A stretch of DNA of 64,000 nucleotides from Zygaena filipendulae (lineage: Eukaryota; Arthropoda; Insecta; Lepidoptera; Zygaenidae), in assembly GCA_907165275.2 (NCBI GenBank), contig OU015653.1, positions 11,748,001 to 11,812,000 of the forward strand. The letters run 5' to 3'. Each line of letters begins with the position of its first letter. The first letter of the stretch is position 1. Of this stretch, positions 1-64,000 are shown piece after piece. Made by a program: the position numbers and the translations under genes. The notes under the pieces are model-generated. The model did not search any database and was not told the origin of the DNA. It saw only the letters and a list, made by a program, of their open reading frames with translations.

Positions 1-1349
1 AATAAAAGAAGAGTAACCAACTAAAAAAAAGTTTAAAATAATTTTAATCTTAATAATTTTTTTTCTGTTCACGATAATCTCTATAATCTCTGGATCTACT
101 AAATAGATTGTCATGCGGTTTTTACAGGTAGATGAGCTTAGCCTGGAGGCTTTATTTAATTTAGATCGGATGGCAGGAAAAACTTATTACATAAGTATGT
201 ATAGGTACATATAACAATTTTTCACGCGGGTGTAACCGCGGGGCACAGCTAGTACTTAGAATATAAAATACTTTACAAATCCAACGTACTGATGAAACTC
301 ATAAATATGAAAAACTAGTAATTTCGGAGTTCCCGCGGGAATTCCAGGATAAAATATAGATATGAACCTTCCCCATAAATCACTCTATTGGTCAAAACCG
401 CATGAAAATCCGCATCTACTGAACCGATTGTCATACGGTTTTCACAGATAGATTAAGTTTAGCCTGGAGCTACATATGTATATATAGGCTTTGTTTCATT
501 GAAATCGGATGTCGGAAAAAAAGTTGTTGTATAAAAACCTTTCGCCCGGGTGAAACCGCGGGGCACAGCTAGTCTTAAATATTGTTGTTCTATACCCTAG
601 AATTTTTTTTCATTACAGTTTAAAATCCTAGAAAGAACGAAAAATAAATCGTTTATAAATAAGTGTGTATAAATAAGTTTGACAAAATAGTTACAAAAAG
701 TGGAATCGAAATCTAAGGTTTGAACACAAGATTTTCACGATTCATAGTTTACAAAAAGAGACGCATTACACCACAGCGCCACCGAGACTCTTGTTGAAAT
801 AGCCAAATTACGAATCTTATTCGTCTAGTATTAATCGATTTGCATGTGTGTGTGACTACGTTTCGGCCGGTTATTCGATATTTTCGTGTAGTTAAAGGAT
901 AATAATGCGCGTAAAGCCATATAAAAATTTTAAATCAAAGATGTATTAAACACTCATCCTCTCGCACCCATCATCAAAATCTATTTTTTAACCTTGTGAT
1001 TCTCTGTAAATTGAGAAAACTCTTTTATGGCGCCGTCCACGGCCTCTATCGGAAGGGAGCTGCGTCATACGGTAGAGCGCACCCTTAAACTTGTCTGATT
1101 GCGGCAGTTTTGTTTTAAAAATCTATACTTAACTAAATAATCATTAAAGTCGACTCTGAGTGCGGCGGTAAGTGCCGCAGCTTTATTTTTAAATTAAAAT
1201 GCACGAACGATTTTTTAAATCTTTACTTAAAATAAGTAATCATTAAAACGACTAAGTGTGGCCGTTAGACAGTAGAGTAGGGTAGCGTGTATGTAATGAT
1301 ATAACGTTATCGACACTTTAAAATAAATCAATTAAATACATACACAGAC
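1..1349. other. Intronic repeat-rich DNA of the GALNT gene
   Basis: No exon is visible. About 80-253, 310-450 and 480-573 are fragments of the Helitron-like CTAG repeat; two end in GGGCACAGCTAG behind a CCGCGG-type hairpin. About 1035-1270 resembles, in part inverted, the block at 21400-21610 (motif CTCTGAGTGCGGC). Confidence 0.6.
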
Positions 1350-4300
1350 CTAGCAGTGGCGGCAGCCAGTTGACGTTAGCCTCGGTGTGCGAATCGAGGA
1401 ATATCAACACATCGGCGGTGGCTCTCTTCGCGCCGGCCAACCGCGCGGTTATTAAACCGCTGCGGTTTTGCAAACGCACCACCCTCACCGAAGGCATGTG
1501 CGCCGCGAGGTACGAGTCGAGTTTGTATTTGAGGAATTCTGAAATAATAACGTTCAACTTTATATTTTATTTAAAGTTCGTAAGTTTGGTTGTAGGGGTA
1601 AATCTCTAGAACTATTGCCCCCTTAGCCAAGTTAACAGCCTATCTATAAATTGTTAACACATAAAAAACTAAAGACCGAATCTTCATGTCACGCGTTCAC
1701 GTAAAATCTCTAATCAAAAGGACAATGCCAATCTTTGTATGAAGAGTGGACCAAGTGCTGCCCAGAATAAAGTCATAGTACATTATGTTCCTTAGGGTAG
1801 TAGTAGTCTGTAAAATAAAGCGCATCTAATTCTATCCCAGGAGTCGTGAAAAAAAAAAGTTTTTGTTGAGATTTATTGGGAAACAGTAAACTTGCATGGA
1901 AGGTGGACCAAGTGCTGCCCAGGATGTAGACATAGTACATTATGTTCCTTAGGGTAGTAGTAGTCTGTAAAATAAAGCGCATCTAATTCTATCCCAGGAG
2001 TCGTGAAAAAAAAAAAGTTTTTGTTGAGATTTATTGGGAAACAGTAAACTTGCATGGAAGGTAGACCAAGTGCTGCCCAGGATGTAGACATAGTACATTA
2101 TGTTCCTTGGGATAGAGTTAGTTTGTAAAATAAAGGGCGCCTAATTCTATCCCAGGAGTCGTGAAAAAAAAAAGTTTTTGTTGAGATTTATTGGGAAACA
2201 ATAAACTTGCATGGAAGGTGGACCAAGTGCTGCCCAGGATGTAGACATAGTACAATATGTTCCTAATAGTAGTAGTAGTCAGTAAAATAAAGCGCGTCTA
2301 ATTCCATCCTAGGAGTCGTGGGAAAAAAGGTATTATTTATTGGGTAAAAATAAATACTTAATTACAATAACAATAAATAAATGCTTTTCCTGATGGAGGG
2401 ATGTATGTTTTTGAGGAGTTTTACTGATACACACTATCAGCTCCACTTCACCACATGCACTGTGATGAGCATTAACTGCTCAGCAACCACCTTAAAGTAA
2501 TCGAATCGCAACCTGTGAAATACCTATTATTGAGTAGTTCCGCTGGTCATCTGTTGTCTTCATCATTAGTTTCACTTCACTAAATGGTGCTTTCCGAAAG
2601 CAAATGCATGAAATATTCCAAAAAATACCCAAAATTGGTAGGTGTGCCTATAATATTTGATAAGTTTCCTCCATTTCTCCAATATTCCATCATCAGATCC
2701 TGACCTTATGACAGTGGTACCACCTCGAAAGTATACCCTTTCAACCAAAAAAAGAATTTCCCAAATCGGTTCAGTCGTCTTCGAATAATCGGGGAATATA
2801 CATACTATGTAAAACATACAAACAAAACTGACGTTAATTTTTTTTCTCCGGGACCGATTTTGAAAAAAAAATAATTTTTCAATATAAAGCAATGCAAAGA
2901 ACTCAGTCAAGGTAGTCCTACTCCTGGGCAGCATTTGGTCCATACCCTGTCAATCTCCTTTCAGTTTTGAGTGACCGCGTGTAACGTTAGTTTTCGATGT
3001 GTTAACGATTATAGACTGTCTACTTGGCTACGGGGTCTGAACCGATTCCAAATGCTTTCACTGATTCTAAGCTACCTATCCCTAAGTGTCATAGGATACT
3101 TTTATCTCGATATAAAGAGCTCATGCAAGAATATCGCAAATCGGATTTGGATGTACATTTAGGATACTTTATATTCCGATACAACAAACAAGTACCTTCC
3201 TCTCCATTGTAGAACCGCACGCGAGAAAATCCGCGGGCATCAGTTAGTTATTAAAAAGTATCATCTAAAAAAAACATGAATCCAATCCTAACCGTATTTT
3301 ATTAAAGTCATTACCGGTTTCACCACTTCAAATATGACGATTAGCATAATACTGCAGTTTAAATTCAAATTTATCAGTCTCCATACATAATTATGTAGCA
3401 TTCTACAAACTTCACGTGTCATTGGTCCGATTAGACAGATTATTCTGCGATGCACAGCTCTAATAAATGATATCCTTTAGGTAAGTACCGCAATTATTTT
3501 GTAGTTAATTTACCATACGTTTTTTGTTTTTTTTATTTAACAGCTGTTACCCGTGGTATAGTGTCTAGTTTGACTAAAGAAACTATATATATTTATTTAC
3601 AAGTATGAGAGCAATTTCCCACGATTAAGTACCTTGCCTTACCTACGACATTCCTTTACATTTCTTGCCTTTTCTCACATGAAAAATACGACAAACAATA
3701 TTTTCATACAGAAATCTTTGACCAGCTTACCCTTAGTACTTGCATCGTCCACGAGGAATATTTCCTTGATCAGATTGGGTGGTGATCTGTTCAATACGCT
3801 GTAGGCAGTTCTGAGCAACGTCGACCAATGTTCATTGTGAAACGGTACAACCACACTGACCGTCGGCAGCGACTCTATGTACCGTTTCTCCTTGCACTTC
3901 GGATGGCGTATGTCGGGCAAGGACCTGTTCAACGGTATCAGATCGCTGAGAGCGCCGTTGAAACCGTTCTCCGCGTACAGCGATTTCTCCAATTTCTCTT
4001 TCTCTTTCGGCAAATGCGCAGGCAGTCCATGCTCCCCGATGCCTGTAAATTGTGATTACAGTTAGGCTGCGCAGGAAATAAATACTCAACAACTACTATA
4101 TGCTCTTATGTAAGCAATATGTTATTGCTTTCATAAGATCATTATGAACTTTTTGGAGCATGTGGAAAACAAAATTCATACATAATAATATAACAATAAG
4201 AGAAGCCGAATACACAGGATATGCGATTGAATTATTGTGTTGTGTATTTAATATGTACTAGCTGGCCCCCGCGGTTTCCCCCGCGGTAATTTCGGAGTTC

Positions 4301-6478
4301 CCGCGGGAATTCCAGGATAAAATATGAATATGTATAAACCTTCCTCATGAATCAATGTATCTATTGGTGAAAACCGCATGAAAATCCGTTGCGTAGTTTT
4401 AAAGCTCTTAGCATACATAGTGACAGACAGACAGCGGGAAGCGACTTTGTTTTATACTATGTAGTGATGTATGATTTGGAGATTAATAATAATTAATGTT
4501 TATTTTTTTTTAAATAGGTCGTTTAATATAATGTTATCAGTAGTACATTGTTTATTGAGCGTTTGAGCGGATTTCTGTATTTGGAAGGGAAGTATTTCTT
4601 GTTTGTTTGTCTCAGATATAAGTAGTTCAAAAAAGAATTAAAGCAATACTGTTGCCTGTCTATCTTACCTCTATTACGTCCAAAGACGCGTATTAATAAA
4701 CGTTACTGGATACCCTCACAAGTAATCACAAAAACGACTCGAGTGCGCTCGTAAATCTACTCACCAGTTCTCTCTTTGTCACTCTTGATTTGGTCATAGT
4801 TATGCCAATCAATTTTCTGTAAAAAACAATATCTTTGTATTATACCACATGTAGGTAGTTAGGTGAAATACAGATAGGTAGGTAGGTACAGATAAAATAA
4901 TAATCAAAGGCATGAATTTTAATATAGACTGATACCTAATGATATGGTAAAGAACTTCCGGAGTCCCGCCAAAAAATATTGAAATAAAAAATAGACTGCA
5001 CGAAATTGGGTTGTATTCAAATACAAAATATACCTACTATCATTATCACATACAGAGGAACATTCAAATTTCAAACATGTGTAATATATCAGCTAATAAT
5101 TACATTTATAACTAGCTGGCCCCTGCGGTTACAACCACAGTAATATGTATAAACTTTTCTCTTGAATCATTCTATATATTAAAAAAAAATCGCATCAAAA
5201 TCTGTTGCTTAGTTTTAAAGATCTAAGCATACATAGGGACAAACAAACAGTGGGAAGCGACTTTGTTTTATACTATGTAGTGATGTGTTTTAACAATAAT
5301 TTACGCATATTATATGCGTAAACTGTAAAGGTTTTCTCGCATTCTCACTAAATTCTCACGTGAATGTGAAGCGGGCTCTACAGTTCATCATTGAGATTTT
5401 GTGTAGGTAAATCACGAAATTTTTAACTACATTAGTATCTTTGATTAAAGAAAATACTGTAAACCTACAGTACACATTTTATATTCCACAGTCTGTAGAA
5501 TGTAAAGGAATTAACAAACTGGTATTGCTAGATGTAAATTGATAAAATTTATTAGTATTGGCATTTCAAATTACTGTAACTTCTTATCACAAGAATTCTT
5601 ACAATTTTATTAATCATTAACAATGCCACCAACACAGCTTCTATATTATTAACTAGCTGTTCCCTGCGGTTTCACCACCACAAACTTATCCTGCGGGATG
5701 AGTTGATTAAATAATTTATCAATTTTGTTCGGTCAACTCATCCCACTTCGAAAATTAAAACAAATTTGTTATTGTACACTCGTGAACAAAATGTTTGGTC
5801 AACTCATCCCACTTCGAAAATAAAAACAAATTTATTGTTATTGTACCCTCGTGAACAAAATTCAATGGGAAAAAAATGACACACCATGGCTTGGTAATAC
5901 TGATTAAAAAATCACAGTCATTTGATTATTAAACAGAAAATGAGTGAAATACATTTGTGTGTTTGTGGTTGCATTATTTTTTTCGTAAATCTTATATTAA
6001 AAACTTTTGTTTGTGTATATATTAATCATGAAATGTATTAGTGGGATGAGTTACCCGATTCAAAACATTCATTAGGTCAACTCATCCTGCGGGATAAGTT
6101 TGAGTTGACTAGAGAGCCCACAATTTGATCAAATTGGATGATATTATAGTAAACAGAGGTTAAGTAAAACCAGTATTATATTATCTATGGTTTACCTGAT
6201 ATCATATCATATTAAGTACAAGCGATGCTTAGTTTCAGAACCCAGTGACACTACATGTTAATATCTAATTAATATTATTATAAGCTCCAACTTACCCTTA
6301 AACTACTTGGAACAAAATGTGAACTTTCACTAGATAGATGTTGAAATTGCTGTTTAAATGAATTTGCTGACCAGCCTCCTAATCTTTTTATAATGCACAG
6401 GAGAATCAATATCACTATTAAAGTAAGCAGGCTACGGAGCCTAAACAACCTCAATATGTGACGCCGTATCAACAACAT
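1350..6478 (-). CDS. Polypeptide N-acetylgalactosaminyltransferase, 5' part (partial)
   Basis: Golgi enzyme of the GALNT/PGANT family, which starts mucin-type O-glycosylation by moving GalNAc from UDP-GalNAc to Ser/Thr. Minus-strand exons: 6478-6296, 4816-4765, 4042-3731, 1538-1350. All borders are GT-AG and phases join exactly (0, 1, 1, then leaves in phase 1). The product so far is 245 aa: a short basic cytosolic start, a signal anchor at about residues 17-30 ([15 protein letters not shown]), a short stem, then the catalytic start [10 protein letters not shown]. The GT-A block [18 protein letters not shown] and the metal-binding motif LDSH in [19 protein letters not shown] are present. The ATG at 6478 was chosen because it directly precedes the anchor; a plausible acceptor upstream, near 6513, suggests a 5'UTR intron. 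The remaining exons (rest of the catalytic domain and the ricin-like lectin domain) are not in 1-1349 and must lie beyond the left edge. The paralogue within the family is not resolved. Confidence 0.93.
1743..2330. repeat. Tandem repeat, 157-158 bp unit, about 3.7 copies
   Basis: The phrase GACCAAGTGCTGCCCAG recurs at spacings of 157, 158 and 157 bp (from about 1746, 1903, 2061 and 2218). Each unit also carries a TTCCTTAGGGTAGTAG block and an A-run after GGAGTCGTG. The last unit is more diverged. An inverted trace of the phrase (CTGGGCAGCATTTGGTCC) is at about 2925-2942. It lies in the GALNT intron. Short ORFs here are repeat artefacts. Confidence 0.9.
4258..4470 (-). mobile_element. Helitron-like (Lep1-type) non-autonomous element
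   Basis: Reverse-oriented copy. It opens with A|CTAGCTGGCC, has the CCGCGG hairpin and the phrase GGAGTTCCCGCGGGAATTCC, and ends near TTATACTATGTAGTGAT. It lies in a GALNT intron. Confidence 0.75.
5112..5283 (-). mobile_element. Helitron-like (Lep1-type) element, diverged
   Basis: Same family and orientation as the copy at 4258, with a decayed hairpin (CTGCGGTTACAACCACAG) and the same TTATACTATGTAGTGATG end. A further decayed start is at about 5652. Confidence 0.65.
5682..6101. mobile_element. Non-autonomous TIR element, about 420 bp
   Basis: The ends are inverted copies: AACTTATCCTGCGGGATGAG at the left, CTCATCCTGCGGGATAAGTT at the right. Inside, a block beginning GGTCAACTCATCCCACTTCG is directly duplicated at a 66-bp period (5731 and 5797). 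No coding capacity. It lies in the GALNT intron. Confidence 0.7.
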
Positions 6479-7180
6479 CACAACAAACTTTCCCAAGTTT
6501 CCTTGTATTTGAATCTGGAATATTTTAAATGTTGTTTTCATAAAAAAATTACAGGGGAGCATACTTGAAAATAAACCCCTTAAACCATTCTTGTACACAA
6601 TAGCATGTTCACATGAAATGACTTCAAATGAGAACTTAAAGGAACTGCAGGAACTCCAGAATCGATGCGCGTGAAGAGATCACAAGTAATTACTTATTAA
6701 AATTTAAAATATTCTTAAAACTCTTTACTCTTACTCCACCGTTTTTGAAGTCGGTTTTTTGAAGTGTAAAATATTCAAAATCCATTTACCAACTAGGCAG
6801 GTACGTACTAGTTCAAGTAACACCAAAAATATTTCTATCCAATTTGTACTTTTAAGTTATTTTGATAAAGGAGCGGTCTGTACGTTTGTCTTTAAAAATG
6901 GTTAAATAATTTAGCTTTAAAATATATTATACCTATTTTTATTCAATTCAATTTAGTCAATATTATACCTATTATTATTTAAAGTTATTCAATCACCTCA
7001 ACGCAATGATTATTCTTGAACACCTCCAACAAAGAGAATAGATAAATAGATAAATTAGATTTATAATCACCGAAGCCCAAACACTACTACTGTTTGCGCT
7101 AACTTTGAAAAGTTTGAAAATGAAAAATAATGAAACTAAATTGAATTGTTATTTGTTTGTTGAAATAGGCTTGTTGAAAA
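6479..7180. other. Upstream region of the GALNT gene
   Basis: Start of the gap between the minus-strand GALNT gene and plus-strand calnexin. It should hold the GALNT 5'UTR and promoter, but no core element can be assigned. AT-rich. Confidence 0.4.
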
Positions 7181-8040
7181 AATATCGATTTTCGATATAT
7201 CGATATTTCAATGTTTTAGCTTATACAACGTAGACGGAGAATAGAATGGACAGGCTATTCGCGTATAGGGTAAGAGAAAGTGATATTCTTCCTATGCACA
7301 CATGTAAACTACTAGTATTACCACTAAATAAATTATTTCCAATTTCCAGGGAGTTCTAGCTTGTTTGGTGATGAAAAAGCTATGGGAAGTAAAATGTAGT
7401 TTTATAGAGTAGATAGGTTATCATCGATTCGTGAAGGTGTCAAGGGGATTTATAATTTAAGCGGAGCAAGTGAAATGAAAACTATGTAGGTGCAAATAAC
7501 GTTTTATTGGAACTTAAGTTCCTTAGCGCACGGTACGGATGAGGCAAACCAGCTTAATATTTCTCGTCATGGCATCATAAAAGTTGCGCGCTTGGTTTAT
7601 GGTTTTTGAAACGATTATTATTGCTTGCTTATTGGTTCGCGCCAGCTGCTCTCATTGTCAGTAAGGTTAGTTTTTCAACAGAAACTGCTTGGGAAATGCT
7701 TGAAACGAATCCTTGAATAGCCATTTGGTTTCCAATTTACACGACCAGTGCTTGCTATCCAGTTAATAAGATTAACCGATTTAAAAGGATATCTGAAAAA
7801 GAAAAAAAAATATAGAATACAAACTGTATTAACATGAAAAATTAAAAAATAATATGACGTGGACAATGTAGTCATCAGGCCCAATATTCTAAAATTTCCA
7901 AATCAAATTGGATATAAAATTGTTTATTTCATACACTACTCATACAGTCAAGAGCATGCAAGCTTTTCAGCTTAGACTCACTTTGCACCAGTCTTACACA
8001 CGAAGGGTACAGTACACGTTATTCTCTTGACGGTCAAATA

Positions 8041-8668
8041 GGGTACTTGCGTGAATTTTTTTTTCAGTCTATTTTAAAGATATATGGCCTACTTAAACAA
8101 AACAAGAAAAAGAAAAAAAATATATGCATAAATTAATTAAATTGAGCGTTTCAAAGTTCCTACTTTAGACCTTACCGCCGAAACGCGGAATGACGTCACT
8201 TGTTCAAAATTACGCCTTATTAATCTGTGATAGAAATGTCACTGTCGTATTGGCAGCGTCATGTGACACTGACAGACAGATAACTTCAATATCCAAAAGC
8301 GAAATTAAAGTTGAACTGTGTCGATTTACTTCCAAAACTTCCAGTAAAGAATCGAAATGCATCTAACCGATGCATTTTAAAGTAAAAAACTTCAAAAAAT
8401 GGAAAATATGCGTTGACTGTATGCACTTTGTTTCTTTTGCCTTCTCTGAAAGAAGTAAATGTTTCCTAAAAAAATAGAAGTGACGTCATGTGTCAAGCTT
8501 GGCTGTGATTGGTGTTTCGTTGCAACGTTCCGTTTCACAAAATTAAAAGTTGAATATTTTGGAAACTATTGAAATTTTTTTAGTAAATCTTTCACGATAA
8601 CGCTTATCTAAGGCTCTATTTTTGAAATATTGACACAATTTCTTATTATAAATTTCATGTAAGTAGCC
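8041..8668. mobile_element. 628-bp MITE, copy 1
   Basis: Flanked by TA dinucleotides. TIRs are GGGTACTTGCGTGAA at the left and TTCATGTAAGTAGCC at the right. A second copy at 46687-47314 is also exactly 628 bp and very similar throughout. It carries two exact TGACGTCA octamers (8191, 8481). The TA target site suggests a Tc1/mariner-type mobiliser; this is inference. Confidence 0.85.
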
Positions 8669-9320
8669 TATTGAACTTATTCAATTCGACACCGAAGTTT
8701 TAAAATACAGCGCCTGAGAGATAGTTGACTAGAATCTTTCAGTATTTTGTCCCAGGTTGATAAGAAAAAGAAATGATGGAAACGATTGGCACTTGGCACG
8801 ATACTTGGTCGAAATAATTTTGTTACACCTCATAGGTACCTACTAATATTATGAAAAATTGGGAAATTAATCTGGGTAAGCTAGCAAACTTTGATGTAGT
8901 ATAACCCGACTTAATATGGAAAGCACGATAACGACTCTAGTTAATTTGTGGTAACGACATAGTCGCCATTATGGAATAAGGACTACGTAATTTGGCAAGA
9001 TTATACATTAAAATAAGAAAGCAAATTAATGTTGATTTTTTTGTTATATTTATACGATTTATACCACAAAGCTGTTATTATGAACATATTTGCTATTTCG
9101 CACGAACAAAACACATTTACATGAAAGTAAATCATTACATACCGATGAAATGTTACATTCTCCGTTTTCCTAGCATTACGGCTCTTACAGCCTAAAATAC
9201 AACATAACACTATGTCCACAACAAAAATAAACACTTTAAACACGATATGAAAGTCTATTTAGCTTTCAATAATTGAAAAAAACAACGTTTTTTATCCAAA
9301 TAAACAAAGAACAATGTAGA

Positions 9321-9350
9321 TGTCTGCCTACAATTAATTGTAGGCAGACA
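9321..9350. repeat. Perfect 30-bp palindrome
   Basis: TGTCTGCCTACAATT is followed without a spacer by its exact reverse complement. Probably part of transposon debris. Confidence 0.9.
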
Positions 9351-9584
9351 AAAATAAACGATACGCAAGAAAGAGACCAAAAACAATTGTTTCGTCCAGC
9401 TCGCACCTACGTATTTACCATTCGCACTTTCTCACTCTTGTAATTATTATTATTTTAGCAGCTCGTCCATTCTATTCTCCGTCCACGTTATACAATAAAA
9501 TTTTGATCCGATATTGAAAATTGTATCAAAACGATATTTTTTTTATTTATGTAACTAAAGTCACTGGTTTGCCAATTGCCTGAT

Positions 9585-9795
9585 ACGTAGACGGAGAATG
9601 AACAATGAACAAAGAGCGCTGCGCTTTGTTGGGCAAACTATAACTTTGCTCAACAAAAAAACCTATACGCTAGATAAGGACAAAAGATAATTGGAAATCT
9701 CTTTCACTCTTAAGAACTTAGCCATAACACTGTCTCGCTTATTATTAGAAAGAGAAGGAAATCGCCTCATCTATTCATTCTCCATCTACGGCTTG
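9585..9795. mobile_element. Short MITE sharing TIRs with the 7181-9540 element
   Basis: Left end ACGTAGACGGAGAATGAA, right end TTCATTCTCCATCTACGG, inverted relative to each other. The GACGGAGAAT core also occurs in the ends of the larger neighbour and, inverted, near 11993 (ATTCTCCGTC), so one family is likely. Ends are approximate. Confidence 0.6.
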
Positions 9796-9843
9796 ATACA
9801 ATGAAAAGGTTTAAAAATATTAGTTCGAACATAAAATTCATAA

Positions 9844-9967
9844 GCGCTCTCCACATTCGCGCGCGAAGCCGCGAAACAGCCGCGAACTATAAGTGTGGTA
9901 TCATGGTTCGCGGGTGTTTCGCGGCTGTTTCGCGGCTTCGCGCGCGGTTCGCGAATGTGGAGCGGCC
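9844..9967. mobile_element. GC-rich palindromic MITE
   Basis: Two arms, each containing CTCCACATTCGCG and GAAGCCGCGAAACAGCCGCG, face each other around a short centre (TATAAGTGTGGTATCATG). The right arm has extra segments. The CpG-rich hairpin stands out in AT-rich DNA. Confidence 0.75.
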
Positions 9968-10337
9968 TTTAGAACGTATTTTACTGAGGTATTTTATAAT
10001 AACATTTTGTTGACATAAAGCAAATAATATTCTTTTTACTAGATGACAGTTTATGAAGGAGTCCATATCAAGGACAGCTTTTAATTTTAGATATTTTTGT
10101 TCTGAGATCTATACTAATATGTGGACGTCCACGTAAAAAGGTGTGTATGAGGTATTTATAAGGTAGGTATGATGTTGGTGGGGTATTGAGTTAAGACTAT
10201 ATTCGGTATCTAGAATAGTCAATTGATAGTAAGGATTTACATTTGAAGTTGAAACTGAAAAAGCTTGATTTGTTTGAAATAAAAAGTTGAAGTTTGTGTG
10301 AAATAAAAAACACCATTCTACTTGCTTGTTACATACA

Positions 10338-10559
10338 TCCTACTAATATTAAAGTTTATAAGTATGTATGGATGGATGGATGGATGGATGGATGGCTGTT
10401 TGTTACTCTTTCATGGAAAAATTACTTAATGGATTTAAATGAAACTTTATAATAATATAGCTTATACATCTGATTATCTGATTACATGGGTACTTTTTAT
10501 CCCGGAATTCCCGTGGGAACTCCGATTTTACCGCGGGTGAAACCGCGGGGCACAGCTAG
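10338..10559 (+). mobile_element. Helitron-like (Lep1-type) element, intact ends
   Basis: Begins A|TCCTACTAATATTAAAG and ends with the CCGCGGGTGAAACCGCGG hairpin, then GGCACAGCTAG|T. These are the 5'-TC and hairpin-plus-CTRR-3' hallmarks, with insertion between A and T. Contains a (GGAT)n microsatellite near 10370-10394. Confidence 0.85.
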
Positions 10560-11647
10560 TTTTTATATATCATTGTAGATTAAGGAGAATCGAATTGAAG
10601 AAAATTGAGCATTTATTAATGAACAATTAACGCGGACGCAACTTTACAAAACTGCTTGTATCTCGAAAACTAAATGCCGAGAACTGGTATCTTTTAGCTT
10701 GGACGTCCACATATTATAAAAAGCAAATGTTTGTGAATTGTGAGTTTGTGACGTTGTATGGGGTAATCTCTGCTGGATCTACTGAACCGATTTTGAAATT
10801 TTTTTCACTTATAGATAGGAAGCTAAAGTGGTCCTGAGTGACATAGGGTACTTTAAAAATCCTGGAATGCCTGCAGGAACTCTGAAATTACCGCGTGAGA
10901 AACCGCAGATGTCAGCTATTGCTTAATAAAAAGGAATGTTGATAAAAATACCTTCATTTTTATTGAGATTTTTGTACATCAAAATAATGTACATTTTGGA
11001 TGAAAATTACTATTGATAATATTGAGCTAAATACACAATCTTTTTAAAACGCAAAATCTTTTGTTAATTTGACCGATATATCGATATTCTTTCCTCAATA
11101 TATCGATGTCAATATTGATATTTTAATAAATAATGATACATATCGATTGTTTTCACTTTTAACATCCCTATATTGAAGTTGAATGCAGTGTTACCAACTC
11201 TTGAAAATATTTACCCCTGGAGTAATCCTAGTAGTACCCCTGAATATTACTAAAAAGTTTTTACACAATAAATAGCGCCAAGATTTTTGCCTTATTTTCG
11301 AAATTATAAGGGTGAAAATATTGGTCTTATAAAAAAGCAAAAATGCCTCTTGGTTTTTTAACGACAAAATGAATAATCAAATGTTTTGCTAATATCTTTA
11401 TTAATTTTGAAATTACGGCTTTCTTAATGATCCTAGTAAAAAAACATAAGAGCTTTGTAATAAACTTAAATTTTGAACAACTTTTATTTAATAAATTCAA
11501 TATATACAATCAATCAATCAATCAAATATTTATTGCAGCCAAGTGTACACTTCAAGTCAGATGTTACATAATAATATATTGTACTTACAACTGAGCATAA
11601 TGCGACTCAGTGATGCATAGAGACAAGTTGTGCTAATGTTTTATAGG

Positions 11648-11790
11648 TTATTTGACTATTTTTTTTTTAGTAGTTCTTGTAGATTAAAAAAAATATTGGA
11701 CACGTACTTTTTCTTTTTTTACGTAATCAAAAAATAACAAAGATACATTGAGTTGAAATTTCGCATGACGTCACTAACTAGTGCAGTTTG
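11648..11790. mobile_element. Half copy of the TGACGTCA-bearing MITE family
   Basis: Shares TATTGGACACGTA, AATTTCGCATGACGTCAC and flanking order with the copies at 26820, 29678, 39005, 40488 and 62002. Only one arm remains. Confidence 0.7.
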
Positions 11791-12260
11791 TATATAAGTC
11801 TAATTAATATAATAACAATAATAATATTGTGGACTATTATTATCCCTATTGGAACGTGATATAGTTTTCAAGTGCACCAGCAAAGTGCGCTAAGTTCAGT
11901 TTTATACAGAATCCATCCATCCGTCCATCCATCCATACATACTTACAAACTTTCGCGTTTATAATATTAGTAGGATTATTCTTTGAACATCACATTCTCC
12001 GTCCATGGAACATCATAATTCTATTAAAATGAACGCTTCGGAAAATTCTCGTTGGCAACCGCATGACAGGCTGACAGCTGTTTGTGTATGATTGGTTGAA
12101 TTTTCACAGAAAAATCTATCTATCTTCCGCAAGCTTCAATTCAATTGTATGTATTTGTGGTCTTTATTTTTTCTTAGCGCCCTTGTTACTTGTACTGATT
12201 GATCTCGATAATATTAAATGGTAATATTGGTAATAGAACAATAAAATTTAATCAACAAAG

Positions 12261-12267
12261 GAGCGAG
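12261..12267 (+). promoter_or_regulatory. Probable donor of a calnexin 5'UTR intron
   Basis: GAGCGAG|GTGAGT at 12267/12268 is a strong donor. The calnexin ATG lies immediately after an acceptor (TTGTTTCAG|ATG at 12520), so an upstream noncoding exon ending here fits. Its 5' end is unknown. Confidence 0.5.
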
Positions 12268-12519
12268 GTGAGTCTCAGAGAATGTGTAGGAAAAAATTTC
12301 ATGGGTCTTTAAACAATCATTGAAGATTCATTGGAAATATCCGGTTGTAACATTTTGTTTCGGTTTATTGGTGAACTGTAGGGTGAAGTTAGATTTTTTT
12401 AATTCAATTAACTTTTGTCGAATTTCTTATTTCAAACTAAGGCAAACAACGAAAACCAACATCGCTGCAGGCCAGCGTGTCATGTTGTTGAAATAAAATA
12501 TAAAATCTAATTGTTTCAG

Positions 12520-15500
12520 ATGGCTCTATTTAATCGTAATTTATATATATTTAGTGCCTTACTTATTCTGTTCGGTACTTCGCCTTGGACAAAAGCCGAA
12601 GACGATGAAGATGGTGTAAGTGTTGAGGTTAGTTTAGAATTTTTCACGTTCCTATTGATATTTTCCGATTAGATTTTGATTAAAGTTTTGTGGATAGTCG
12701 AAGAGTTTTCTTCGTTTTTCTGTGATCATTATAATTATTGTAAGATGTTTAAGAAAGCCTTGTAGGCTCTGACTGCTACACTAAATAGTTTTATATTTTG
12801 TGAAAATATATACCTATTAGGTTATTTATATTATTGTGTAGGTACTTGAACCACTTACTGTTAACTTTCATAGGATTATATAGATTCAATAATTCCTAAT
12901 AATACTGTATTTTTATATTTATCTGATTCAGGTACTGATTCAATTTATAAATCCTTTCCAATTATTTTTTGATATTATAATGCAGATATTTAGTCCCATA
13001 CTTAGCGGAGTTTACTATTATACCAGACAGTAGATATAGGTAGTACTTATGCTTTTTTTTTGTAAATACTGTATTCTATTTTAAATAGCTAGAATCAGAG
13101 TTATAATTACTAAAAAAGTAAAAGTCAGAATCGGAGTTAAAACATATCACATAAATGTTTACCGTGATGTGAGTATTGAACCCACAATACCTAATAAAGA
13201 GCAGCAGACACATTGGCTAACATTAGACCATGTGCTGTTATAGGTACCTATTTATAGTATTACTTTATTTTATGTTAATACTGTGCTTTAATTTGAATTA
13301 ATGTAAAAGTGTCTGCTGGTAAGGATTTCAATCTTATAGGGAATCATAAACCTGACAGTAAGCACCTAACTAGATTACAGTCAAAATGCCCTACTTAATA
13401 ATCAGATAAGAATAGAGCAGTGTCATGTTTGAACATTTCTTAAAAATAATTTACAGCAATAACTATTTCTTTAATATAACTACAATTCACATGTGATTTT
13501 CTTATTTATAGACTTTAGAAGAAGAAGAGACATATCAGAGTCCACAGATAGACAAAAAGTATACAAAGAATTTATACTTTTCTGAACATTTTGATGATGA
13601 GAATAGCTTTCGTAAGAAATGGGTGCAGTCCGAGGCTAAGAAAGAAGGAGTTGATGACAGCATAGCAAAGTATGACGGCAAATGGGAGGTAAGATAAATT
13701 GTGTGTAGCACCACCATAGCATCACAACAAACATCCACACTTTCACATCCTACTAATATTATAAATGTGAAAGTGTGGATGTTTGGATGTTTGTTACTCA
13801 ATCATGCAAAAACGGCTGAACGAATTTGGATGAAATTTGGCATGCACATTGTCAGGGGGACAGAGTAGGACATTGGGTATTTTTTATCCCGGAATTCCCG
13901 CGGGAACTCCAAAATTACCGCAGGTGAAACCGCAGGGCACAGCTAGTTATCAGTTATTTTCATAACATTATTATTTACTAATTAGTCCAGTATGTCCTCT
14001 TCTTAGGGATTATGACAACAATTTTTCTGAACATATTCTGACCTTAAAAAGCAAACTTGTTCTTTGTAACTATCCACTGTTTTCTCTGACTGACATTGGC
14101 AATAAATAGTGCACCTTCCAAGGTGTCTGTTGCCATGTTGAAAAAAAGAAGAAGAATTTACTAGTTCTGTCACACAGTTTTACTTGCGTTAATTTCGGAA
14201 TTCGTATCCTGTGTCACTCAGGAACATTGTAGCTTCCTATAAGTGCAAGAATTCTTAAAATTGGTTCAGTAGTATTTGAATTTATTCATTACAAACAACA
14301 TACAAGAACTCTTTTCTTTTATACATATGTATTACTATTAGTAAAGTAGATAAACTACTCTGTCAAACACAAGAATCACATGATATGCATTTTTCTTCTA
14401 AGTCTAATCACACATGTCATTTTGTGTTCTAGCTCCAATCTCCTTTACGCAAGATACTGAGCAATGATTTAGGGTTGGTATTGAAAACTGAGGCCAAACA
14501 TGCAGCTATATCGGCTTTGTTGGATAAACCATTTGAGTTCAAAGGGAAGCCGCTGGTTGTACAATATGAAGTAACTATGCAGGTAAGCATCTTTTAGAAA
14601 AAAAATATACATTTTTCTCATCAGAAATGTGAAAATTCTTAGATATTTTTTTAAAAATATTCAAAAATGGTTTCTATGGTAAATTAAAACTAAAATAATT
14701 GCAAACCTGTTATGACTGACATTTTATGTATATACAGTGAATTATTGTATAAAAAGCTTTGTCTATTATTACATAAACAAATTTTAAGACCCAAAAGTGC
14801 TTTGGCCGGTTCTAAGCATAATATTACCATCTTCGTCCTTCTCATCTTTAAAAAAAATCTAAAATTACTTGAACTTTTCATCAAGTTCTATGAGTAAGAT
14901 TTATGTAAATGCTAGCATTGCTAATTGGCTTTGTCACGACTACTAATGGTGGCCTACCGTATTAACACGATAATGGTACAGTAAACCACAACAATAATCT
15001 ACTATTTATATGAGACTATTTATACTTTCGCGAAATTCCCATTGAATTTAATATTTTGTAACTACCAAAAATGCTGGCAATTTAAAAAGAAAATAAATCC
15101 ATTTTCTATTTTGAAACGTCTTAATTTTTTATTTATATTCTTCAGCAATTTTTGTCGCTGATTGTACATTTCTTTAGTCTAAGGTGTTCATGGAGAAAGA
15201 TAATATGACGTTACACGTGGTCATACTACTTACTCACTCACTACCTTTGTTAATTTAATAATGTTAATCCATTCAAGGTTCTGTTCTTGTGTCGAATTGT
15301 AACTGTTAAACATAATTATGTTATTATTATACATACAAGATCCTATGCTTTCATAGACTATTAAACTGATTTTAATCACCTTATGTAACAGTGATTTATG
15401 ACTAATAAGCTTTGAGTATTTAACTAAGGAGACCCTATTTAAAAAAAGTCCTTTTTAACGGGGGCTGAGGCAGAACACTTTAACTTGGGTCACGTTTTTT

Positions 15501-18500
15501 TATTTCAACTGATAAAATACCCACACAAGTAACAAATTTTATATTAATGCCGTTCCCTCATACCTACTTTTGGCTGAGGGGTTTGCCCGTCAACGGCATC
15601 TCCTTTAGGTCGAATGTTCTAAAGGTAACAGTACCGTAAAATCGTATATTGTGATACCCCAAAACCGAGATATACAGTTCGAACTTTTTCTTAAAATGAG
15701 TGAGAATACTGTATATGAATAACATTTTAATTTTAAAACACCGACGCGACGGCGATATAAAAGTACTAAAAATATATCGCAAAGGAAAACGTAAACAAAC
15801 AAAATCTTATTGGAATTTGTCCAAATTATACATGCCTTGTCATGGTGCTCATACTGTGATGCGAACACACAGTTCATTTGCCTACGTGTTTACGAGTTCT
15901 ATGACTTTGGAGAAGCTTAATATTTTTAGAAACCAAAACTTCTATAAGAGACGATATTTCACCAGGCAGCCCTTTTCTGTGCATGGCGAATGGATGCTTG
16001 GATTTGGCAAATTTTACCATTGCCTATCATTATTTTTCAGCAGGACCATGGTTTCTACTGAAACTAGATACATAGTCATTAGCACACATAGCAATATAAG
16101 CAAGCAGATTCTCAGCCATTTGACCCTTAGAACCTTTTGTTCCATGTGTATCATTCCCCCTACTTCCCAACAACTATTTTTATTTATTTTATTTTGAAGG
16201 AAAACCTTACGGCTAATGTAACAAAATTAAATATATAAAATGGCAGACAGCAGGAAATATCTCTAATCAAATGTCATTCTAACTTGCTAAAGTACTTGTG
16301 TAGGATTGTTATGGGTTGGTCAAACTCGAGTTTCTTGACTCAATTAAAAAACTTAAACATCTATTATTTTTAACACAAGCTTTTTCATTCATAGCATTCG
16401 CTACTTTTTTATACGAGTACCTACTTCTGTTGCATATCTTGGGATCAAATGAGTGGTTTAAAAGGGGTGGGTAGTGTTTTAAAACACTATTATAGTTATT
16501 GAGTTTTATTTCACACTAGCTACGCCCTGCGGTTTCACATTTATAATATTAGTAGGATTTAGATGAGATCAGGGCTGACCGTATGGTCTTTTACCACTTA
16601 TCTTTCATAAAGGGTAACTATTTTATTATACTTTTTTAAACAATCCTAACAATGCATTCCGTATGTTGTATAGGAAGGTCAAAACTGTGGAGGAGCCTAC
16701 ATCAAACTGCTGTCTCAAGGCACCAGCACAAAACCAGATCTGCGCAAGTTCTACGATCAGACGCCGTACACTATAATGTTTGGACCAGACAAGTGTGGCA
16801 ACGACAACAAACTTCACTTCATCTTTAGACACAAGAACCCGAAAAATGGATCTATTGAAGAGAAACACAGTAAAAAGCCGACGTGAGTGTCAACTCAAGG
16901 AATTTTTTTGGTGATATTTTGAATTTAAACTTTCTAATTTACGTTATCTGAATTAAGAAAGATGCAGTTATACAAGCTTATCAGTTATAAGACTTAAAGC
17001 TAAATAAATAATAAATACATGCTAAAACCAATTTCACGAAATAAAAATTACAAAAAAAAATTAAAATAAATAAGCACACCAGATGATAAATGCTTATCTA
17101 TTAATTTACTTTATAAATAAATAATACCCAATTGAATTCCAGTCAACGGTTAGAAGATATCTACAAGGACAAAGAGCCCCATCTGTACACATTGGTGGTT
17201 CGTCCAGACAACACTTTTACGATCCTCATAGACAACAAAGAGGTGAACTCTGGCTCGTTGTTAGAAGACTTCACGCCTCCCGTGAACCCTCCAGAAGAGG
17301 TTGATGACCCTAATGACAAGAAACCCGCAGATTGGGATGAGAGGGAGAAGGTTTGTTTTTCAGTTGTTGTTATTTAATCAACCTTTCTGGCAACTGCTAA
17401 TTTAAAAAATTAAATTAAGGAATATTTTAACTTATGAGTTTTCGCCTCTTTCACACGATTGATATTTGTCCAAAAGAAGCACTGTTAAAATTGAAAAGGC
17501 TGTATAGTTTTCATTTTAATTTTGGGAATATATTTGTACTAACAGTGCACATTGCAACAATTTTTAGAATTTTTCCTCTGTCTGTGTGTGCGCTTTATAT
17601 TTATTTATTTTTGTTCCATCAAGTATATCGAAGTGGTAATTAGGTGCAATTGAAATGTCAATATGGCAATATATTATGGTAAACTGTGTGCTAGACCACA
17701 GAGAAAATTAATAAATAAATAGGAACATGGGATATGCGCGCCACAGTTGCAAAGCATGTTAAAACAAATTGTCCAATTTTCCAAAACCTTTTTTATCAGC
17801 ATCCCGAGTATATTTTCCACAAACTCCCTAAACTGCGAACTTTGAAAACAATGCCTAAATAAAAACCTTCCTTTACGTTAATGAATGTTTTTGTGTGTGA
17901 TGAATAGTTTTGTGTACGTAAATCACCCGGCGACACTGGTTTTCTTTTGTTTCCATAATAACTAAGTTGATTTCCCTTCTATCTGTTCTGTGTGCTAGAC
18001 TTAAGGCCACATATTGTGATCTTACCACATTATGATATCACCAGATTGTTGATCCTACGGCCAAGAAGCCAGAGGACTGGGACGAGGATGCGCCTGCGCA
18101 GATCGTCGACCCCAACGCGGCCAAGCCCGACGGGTGGCTCGACGACGAACCAGAAACTATACCAGGTAATAGAACCGTAAGCAACACGTTCTTGCTGACC
18201 ATAGACACATAGATGGGGAAAAGGAAAGGAGGAAACCTAGTGCGTTTTACCGGGAAATTTAATGTAGATATAGATTAAGACGTGGGATACTTTCTCATCT
18301 TTTTAGGTTTTATTAACTCCTATGGCGCTTATCACGCCAGTCATGCTACGAAATAATTGTTTTTCCACTGGTTAATTAATTACGATCTCAGAATTAATTT
18401 AAAACAGTTAGCGGGAGCGGAATTAATGATATGGCTCGACCCCCCACCAAAGGGGAAGTTTCCCGCCGGGCGAGTTGGTATGCCCGGGGAACCACGGCTC

Positions 18501-21500
18501 CGACTGTAGACCGTCGGAGGACATGTATGTAGAGTAGTGTGCAAACTTTGCTAGCGCGATTTAGGATTTCCATCTAGGTGGTATTCGTCACTTCGTTGAA
18601 GGTCGTGACTTGTGGCGTAGACGTCGCCACATAGTAATATAATATCACAATCATTGATATATTAAAAACCCAAGATACACACTGAGCGTCTCAAAAACGT
18701 CCCCTTAAAATGAGTCACTTCAAATGCACTCATTTCAAATAGACTAGCGTCGACCGCGTCACTGCACGCTTGTCAAAAATGCCGAAGTATTCATTGAGAA
18801 ATTGTGAAAATATTCCGTCGAGAACGAATAAAAACTATGGGATATCGTATTTTCGGTAAGTAGAAGTGTTTATTGATTTGTTTTTGTTGTTTTTAAGTCT
18901 TAATCATTGATATACCACACCATGGATATCGCATTCAAAAGGAAAAGATCGTCCGAAGTATACATAATATATATTAACCTAGGTAGGACATTATAGCTAT
19001 ATGCAACACGATGTATTCCAGCTAAAATTCAGCTTATAGCGAGTGATACTTCAGTTGGGAGCACAGTGTCACCGCAGTGTTGGGCAGTGATGAAAACCTC
19101 GCGACCAGAACGTCGTAAGCGCCGCCTATTTGGCGGACTTACACGTTTTTATCACGATTTCAGCCTTGACTAGACTACGCCTCTGCAGACGAGATTGCTT
19201 TGTAAAAACAACTTTAATCTATCTGCGTAAGGTTGATTTTGCCAAAAATCTTGTTTATAGTATAACTATAACTAGGTACTTATGTAGAATTTTCAAGTGT
19301 TTGGGGACGATTCCGAGTGTTACTTTTGTTCGAGACTGTGCATCTAGGGTTTTTTTAATATATCAATGATCACAATACATCGTGACGCGTTCTCCAGTTC
19401 CCTCCCTAAGCTTGCGTACATACACGCAGATCCGGACGCGAGGAAGCCGTCGGACTGGGACGAGGAGATGGACGGCGAGTGGGAGGCGCCGCTGGTGGAC
19501 AACCCGGCGTGCGGCGCCGCGCCCGGCTGCGGCCCGTGGCGCCCGCCCACCGTGCCCAACCCCAACTACAAGGTGCTTCACCACACGTGCAGTGCGCGCT
19601 GTGCACTGTGCACCCCATCTCGCCAGCGGGAACTTCGGAGTTCCCGTGGGGATTCTGAGTTACAATGTAGCCTATGTTACTCACGGATAATGTAGCATAG
19701 GCTTTTTAAATAAAATAAAATTAATTTTTAAATAAAATTTCCACTGGTTCATTACGATCTCAGGATTCATTTAAAACAGTTTTCAAAAAAAGGTGGAATA
19801 CCATACCTGGCTAGGGGGGCAGGACGCAGGGCCAAGAACGTTGAATCGCCGGACGGGCCTTATAGAAACCTGGCGTAAGAGCTCTAGTGGCCTAGCAGCG
19901 CAGTCGCCCTAAAGCCTTCATTGTGATGTTGGTGTGTGCGCAGGGCGTGTGGCGCGCGCCGCTCGTCGCCAACCCCAACTACAGGGGCAAGTGGACGCCG
20001 CGCCGCATCCCCAACCCCGACTACTTCAAAGACGACCACCCCTACAAAATGACACCCATCGTAAGTACACACAGTACATATGTTGCTTTGGTTTCCCTAT
20101 TTTTATCAGCGTTCGAAGCAATATATTAAAAATCAAATTAAAAATGTTTATTGTATGTGTATATTAGTGACTATAATTATGCTGTCCCCCGCGGTTTTGC
20201 CCGCGGTAATTTTGGAGTTCCCAAAGGAATTTAAGTATAAAAAGTACCCTATGTCACTCACGACTACTGTGGCTTCCTATAAGTGAAAGAATCAAGTCAA
20301 AATCGGTTCAGCAGATCCAGAGATTTTGCTCTTTATAATATCAGTAGAGATATAGTATAAAAATCTCGTGTTACAGTGTTTGTTATCAAACTCCGAATCG
20401 CCTTTACCGATTTTTTTTCGAACCGGTAGGCGCGGGTGTAGCGCTTGGAATTTCGTAGATAGGTCACCTCCAAACTAATGTTGAATAACTTTTAAAGTAT
20501 AAATTTTTTCGTCATAAAATATATTTTAATCATATTATTGTTTATTTTTTAAATGGGGTGTATCAGGTTTTCAGTTAATTCATTAACACGTTGTATAAGT
20601 ATCCGGGGAGTCCGATGTTGCTGAACAGACCGGCCGCGGCGAGGGGCCGGGCTTCATCCTCGCTATCCAAACTGAAAACTTCTACAGTAGAGCGGCCTCT
20701 GCTTCGTATATCGTTTGTTAATGTTAATCTCTCGTATTAATTGTTCCGTTTGTCCAGCACGCGATCGGCTTCGAGCTGTGGTCCATGTCGCCGCTGCTGC
20801 TGTTCGACAACGTCATCGTCACCGACGACCCCGCCGCCGCCGAGGAGTGGGCGCGCCAGACGTTCGCGCTCAAACGCGCCAAGCTCGACAAGGACTCGGT
20901 GAGTCCAAAGCTGACGCACTAATGGCCAGTTTACACTTCCATCACTAGTAAGTTGAGCTTACCATCTTACTTACTTACTTAATCGAAAAGTAGACAGCGA
21001 CGTCCAAACGGTGACGTCCGTAAGTAAGTAAGTTCAACAATACATTTCTACACCCCACTAACTTGCCGGCCGCCGTCCACACGGCCGCAAGTAGTAAGTA
21101 TTAAGTTGGCGGGGAGCGGGAGACGAAGCGGGCGGGTGTACGCGCTACTGTCCTGTCTAAAAAAAAACATACGCGTTGAATTGAGAACCTCCTTCTTTTT
21201 GAAGTCGGTTAAAAAATAGGTGTTTTTATCCTGCGGCAAGTTGCTGCTACTAATCACTTACTTACTTGCCAGCCGGCGTCCACACGTGTTTTTTTACTTA
21301 CCTACTACTTATGGAAGTGTAAACCGACCGTAACAGACGCGCACAGACTTCTAGAGACCCCCTCAGCCAAGTTGGCATTCTGCAATCGTTAACGCATAGA
21401 AAACTAACGGCCGCACTCAGAGTAGTTTTAATGATTACTTAATTTTAAGTAAAGATTTTAAAAACAAAACCGCCGCTATCAGAGACGTTCATGAAATGAA

Positions 21501-24500
21501 TGTTAAATGGCATTTAATTAAATTTAACTCAATTAGTTAAACTTATTTAAAATTAAGTACTCATTAAAATTACTCTGAGTGCGGCCGTAAGTAACGAATC
21601 GTCGTGTCACTTGGTCAGTCAATTAAAACCAGAGTTTTGGTTTATTATCAACTGGTACCATGGTTTTAGGGCACAGAGCAAATAAAATAACTAGAGAGGA
21701 CATGTAGGCGGGGCCGGCGCGCTAGCGTTGCAAAAGAAGTGAGAGCAAAATATGCTCTAACTTGCTCAAAACTTCTTTTGCTGCCATCCCATACCACAAT
21801 ATTTCCTAAATTGTGAACTTTGAAAACAGTGACCAAGTAAAAACATAACCATAATTTACGATTTACGATAGTGAATGTTTTAGTGCGTGATGCATAGTTT
21901 TGTGATCGAAAATCACCCGGCGACACTGGGGCCGTATTTTTGAATCGCTCGAATTACTTTTCGCACACGGAATTGCAGGATTCACGCGTGAATACTTATA
22001 AAATGTATAAGAATTCGCATGTGAATTCGCGATAGGCATGTTGACTAATTTTGAAATCCCCTTTTATAATGCAGGTACACGTCTACTATTTCCGAAAAAC
22101 TCGTTATTTCAGCATTAGTTTATAGTTTTACCGCAAATTACTGCATTTTATTTTGTCTAATTTGAATTGTGCCCGAAAACAGTCGTGAGTGTCATGGCGC
22201 CACTTGTGACGTCACAGTTCACACCTAAGTTCACGTTGCATTGTGTGTATGCTCGACGAACAAAGTCAACAATATATTTATTAAAAATTAATTCCAAAGT
22301 GTACCTACAAGTGGTGTGCGGTCCCTCTCTGTATCTAAAAACACATCAAAAGCATCACCTAATAAATTGTTTGCTCATGTTCCTAACAAGAAAAAGTGAG
22401 AGATAAGCTTGCAAGGCGAAACCCAGCCGGTGTAGTTACAAATTCGGCAATTTATTTTTTTTGAAGACCACTTTGATGACGGACTAATTTGGATTTTGAT
22501 TTTCAAAAGTCTTCAACATCCCTATTATTATAAACCAGTAAAATAAACTGAAAAACAAAACCAAGTAGGGTTCTAGGAATTTGGTTAGATAGATCAAAGT
22601 CTCAGTTAAAGTCAAATAATTTTATTCAACGTTGGTCCATAATGTGGTTCTTTTTGACGTCAATAAAATTACAATTATTATTATGACAGCACCCATAAAA
22701 TATCCACACAGCTTCCTAGTGCTATGGCCGAAGAGAAGCTGCGCAACAAACTCGCCAGTAGCACGCTGTCAGTTTAAAGTTATATAATACTAGTCTTTTA
22801 CTGTAGGTATACATAATATAATACTAGTGATACAGGTGAAGCTAATATAAGAGTGTTAAAAACAAAAACATGTGCATTTTTATTTACTACTCCATACTTT
22901 ATATAACAATGGATATATATAAGATTTCCAGAACTTAATTATGCTCTCAAGAAAATCTGATTCATATTCTACATTTTACTGTAAAAATTTTTCTTCACTT
23001 TTAAGTTGCACATAACTTATAGCATCATCCCCATATTATGGTTGCGAGGACCTGAAATAAATAAAATTTATTATTATATAAATACATAAAGTGACAAGTC
23101 TGTAGTGTTTCTTCTTCTGTTAACTATATTCGCAAATAGGTAAATTACCTAACTGACTTTAGATATTGAATTTATGGGTGTGGAGAGCAATGGTTTATAC
23201 CTACTTGTTTGAAAGATAGGTTTGATTAATAATAACAATTTAGCGTTATTTCTAAATGAAACCTGCAAAACTGCATAACAGTTTATTGGCAGACAAATCA
23301 TTCCCTTTATACTTGTTTTAATATGTACTGAACCAGCAAGTTTCAAGTACTTACAACACAATACAATAATGCACCACATATTTTTTCACCTAATTTAAAT
23401 CTCTTACAGGTTTTTAACAAAAACTTTTTATTTAGGAATGTGGCCTCACTAAAACTATTCTTATTTTTAAAGATATGTCATTCAAACATTTTGGGATTAA
23501 ATATTTTCTGGTTCTTTGACCAAAGTAGATAATAAAAGTTATAATCAGGCAAACTCAATATGTTTTTAAGTTGATATATTTATTAATTATAATAATTGAA
23601 AGTTGTACATAATAGTACTTGTGGAGTTTTGAGAAAAGGTACCTACAAACCTAGTACTTAATAAAAAAAGTATTATTTTCTTGAACTGGGAATTAAGTAA
23701 CCTCAAAAATAACCTATGACATACCTCAGTGTTAAATTATTATAGCTTCTGCAAGTTTAATATACCTATTAAGTTAAATTTCATCAAAAAATACCTGCTA
23801 TTTCACTTAGCACTAAAGATTAATAATAATGTTGTACTTACACGGAAGTTTTCACATTTTGAAACTCAGATGAAAGTCTTTGTTTGATGCAAGAAACTCT
23901 CCCAACATCAACAAATCAATTCTGAGCAAATTAGCGCTATTTGCCTTAATGTAACCTTGTTCCATCGTTGATGATACTTCGATATTGCATTTTAACACAA
24001 ATTCTACTAATTAAATGATGCAGGAATCACTCGAAACGCGTAACAGACAATATGTAGACAATATGACTGTCTAGTAACATGCACGGCGTTAACTTGACTG
24101 TGACGTCATTCGCTGTGATTGGTGTTTCAGTAAACATGGCCGATTGCAGTATTTTATATTTTTATTTTAATGAAAATCTTATTAATCACAATGTTTAATT
24201 GAAAACTGAGTGACTTTTAAGAGTTCTTTTGACATATATTTTTCTCTAAAACCATTATTTCTTTGATTCTTTAATACTGTCAACATGCCTATTCCGTGTG
24301 TGAAAGTAATTCGAGTGATTCAAAAATACGGCCCCTGGTTTTCATCTGTTTTCGTACTAAACTAAGTTGATGTCCCTTCTATCTGTTATTTTCCGTTCTG
24401 TGGTTTGGGGGTGTGTCGTTACTCGTTAGCACACGGTGTGGGGGCGGCTGTTGCGCGCCACCAACTACCGGCCGGGCTGGTGGTCGCTGTACGCGCTGTA

Positions 24501-27500
24501 CTGCGCCGTACCCGTCGCCGTATACGTGGGATACCTCATCAAGTGCTCCAGAGAGGTTCACACTCGAACTGATTGCGATTAGATTGAGCTATCAAATACA
24601 CCTCTGTAAGCTAATAAATGAGTGATTATAAGTTTCACAGAAGTAAAATATTTTGTAGCCATTAATGTTTGCGCCAGTGGAAATAAACTGTAAAATACTC
24701 GTTTAGAATAATAATTATTATTTATTTAACAAAATTAAAAAGTCGGATGTATTTTTTTTTTATTTACGTCATTCAGGCTGCATATTAGATTAAAAATCTA
24801 ATGGAGACTCTATATCGTAAAATTCGTGCAAATGCAGGGTTTCTTTTCAAATGAAAAAACACGTGTTTCGGGTTTTTTGGAAATTCTATTCATTTACTTT
24901 TTAAAGACAAAAAGCTGCAACTGCGCCGATCAGCTCTATATTATAAACTTTTTTAGACACGTCGTGTTCAACATCAAAAAATTAGCCATACCTAAGTGTG
25001 GCTCTTTTTGACCTCAGTATGACAGTGCCCGTAAAATATCTACCATTCACAGCTTTGTAGTGCAATGCTCAAAAACCATGGCTTAAACGACGTTTAGAAC
25101 AATTACTTTTTTAATACAGTTGCTCAAAAAGTGGCGTATTGCAGGGACGTTTAGCGTTCGGGATGTGGGCTATTACATACTCGAGCTTTTTGTTTACCTT
25201 TCCCGAACTCGTGCGTTCTCTTTGCCAACTGTCAAATGGCGACACGACTTTGACACACTTTTTTGCATTGCGAAACGTAGGTTTCGCATTACTAATACGA
25301 CTAGCGCCATCTCTTGATCACAGTTGGAACTTAGTTGAGTTTGTTGTGTTTTTGATATTTTATTAAATTTCTTCATTTTTTTCGCAACTGTATTAAAAAT
25401 AGTTGTTCAGTACACGTGCGGAACCGTCATTGCAAAGTGTTCCGACTGTCAACCCTCACCTTCGGCTGCGCCTCGGCTCGGGTAGACATTTGTCGGAACT
25501 CTTTGCAATGACAGGCTTTCCGCACTTATAATGAAATATACTATTTTCTTTCAACTCTTTCATTCCGCCATTTTTGCACGGCCGAGTGTCGTGTCATAGT
25601 GTGCCGTGTGCCGTGTGCCGTGTGCCGTGTGCCGTAGTTGGCTAGTGTGTAGTTGACGCCAGCGCCCCCCAGCAGGACTCGTTCGTGGAGCGCGCGCTCA
25701 AGTACGCGGGCGACAACCCGTGGGTGTACGGCGTGCTCATCGTGGGCGTGTTCCTCTTTGTCGGCGTCGTCGCCTACGTGTGCTGCGGCGGTCGGCCGGT
25801 GAGTGTTACTTGATTAGCGTTCAATATTTTGGTCAGCAATTAAACGTGTTGGTCGGCGATTAAACGTTTTGGTCAGCAAATAAATGTTTTGGCTAGCAAT
25901 CATGCCTTTTGATCAGCAATTAACCGTTTTGGTCAGTGATTAAATGTTTTGGTCAGCAAATAAATGTTTTGGTCAGCAATTATGTTTTGTCAGCAGTAGA
26001 TAAAAATGAGCTGCAACAATTGTTCTGCGATGATACCCTAAGGATATTTTGAAATACGGAGTACCGCGATATGCTAGACTTTTGCTGACCATAAGTAGCA
26101 AAAGCAAGACAGCAATTTTTACTATAGGTATTTATTTGCTGACACATTTTACCTTGCTGAACAAAACATCAATAACTTGTCAACGCAATCATTTAAATGA
26201 TAGCCTTACTAAAGTTATTAATGACTGTGTGGAAGTAACGTCTTAGTGTAGTGGTGTTTTTAAATGAATATTATGTAAGGGGAGTGTTGGAAACGAAACG
26301 TTTGCGTTCAGGACGTTGACGCGGACACCAAGAAGACGGACGCGGTGCTGGAGGACGACCCGCACCAGTCGGAGGGCGAGGAGGGCGGCGAGGCGGAGCG
26401 CGGGGACGCAGGGGAGGCGCCGCCCCCGGCCCCCGCTGCCCCCGCCGCCGCCCCCGCCCCCGCCCCCGCCACCAAGGCGGACCTCGAGGGGCCCGCGCCC
26501 GCCGCCGCCGAGCCCGACTCCACGGAGGTGAGTTAACAGAAACACTATCTTTTTCATTACATAGTATAAAATGAAGTCGCTTCCGCTGTCTGTTCGCGAT
26601 AAACTCTAAAACTACTGAACAGTTTTTACCAATAGATAGAGTGATTCATGAGGAAGGTTTATATCTGTAGTTTATCCTGGAATCCCCGCGGGAACTCCGA
26701 AATTACTGAGCTATTTTTATAAATAAAAACTGGTTGATTTGCACTTTTATGTTAGGTCACTTTTAAGTTATTAGTAAGTAGTTTAATTAATATTAGCCAC
26801 ATCATAAAAATGGTATAATGGGCATGTTGACTATTTTTTTTTAGTCCGTCTTGTAGATTATTAAAAAATATTGGACACGTATTTTTTTCTTTTTTTTCGT
26901 AATCAATAAATCGGCGATATATTGAGTTGAAATTTCGCGTGACGTCACTATTCTGATAGTTTGTATGACGGTTTTAGCGGTTAGTGACGTGCGCTTTATC
27001 TCTGTATATTTTAATTTATTTGAAGAAGCAAAAAAATACGTGTCTATTGTTTTTTTTTTATTTTATAACTGACGGACTAATTAGAATTTTAATTTTCAAA
27101 AGTAGTCAACATCACCATTCTGTGATCTCGCCACGACATACATGTATACCTAAAACTGTTTAACATTAACTACTTTGTGGCTACGGTCTAACAGATACTT
27201 CACAATAGCGCTGGCTTATCTGCCCCGACTACCTGTCTGCATGCAAAATTCTAGTTTCGGTATAATAAAAGCCTGTGTAAGCTATCGTCAGTTTCCTGTA
27301 CTATGACTTAATTCATTACAAAACAATGTATTCTATAAAAACAAATATGTATTATAATTTCAACAACACGCGCTAGCGTTTTCTTTAACTAACGATACCA
27401 AAAAAGTATTTTTAAAAGTTTATTGTGTACGTACATATACTCACTAATTTAGGTTATCTATGTGTAGGTACATCGCCATGGCGGTTTTATAAACATTTTT

Positions 27501-27959
27501 TTTAGTATTTATATTATGTATTGATATTAGGATTTAGAACTTCTATCATAATATTGCGTAGCCCTATAGGGTAACACTGAAATGTTTGTAACAGTGGTGC
27601 AGTGGCCACTAAAAAGTAGTGCTTTAGGTCCTGTCACTAAATTACGCCCAATCAACTAAAGTAAAATCAATAAATCAAGAATGCCGCAAGGCATTAAGTT
27701 CGCCATTTGTACACACTGTGCAGTAAAGAATAAATAAATAAATAAATCAAAGTACTAATGTTATAATAACCCAAATTTTAGATGAACAGGATAGGATCCA
27801 CACTTATTTATAAATAAATAAAACTTTATTATTAACCTTAAATTTATAAAAAAACTTTATTTGTATAATAACAATGTTCAATTGCCGTAGAAAACTCCAT
27901 TATTGGACACGGACGCCGCCGGCGACGGCCAGAGGAAACGGAAGCCCCGTAAGGAGTAA
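12520..27959 (+). CDS. CANX: Calnexin, ER membrane lectin chaperone
   Basis: Holds monoglucosylated N-glycoproteins in the ER for folding. Exons: 12520-12627, 13512-13688, 14433-14582, 16674-16882, 17143-17350, 18045-18165, 19430-19572, 19944-20060, 20758-20898, 25676-25798, 26312-26527, 27891-27959; phases join throughout, giving about 593 aa, the usual calnexin length. Seen in order: signal peptide (about 1-25), lectin domain with the paired cysteines ([19 protein letters not shown]), P-domain with type-1 repeats ([35 protein letters not shown]) and type-2 repeats ([33 protein letters not shown]), AIGFELWSM block, one membrane span, acidic/Pro-Ala-rich tail, and basic C-terminus RKRKPRKE. 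Odd points: a second, phase-compatible membrane exon at 24430, tandem splice sites at two borders, and introns loaded with transposons. Confidence 0.96.
13748..13946 (+). mobile_element. Helitron-like element in a calnexin intron
   Basis: Starts A|TCCTACTAATATTATAAAT and ends GGGCACAGCTAG|T. The host DNA just before it (AACAAACATCCACACTTTCA) is the inverse of the element's own first part (TGAAAGTGTGGATGTTTG). Confidence 0.85.
14900..16670. other. Calnexin intron without recognised gene
   Basis: A 165-codon plus-strand ORF at 15700-16197 matches nothing I recognise and is probably chance. At 16516-16560 the two ends of the Helitron-like repeat are fused (ACTAGCTACGCCCTGCGG next to TTATAATATTAGTAGGA), an internal-deletion remnant. 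Confidence 0.5.
17742..17990 (+). repeat. Diverged intronic repeat, copy without insertion
   Basis: Shares CCTAAA-TGTGAACTTTGAAAACA-type text, AATCACCCGGCGACACTGG and ACTAAGTTGAT-TCCCTTCTATCTGTT with the sequence at about 21740-21928 plus 24335-24400. The second copy is split by a transposon at the CTG; this copy reads straight through GACACTGGTTTTC. Both lie in calnexin introns, just upstream of an exon. Confidence 0.75.
18647..19373. mobile_element. TIR element, about 725 bp, in a calnexin intron
   Basis: Ends are inverted: TCATTGATATATTAAAAACC at the left, TTTTTAATATATCAATGA at the right. It ends about 56 bp before the acceptor of exon 19430. No coding capacity. Confidence 0.65.
20176..20350 (-). 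mobile_element. Helitron-like element, decayed
   Basis: Has the CCCCGCGGTTTTGCCCGCGG hairpin and TTTTGGAGTTCCC, but the terminal CTAG is lost. Calnexin intron. Confidence 0.6.
20924..21329. mobile_element. MITE, 406 bp, in a calnexin intron
   Basis: TIRs: GGCCAGTTTACACTTCCAT at the left and ATGGAAGTGTAAACCGACC at the right, with subterminal (TTAC)n/(GTAA)n runs. Begins 26 bp after the donor of exon 20758-20898. Confidence 0.8.
21353..21620. repeat. CCTTAGCCAAGTT-type MITE relative
   Basis: CCCCCTCAGCCAAGTTGGCA and GTTAACGCATAGAAAACTAA match the element family at 36427-36622 and about 1613-1720; CTCTGAGTGCGGCCGTAAGT matches 1150-1180. Borders are not resolved. Confidence 0.45.
21929..24334. 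mobile_element. 2.4-kb TIR DNA transposon, non-autonomous
   Basis: Begins GGGCCGTATTTTTGAATC and ends GATTCAAAAATACGGCCC; the TIRs extend about 45 bp with few mismatches (core TCGAATTACTTT, ACACGGAAT). It is flanked by CTG at 21926-21928 and 24335-24337, and the paralogous repeat at 17742-17990 shows the unfilled site with a single CTG. No transposase reading frame. Two exact TGACGTCA octamers lie inside (22207, 24101). A 3-bp duplication and GGGCC ends would fit the PIF/Harbinger type, but the target is not TWA, so the superfamily is open. Confidence 0.85.
24430..24582 (+). CDS. CANX: Alternative calnexin membrane exon, possibly terminal
   Basis: After the acceptor GTTAG|CAC the phase-0 frame reads [18 protein letters not shown], then a hydrophobic stretch ([19 protein letters not shown]) and KCSRE. 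It could end at 24555 with a weak donor (GAG|GTTCAC), in phase for exon 26312. Otherwise it reads on through VHTRTDCD to TAG at 24580-24582, with AATAAA about 100 bp later. It resembles exon 25676-25798 in position and pattern (aromatic residues, then hydrophobic span, then Cys), so the two look like mutually exclusive anchors. Whether it is used is not visible from sequence. Confidence 0.65.
   Translation, partial: HTVWGRLLRATNYRPGWWSLYALYCAVPVAVYVGYLIKCSREVHTRTDCD
25412..25533. repeat. Imperfect hairpin repeat
   Basis: Left arm GTGCGGAACC, CATTGCAAAG, GTTCCGAC; right arm GTCGGAAC, CTTTGCAATG, TTTCCGCAC; the loop is CCTTCGGCTGCGCCTCGG-like. A short MITE in the intron before exon 25676. Confidence 0.75.
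25601..25635 (+). repeat. Heptamer microsatellite (GTGCCGT)5
   Basis: Five exact GTGCCGT units, ending 40 bp before the membrane exon at 25676, where the branch point and pyrimidine tract would be expected. Confidence 0.95.
25676..25798 (+). CDS. CANX: Calnexin main membrane-span exon
   Basis: Encodes [14 protein letters not shown], then the span [18 protein letters not shown] and AYVCCGGRP, phase 0 at both ends. It has a strong donor (CCG|GTGAGT). The NPW start before the span and the Cys pair after it match known calnexins. The acceptor is a tandem CAGCAG, so one extra Gln can be included. Already counted in the full calnexin entry. Confidence 0.9.
25831..25990 (+). repeat. 20-bp tandem repeat, 8 copies
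   Basis: GGTCAGCAATTAAACGTTTT-type units start at 25831 and recur exactly every 20 bp with point changes. In the calnexin intron, about 30 bp after the donor. Confidence 0.95.
26563..26720 (+). mobile_element. Helitron-like element fragment
   Basis: GTCGCTTCCGCTGTCTG, CCCGCGGGAACTCCGAAATT and a decayed GAGCTA end. Calnexin intron. Confidence 0.55.
26820..27117. mobile_element. TGACGTCA-bearing palindromic MITE
   Basis: Ends GGGCATGTTGACT and AGTCAACATCACC are inverted. Internal landmarks: TATTGGACACGTA, TGACGTCA (26940) and GACGGACTAATTAGAATTTT. Same family as 40488-40814. Confidence 0.8.
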
Positions 27960-28354
27960 ACGAGACGGAACGACTATGTGCGAGCGAGATAAGTATAGTT
28001 ATGTTAGTTCAAATACGTTTTGTAAGTGTGTGCGTTTGTGTGTTCGATGACCATTTATAGGTATAGGTACTATTAAAGGAATCTTATATTTTTCATCGTA
28101 ATAGAATATAGCGGAATTTTTGGTTGTTTAAGTTTAGAAAAGAAATGTATTTTTAACACATTTGTTAACTAACATGCTTCGAGCAGTACAAGTTGTAATA
28201 GGTACTATAGATATTTTTAACACTAGACTAACTTATGTTTTAATTCACCAAAGAATTTTAACACGAATGTTTTTTAAAACTTGTACCAACACACATGAAC
28301 AAAAAGGAAAATTGTTAGTTTTATTTATGAAAGTATTCATACTTATTAATTTTC

Positions 28355-28360
28355 AATAAA
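28355..28360 (+). terminator. CANX: Candidate calnexin poly(A) signal
   Basis: AATAAA 396 bp after the stop codon. Later candidates exist near 28657 and 29180, so the true 3' end is uncertain. Confidence 0.45.
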
Positions 28361-30200
28361 AGTCAAACTTATTTATTCTTATAAGAGTCAAAGTCCATAC
28401 TAAGGCACCTAGGTACCTATTATACCTATATATTATATTATATATATAATAAGCTATCAGTTTGCGTATTATTAAATTAATTGAAAGGAGATATTTATTT
28501 TCGCATGGCAACTGTGGCAGATAGTGAAATATTTTTTGTATGGTTTTAACTTATAAGTTAATTTTCTACGCTCCGTATGTCTTATTAGAATATAATCGTT
28601 TTTGTTTGCTTTGGCATTGCTTTGCCTAGTATTGTATTATTATTATTGTAAAATATAAATAAATATGTAGGTAAAAAAAATAAATGCATTATAGTTTAAA
28701 TAATACTGTCCGATTATTATTATTATTGTTTTAAAAACCATAATATTGTTTGGAAAACTCAAAATATATGAGACTCGATTTGAGCATTTACTAATGTTTA
28801 TTTGTGACGTTCGACCACATATCCTATAATATGGAGGTTGTAGTCGGTGAGTGTATTATTATTATCGTTCGAAAAAAATTCCCTTAAAGTATTCAACCGA
28901 TAAGGTTTACGTCGTTAATCTCGTCTGCCAAAAGTGGAGAGTGTATTGGAGTGTATTGCTGGAGATGTAAAATTTGTGTTACTTTTTCATACAGTTTTCT
29001 TAGTTGTTTGTATCAACGATGCGGCATGCGTTAGGTACGTTTACTTCCCGCCAAAGATAATCAGTCTTTTTTGTTTTGTTTTGTGTGTTGCGCCTGTGAC
29101 GTCACCTTGGTTAAATGCTCTAAGACTTTTCTTTTGGGTGATCCATAACTTGACATTGGCTGAATCGTTGTGCTGGTCACAATAAAAGAAGGAAGTGAAG
29201 TGATTAACTTTGTATTCATTTATTGCCCCTCGATTTCGTTAATCTCTAACCTTTGATAGTATTTATTTTATTTTTATCGTTAAAGGCAATCCTTCTATGT
29301 AATAATAATAATTAGTATTATATTTAGAACAGTTATATTCGGAGTATTTCAGACCAACTTAATATATAAAAGATAAATATATATATAGCATGCTACGTAT
29401 AGAAAAGTTATAAGCAGATTTTACGTTACTTTGCAATAATAGATTTTTCTTTCATCTGAAAATCCATAAAATAATACCTAATTATTATTTTATCTACAAA
29501 AACCTATTAACGCGGATGTTGAGTATTTTATGTAACTTAGATATTAGTTTATTGATCTCGCATAAAGTTATAGGAGCATTATAATCCAAAATATAAAAAT
29601 ACAATGTATCGTATGCTTAGCCTCTAGTTCTGAATGCTTTATCTTTTTTCACATAGTGTATATGCGTCAGAGACGAATGGGCATGGTGACAAGGTATAAC
29701 AATCAAAATTCTATTTAGTCCCTCCGTTAGATAATAAAAAAAGAATAGACACGTGTATTTTTTGCTGTTTCGAATTATTGGAAAAATACTTAGGTAGATA
29801 AAACGCATTAAACTTTAGGAGTGGGAGGTCGCGACGTATAAAGTGTATCGACGTATAAGGTGTGACGTCACACGGAATTTCAACTCAATGTATCGCCGTT
29901 ATTTTTGCTTACGTATAAAAAGAAAAAAAAACGTGTCCAATATTTTTTTATTAATCTACAAGACTGACTAAAAATTTAAATTTAGTCATCGTGTCTATGG
30001 TCAGGATGCTGCGGATTATTGTGTGTCTATATTTTATACGAGATCAAAGAGTGTTTGTCGTTAATTTATCCGTATATTAATGTTTATCTACAACTGATGT
30101 GCTACTCTCACTCCGTTGGACAGTAACAGCATTATATCAATAAATTAATGGTTTTTAATTCATGTGGTTTTATTTATATAGTTTTAGTTACGCGAAAATT
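28361..30200. other. Intergenic, calnexin to sulfatase
   Basis: No gene was seen. AT-rich, with an alternating TATATA stretch at about 28425-28452. The MITE at 29678-29990 is listed separately. TGACGTCA at 29097 is not in a recognised repeat. Confidence 0.5.
29678..29990. mobile_element. TGACGTCA-bearing palindromic MITE
   Basis: Left GGGCATGGTGACAA with AAAATTCTATTTAGTCC; right ACTAAAAATTTAAATTTAGTC; TGACGTCA at 29863; ACGTGTCCAATATTTTTTTA. Same family as 40488-40814. Confidence 0.75.
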
Positions 30201-30203
30201 ATC

Positions 30204-30383
30204 CATCCCTATACGGTAGATATTCCACCTACCCGCACGAAACGATTTGCTTCGTCTTTCATTATGCGTACCGCTAAGGATTGGAATGACCTGCCGGAGT
30301 CTGTGTTTCCCCCAAACTACAATTTGGACCTCTTCAAGAGCAGAGTGAACAGGTACTTAATTGGCAGGCGTGTAACACCTTAG
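30204..30383 (+). pseudogene. LINE reverse transcriptase C-terminal fragment
   Basis: [20 protein letters not shown] followed by [19 protein letters not shown] and a stop is the familiar C-terminal tail of Jockey/CR1-like LINE polymerases (pattern FIPRTxxLWNxLPxxVFPxxYNLxxFK). Nothing upstream is left of the enzyme. Confidence 0.75.
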
Positions 30384-30507
30384 TTCATATCTACGCTCAC
30401 AATCAGGTGAGATTATGGACAAATGTCTGACCAATCAGTTAAAAAAAATTATTATATTATTTAATAAAAATCATCTTAACAAAAACAGCAGTCGCGTGAG
30501 TTCCATC

Positions 30508-30690
30508 CAAAATCCTTATTAATATTATAAATGCGAAAATGAGTTTGTGTTTATTTGTTTGTTACGCTTTCACGGCTAAACGGCTCAACCGATCACTACG
30601 AAATTTTGCTTACTACCTACAGGTTGTGTGCGGAAAAAAAATAGGGTATAGTGAGTACTTTTATCTCGGAATATCAACTAGTACGACAAA
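30508..30690 (+). mobile_element. Helitron-like element fragment
   Basis: Starts TCCTTATTAATATTATAAAT, with GTTACGCTTTCACGGCTAAACGG as in the copy at 58159. The 3' end is lost near TTTTATCTCGGAATATC. Confidence 0.6.
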
Positions 30691-31107
30691 AAATAAAAAC
30701 ACCGGCAGTACTAATAAAAATATGCCACGTTGCCAACTCGCAGCTACTTTCAGCGCGCACGGCGCCAATCAGATGACACCGCGCGCGCGCGCAGATGCCG
30801 TTCTTATCACGGGTTAGTGGGTAGCGATGGGTGGGTACTGGTTAGGGTAGTGAACCAATATTAACAAATGGTGTTTTTTTTTTCCTATACATATAGTTTT
30901 TTCGAAAAAAAATATTTTTCTGTTTCGATATTAGGACTTATTTGATAATTTCATTATACTCTAATAATTTTACTTTTTTCATTTTTCCTTTTTTTTTTTC
31001 ATTTAGTCCTATATAGTTTGTTCGAAAAATTTTATTTTTCTGTTTCGATATTAGGACTTATTTGATAATTTCATTATACTCTAATAATTTTACTATCGTA
31101 TTGTCAT

Positions 31108-31340
31108 CTCCACTTTGTATAACACAAGTTAGCTAACGAGTTCGATTCCTGGTGGGGGTGGACTTAGTGTGATGAACACAGGGTTCCATTTTCCAGTCTG
31201 GGCGTGCATATTTATATAAGTAGTATAGTATATGTATATTATGTATTATGTAATAATAGTATACCACTCATAAGTAAGCTCATAGCTTAATGTGGAATCA
31301 AGTATATCTGTGTGTTGTGAAGTGGATTATTATTATTATG
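31108..31340 (+). mobile_element. SINE-like element
   Basis: Contains a Pol III B-box-like GAGTTCGATTCC and ends GTGTGTTGTGAAGTGGATTA followed by (TTA)n. The same tail occurs at 49244-49295. Confidence 0.6.
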
Positions 31341-31583
31341 TTGCATAGTATGTACGCACCCTTACTGTGCGCTACTACTGAGCAGTCTTACTGTGCCACT
31401 TTTTGAGCCCACTTATCTTTAACTATACCATTCAACTGCTAGGCTAGACAGTGTAAAACCACGGTGACTAACATGATATAGTCACTGTACCATCCATTAT
31501 TTATACTTTTATCTTTAGGTATATAAGATGTAGGTAAGTAACCGACTACCAGTTAGTTACGCTACATACACGGACGCTATAAC

Positions 31584-34500
31584 ATGTGGCAAATAGTTCT
31601 GTGCGTTTGTTTATTGTTGTTTGGATGCCGCGGACAAACAAATCGACCACACATCATAGTGATCTTGGCTGACGATCTCGTGCGTATTTGCCTGCTGTTA
31701 TAATTACTAATTGAGAATCATTGACGTTACATTGTTTTAAAAGCTGTTTTGTATAAACAGTAAGCACTTGATGCGCAGCTTTCACTATGTAACAATACAT
31801 TTTTCCATAGGTACCTACGCAATGAATTCTTAATTATTACGTCATTATTCTAGCTTAACTTGTTTACCTACTTATTACAAGTTGTTGGTAATATTCTGTA
31901 GACCAAATGCTACATGCATGTCTTGACTGTCCGACAACTTTTACGTGTTGTTATATTATGGAGTTTTGGTACTTATCTTTAAAAAAGAAATTGTGAACGC
32001 GATGTAATAGACGAAAAATTCATACTACGTCGTGACTTGTGGTCATGCATGAGCTTAGTGTGAATTCGGTGAATGAGCTGTGACCTGTGAGTTGTGAGTT
32101 ATCTTAAATTCATAAGCCATAAGTAGGTAACCATAAAGCATTATCTATCAACCAGTCCAGTGCGATAGGAAACTAATGATTAGTTGGTATATTAAGAATT
32201 TCGGGTGCTACCGACATTTGGATTTTGGTTTCTCTTTAACCTGTAGCAGTAATAAAAAACATGACGTTAATCTAATATTGATAATGCTCAGTTTTAATCA
32301 TTGTATTAATAAAATTATAGCGCGCATTAGGATTGTTATGTCCAGTTAAATAAACCTATCTTATTTAAAAAAAACATCTACTTAAATTAATCTTCAAGGT
32401 GTTTTACAACAGTAGATTATTATGCATTCTCTGTGCGTTTATTTATTATTCTACAAAATTATTCTAATTTCATTCAAATAAACAATATTCTGTTTAACAC
32501 ACACATCAGTAGGTACCTACCTACCTATAACCATAGCATTTAACTTTTGCGGAATAAATTGCGATCAGTATTTCAGTGTAGACATAGGTATGTATATACT
32601 ATACCTAATTAGGTCGAAAGATTTCTCTTTTATCTACAATATCATTTTATCTGCATTTTATAAATATTAATTATCATTTATCATCATTATCGTATAATGC
32701 GTGCGTGCTCCTTTTCGAGATCCTTATATTAATGACAATTACTTCAAGGGCTGGAACGATGTCGGCTTCCACGGCTCAAATCAAATACCGACGCCGAACA
32801 TCGATGCCCTTGCTTTCTCCGGTATCGTGCTGCAGAACTACTACGTCACCCCAGTGTGCACTCCTTCTAGATCTGCATTCATGACGGGCAAATACCCCAT
32901 ACACACTGGTAAGATGTAAGAAATTAGGGTGTCAATTGCTTCAAGCACAGATAATATAATACTATACTAATCTTCAAGCAATTGATTATGTGCGCAGTTC
33001 ACACGCGGTGTAGGGTCACTTTTTCGTTTCGATTTAAAATTAACAAAATAGTAAAGGTTTGATTATATTTTTGGAGCTATAAGTAGTTACCTTATATAAG
33101 TAAATACCAGATCTTAGGTATTCACTAACTAGCAGTCCCTCGCGGTTTCACCCGCGGTAATTTCGGAGTTTCCGCGAGAATTCCAGAATAAAATATAGAT
33201 ATAAACCTACCTCATTATCACTATCTATTGGTGAAAATCGCATGAAAATCCGTTGCGTAGTTTTAAAGATACAATCATACATAGCGACAGACAGCGGGAA
33301 GTAGTAATGGGGTAGGTACTATGTAGTAATGTTATAAGAGGTAAAGTTCGTTTTGATTGTAGGAGTAATCTCTGGAACTAGGTACTAAATCGTTTCTAAA
33401 AGTTATTTGACTTAAAGGATATACAGTATCCCCGAGGGCTGAGTGACATAGAATACTTTTTATCTCGGAACAAAAACTTTCGCGGGGGTACCAAATAGCA
33501 TGCGGCTGAAACCACGGTAGAACAGTCATTTGGTGTAGGTAGTTTAGGTCATGAAATAAGAATTGATGCGCTTGAAACTGCGAGAGACCATAGCTAGTTT
33601 TATAGGTAATAAAACTAATATTTGCGTAATTTAGGAATGCAACACGCCGTAATATATGGAACGCAAAGGAAAGGTCTTCCTCTTAATGAGAAAATTCTAC
33701 CGCAGTATCTAAAAGATCTCGGTTACAAAACGCATCTGGTTGGCAAGTGGCACCTCGGGCATTACAGAAGAGAATATTTACCTACGAATCGAGGGTACGT
33801 TACCTTTTATATATATAAAGCACACGTACTTAGGTATAGAAATTAGTAGGTACTTTTCGGTGGTTGAAGCAAAAAGTTCGCCATTAACACAAAAATTGTT
33901 GCTGTTTATAAACTGAGTCTGATTTCTGATGCTACCACAGACAAGTATCGAAATACGGATAGGTCAATAATGTTTCATTGCTCGTCTCCGAAGTATTCTT
34001 TCATTATTAAATACTGATGTATATGTACTGTACCTACTACCTAATACATAGTTTCTTGTTGTGTATAGATTCGATACTCACATCGGACATTGGACAGGTA
34101 AAATCGATTTGTTTGACCACATCAATTTGGAGCGTCCTGGGCTTTTAGGATTCGATTTCAGAAAAGGTAAGGATCACTTTAATTTTCATTGGTAGGTGTC
34201 ACAAAGTTTCACGAAGACTTTTTGTCTAAGTCAAAGCTATTGTAATGAGCAAAAAAATAAAACATGCCTATAAGTATTCAGGCGCCAGTTTACAACGTTA
34301 CGTTATTTTCGTTCGATGTCGAAATCGCTTTTTAAGAATTTAATTAATAATAAACCTAAAAAGATCCATACAGTTAAATAAGATTCTTCATATTATATAT
34401 TATCTGCTTATTTCAAAAACAAGCGATAATACTTTGTTCTAGATAAATCATCTCATGATTTCAGGATTTGAACCAGCGTACGACCTCTATGGCAAGTACG

Positions 34501-37500
34501 CTACAGACGTTTATACAGAAGAAGCTGTCAAGGTGAGAAGTATTAATAGCTACACATTTAAAGCTTCAGAACATTAAAGTCAATATTATAAATTTAAACG
34601 TATTTGCTAACCAGATTTGGAAGAAAAGCGCACATATTATGAACTGTGAACAGAAGACAAAATACATATCTATTATATTCGATAATATAATAGTTCGATA
34701 AGTTAATTCAGTCGATACTGGATTAACTTGTAGGATAGCTATAGTACGACGAATTACTAAAGGAATGCTATTTAAGACCGAGAACAGCATAAAATTTAAC
34801 TTAATAATATGTAGGTATATAATATTATACTTATCTATCAGTTAGATAACTGAATACCATAATACATATATATAGTATCTATTAAACAAAGTTGGTCAGA
34901 TGCAGACGTGCGCGTTTCGTTACTGTACCTACATATTAAAAGTTCAAAAAAAAACTTGTAGATCATAGATGCACACAAAAAAACGGAGCCTCTGTTCTTG
35001 ATGGTGGCGCACTCTGCGGTGCACAGCGGCAACCCGTTCGACCCGCTGCGGGCGCCCGAACGGGACGTCGCCAGATTCAACATCACAAACGAGATGAGGC
35101 GAAAATTTGCCGGTAGGTAACATATTTTAAGATGAACGCACATGTTACGAATATGTCGCATTGAAGTGCCTAGGATGAATGAGCCAATTAATAATAGGTA
35201 TACTTATTGATTATTGATATTTGATATCATTTAAAATGAGCGCTAATAGAGCCAACGTAATTTTATAAAAACTAAAGCAGTTAAGGATCTCAAGATTTGC
35301 TAGTAAAACAGCAAAAAATACTTAATCCCAAAAGAGAGAGAAAATAACTTTCCAGCAAGACTTTACCTCATCGATTTTGTTTACAGGTGTACTTTCAAAG
35401 ATGGACGAATCCGTCGGCAAAGTAATAGATTCTTTGCAAAAGAATGGTTTATTAGAGAACAGCATAGTACTGTTCAGTACGGATAATGGTGGGCCAGCGG
35501 CTGGCTTCAATGAGAATGCAGCCTCAAATTACCCTTTGAGAGGGGTAAGTGGATCCATTCAGTATCTGTGCATTTCGGTTTCCTAGGGAAAAGAAATGTA
35601 TTTATTAAAATATATAGATGAATGATTGGATAGAAAATACAGATGTATGTTACAGGTTAAGTAATTTTTTGACGTAGTTTATGTAAAGGCTTAAAGTCTA
35701 AAAAGAAACAATTCTTGTAAATCGACGTAAAATATGCAAAATAGGGTAAATCTAAATACCCACTTTCTTAACAATCACCATCGGTATTGTTATAAACCAT
35801 GCGTAAGGTAGTCGTTAAGCACAGCCAGGAACTACCTTCGACAACGTCGTTATTCCTTGACCAAAAGGAAGTTGAAGATAATTAATTTTTGATGGTTATA
35901 ATTTCTTAGGTAAAGAACTCGTTATGGGAGGGCGGGGTGCGTGGCGCTGGCGTGCTCTGGAGCCCTCTGTTGGAGAGGAGGTCTCGCGTCGCCTCGCAGA
36001 GGGCGCACATTGTGGACTGGCTACCCACGCTGTACGGCGCGGCCGGTGGCAACTTGAGGTACGCTGGCAGTTTTTGGTCCTTCGGTCCAGATTTTTAAAA
36101 CCACCGACCATTATACGCAGTAAATGATACGTAGTAATACAATAAGTTACTTTAAAATAGTTTTTGTAACTCCTAAGAATGGTTTTAGATTAGCGGAGTT
36201 CACTTATATATTGCAAACGTAGTTTCACTTTCTAGTAAGTATGTGTTTCATATTATGCTGAATTCATAAGGAACGAACTAAGCATATCCTACGCTAGGCA
36301 ACTGATAAACGAGTGATTCTTAAAACACTTTTTTCTAATAAATACTTAATAATTGAATATCACACTGATGTTCATCACATAAAAGTTTACGCTGAAGCGA
36401 GAATCGATCTTGCGGCAAGGGGGCTACCCCTTAGCCAAGTTTACTATTTATAATCGTTATTGCTATAGAAAACTAAGGAACTTATCGTCATGTCGTTATG
36501 TGGTCACGAAAAATTATACTTTTGATTCCACGATTTTTTGTGACCACATGAGATGACGCTACGTTCCTTAGTTTTGCTAAAGAGATAACTATTATATAAA
36601 TTATCAACTTGGCTAAGGGGGCTGGTTAGTCAAGTTCATTAACCATCAGACGAAATGTATGTAAAAGTGAAAATTACCTATTCAGTGTATTCAAAAACAT
36701 CGACGGGATAGATCAGTGGGAGGCATTATCCAAAGACGGCATGTCGCAGAGAGCGTCGCTGGTGCTAAACATTGATGATATACTCGGAAACGCTGCTATC
36801 ACTATTGACCAGTGGAAAGTTATTAAAGGTAACTCGATCATGTTTAACGTAAGTAGGTATGTGTAGGGTGTTCCAGTAAAGTGTAGTCATATTTGGAGAT
36901 TGTGTTCTGGTTGATTGTGTCTGGTATATACCATATATTTTATAGTAGGTATTTAGTCTTAAAACTTCAGATAACCAAATTAAAAAAATAACAAATATTG
37001 TTCCTGACTATACATTGTTTAATAGAACTGTGACTAACGGGCACGTCTGTGTATGCAATGAAAATAAAATAATTCCACACAAGGTGTCATATCAATAAAT
37101 CAGTAGGTATTCAAAACAATGATTCTTATACAATAATAAAAGTTTGTTTGTTGTCATTCAAAAAATTACGCGAATTTCTCAATTGCCTTGCTTACCTTGC
37201 TTGCTTATAACTACAGTTAGGACTACTAATATTTTCTCGCATTTTTCACGAGCGTGAATTTAGGATTTCCCCGGAAACTATGGTATTTCAGGGTAAAAGT
37301 CTCCAATAGAAATATTCTAAAGCTAATAATATTATGATCCCCGCCTTTTCACTAGCGTGAATATCGGTATTTTATCGAGGACTCTTTATGTTCCGAGATA
37401 AAAAATATTACTCACGGATGCTGTAGCTTTTTATCGTAGGAATTTGAAATCGGTTCAGTAGTTCCAGTGTTGCTACAACAAATAAACCAATTTTCCCTCT

Positions 37501-39481
37501 TTATATTTTTAATTCAGGAGTTCGAAGCAAACCTCTCTAAATCTAAACATAAGCTTAGTTTCATCGCAATCGGTCACTCCGGGCGGTAACACTTGGCGTA
37601 AAGTAGTTACTACTAGAGCCACAGTAGCAAGTTGCTCCATGATTTCAGTCTGTATCCAACCACTGCTGGATGTACGCCTTCACATCAAGTTTCCATTCCC
37701 ACATCTCCCCGACCAACACCCATGTAGTATTTTATAAAAGTACTAGCTGTCCCGCGCGGTTTCACCCGCGATAATTTCGAAGTTCCCGCGAAATTGTTGC
37801 AAACAAACTTTTCAACCCCCCCCCCCCCTTAGGGGTTGAATTTTCAAAAATCCTTTCTTATCGGATACTTAGATGGGTCATACAAAGAACACACCCTTCA
37901 AGTTTTAGGTCTCTACGGTTAAGGCTGTGCGTTGATCCATCAGTCATTCAGGAAAAAGGATTTTATATATACTTAGATTGATCAATTAATATAAATCTTG
38001 ATCTCTTGAAATTTTTCAGGTGACTCCAATAAAGGGGCGTGGGACTCCTGGTATGGCCCAGGCGGTAGGTCGGGACATTACAATATGGAAAAGTTAAACA
38101 GTGGCCTTGCGACGCGAGCAATAAGGTCACTCGGTCTAATGCCGACATCGGATACAGTTCTAAGAATGCGGTAAGTGGTAACGTTGTCCATTATTGTTAT
38201 TATCTTTCAGACTTCATTCCCATAATATGTTTTCTGACGTTTAGTCATACCCTTGGATGACTGTCGTCTCCAATGATGTTAAAAGTATGAAATAAGTCGT
38301 CTTACCTACCTTTACCTTTTTTAATATTTTTTTTTCATTTCTGTAGCCTTTACTTTACCATTGATTGAGAAGTGTTAGGTATTAGTAGTATTAATAAACT
38401 ATCCTTTAACATATTAATAAAATCAATCCAATTCTCAACGTGTCCAGGGAACAAGCGACAGTGAAGTGCGACAGAAACCAAAGCGCCATACCGTGCAAGC
38501 CTTTGGTAGCGCCTTGTCTCTTCAACATCGAATCGGATCCTTGCGAGATCAGAAACTTGGCTAATCAGTAAGTGATTATTTATAATGGTCCATGTCAATT
38601 AGTTTTATCGTTTAGAGGCTCATATTCTCCACTCCTGGGAGACAGTCCCAACTCCTAAGTCCCTATATTAGCCAAGTTGACAATCATGTCACGTGGCCAC
38701 GAAGCATCGTCCAAAGTACAATTTTCGTGAACGCGTGACATGATTTTTATTACTAAAAACATTGTCATTGGCAAATTATAATCGCCATTGTTAAAGAAGA
38801 CGATTAGTTCCTCAGTTTTCTACAGCGATAACAATTATAGATTGTCAACTTGGCAAAGGAAGTAGGAATTAATTAATCAGCATTAGAGCATGTGTAGTAC
38901 GCGCTGAGCCATTGACTTATTATGGCTTGTTCGACGATTTTGATGCACGCTAAGCTATAGTCACGATCTGGCCCAGGTTCTTACTAATAGACCCAGTTTT
39001 CGGTGTATGAAAGTCAAAATTCTATTTAGTCCGTTAGATAATAAAAAAATTATAGACACGTTTTTTTTGCTTTTCAAATTATTGAAAAAATTCTAAGATA
39101 AAACGCATTATAAATTGTAGCACGGCGTGACGTCACGCGACATTTCAACTTGATGTACCTAGTATCTTCTATATTCGTCTTGTATATTTTTTATTATTAT
39201 AATATAAAACTTATATATTACGACTATGACGGACTAGAAACTAAAATTTAGTCAACTAGCCTACTTTTATTTACGAATCTTTATCTTTATTATTTTTTCT
39301 TTCCTATAGAGAGCCAGAAATCCTCATGCGAATGCTTGGTGAGTTGGAAAGTGTGAACAAGACAGCCGTGCCGCCGTTAGCTCCGGCTATCGTAGACGAA
39401 TATGGCAACCCCAAGTATTGGGGATATTTGTTCTTAAATTTTGGCGACTACGAGAACGAATCGCCCTGTGTTAGTGAATAA
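31584..39481 (+). CDS. ARSB: Arylsulfatase B-like sulfatase
   Basis: Lysosomal or secreted sulfatase; by family, it removes sulfate from N-acetylgalactosamine-4-sulfate in glycosaminoglycans. Twelve exons: 31584-31679, 32749-32908, 33635-33794, 34069-34166, 34465-34532, 34962-35112, 35387-35544, 35910-36058, 36686-36828, 38020-38170, 38448-38567, 39310-39481; every junction keeps phase, giving 541 aa, near the usual length. Signal peptide at about 1-18 ([18 protein letters not shown]). Metal site [20 protein letters not shown]. The sulfatase signature CTPSR has Cys69 as the residue converted to formylglycine. GKWHLGH at about residues 130-136 and FSTDNGG follow. All catalytic motifs are intact. 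The start is the ATG directly before the signal peptide. Substrate class is inferred from overall similarity; the paralogue is not certain. Confidence 0.95.
33129..33339 (-). mobile_element. Helitron-like element in a sulfatase intron
   Basis: Opens A|CTAGCAGTCCCTCGCGG with the GTTTCACCCGCGG hairpin arm, then TTCGGAGTTTCCGCGAGAAT and CATGAAAATCCGTTGCG. A decayed neighbour follows at about 33345-33600. Confidence 0.7.
36427..36622. mobile_element. Palindromic MITE, CCCCTTAGCCAAGTT ends
   Basis: Left CCCCTTAGCCAAGTTTAC, right TATCAACTTGGCTAAGGGG; internal inverted GTGGTCACGAAAAAT and ATTTTTTGTGACCAC. Relatives at about 1613-1720, 21353-21620 and 38660-38866. Sulfatase intron. Confidence 0.75.
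37742..37818 (-). repeat. Helitron-like start plus C-run
   Basis: CTAGCTGTCCCGCGCGGTTT and a hairpin start, truncated after about 55 bp and followed by a poly-C run at about 37807-37818. Confidence 0.6.
38660..38866. mobile_element. Relative of the 36427 MITE
   Basis: TTAGCCAAGTTGACAATCAT at the left and ATTGTCAACTTGGCAAAGGA at the right, with internal GTCACG-type inverted arms. Sulfatase intron. Confidence 0.6.
39005..39262. mobile_element. TGACGTCA-bearing palindromic MITE
   Basis: AAAATTCTATTTAGTCCGTT at the left, GACGGACTAGAAACTAAAAT at the right, TGACGTCA at 39128. Last sulfatase intron, about 47 bp before the final acceptor. Confidence 0.75.
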
Positions 39482-39506
39482 GTGTTGTGAATTTTATAGA
39501 CTGTGA

Positions 39507-39512
39507 AATAAA
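39507..39512 (+). terminator. ARSB: Sulfatase poly(A) signal
   Basis: AATAAA 26 bp after the sulfatase stop codon. Confidence 0.7.
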
Positions 39513-39540
39513 CAATGCGACGTTTTGTTTTCATATTAGT

Positions 39541-39546
39541 TTTATT
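39541..39546 (-). terminator. HORMAD1: Candidate HORMAD poly(A) signal
   Basis: AATAAA on the minus strand (TTTATT on plus), 163 bp past the HORMAD stop. It implies 3' ends that meet or overlap those of the sulfatase. Confidence 0.5.
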
Positions 39547-39708
39547 TTTTTTAATGTTATTTATCAATGAAAATGTAATAACTAATATCAATTAAGAAAC
39601 AACTGGGAGGTAAGCATTATACCTACCCACGATAGGAACAAAGAAGTAGTTTGAATTAGATTATTGATAAATCATCTGATTTATGGTAGCCCAAAGTAGA
39701 ATAAAAGT

Positions 39709-42700
39709 TCATTTGGCAATCAGTTTAGCCCTTTTGGTCCTAATGCCGGACTGCAGCGGTTTGTTTTCATCACTGTAACCCCTCAACTTTCTTTTGACAG
39801 ACCTCATTTTGCTTAACTTGTCCACGTCTTTTATCGGGTTGTGTGAGCCGCTGAGCGGCAGTTCCTCTTCGATTGCGTCATTGAGTAACATAGCCTCTTT
39901 GTATTCGTTCAAAGTGGCATCATCCACGATGGATGTTCGATTGAAATCGTCAGTGTTGTCTATAACCCGGCCGAAGTGCAGTGCGTTGTGTAAGCTGACC
40001 CTCTCGGACGGTCCGAGCGCATCCCCAATCGGGTCGGGTTGGATCTCCTGGGGCGAGAGTGTCTCGACTGCGAGTCGATCCACTATAGTGCCTTCCTCAG
40101 CGACCGGGAAGTGTTGAGCGTAAATTGATTCCAACTTTTCCACTATTATATTCTTCGGTGTCGTTAGACTGCAACATAATTCATTTGTCGTTAATAAATG
40201 ATTTTGAAAATTTGTCAACGGTTGCTGAACGAGGGACATATTTTAGCCCACTACACGACGTGACTGAACCTACGTTAATATTCTCAATTAGGAAGATACC
40301 TGTTAAAAAATGATGGAGAATTCCATCATTATATTATAGACCTTAGTATAAACAGTATAAATAGGAGTTCTAAACGCTTATTGCTGCGGTCCGCGCTTAG
40401 ATAGCAAGCTTCCGAAAGCTAAGTTTAGCAACACTGGTTAACAACAGCTAGTCATCAACAAACGACATTAATTCTAATAATAATAATAGGCTAGTTTCCT
40501 AATTTTTTTTTTTAAGTCCGTTTTGTAGGTTATTAAAAAATATTGGACACGTATTTTTTTATTTTTTATGTAACCAAAAAATAACGGAGATATATCAAGT
40601 CGAAATTTCACATGACGTCACGCCTCGCTACAGTTTGTTCGCACGTTATAGCGAGCTGTGACATCACGAGTCCCCCACCCTAAACTTTAATGCGCTTTAT
40701 CTATGCATATTTCCATTATTTTAAAAAAGCGAAAAATACGTGTCTTTTATTTTTTTATTATCTAACTGACGGACTAAATAGAATTTTTATTTTTTTTACC
40801 CAGGAAACTAGCCTATTATGATAATAATTCGTCGTTAGCTTATAAAATAGGCGCCATCACTCACTCGAAATGGTCGCCGTCGATGACGCCGTAGGAGTGC
40901 AGTAGCTTGAGCAGTTTGGCCGCATTGCCAGCGCTCACGCCGAAACGGGCCACGAGCGCGCCGCCCGACAGCCGCGGGCGCGGCGCCGCGCGCGCCAGCC
41001 ACCACAGCACGCGCCGCAGCATGCACAGCGACTGCAGCCCGAGTCAGAGCTTTACTACTCAGGCACCGACAACGTGCGCCCCGCCCCGCCCCACCCCGCC
41101 CCGTGCTCACCTCCCGGAAGCTGCGCACGAGGCGCGGGTTAGTGAGGCTACTGCCGCCCCGCCCCGTACTCACCTCCCGGATGCTGCGCACGAGGCGCGG
41201 GTCAGTGAGGCTACTGCCGCCCCGCCCCGTACTCACCTCCCGGATGCTGCGCACGAGGCGCGGGTCAGTGAGGCTACTGCCGCCCCGCCCCGTACTCACC
41301 TCCCGGATGCTGCGCACGAGGCGCGGGTCAGTGAGGCTACTGCCACCCCGCCCCGTACTCACCTCCCGGATGCTGCGCACGAGGCGCGGGTCAGTGAGGC
41401 TACTGCCGACCCGCCCCGTACTCACCTCCCGGATGCTGCGCACGAGGCGCGGGTCAGTGAGGCTACTGCCGCCCCGCCCCGTACTCACCTCCCGGATGCT
41501 GCGCACGAGGCGCGGGTCAGTGAGGCTACTGCCGCCCCGCCCCGTACTCACCTCCCGGATGCTGCGCCCGAGGCGCGGGTCAGTGAGACTACTGCCGCCC
41601 CGCCCCGTACTCACCTCCCGGATGCTGCGCACGAGGCGCGGATCAGTGAGGCTACTGCCGGCCCGCCCCGTACTCACCTCCCGGATGCTGCGCACGAGGC
41701 ACGGGTCAGTGAGGCTACTGCCGCCCCGCCCCGTACTCACCTCCCGGATGCTGCGCACGAGGCGCGGGTCAGTGAGGCTACTGCTGCCCCGCCTCGTACT
41801 CACCTCCCGGATGCTGCGCCCGAGGCGCGGGTCAGTGAGGCTACTGCCGCCCCGCCCCGTACTCACCTCCCGGATGCTGCGCACGAGGCGCGGGTCAGTG
41901 AGGCTACTGCTGCCCCGCCCCGTACTCACCTCCCGGATGCTGCGCCCGAGGCGCGGGTCAGTGAGGCTACTGCCGCCCCGCCCCGTACTCACCTCCCGGA
42001 TGCTGCGCGCGAGGCGCGGGTCGGTGGGGCTGCGCTTGGCGTCCTCGTCGGCGCAGCGCGCGCAACAGTGCGCGGTGATGCGGGCCGCGGCCGCGGGCGT
42101 CACGCCGAAGCACGCCGCGTGCTGCCGCGTGTTGCAGTATCTAGATCAGCCGTTACAATGCTGCTTGATAACTAAGGTGTACAGTGTTACTATCACCACA
42201 GACAATATAATACTCTATCACTAAGTAAGTAGATAAGTCATTATCATTTTAATTTGAAGAACTATTTTGTTTTATTTAGATTTTATTTATACAAACTTAT
42301 TATGCTTGCTTGTCTTCCTAAATAAATAAATCACTTTGGAAAGGTCAAATTTTCTCCAATGCGCGGTTCTGTATGGACCTTAAGGACTCGGCCATAATTT
42401 TGATGTCACTACTTTTACCTACTTTTGAAAGTACCTTCTGCAAGATGGACAACATACCGGCACGTAATGAAAGCCTCGTCGTCAGCGGTCCCTTCGTATT
42501 TATTGCACGGGCACTGCAGCTCCAGGAAGCTTTGTTCCGAACTCCCATTCTCAGGACCTAAACCTATATTTGAACGTAGATAAGCAATAACATGTTAACC
42601 CACTAAATTAAGTTATCGATACAGAACGCTTTAATGATAGAGAATGTTTTTTAATTATGCCTTTACCTTATTACATTGTTTAATTATGTAACAAAATATT

Positions 42701-45700
42701 GAACATAAAAAAAAAATTGACACAAAATATAATATAATTTTAAAACACGAGTTACTAAAAAAATTTCCAGTGTGGGTTAACACACTATTGCTTATCTATT
42801 TTCATTTAGAGACTATTATAGAGATAACTTTCAGAACTAAAAAGAATATCAGAATAGGTACAGATTGGCGAAAATTAATAAAACTTAAAACTTAAAGATT
42901 ATTAACGTTATTGTCATACGCACTTGCTATGTCCTCTTGTTCCATTTGCGTCATCATTGGAGGGTTTTGTGAAGGCTGCAAGGGGGATACTTTATTAGAA
43001 ACAAACGAAAGCATGTGTGAAGTCCATCACACCGCACTAGGCCCTCATCCTGCCTGTCATCTGCTATAAGAGATTGACGTTTTGAAATCTTGTAGACAAT
43101 ACTGTTTGACAACAACACAAATATTAGCATTATTTTCATAGACACTCACAACGGCCTCGTGGCTGCCTCCAGCGTCGAACCTCACATAGGAGTGCGCGGC
43201 CATCTTGTGGTACGGCGTCTCCACTGAGCCCAACTTTACGCATTTTACCCATTGCGACTCCAAGTGATCTTCCGGCTCGTCGGTGGATTGGAAACCCGGT
43301 GGTTGGTAACCCTCTGGAGCATCTAGGTATATAATATGTTGTAAGTACAGAATACCACACCAAAAACGATAGATACATCCCACAGTTTTTTTACTGGAAG
43401 AATCGTCATGTAGAAAATTAAAACCCTAAAAGTTACAGGGAGATTCATATATCAGGGTCCATGAAATAAAACGTGCCATCAATGATATTATAAGTAATTG
43501 CGTGGCATCGATTGCAACCAAACGGCGCCGGTGAGTAAGTAGGTATGTCGGCCTGCTTTAATGTGTCCAATCACCAATGTCGTTTTTGGGCAAAAAGGTA
43601 CCTAGGTAATGATATAATTTAACCCTTACACCACCATGTTTTGGTAGCCTTAATAAGTTAAGGTTACCAAAATATGGCCATTGCATCCAGACCACACGCT
43701 TTAGACATGATTTCTCCTAACTGTTGGGAATGCTTATCTATTTATTATCATTTAATCTAACAAATATAAAAGTCAATGCAGTGGTTTGATAATAACGAAA
43801 TATCACGTTTCTGGCCGGTTTGACCGTAGGAGGATGATCCTCTATGTGGATGTCGGTGAAAGGGTTAAAGACTTGCAATCGATTTTGTCACTACCATTTT
43901 AGGTAACTGAACCATTAAGACGCGACGGTTAGTTTATACCTAGATAGATGCTAAATATTAACGTTGTATATAACTCGCCTTCTATCTAATTTACGAAGTA
44001 TAAGTACTTGCCTTCATTGTAATACAGACGGATGCTAACTTCGCATTGGGACGGTAACGTCTGTTGGCGTTGCTGTAGAAAGACCACGCAAGTTCTTATC
44101 ATTGACAGAGTGCTTTTTTCGACGTCCTCTAAAGTGTACTCAACGGAAGGTTCCATCCTGTCGCGACCCTTCGAGTGGACATGGCTCATGGTCACCGCAT
44201 CCTTGTTATATTTGTACTCGAAAATGTGGTACTCTATAAGATTGTCCGGTTTGCATTCGTCTTCGTAGAAACACAGAGCTAAACGGTGGAGCTGTTAATA
44301 ACAAGTTATTATGTCACCGACCAAATTCAGTTTTAGGCTGAATTAGTTTTACCTAGGCATGTACCTAAGGTTTTTGATGATCGACAGAGCAAAATTTATG
44401 TCACAGGGGGAGATAGAAAGGGGTAATTTTTATCCCAGAATTGTAGCTGGAACTCCCAAATTAACGCGGGTGAAACCGCTAAACAACTTAATAGGTACTT
44501 AATAGCTAAAAATCCGGCTTCGCCGATTCACGTTATAGACGTAACATTGTGTGAACTGTGAAGTCGTAAATCACTATGGACAAACGATGTAAAGAAAGAC
44601 GCAGTATATTTATTACTCTGAGGTTAAAGTGATAGTCAACACCACACCTACAAGTAATGGGTACTGTCGACGGCATCCCTCTGGAGGAAGTTAATCACTA
44701 TGTTTACCTCGGGCAGACTTCAGCTAGGTAGGGACGACTTCGAGAGGGAGATAGGAGGATTCAGTTGGAATGGGCGGCATTTAAGGAAGCTGCGTCAGGT
44801 CTTCTCGTCGCCTATACACCTCAAAATCTAAAGACAAAAGTGTAATAACCAGTGCGTCCTACCCGTGATGACCTATGGAGCCGAAACGTGGACACTGACG
44901 GTGCGACTAGTCCATCGGTCATCTCAAAGAGCAATGCTCGGAAAGGGCAATGCCTGGTGATTCTCTGGTTGATAGAATGCGTAATGAGGAAATTCGCCGG
45001 AGAACCAGTCACCGACATAGCCCTTCAAATTAGCAAACTGAAGTGGCAATGGGCTGGTGACACCGGTCGCAGAACCGACAACCGCTGGAGCAAGCGAGTT
45101 CTGGAGTGGAGACCACGCGTAGGCAAGCCTAGTGTAGGACGCCCCCTGCCCGGTGGAGCGACGATCTGCGACGGGGGGGCTGGTAGCGACTGGATGCGGT
45201 TGGCTGAAAATCGGGATAGGTGGCGAACTCTTGGAGAGGCCTATGTCTAGTAGTGGACTGCTGCAGGCTGATATTGGTAATGATGATGAATGATTTTGAA
45301 AGGAATGACCGCTACACTAGGCCTATTTTAAAACGCATCGATTAATTAAACTGACTTCAAAAAAAACACAAAAATGCACTAAGTCGGTAGGTAGATACAC
45401 TGAAAAGTTAAAAATAACAAATAATTATTTTGTAGTCAATTAGCGCCACATTTTTCTTTAGAACTCATCGAGTAATTAAACTGACTTCAAAAAACAAAAA
45501 TGCACTAACTACACTAAAAAGTTAAAAAAACAAAATATCTACCTACCTACCAATTCAATTCGAGCGGGCTAGTCACCAACTTTAAACCGATCAGTAGGTA
45601 GATATACCTACTCTTTGGGTAGTAAAACGTAGTGGTTATATACTCTTTGGGTAGCACACAGTACACACCAATAATTACGTGCATTTTTGTCTTTCGAATT

Positions 45701-46318
45701 AAATCGGTATTTTGTTATTTTTAACTTTCTAGTGTAGTGTAGTTTTTTTAAGTCTTTAATTTTTTTTATGAAAATTATGTGAATCCCCAAACATGGTTGA
45801 CAACGGTTTTGAATAAACTCGTAGGTTTTACCTAAATCAACACTTACCGTTGGTAGTTGGTTCATGATTATCTAAAATCACAAATAAAACGCATGCATAT
45901 ACCTACCAGTAAATTATTACCAACTTACATATTTTTTGTCAAATGCATCGAAAGCCTGTGTCAGTGCAGTGCTTAGAAACTGAGCAAGTTCGTCGCCACA
46001 TTTTGTTCTCAATATTTTCAACTTTAACCCATGAAAGTACTCAATCTTGAAACAATCTTGAGGAAATATATTTTTTATATACGTAATAGTGCTCACAGCA
46101 ACCACCGTTAATTGTTTCATGAATTTAACGGAACTTGTGTAATTCTCTATAACCCCCTTTGGGAATATTTTACACCATTCTGATACTGCCTGAAATAAGT
46201 ACAAATAAAGTATGTAAGTGCGAATTAAGTTAAGTGCGAATGTATTAATTAGTTACCTTCAACTTGTATAATTATTTTATTATATCTTTACAACCTGCTT
46301 AGTAGCTGTCGAGGTCAT
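39709..46318 (-). CDS. HORMAD1: Meiotic HORMA-domain protein (Hop1/HORMAD type)
   Basis: Chromosome-axis protein of meiosis that supports double-strand breaks and synapsis in known orthologues. Nine minus-strand exons: 46318-46295, 46189-45929, 44291-44012, 43322-43150, 42975-42924, 42557-42458, 42140-41993, 41031-40865, 40168-39709; all phases join, giving 554 aa. Seen: HORMA domain (QLTVVAVSTITYIKNIFPQD, KKYLHRLALCFYE, EYHIFEYKY, SIRLYYNEDAPEGYQPPGF, SVETPYHKM), then a Cys4-His-Cys3 PHD-like finger (CPC, CRYC, HAACFGV, CCARC) split over two exons, then a winged-helix segment (SLCMLRRVLWWLAR to LLKLLHSYGVIDGDHF), then a 153-residue basic-ended tail with KRKLRG. This matches the chromatin-binding layout known for Hop1 relatives. 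Odd: one GC-AG intron after 44012, and a donor-carrying minisatellite after 41993. Orthology to vertebrate HORMAD1 versus HORMAD2 is not resolved. Confidence 0.92.
40488..40814. mobile_element. TGACGTCA-bearing palindromic MITE, best-preserved copy
   Basis: Flanked by TA and delimited by AGGCTAGTTTCCT and AGGAAACTAGCCT. Arms share AAGTCCGTTTTGTAG, TATTGGACACGTATTTTTT and the inverted AATACGTGTCTTTTATTTTT. TGACGTCA at 40613. It lies between the last two HORMAD exons. Confidence 0.85.
41105..41992 (-). repeat. 63-bp minisatellite carrying splice donors in the HORMAD gene
   Basis: Fourteen 63-bp units (donor starts at 41105, 41168 and so on every 63 bp to 41987). On the gene strand each unit holds CATCCGGGAG|GTGAGT, that is, the last codons of exon 42140-41993 and the first intron bases. 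So the exon-intron border itself was amplified. The unit is 21 codons without a stop in the gene frame (begins VSTGRGGSSLTDPR, ends RSIRE). The acceptor is at 41031/41032. Using the first donor gives an intron of 961 bp; using the last gives 79 bp and adds 294 residues. Units are nearly identical. Long ORFs here on both strands follow from the stop-free unit. Confidence 0.95.
42578..42797. mobile_element. 220-bp MITE, copy 1 (HORMAD intron)
   Basis: Ends AGATAAGCAATAACATGTTA and TAACACACTATTGCTTATCT are inverted. A second copy is at 51024-51246. It begins 20 bp upstream (on the gene strand) of the acceptor at 42557. Confidence 0.9.
43619..43868. mobile_element. piggyBac-type MITE with TTAA target duplication
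   Basis: TTAA at 43619-43622 and 43865-43868 enclose a 242-bp element with CCCTTACACCACCAT at the left and GATGTCGGTGAAAGGG at the right (inverted, imperfect). No ORF. HORMAD intron. Confidence 0.8.
44400..44490 (+). mobile_element. Helitron-like element fragment
   Basis: TTTTATCCCAGAATTGTAGC, GGAACTCCCAAATTAACGCG and GGTGAAACCGC, with the terminal CTAG lost. Confidence 0.5.
44640..45300 (+). pseudogene. RTE-type LINE 3' end, degraded
   Basis: Conceptual pieces ISKLKWQWAGDTGRRTDNRW, RVLEWRPRVGKPSVGRP, DWMRLAENRDRWRTLGEAYV and the nucleotide phrase TATGGAGCCGAAACGTGGAC are typical of the RTE reverse transcriptase C-terminus in Lepidoptera. It ends with TGATGATGA-type repeats near 45290. Frameshifts upstream. 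Inserted in the HORMAD intron on the opposite strand. Confidence 0.85.
45320..45545. repeat. Direct duplication in a HORMAD intron
   Basis: TTAATTAAACTGACTTCAAA and AAAATGCACTAA recur about 125 bp apart. No coding capacity. Confidence 0.6.
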
Positions 46319-46484
46319 TTTCACTTTTTCAAAGCTTGGACAGACAATTTTTTTCTCAAAACTTAAACTTTGTAGGTAAGTAGTGGTCGAGCTTACGAGT
46401 CTTACGACTGCGGCTGGCTGGGTGTGAAAATATTTTCCACAATTTTTTTACTTTGTACTTTGGCGCCTTTTTTAAACCCCGTTA

Positions 46485-46686
46485 GCCTGTGGTTTTTTTT
46501 TTGGTGAAGTTTACCCCTTTCGGAGAAGGCAGAAGGAAACTAAGTCCATATATCTGCTAAAAATCCCGCCAAAAGTCGAGTCAGCCTGTGGTTTTTATGG
46601 CTTCACCGTTTTGACCAAAGATATTTTTTTATTGAAGTTTACTCCTTTCGGAGAAGGCAAAGGAAACTTAGTCCATACAGCCAATA
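46485..46686. repeat. Repeat block flanking the 628-bp MITE
   Basis: GAAGTTTACCCCTTTCGGAG with GGAAACT(A)AGTCCATA occurs twice here and again near 47515 and 47770. Part of the upstream region of the HORMAD gene. Confidence 0.6.
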
Positions 46687-47314
46687 GGGTACTTGTATGA
46701 ATTTTTTTTTTCAGTCTATTTTAAAGATATATGGCCTAATTAAACAAAGCAAGAAAAAGAAAAAAATATATGCATAAATTAATTAAATAGAGCGTTTCAA
46801 AGTTCCTACTTTAGATCTTACCACCGAAACGCGGAATGACGTCACTTGTTCAAAATTACGCCTTATTAATCTGTGATAGAAATGTCACTGTCGTATTGAC
46901 AGGGTAATGTGACACTGACAGACAGATAACTTCAATATTCAAAAGCTAAATTAAGGTTGAACTGTGTCGATTTACTTCCAAAAGTTCCAGTAAAGAATCG
47001 AAATGCAACTTACTGATGCATTTGAAAGTAAAAAACTTCAGAAAATGGAAAATATGCGTTGTCTGTATGCTCTTAGTTTCTTTTGCCTTCTCTGAAAGAG
47101 TTAAATGTTTCCTAAAAAAATAAAAGTGACGTCATGTGTCAAGCCTGGCTGTGATTGATGTTTCGTTGCAAAGTTCCGTTTCACAAAATAAAAAGTTGAA
47201 TATTTTGGAAACTATTGAAATTTTTTTAGTAAATCTTTCACAATAACGCTTTTCTAAGGCTCTATTTTTGAAATATTGACACAATTTCTTATTATAAATT
47301 TCATGCAAGTACCC
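46687..47314. mobile_element. 628-bp MITE, copy 2
   Basis: Same length as 8041-8668. Ends GGGTACTTGTATGAA and TTTCATGCAAGTACCC; TA at the left, CA at the right. TGACGTCA at 46837 and 47127. It starts 369 bp upstream of the HORMAD start codon. Confidence 0.85.
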
Positions 47315-48487
47315 CATTCCGTAATATTTTTATTTTTTTTTTTATTTTTTTTAATTATTTCCGTTATTATTTTTTTGATCACTATTATGCAAAATCCACC
47401 ATATTCACACAATATTAATCACGATAAATAAGTTTTCAAAACAAAGAAATAAAACAGCTGACGTCCTTTATGCAAAAATTCCCGCCAAAAGACCTTGATC
47501 AAAGATATTTTTATTTTCTTAAATTTACTCCTTTTGGAGAAGGCAAAAGAATCTATGTCCATACAGCCAGTTTAGACGTTTTTATTTTTTTAAGTTATTT
47601 ACATTGATATGCATCGATAAGATGCATTTCTTTGCTTCACTGGGACTTCTGGAAGCAATTCTTTACAGTTGAACCTTAATATGTTGTTCTGTAGGAAGAT
47701 ATCTACCTATATAATAAAACGATAACCTCTCAGCAAACACTTGTAATAAAACGTAGTGATTACCTTCTCCCTGGTTTACCCCTTTCGGGTAAGGCAAAGG
47801 AAACTTAGTCCATGCGGCCTATTTAGGTTGATTTTCTTCCAATTCAGTTGTTTTTTATTCCTTTTTGACCAAAGTTAATAAAATTACTAAATGGTTTTGA
47901 AGATGATTCTGCCAATGTCGTCTGTCCATGGGTAAGTAATCCTAATGTCCATTATGATTTCATTCTCAATTCTGTAAAATCATTGAAATATGGAGTCAAG
48001 GCAAAAGATTATGGCAGGGATTCGACTAAGGAGAAAGTTTGACATTTAAATTGTATTGAAGTATTTTTATCTGCTAGTTATTCTTCTGAGGCTGTAAAAT
48101 CTTATTTATCATTGCTTAGAAGTGGAAACATAAAAACGCCAAAAGTTTTTTTTTTCACTTTTAATTTACTTATCTTTCAGCCGGTATTATGAAAACTTAC
48201 AGAAACATTTGATTTATATTATATTATGTAATTATTATTAAAGATCATGAATATGCTATATTACTATAATTTATCTTGAAGATAATTAAGATTGTTTTTA
48301 GAAAGTGGCACTTTGTTTCAAGATATCATTGTTACATTTTTTTACACACATAACAGTTTTTTGCTTCTTATGTTCTTATTTTAAAAAAAATTGACAGATT
48401 TTCGAACAAATGATATGATATCGGTTGACAGAAAATTATTTTGAAACGTTTATAGGCCAACTTTGTTGAAGAAATTGAATAATCAAA
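47315..48487. other. Intergenic, HORMAD to 146-aa gene
   Basis: Divergent promoter region of two genes. Holds CCTTTCGG(G)-type repeat traces near 47515 and 47770 and AT-rich DNA. No core promoter could be assigned. Confidence 0.45.
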
Positions 48488-49159
48488 ATGCTGTGCCCGG
48501 AAGGCACATTAGTTCAAAATGATACCGAGGAAAGTGCAGAAGCCGAAAAACATCGTCAGAAAAGTAAGAAAGTTCCTGCAGAGGGAAGTGGCAGCTTGGA
48601 ACTGTCTTCTTTTAGGAATCCTAAGACTTGGAAAAAGTCTATTTCTAATTTCTTTCGCAACCAACTTAGATCGACAAGATCGAACGATGTAAGAAAATAT
48701 AATAAATATTTATTAAATTCTGTTAATAACTGATATTTCCAGCCTAAAGAAAAGTACATAAAATAATATTGGAATAATCAGTACATATTATATCATAAAG
48801 AAAAACGACATTAATCAACCTTGTTCTTTTTCGTAGTTTCGTTGTCATTAATTGTAATTAAATTGTATTAGTGTTGATGCTATTTATTTTTAATTCTACC
48901 TGCACTTAAATTATTTTAGGGCGATCTACCATCTGGAAGTGATGAAAAATTTAAAGAAAAAGAGTTGAGCCCTGAGCAAAAATGGCAATCATTGGGAAAA
49001 ATATTTAGACGCCAAAGCTTTGCTGAACACTGTAATAAATCATCAAATCAACAAGGAGAAAGCTCTTCACAGAGCAAGCGGCTGGCAGTAAGGAAAGTTA
49101 TTTCTAGTTATTTCGGAAAAACTCAAAATTCTTTAACTGGCAGTGACTTAAAGAAATAA
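48488..49159 (+). CDS. Unrecognised 146-aa basic protein, two exons
   Basis: Exons 48488-48688 and 48920-49159 joined in phase 0 by GAT|GTAAGA and TTTTAG|GGC. I do not recognise the family. No signal peptide or membrane span. The protein is hydrophilic, Ser/Lys/Gln-rich and basic. Three segments share a helical pattern of aromatic and basic residues: TWKKSISNFFRNQ, KWQSLGKIFRRQS and VRKVISSYFGKTQ, about 40 residues apart, suggesting an internally repeated short motif. Support for a real gene: two reading frames joined by good splice sites, matching character on either side of the intron, and a context of ATG after AATCAAA. It lies between the HORMAD and csw genes. No expression evidence is visible. 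Confidence 0.7.
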
Positions 49160-51023
49160 AATGGAAAAATTGTGAAACTACTTACGGAGTTTCATTGACA
49201 ATACAAATGATTAGGAATCAATGATATTATATTTATAATCCCTACTTATCAAGTAGATCTGTGTGTTGTGATGTGGATTATTATTATTATCATTCACAAG
49301 AACTGAGAACATGTACATTGTAGGTACATGGTTTATTCTTAGTTCACGTAATTGTGTCGCGATAGAAGCAGATGTTTTGTACAATTAGTACCTATGGTTA
49401 GAGAATTACCACATATGCGACATAACACGATACAACATACAAATCTAACCTTAAATGTATGAAACCGATATGCTTCTGTCGCGACACAACACTAGACGAG
49501 TCCACGACACAAGTTGTTTCCGCCTTGAAATTTGTTATGATATAAAATGGGAATAAAACCCACTAGAACATTTTAACATAGTTTTAAGCCTTAAAACGCA
49601 TTTTTGCTATTAGTGGCCACAAGCAATCAAATCCGCATATCATTGTTACTATGATATTAAAATATTTTCATGGCCCAGTGGCATGGACTTCTGTGCAAGA
49701 AGATGCAATCAGGATGCAATGTAGGCCGCCAGCCTAACATAACGTTTACTCATGCTAATATAATAGGTTTTATTGAACACTGCGATTGCATAACTAAGAC
49801 ATGGACGTAGGTAGCCTTAGAATAGGTACCTACGTAGACATAAGTATAATTAATTTGTGCGTCAGGTACGGTGGTATCTCTATGTAGTTTGTGGTCAAAT
49901 CTAGTGCCAAACCACAGCTTGACAAATGACAGCTGACAATGACATGATGGTGGCGAATAGTAGGTACCTACCTAGTAGTAGTACCTACTGGTGAAGCGAG
50001 ACTATAGAAAGAAACATATAATTTTCATGCAATTTTTGAGTGTTTGTGTTAAAAACTGATTAAAAACTTCTTTGACTGTATTTTATTCCAAACAATTATA
50101 CTTATATGGACCATAATATGTACCATAAGTTTTAACTCAAGTTCTGAATACGCCCTTGAAAACAGTGTTACAAAAAATCGAAAGCAGCATAGCAACAGCA
50201 CTTCGATCCATTTTAATAAACTGTGAGGTATGTTATTGGCAGTCAGCTGGAGCCTTAAAAAAAGTATGTAATAAATGCTCTACGAACGACAACTCACATC
50301 TCATTTCACATACTAGAATTAACTGAAATAGAACATCTTTGCATTTTGATTTCTGATCTACGCGATCGATGTACCTACTTTAAAACCATACGTTACATTG
50401 CATAATATAACATACTCAAGTCATACTTTATACTTATTAAGTACTTAATCTGTTCAGAATTAGTATTTACCCATGTTCATAGTCACATTTTCCCTGAAAA
50501 TGTTGACTGTTGATAAATTGAACTTCAATTGCTATAGCATCTTTTTATAAAGCAAGTAACAAAACTTAATAGAAACTAAATTACAGAAGCAATATTGTGG
50601 TGTAGACGTTTTTACTTTCATGATAAAGAAATAAAAATTTTTCTAGCTGTCCTGGTCTTGTTCTGGTAGCTGTAGCGGTTACTATGACCATTCTAATAAA
50701 AATATCATTTCAACAGCTTTTGAGTGAACATCCACTAGTTCTTACTACATAATTGTACAGAACTTTACTTTTTTAAGGTGAATTTGTTATAATTTTATAT
50801 TATAAATTGTTTTTTGTTTGTTTTGTTACAATTTAACTCAAAAACAACTTGACCGGTTTCAAAAATTCTTTCACCATTAGAATGCTATATTATACTTGAG
50901 TAACATAGGCTATATTGTAACACGGAATTCCCACATGAACCCCAAAATTACTGCAAGTGAAACCACAGTGAAACAGGTAGTTTATATTATTTGTATAGTA
51001 AAATATTCACATTAATTGGACGC
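49160..51023. other. Intergenic, left part
   Basis: Contains a SINE tail (49244-49295: CTGTGTGTTGTGATGTGGAT, then (TTA)n), a MITE (49352-49490) and a decayed Helitron-like copy ending near 50985. No gene seen. Confidence 0.5.
49352..49490. mobile_element. 139-bp MITE
   Basis: Ends TTGTGTCGCGATAGAAGCA and TGCTTCTGTCGCGACACAAC are inverted with one main mismatch. Confidence 0.8.
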
Positions 51024-51246
51024 AGATAAGCAATAACATGTTAACCCACAAAATTAAGTTACCTATTCAGAACGATTTATTGAGAGTTAGGGAACGTTTC
51101 TTAATTATGTGTTTACCTTATTACATTGTTTAAGTGTGTAACTAAATATTGAACATAAAATATGTTGACAGAAAATGGCGCTATAATTTTAAAACATGAT
51201 TTACTCAAAATTTCTCCAATGTGGGTTAACACACTATTGCTTATCT
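51024..51246. mobile_element. 220-bp MITE family, copy 2
   Basis: Begins AGATAAGCAATAACATGTTA and ends TAACACACTATTGCTTATCT; clearly homologous to 42578-42797 throughout. Confidence 0.9.
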
Positions 51247-52382
51247 ATGTCCAATTTGTCAATTCAATTAGCCTGCTAGTAGGCAATTGATAAAAGATAG
51301 AGTTTCTTCTATGTTGTTCAATATAATATTCTTTTTTTGACCTACAATATTTTTTTTGAAGTGAATGTCTGTCTTATTCATGTTGTAAAGTGCAACATCA
51401 TATTGTGAGATTTTCTTTCAAATAAAGAGAACCAGTTGCTTGGGGTAGATAATATATTGCAGTGCAGTCCCTGCATGGAGCAGTGCATGCTTGTATATTT
51501 TTCAATACAATAAATTTTATTACTGATGATATTGTATTTATAATAGTTTCTATTTGTGTATTTTAATTTGCAAACATTAAGAATTGACTAGCAGCTTTTG
51601 CTGATGCGTCTATATCTACACTTGTGGTGCTTCAGTTCATTATTGCTTTCTGTTTTCCTGTTTATTAACTATTTATGCTTTACTATTCAAATGTCTGTCC
51701 AGTCTATTTTTAAATTGATTAACAGGTTGTGTTAATCACTTTAGTAGGGAGGTGGTACATGGATCTACCACATGGTTTGTAAGAAAATGTTTATATGGGT
51801 TCGACTTTGCTAGTCCCTTCACTAGTTTTGTGCTATGCCCTCGAAGCCTTGTGTTTTCCTTGTTTTTATATACGTAATAAATGTATATAATAATTAATAA
51901 TCATTATACTGTAGAATCACATGAAATTGTGTATCCTTATTTTCTTATTATTATGCAAGAGTGAGTTTGTTTGTTTTTTATGGCTTTCATGCCTCAACCG
52001 ATCATCATGATCATCTACTTTTTGTCCTGGATTTTCTGTGGGATCTCCAAAAATATTGCAGGTGAAACTGCAGGGAACAGCAAGTATACTATAAATGTTA
52101 AAGTCCAAGGCCAAGCCTTTGTGTTAATAGTTTTCAGCCCTCGCTCCTTAGGTACCACACATTTTCGTCCGTATTCAAATTATATTGTTCTTTTTGAACT
52201 TTGAAGTGTTCAAGTAAATTTTAGGTGTCTATCTAATTTTTACAGAGATCTCAAATTCAAAATAATCCTTTTTTGTCTTTAAGTGAGTCTATCTTAGGTG
52301 CACAATATGCAGAAAAAACATTGAGAACTTTTGAACTAAAAACCTGGACTAAAAATTTATATAATTTATTTTTTGATTACAG
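51247..52382. other. csw upstream region
   Basis: AT-rich. A Helitron-like fragment with GCAGGTGAAACTGCAGGGAA at about 51955-52085. The acceptor TTTTTTGATTACAG ends at 52382, implying a csw 5'UTR intron whose upstream exon was not identified. Confidence 0.5.
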
Positions 52383-52436
52383 ATGAATAAAGCTATATTC
52401 CGGAATTCGAAAGCCGTAGACAGAATATCTCTCTGA
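52383..52436 (+). promoter_or_regulatory. Possible uORF in the csw leader
   Basis: If the acceptor at 52382 is used, the leader starts with ATG and encodes MNKAIFRNSKAVDRISL, then TGA, 52 bp before the csw start codon. It could limit csw translation; this is inference. Confidence 0.4.
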
Positions 52437-52488
52437 TAATGTAAGATAGTTTCAAGTAAGTATAAAGGTGGTGCTGTTTTAGAATAAG

Positions 52489-54402
52489 ATGATAACTCGA
52501 AGATGGTTCCATCCTCTACTGACAGGAGTGGAGGCAGAACGGTTACTGATGGAATGTGGTCGAGATGGATACTTCCTGGCGAGGCCCAGCATGAGTAACA
52601 AAGGTGACTTTACTCTGTCAGTGCGAAGAGGCAATGAAGTAACACACATAAAAATTCAGAACAATGGCGAATTCCTAGACCTTTATGGCGGAGAAAAATT
52701 TGCCACTCTCTCTGAACTTATTCAATATTATATGGAGAATCAGGATCAGCTGCGAGAAAAAAACGGCAATGTTATCCGACTGAAGACTCCTCTCAACTGT
52801 GACGACCCCACCACTGAACGTTGGTACCACGGGCAATTGACTGCAAAAGAAGCTGAACGAATCATGTTAGAAAACGGAAAAAATGGCTCATTTCTCGTGA
52901 GAGAATCGCAACGCCAGCCCGGAGACTTCGTGCTCTCCGTTCGTACCCGAGACCGAGTCACGCACGTTATTATTCGTCGGCAAGACAATAAGTATGATGT
53001 TGGCGGTGGTAAGAAATTTGATGATCTTGTTAGCTTAATAGATCACTATCGCAATTTCCCAATGGTTGAAACAACAGGAGAAGTTTTGAGATTAATCCAA
53101 CCTTTTAATGCAACCCGCATCCAAGTTCAACATTTCCATACACGAGTAAAGCAACTACAAAAAGAAAATGAAGGTCCTATCGAAAGTATGGCATATAAGC
53201 AGGGCTTTTGGGAAGAGTTCGAAACTTTACAAATGATGGAAAACCTCCAATTGTTCGATAGAATGGAAGGATCAAAACCAGAAAATATAAGAAAGAACAG
53301 GTACAAAAATATCATACCATTCGACCACACACGGGTCGTGTTACGCGATATTCCTTCTGATGCCCCCCAAGGCTCTGACTATATCAATGCCAACTATATC
53401 AAATGTGATAGTATTGAATCTGGTTTAGATTCCCACGACTCTAATGGCAGTAATGAAAACGGCTCCTTTCAAGCTCGCGCTAGTACCCCATCAAAAAACA
53501 AAGAAAAGTCCTCTCCGAGTCATGCCGTTATTGTGACTGAAGAAAAAGTCAAAAGCTGTGTCAAAAGTATTGGAAATGGGACCCATAAGCTTATTCCACC
53601 TTTCGAGCCCAGTGTTCTTCCTTCAAATCCTTACTATGTAAACACGACGATACCAAAATCAGCTGTTGATGCCGAAAACGGGATCGCGGACAATGTGTAT
53701 AAAAAGATTTATATCGCCACGCAGGGTTGTCTTTCTACCACAGTATATCAGTTCTGGTCTATGATATGGCAGGAAGACGTTCGTATTATTATTATGACGA
53801 CAAAAGAAATAGAACGGGGAAAAGTTAAATGTGAAAAGTACTGGCCGGATTTGAACAAAACGGAAATAATAAAAAAGTATACCATATTTAACGAATCCGA
53901 ATCTTCGACGCAAGATTATACGTTGAGACGTTTTCTTGTCACGAAAAAAGATGAGCCCAATGTTAAAAGAACAATATATCATTTCCATTTTACCGCTTGG
54001 CCTGATCACGGAGTTCCGTCGGAGCCCGGCCGCGTTTTGAATATCCTTTTGGATGTCAACTATAGACTCCAGCAAATAATGACCGGAGCGAACCCGCCGA
54101 CGCAAGCGGTCGTGTGCGTGCATTGTTCGGCGGGCATAGGGCGGACGGGCACTTTCATCGTCATTGATATGATATTGGATCAAATAAGAAAAGAGGGGTT
54201 CGAATGCGAAATAGACGTGCATCGTACGGTGCAAATGGTGCGAGATCAGCGGTCCGGCATGGTACAGAACGAAGCACAATACAAATTCATTTATATGGCT
54301 GTTTTAGAATTCATTGAGACGTTGAAGCAAAGGGTGAGGTTAGCTACAGAGCCTCCGCTGGACTCGCCCCGCGCCAGATCGCACCCTATCCCATTTTTAT
54401 GA
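52489..54402 (+). CDS. csw: Corkscrew / SHP-2 tyrosine phosphatase
   Basis: Cytosolic phosphatase that promotes Ras/MAPK signalling downstream of receptor tyrosine kinases. 637 aa in a single exon: N-SH2 from [10 protein letters not shown] (phosphotyrosine Arg32 in FLARPS), C-SH2 from RWYHGQL (Arg138 in FLVRES), then the PTP domain from about residue 240 with [11 protein letters not shown], the WPD loop (Asp506) and the signature [11 protein letters not shown] (Cys546). The autoinhibitory N-SH2 surface keeps YGGEKFAT and Glu76. A Ser/Asn-rich insert at about residues 307-400 splits the PTP domain, as in Drosophila corkscrew and unlike vertebrate SHP-2. The start was chosen because MITRRWFHP aligns with the known SHP-2 start. 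The tail after the PTP domain is short (about 25 residues). No frame damage, so this is a working gene or a fully intact retrocopy. Confidence 0.96.
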
Positions 54403-54441
54403 ATTGCCTCTTTTCATATTAACTACATACCTAACTGGGTT

Positions 54442-54742
54442 AGTGCCAACCCACACGATGCGGTGCGGCGCCGCAGCCCAAACCATTTCGCCGCGTGGGC
54501 GACCACTCGGGCAGCGCGGCGCCGCAGCGGCGACAGAAAGAGTAGGCATTTCCCATCGCTACGTGACAGAACAGGACAAACAACAGCGAGCCGCTTACTC
54601 CCCTCCCCGCCTCGTCTCTACTCCGAAGCGAGCGCGGCGCGGCGCCGCCGTGTGGCCACAACGCATTTTTGTATGTAATATACCGCAGCGGCGCCGCTCA
54701 GGCGCCTGACCTGAGCCGCACCGCACCGTGTGGGTTGACTCT
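54442..54742. mobile_element. GC-rich MITE in the csw 3' region
   Basis: Ends CCAACCCACACGATGCGGTG and CACCGTGTGGGTTGACTCT are inverted. Rich in GCGGCGCCGC. It begins 39 bp after the csw stop, so it is probably transcribed in the 3'UTR. Small GC-rich ORFs here are artefacts. Confidence 0.8.
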
Positions 54743-54920
54743 TAATTGTATAAAGATATTGTAGAATTTGGATGGAGGTTCTAAAGGTAATTATTTTTTC
54801 TGATCTTTTCTATCTACTATCAGTTATCACCGTCGTGAAATCGCGAATACTGTTACCTCTTCGAAATATATCTAATATTTTTTCTTATACAAGTTAAAAA
54901 TTTAATGAAATAGATTTTAA

Positions 54921-54926
54921 AATAAA
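54921..54926 (+). terminator. csw: Candidate csw poly(A) signal
   Basis: AATAAA 518 bp after the stop; other signals follow further downstream. Confidence 0.4.
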
Positions 54927-55639
54927 CGCTATCGAAATGTGTTAGTTTTTATCATAATTTATGAGTAAACATTTACCTAGATCGTCACTATAGTGCGTAA
55001 TTTTATTGAAACCTTACTGTAACATGGTTCTATGGATGTAGTATTTACTTCAACTGGTTATATCGAAATCTAACTGGTAATATGACTGTCTGACGATATC
55101 CAAGCATTGTTATTATTATTAATACTTTTTGTATCATATATATATATACGTATAATACCTAAATCTTGTATATAATTTTAATGTATGTATGTTGATCTCG
55201 TGTGATATTCATTACGTTGCTGGTTCTTTGTGGTGCTACCCAAAAATCATTCTAAACAAATGACTCCAGCTTTTTCCCCTGATCACCTCCAATACGAACA
55301 CTTGAATCTTTCAATTAGCTCATATCTGTGTGAGAGTATTGTTGTTCTGTTCATAACGCCTTGCTTAGACGGACTACTACATAAATCTCCAAATGGGCCT
55401 GAGACACTTTTTTTGTTTGTAATAATTGTTTCCCTGTACCTTCTCTACTGATTTATTTTTAGTAGCCAATTAGCCATTCCCCGTTTTTGACTTTTCAGAA
55501 ACCCTTTCTCAGTGCTCCCGTACGCGCTGTGTTATAGAAGGAAGCATTTTGCAAACTTGTTTTTAATTTGTGTTATGTGTTAAGAATCGGTCAGTCGTTC
55601 ATTCAGTACCTACATGTATATAAGATGTGGTAAAATTAG

Positions 55640-57100
55640 CTGCAAATATTTACAGAGTTGAATGTATACACCGTTATAATATTATATTTTTTTTTAAACA
55701 AAATCAATAAATAAATAAAAGGCAACCTATGAAGACGCTCACCGCTCAATCGCTTTACAAAAGCATCGCCGCGCGCCGGTATTTTAAGATCAGGATGTGC
55801 GTGGCGCGTGCCTTGTATACGTATTAGTTAGTTACGTGTATTGTGTACCTTTTGAATGTAATTTTCGCCTATCCTGTTTGTTATAATGTATACTTTCAGC
55901 CCTGTAAATATTTGCAGGTAATTTTACTACATTTTATATATTTACTCGTATACCGAGACAAATAAATTGTAACTTGTAAACTTGGCCAAAGTGCAAAAGT
56001 TACTGGAGCCAACAAAAAACAGTTCAGAAGCAAAAATATCCTACGGTTAATGTTTATCTATATAATAAGTACTTTATAAGTTTCCTTATTGTTGTGGCAA
56101 ATACCTATACCTATGTACATTCGGCATCAAAAATATGTAAGCAGTTTTCACAGTCGTTAAAATTACTATTTCAATAAGCTTCACCTACTGTCAAAAATGA
56201 TTACATATTTCTGATGCTAACTGTACGTAATAAGCTGAAAATATTTACAGGGTTGAAAATGAAAGTATGCATCGTTATAAACATGTTCATAAAATAAAAA
56301 AGAAAAAAAAAAATTAAAAACCTTTTTTTTTAAATAAATCAATTAAAAAGAAAACCTGTGAAGACGCTCGCCGCTCAATCGCTTTAGACACACATTACCG
56401 CGCGCCGGTATCTTAAATTCAATGACCTCGATCGAGCTGAACAGTGTGCGTGGTGCATGCATAGTATACGTATACCTACGTATAAGTGAGCTACGTGTAT
56501 TATGATGATTTTTCAATGAATTTATTTTCTTCATATTCTGACAAACTACCGAACTTATAAAGTTTTTTTTTCGCTTATCCTGTTTTTCATAACGTAGGGT
56601 AAAACCAGGATAGTTGCCCTGGGGGTATAGTTGCCCCGATCGTAATTACTCTAGTTTCGCAGATGAATCGCGCGCTATTTTATTTATCTATCAAAAGACT
56701 TTCCAACTACTATTAAGTGCACCGCGTCTCATGTCTCTGTGCGATTGCACGGGAACGCAAGGTGAGATCAAAGATTTTTCGGGATAGATGCCTTGTTTCC
56801 CGGCGGGTCGTCTATCCTAAATGTAATTTATATGGACTAGGCAACTATCCCATATATGGGATAGATGTCACAAAAAGTAGAGGTCCGTAGAAATCGCTAA
56901 TACTCTGGAAATTTCAAAGATAATGTCTTTTACATTTAATAAATTTGTAGATAAAGAACCAAAGTACTTGCCAGTTTAAAAAATAAAATATTTTGATTTA
57001 TGTACTGGGAGATATAAAATGATTTCGAAAAGTGTGGCAACTATCCGGGTTTTACCCTATACTTTCAGCCCTGTAAATATTTGCAGTCAATTTTACCACA
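55640..57100 (+). repeat. Two-copy direct duplication, second copy carrying a MITE
   Basis: About 55640-55940 and 56230-57100 share, in order, AATATTTACAG(A/G)GTTGAA, GAAGACGCTC(A/G)CCGCTCAAT, CGCGCGCCGGTAT, TATCCTGTTT and TACTTTCAGCCCTGTAAATA. A short third trace is at about 63556-63590. Confidence 0.8.
56597..57057. mobile_element. 461-bp MITE with TA duplication and empty site
   Basis: GGGTAAAACCAGGATAGTTG at the left and CAACTATCCGGGTTTTACCC at the right, TA on both sides. The first duplication copy has one TA at 55889-55890 in the same context (ATAATG|TA|TACTTTCAG). Confidence 0.9.
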
Positions 57101-57120
57101 TGTTATATTATGATAATCGA

Positions 57121-57178
57121 CAGCGCTGTTGGTCTAGCTAGTCACTAGTGGGTCGGCGGGTTCGATGCCCGCGTCACG
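57121..57178 (+). repeat. tRNA-like or SINE-head fragment
   Basis: GTTGGTCTAGCTAGTCACTA followed by GGGTTCGATGCCCGC resembles Pol III A/B boxes, but the length and arms do not make a complete tRNA. Confidence 0.3.
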
Positions 57179-57200
57179 TAAACCTCTATGTTATAAACAA

Positions 57201-57422
57201 CTAGCTGTTCCGCGCGGTTTCACCCGCGTTAACCTGAAGTTGCCGCGGGAATTTTGGGACGAAACTACCCTATATCCTTTGGAATTTTGGGATATAAGTA
57301 CCCTATGTCCTTTTCTGTACCCTGACAATGTGCATACAAAATTTCATGATGATCGGTTCAGCTGTTAAGGCGTGAAAGCGTATCAGACAGACATAGTTAT
57401 TTGCGTAGTTATAATATTAGTA
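57201..57422 (-). mobile_element. Helitron-like element
   Basis: A|CTAGCTGTTCCGCGCGG, GTTTCACCCGCG, then TATAATATTAGTAGTA at the far end. Confidence 0.75.
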
Positions 57423-57474
57423 GTAGGTATTATGTTTACCCTCAGTAGGTATATAGTATGTATTTATTTGAACT

Positions 57475-57665
57475 AGCAGTGCCTCGCGGTTTCACCCCCG
57501 TGAGTTTCAGATTCCCGAAGGAACTATTTTTTTCTAAAACAAAAATAGCCTAAGTTACTCCTTATTACACCAACTATCTGGCAGTGAAAGTCCCGTTAAA
57601 ATCGGTCCAGCTGTTTCAGAGGTTAGCCGGAACAAACAGACAGACAACCAAATAAACATTTAAAA
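57475..57665 (-). mobile_element. Helitron-like element, diverged
   Basis: CTAGCAGTGCCTCGCGGTTT, AAAATCGGTCCAGCTGTTTC and ACAGACAGACAACC. Confidence 0.65.
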
Positions 57666-58158
57666 AAAATATTTTTTATGTAAGTACCTACCGTAAATAA
57701 GTACCAAGTACCATTTAGTGAAATCTTTTAATTTGGAATTACAAACAGACGCTTCAATTTTATTTATATATGTATACATAGATGTATTTATCTAAATGAA
57801 ACGGTGTTGTTATAACCTTCTATAAAAAATACCCATTGTTATTTCGACTTTACCTACGTACAGTATGTGATAGCGCGGCGTAATAATGTTCAAGCATTAT
57901 TATTGTATTAGGTATAATATAATCCCACTTTATTAAATTGCTCGAAATTATCCTTATGGTTTTACATACGAGATTACTATGTAGGCGAAAATCATTCTAT
58001 TTATGTACAAAGAGCGATTATACTCTATTGTAGTATGATTGTAGTGCATTGTTAGATTTTTTTTTAAATTGATATCGCTGACCGTATTTATAAATATTAC
58101 CTATATAAATTCATTTATTGTAAGTAGGTACATTTCACAGAGCATGAGAGTATTTTAA

Positions 58159-58443
58159 TCTTTACTAACATTATAAATGTGAAAGTGAGTTTGCTTGTTT
58201 GTTTGTTACGCTTTCACGGTTAAACGGCTCAACCAATCACCACGAAATTTTGTTTACCCGTCAGCGGTACAGAGAAGAACATAGGCTACTTTTGGAACAC
58301 GGAAGAAACTACATTAAATTTTGCATACTAACCACACGTCGAGGGTAGATACAGACAAAAATATAGGGTAGTAAGTACTTTTATCTCGGAATACCCGCGG
58401 GATCTCCGAAACTAACGCGGGTGAAACTGCGGGGAACAGCTAA
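58159..58443 (+). mobile_element. Helitron-like element, intact ends
   Basis: Begins A|TCTTTACTAACATTATAAAT and ends ACTGCGGGGAACAGCTAA|T; the CTAA end fits the CTRR rule. Confidence 0.75.
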
Positions 58444-61400
58444 TAGTAAAATAATGCAGTGTTGTTATCAATACCTCTGTAATCGATCGAGGCTATTGAA
58501 CTTGTGATCGAAACATCAACATTGTGGACGTTTGTCTGGACACGAAACTTTAGTAGGCAGGTAGTTTTGTTAAAATCTTCGTTGAAGAAATTCTTCATCC
58601 ATCGACCATCTTCACACAAAATACATCTTTAAAGTGTAACAAAACTATGAGCATTTTTTTTTTTGTTATAACTAGATCCTACGCGATACTGTCCTCGCGC
58701 CTCGTGCATGCAGATAGTTTTGCTACATCCTGTACATGTATGATAATTAAGATTTAGAAGAGTATTTTGTGTGAATATCATATTAAAGATGTATTGTTTT
58801 TTATAAAAGCACATGTTCTAAATTGTGTGCTTAATTATATGAAATGATTGTCTTGATAAGGTTTAATAATAATGTGATAAAAAATAATGTTATTATACCT
58901 AATGCAGTTAATGGAATAACCGTTTGTTACAGGTTCAAGTTTAAACTTACATTTATCTATATCTACATAATTAGATATATTCTATACTTGAAATTAATGA
59001 ATCAAATATTGATACGTGTATCGCTTAGGTTTAATGTGTATGTGGCGACGCACTAAATTGAACTGAGGAGTTCAGTTTTTATTTGTATATATTTTATTTT
59101 ATTTTTACGTAAACAAGTCCTTTTCGAATATGTATGTGAGAAAGAAAAGCTATTAAAAATATAAAAGGAATTATTTTATATTGTAATGTTATTAGGTTGA
59201 TAAAAAAAAATTAAGAATGAAAAATATTATTATGTAGTTAATATTTTAAACTAAGTTACGCATTAGTAGAATAAAACAAATTATAAGTGATTTAAAATAC
59301 AGATAATACAGATGAGGTACCTACCACAAAACTCGGTACCTATCGTTTATCTTTCGAACAAACTTTTTGTAGAATCGTTCACATTATCGCAGACAATGAT
59401 CCGTAGAAACATAATGTTGGCTTTTCTCGCACATTCTAAAACATTTATGTACCTATATATTATATAGATTGTTAATTTATTTACATATATATATCATATA
59501 CATATATGCACGTGTTGTGTGGGTGGGTTGCCAGGTCCAAAAACACAAAAGTCGCGCTTAATTTGGCCGGACATTTTACCCTAAAACCGGACGCATGTTC
59601 TAAAAGCCGGATAATATTTCATAATATAAAAAAGAATCACTTATTTAAATTTTTTATTATGTACACAAATCACGTAACTAACAAGCACTCGTGGGTAGTC
59701 GCAGCTTTACTTGCGCTGACCAGCCAGACAAAAAGCCGAACCAGGCCGGACAAGAAAATATTTTGCTGGACACGTCAGTAAAAAGCCAAACATGTCCCTG
59801 GCACACCTGGTGTGCGTTCCGTGGGTTTGGGCGCAGTTGTTCGGTTAAAATTTCACTCGTTCAAGTTGCAACCAAGCCACAGAACGAACGAGTTGTTTTT
59901 ATAACCTCAAAATATTTGAAATTTCAGGCGCCATTTGTTTTCTCTCAACTCACATTGCAAATAAGACTGTTTTTCATCCAATTATAAACTTTTTGTGACT
60001 ACGACACCTCCCCTTTGTTTGTAAGAACTCCGAATTATTTCTTTTTCGACGAATTCGATTTTGGCGCAAAATTTGGCACTTCTTAAACACTACATATCTG
60101 TCAGAGTGAAAATTAACTTGCTTCGGAGATGGTTGTTTGGTTGCTGCACTCTGAGCCACGGAACGGGTGAAACTACACCTGCTGACAGCTGTCAGAGTAA
60201 AATTAAACCAAGCCACAGAACGGGTATCGAGCGCGCTCGAGTGCATTCGTGCGAATCCACGGAACGCGCCTCTGGCATCCCTCGTTGCACATACCTACTG
60301 ATTATAAAAAAAAAATTTGTTTGGCATTTTTTCTGTGATATGTTTTCCTGTTTAGAGTATTTAACATTATTAAAATTGTAAAAAAAGTAATACAAACCAA
60401 TTAAAAATTGTAAAAAAAAAGTAATACAAACCAATTAACTAGGTAAATATATATATATTGTTAAAACCTCTGCGTGGTACCATCCGTACTACATATTCTT
60501 CGATTGTCACCGAAATATTGTCTAACAACTGAAAAGTTTGTTTGAATTAATACAAGTGATGAAATTGTAATCGTCATCATCCTTTTGCAATTTTATCCCT
60601 AAAGAGAACTCGTCATATCGCTTACAATTTACATTCAAAACTGAGTTCTTAGGTATTATATTTTTTGTTTAATATTTGAAATCATCGGAACCAATTAAGC
60701 ATTAGAATTATTATTATTTAAGGCAACGGAAGTGACGCGGTAACGAAAATTCTATGTAAGGTTGACGCATTCTAATATACATAATCCATTAATCCCGTGA
60801 CGCTCGAAAGGGGGAAGAGGGGTTCGTAAAAAATCACGAAATATCACGGGAAGGGGGGGGGGGGGAGGGATATAATAAGATATCACAATATGTATTTCTA
60901 TTTCATTGAATGCGCGATTTCTAAACAAGACAGCGGCGCGGGGCCTTGACTCACCTTTGCCAGCCAGTTGCCATTTTCAAACTTTAATAAGAATTCAGAT
61001 TATATTATATACCTGTATTTAAAAATTAATAGGTAAGTATTTCGAAAATTCAATATACCTACTTTGTACTAAAAAATACACGTGATTTTGGGTAGTTTAA
61101 ACCTTCACCACATATCACCAGGGGGGAGGGAGTTAAAAGGTTTCTAAAAAAACATCACGTGATTAATGGACACCCCCTATAGTATAACTTGATGTGTATT
61201 GGCTTAGAAAAGAACACGCGCTTTTTTGTCTTTTGTAAAAAGGATGTTAATGATTTCAATTTCACGTGTAACAGTAAACCACACAATCTTAATTAATTTG
61301 CTTTAAATTGTTATTATTGTTACTACTACATTAAAGTCAGGAGATTGACTTGGATGTGATCTCGAATTTTGTTTCGGACGTTTTGTTTTATTTATTTTCT

Positions 61401-62001
61401 ACTTTATATATCTGATGACAGTTCCAAGGCATCCAAATGAAACTTAAATCTACGTTCTACGACGCTATTTAGCCTGATTTACATTATACAAAACTACTTT
61501 CATGAATGTCCAATACCTAATAATATCAAGAGAAATGACAACAGCTCTGATGTCGCGGAAGAGCGATCGCATGTACCTCAATAGATAGACAGCCCGAATA
61601 GGTGCAATCCTTATGCATTATTGTAGTTTCGTACAGAAATTGATGCCGTAATACTCGTAAGTCGTAACGTCTATTCTATTGCAGCTGCAGTCGCACCATC
61701 ACCTGCATGGTTTATGGCTGTTGCTAGTCGTCCACTAAACGGACGAATAATATAACATTAATCTTTCGCTATACGCAAAATCTTTACGAACCCCAACCAA
61801 ACAAAAAATTTCACGGTCTCGCATGATTTGATAGCACAAAATAGGCAGATAATTTTTATAGTAAGTACTAAGTACATATTATGAAATGTATTTTTAGAGA
61901 TTACAAGTTATTTTCTATTACAATATTTTACAAATACAAATAAAAAGTTATAAATTGCGAGTTTTTTAAAATACTCACCTTATCTCAATTGGGTATTCTC
62001 C
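58444..62001. other. Intergenic, no gene seen
   Basis: AT-rich. Possible TIR pair GCGTTCCGTGGGTT (about 59815) and AATCCACGGAACGC (about 60255). A poly-G run at about 60863-60876. GATTAATGG / CCATTAATC occur inverted at about 61160 and 60787, perhaps another element end. Short ORFs do not resemble proteins I know. Confidence 0.45.
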
Positions 62002-62322
62002 AAGGTATGAATATCAAAATTCTAATTAGTCCGTCAGTTAGAAAATAAAAAAATAATAGACACGTATTTTTTGCTTTTTCAATTTAATGAAAATTAACAT
62101 AGATAAAGCGCATTAAAGTTTAGGGTGGGGGGCTCGTGACGTCAATATTCATTATAAGCGCCATACAAACCGCACCGAATTGCGACGTCACGCGAAATTT
62201 CAACTCAATGTATCTCTGTTATTTTTTGAGTACGTAAAAAAAGAAAAAATACGTGTCCAATATTTTTTACTAATCTACACGACGGACTAAAAAAAAATTT
62301 TTTGTCAAGTAGCCAATTATCG
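62002..62322. mobile_element. TGACGTCA-bearing palindromic MITE
   Basis: AAAATTCTAATTAGTCCGTC at the left, ACACGACGGACTAAAAAAAA at the right, TGACGTCA at 62137 and CGACGTCA at about 62184. Confidence 0.8.
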
Positions 62323-62888
62323 ATTCATGGGCTGAACCGAACGCTCTGGCAATCTTGCTTTCGGTTTAAAAAAACCAATATAATTAAGTACCTATCTACA
62401 TAATGCATAATCTTTAGTACCTCTTCCTGATTTTTTCGATATTACACCCTTGTATTTTCGTATACCTACCTATCTATATTTTAAGTTTTTTATTTGTAAT
62501 ACTACAATAAGATCAAATAGGTAACCTACCTAAACAGCCTACTTCTATTCGTATTTATAGATAGGGTGATTTGAAGCTGTTTCGGATATGGGATGAACGT
62601 ATTGTTTTTCATACCTACTATAAATTATAAAATTGGTTATTACTTATTTTTGTTTTGATTAAAAATTTTCGTGAAGTTAATAACTGTTTGACTGATAATG
62701 CGGCAAGATATCCCATTCCCGCGGATAAGGTTCGGTTACAGGTGGGGGGCACCTCTCTGACGAGAGGCAAAGGTCAGAGCAAAGTTAAAAAGAGGGAAAA
62801 GCACGTTAACTGAATGAGACATTTTGTATCCATACATTTACAGTTTTTCACCGATGAGGACATTCGAGTAATAATCCTTTTATGAAAC

Positions 62889-63245
62889 TATTAGCTATTC
62901 CCGCGATTTCACCCGCGTTCATTTTGAAATTCCTGCAGAAATTCCGGAATAAATAGTACCCTAACCCTATGTCCTTTTTTGTACCCCCTGACAAAGTGCA
63001 TGCAAAATTTCATGATGATAATTTGAGTAGGTAGGTATAGTTAAAGCGTAAACAAACTCACCTTATCATGTAAAATATTAAGGACTAGCTGTTCCTGAAT
63101 TTCGAAGTTCCCGTGGAAATTCCGGGTGAAAAAATATCCTGTATGCCTGACAACATCTGTGCAAAAAATATGACGATCGGTTATGCCGTACCTGCTTAGA
63201 CGTGAAAGCGTACCTAACAAACATTCGCATTTATAATTTTGGACA
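62889..63245 (-). mobile_element. Two decayed Helitron-like copies
   Basis: TTAGCTATTCCCGCGATTTC at 62889 and ACTAGCTGTTCCTGAATTTC at 63085, each followed by AAATTCC(G)-type and AAATTTCATGATGAT or GACGATCGGTTATG text. Confidence 0.6.
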
Positions 63246-64000
63246 TGAAAAGCATGGTCGGATCTCAACATGTGGTCTTTAAAACTAAAATACTAAATAT
63301 GAAGTACCTATAGTATTTTATTGTTAAAAAGTACTTTGATCGGGTGGTCAGCATCAAATGTAGGTACCTAGCTTAGCATTCAAAGTGATCATAATCATCT
63401 ATGCGATAAAAGTTACGCCAAAAACTACATAAATATGTAAAAAATTGTTCATCATAGAAGTTATTGGAGTTTTTGCGTTACCCAATAGACTCATGATCGG
63501 ACCACCAGTATGACTAGAGCAGCTAGCGAAGATTTCGCTTAACTTGTTCGTACCTATACTTTCAGCCTTGTAGGTAAATATTTGCAGGTGGGTATATAGG
63601 TATATAGGTACATAGCTGCCTATCGATCGAAGGACTTAAAATACACGACTGAAGTTTTATTGGTATAGGTAGGTAGGTATAGAATAAAGAAAACGTATTT
63701 GTATTTTTTAATTATATTTAATGAATTAATTAATCATATCAATGTGACAAGCGCTGGTCAAAGTACATTTTGTATTTATACACAAATTAAAAATAAAACG
63801 GTAGCGTCAAGGTATCTAATAGATGTCCTAGTAGAACATGTCTGAGAAAGTGTTTGATCGGTGGTTCGGACTCTTTTCCCACCCGCACACGGCACGATTG
63901 CTCTGTCTAGAGTTCTAGATCTAGACCAAAGGTTCCCAACCTACCGCCCCCTTTACATGATAGTCAATTATACTAATTCAATATTGTCTATTATCTATCA
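63246..64000. other. Right edge, no gene seen
   Basis: AT-rich with a trace of the 55640-57100 repeat (TACTTTCAGCCTTGTAGGTA near 63556) and GGTAGGTA-type short repeats. Nothing else was recognised. Confidence 0.4.

Follow-up and report, generated by a model that had tools for sequence, protein, structure and literature searches.

Tandem repeats lying over exon-intron boundaries go by the name of mirages and were reportedly described on Adh3 by Canestro and others in 2002, while a minisatellite in the human IFI6 (6-16) gene is said, after Turri, Cuin and Porter (1995), to supply multiple splice donors. The unit of the human IFI6 minisatellite is 12 bp long. According to the available portions of two reports, the mirages of amphioxus are tandem repeats over exon-intron boundaries, many of them with AG/GT signals, whose units of 10-160 bp are found in Adh3 (10-72 bp), PGBD5 (60 and 108 bp), the globins BflGb6 and BflGb9 (150-160 bp), and also troponin C (PMC3087553, PMC3902484). 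As far as these portions go, regular splicing appears undisturbed, judging from the Adh3 data and from RT-PCR of the globins, and mirage copies can be misread as exons by gene models (PMC3087553, PMC3902484). Variation of copy number between haplotypes counts as a further trait of mirages. In human segmental-duplication genes, variable minisatellites at exon-intron boundaries alter splicing, as stated in the accessible part of a survey that deals with recent human paralogs and novel introns, whereas the subject here is a donor array in HOP1 (PMC2812944).

The array lies in a window (the whole stretch of DNA that was analysed, 64,000 nucleotides) of Zygaena filipendulae, at the end of HOP1 exon 7 on the minus strand, where 15 GAG/GTGAG donors (the slash marks the junction) have their first intron bases at 41992, 41929 and onward to 41110. 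All 14 spacings between these donors are exactly 63 bp, and TRF delimits the repeat at 41094-42031 with a period of 63, 14.9 copies, 96% matches and a score of 1750; a repeat of this order lies far outside chance expectation. The 63-bp unit joins 39 bp of exon end to 24 bp of intron start, and the units carry the exon-intron boundary with its AG/GT signals, GAG/GTGAG being present at 15/15 donors, of which donors 1-14 read GTGAGT and donor 15 reads GTGAGC. The acceptor precedes 41031, and the intron measures 961 bp with the first donor or 79 bp with the last. The array and its surroundings are made up as follows.

41993..42031, minus strand: 39-bp exonic copy, with 3 to 5 differences of 39 from the units
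41111..41992, minus strand: array of fourteen 63-bp units, each of 24 bp intron start and 39 bp exon end, closing in GAG; a donor opens each
41105..41110, minus strand: donor 15 (last), GTGAGC
41032..41110, minus strand: 79-bp intron with the last donor, presumably the pre-amplification intron

All 15 donors are in phase 0 and the exon frame is open through every unit, so any donor would yield an in-frame product, lengthened by anything from 0 to 14 blocks of 21 residues, at most 294 residues in all, depending on the donor chosen. The initial annotation had read fourteen 63-bp units and one further donor, an intron of about 79 or 961 bp, and in-frame steps of 21 residues, and its anatomy and arithmetic proved exact. 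Among the other tandem arrays with a period of 15 or more in the 64-kb window, AGGTRAGY was found in 0/13. An array at 1741-2328 of the window has a 157-bp period and 3.7 copies, without the donor motif.

Like amphioxus mirages, the HOP1 array repeats an exon-intron boundary with AG/GT signals; unlike them, it belongs to an insect gene and has 14 units, all at one donor and all in frame, and it is known from sequence alone. As in the human IFI6 minisatellite, each unit holds a donor, but the use of extra donors is reported for IFI6, whereas the HOP1 donors are predictions and their unit is 63 bp. The earlier statement that no such system had been described was thus mistaken, since both the mirages and the IFI6 donor minisatellite are comparable structures, and the HOP1 array is a striking new example of known exon-boundary minisatellites, not a novel splicing device. 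Among the matches listed in the open-licence literature, none concerned a donor minisatellite of a lepidopteran or one within a HORMAD gene.

The host gene was modelled with nine exons on the minus strand (39709-46318), and the joined exons give a product of 556 residues. It is a predicted model, with exon boundaries set from homology and splice signals.

46295..46318, minus strand: exon 1, coding part MTSTATKQ, from homology to relatives' N-termini; donor CAG/GTTGTA, placement probable
45929..46189, minus strand: exon 2, HORMA domain, from homology and domain match
44012..44291, minus strand: exon 3, HORMA domain, from homology and domain match; GC-AG type donor AAG/GCAAGT at 44011-44012
43150..43322, minus strand: exon 4, HORMA domain end; its end is repeated in the Ostrinia, Cydia pomonella and Plutella models
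42924..42975, minus strand: exon 5
42458..42563, minus strand: exon 6, start of the PHD finger
41993..42140, minus strand: exon 7, 148 nt with the first donor; remaining PHD finger and first residues of winged-helix (wHTH) helix 1
40865..41031, minus strand: exon 8, winged helix
39709..40168, minus strand: exon 9, C-terminal part, basic end and stop codon

The product contains a HORMA domain (Pfam HORMA, 145.2 bits against a cut-off of 24) and a PHD-wHTH region that matches the solved HORMA-protein chains 9myp (1.2e-06) and 9mug (6.7e-06), and the initial description of the gene as a HORMAD with a PHD finger and a winged helix is upheld. Pfam PHD, PHD_2 and MarR_2 all score under their cut-offs in this product, and a Pfam search of the exon 9 frame gave no match. 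Homologue searches returned 41 and then 50 relatives in total, and the named organisms among them are lepidopteran. Bombyx HOP1 (P0005) is 53% identical to the window product over 99%. In a protein tree of the window HOP1 and 26/50 relatives, the window protein is weakly placed, pairing with Plutella at a support of only 90/69; its nearest relatives by tree path in this set are Ostrinia and Loxostege, and the highest identity is 57%. Because of the HORMA domain, the PHD-wHTH-like region and the lepidopteran relatives including Bombyx HOP1, the gene is called HOP1, and by sequence it is a lepidopteran HOP1, that is, a HORMAD with PHD and winged helix. The ortholog of the window protein in Bombyx mori, HOP1 (LOC101737689), with HORMA and PHD, co-localises with the synaptonemal complex according to the available text of its description (PMC10151401); the Bombyx protein is without the repeat, unlike the array-bearing window gene. 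At its end (41993-42031, minus strand), window exon 7 is 3 residues shorter than most aligned relatives, PTDPRLA being followed directly by RSIRE (three gap positions) where others have, for example, PTDPRLVALSAKKRE. Elsewhere in the window, 52489-54402 on the plus strand encodes, in one uninterrupted frame, a corkscrew/SHP2-like protein of 637 aa in which two SH2 domains are combined with a tyrosine phosphatase domain, and this frame is possibly an intronless copy.

As the make-up of the unit shows, 39 bp of exon end were duplicated in tandem together with 24 bp of intron start. Slippage or unequal exchange, accompanied by homogenisation, would then have expanded the array to 14 units; this mode of growth is suggested by the identical units and by a repeated two-unit block, since units 1 and 3 are identical, units 2 and 4 have a common change, and units 8, 9, 12 and 13 are identical. 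A homogenised interior with the cluster boundaries excluded is a trait of mirages, whereas edge unit 14 of HOP1 is not clearly more diverged, with 2 changes from the consensus, equal to interior units 4, 6 and 7. The flank downstream of the last donor differs from the first 24 bases of the unit at 5 to 8 positions.

An open frame together with divisibility by 3 was considered as a sign of coding function and rejected, as shuffled units are often open too: 54% of 3000 shuffled units leave the gene frame open, and the chance of both properties is about 0.18, divisibility of 63 by 3 being a one-in-three event. The real unit is open in 3/6 frames, and on the plus strand the array is also crossed by two frames that run from stop to stop, 426 and 437 aa long. 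Among the 14 units, 11 distinct changes were counted, 8 nonsynonymous and 3 synonymous, against a neutral mean of 68% nonsynonymous (P(<=obs) 0.74, a weak test with 11 changes only), and the changes look neutral and show no sign of coding constraint. Conservation of the donor 9-mer within the array, which 0/11 distinct changes hit, was dropped as an argument (chance P=0.18). A protein search that scored the 7995 best-word candidates gave no match to the array repeat at E<=0.001, and of the 50 relatives P0001 and P0002 alone have a six-residue word in common with the 21-residue block, which we take to be the exon-derived TDPRLV.

The relatives, 50 homologous protein clusters, were screened for internal repeats that match exactly over at least 8 residues, and the position of exon 3' ends in their protein models was judged from the window exon map and from unrepeated relatives. 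Exon-end repeats were found in 5/50 relatives' gene models, and by homology all 5 sit at exon 3' ends, although the numbers are small and annotation bias in such models is possible.

Ostrinia furnacalis P0001: 2 copies, exon 4 end
Cydia pomonella P0030: 6 copies, exon 4 end
Plutella xylostella P0047: 3 copies, exon 4 end
Cydia amplana P0043: 3 copies, exon 8 end
Mythimna separata P0026: exon 7 end, the donor equivalent to that of the window array

In Mythimna, Plutella and the first Cydia pomonella copy, the exon end is followed by VS, as GTNAGT would give, while Ostrinia and C. amplana are without VS there, and a donor-spanning repeat is suggested in these two by position alone. Of the exon-end copies in the Mythimna model P0026, 3 are in frame and 2 frame-shifted; this model stops without a winged helix, and P0050, on a contig of the same size, starts inside a copy and continues into the winged helix. 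Reconstructed by hand from both frames, the Mythimna unit would comprise 90 nt of exon and 38 nt of intron; its 128 nt are no multiple of 3, which points to an independent, out-of-frame array at the orthologous donor that seems to split HOP1 into two models. Plutella P0047 translates 35-residue repeats with V/VS, whereas the second Plutella model, P0041, has one copy. In Cydia pomonella, copies 1-2 of P0030 are of VVK type and copies 3-6 of VAK type; P0031, which is 98-99% identical to P0030 on both sides, has one VVK (upstream-type) copy joined straight to the next exon. P0031 has 539 residues on a 2489-bp contig, which therefore has no room for the introns of the gene. If P0031 represents RNA of an array-bearing allele, an upstream donor was spliced to the acceptor, with loss of the final four copies at the least; alternatively, it could come from an allele without the array. 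The Diatraea saccharalis model P0045 reads 15 residues beyond the equivalent exon 7 donor and then ends, without a repeat. Judged from HOP1 models alone, lepidopteran HOP1 is an apparent recurrent site of exon-end repeats.

Spacing between the last PHD cysteine and the wHTH arginine pair could be measured by pattern in 42/50 relatives and not in 8. It is 27 residues in 33/42, and the remaining nine values are 24, 24, 25, 26, 26, 29, 11, 91 and 128, where 11 (P0022) is a false early pattern match, 91 is the Mythimna array, and 128 (P0023) we take to be a frame-shifted Chilo model. In the window gene, the spacing would be 24 residues if the first donor is used and 318 if the last one is. PHD and wHTH are tightly packed in the solved PHD-wHTH regions, as far as the available part of their description goes (PMC12365614). 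In the AlphaFold model of the Bombyx protein (mean pLDDT 65.2, pTM 0.39; blocks 331-360 at 91-95), the exon junction, after residue 348, falls inside wHTH helix 1 (residues 344-360). A structural clash of long isoforms was dropped as an argument: in the model every unit would restore the exon's last 13 codons and the insertion would fall in the linker. The structural argument is given little weight because each unit rebuilds the 13 codons before the junction and a loop-out need not break the winged helix.

These observations argue for a donor-side mirage minisatellite in lepidopteran HOP1, with the array removed as intron from the first donor, a reading that we hold to be probably correct. The first donor would still close the normal 148-nt exon 7, making growth of the array nearly splice-neutral, and the later units, although their donors are perfect, would sit in the 961-bp intron. 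Use of the first donor is most likely, judging from sequence, because of the PHD-wHTH spacing, the neutral pattern of changes and the Cydia pair, and the undisturbed regular splicing reported for amphioxus mirages in the accessible parts of those papers offers a parallel (PMC3087553, PMC3902484). Leaky use of later donors would add 21n residues between PHD and winged helix, in frame because 63 is divisible by 3; in-frame isoforms are thus possible, and a minor isoform series at most is expected. Several points stand against this reading, among them edge unit 14, which is no more diverged than interior units 4, 6 and 7. The open frame and kept phase are what a coding array would need, and the Plutella P0047 and Cydia P0030 models, which are predictions, translate their repeats. 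In predicted U1 pairing, donors 1-14 reach -12.2 kcal/mol and the last -9.7, against -3.3 to -7.4 for the seven other donors of the gene, so that every unit should bind U1. Sequestration of donors by folding, in which the unit's CTCAC is able to pair with GTGAG, was also considered: donor 9-mers are on average 0.30-0.36 unpaired in the global fold and 0.0005-0.063 in the local fold (first 0.009, last 0.003), and since the first and last donors do not stand out, folding explains no donor choice.

Among competing donors the intron-proximal one is often favoured, as in DOK7 according to the part of the report available (PMC5585400), a preference that would favour the last donor and with it a main transcript spliced by intron definition over 79 bp, little under the gene's shortest other intron (105 bp), so that nearly all HOP1 would carry 294 extra residues. 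This is unlikely: none of the other 14 donors pairs with U1 as weakly as the last, the exon would reach 1030 nt, the spacing in relatives disagrees, and the one-copy Cydia sequence has the upstream and not the last copy type. The proposal of the initial annotation, a length-variable module in which many donors are used and 0 to 14 blocks of 21 residues are inserted between PHD finger and winged helix, selected or at least tolerated, can appeal to the divisible unit with its open frame and phase kept at 15/15 donors, to donors that are identical and strong in predicted U1 pairing, to the modelled rebuilding of helix 1 with any donor, to the translated Plutella repeats, and to IFI6, for which the available text reports three mRNAs, two downstream units also being used (PMC4526556). 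We nevertheless give it little chance, and the selected form in particular is unsupported, given the 8:3 neutral-looking changes (only 11), the near-constant spacing in relatives, the lack of a protein match among the 7995 candidates, the apparently out-of-frame Mythimna array, the one-copy partner P0031 of the six-copy Cydia P0030, the tight packing of PHD and wHTH in solved relatives, and the ease with which divisibility and openness arise together by chance.

A broader variant is quite unlikely, namely that exon-end minisatellites spanning a donor arise repeatedly in lepidopteran HOP1 (at one and the same donor here and in Mythimna, and at different exon ends in Ostrinia, Plutella and two Cydia) and that the in-frame array truly makes a graded meiotic HOP1 series, its linker growing by 21 residues per step with allele length. 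Processing of the units as 53-nt mini-introns or 10-nt microexons, with frameshifts and lower HOP1 output, is very improbable. Each unit does combine a donor with a branch-like motif, CTGAC (units 6 and 14 differ in it), and with an acceptor-like GCGCAG that ends 10 nt ahead of the following donor; the pyrimidine content at this acceptor-like site is 0.53-0.59 (4/14 units measured), similar to the 0.41-0.76 of the gene's eight real acceptors, and cryptic use of repeat splice signals has been proposed as a source of new introns in the work on amphioxus mirages (PMC3087553, PMC3902484). Yet the T content of the site is only 0.06-0.12, where the real acceptors have 0.24-0.71, no intron of the gene is as short as 53 nt (the others span 105-1637 nt, or 79 nt with the last donor), and a 10-nt exon shifts the frame. 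Tandem arrays misassemble easily, and one amphioxus mirage was apparently aberrantly assembled in the draft genome according to the available text (PMC3087553, PMC3902484), but a false array or false copy number is extremely unlikely here, as the units bear ordered private variants, the array lies between the right HOP1 exons, and exon-end repeats also occur in models from other assemblies; the exact unit count of 14 may be wrong.

The HOP1 array adds the Lepidoptera, and a core gene of meiosis, to the known range of exon-boundary minisatellites. Boundary arrays of this kind break gene annotation, as in Mythimna, where HOP1 appears as two models, and those of HOP1 bear on whether boundary duplications are splice-neutral. 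The recurrence across species within one gene is the interesting part of the finding, and the apparent recurrence at several HOP1 exon ends would amount to a natural experiment in how the spliceosome chooses among 15 near-identical donors.
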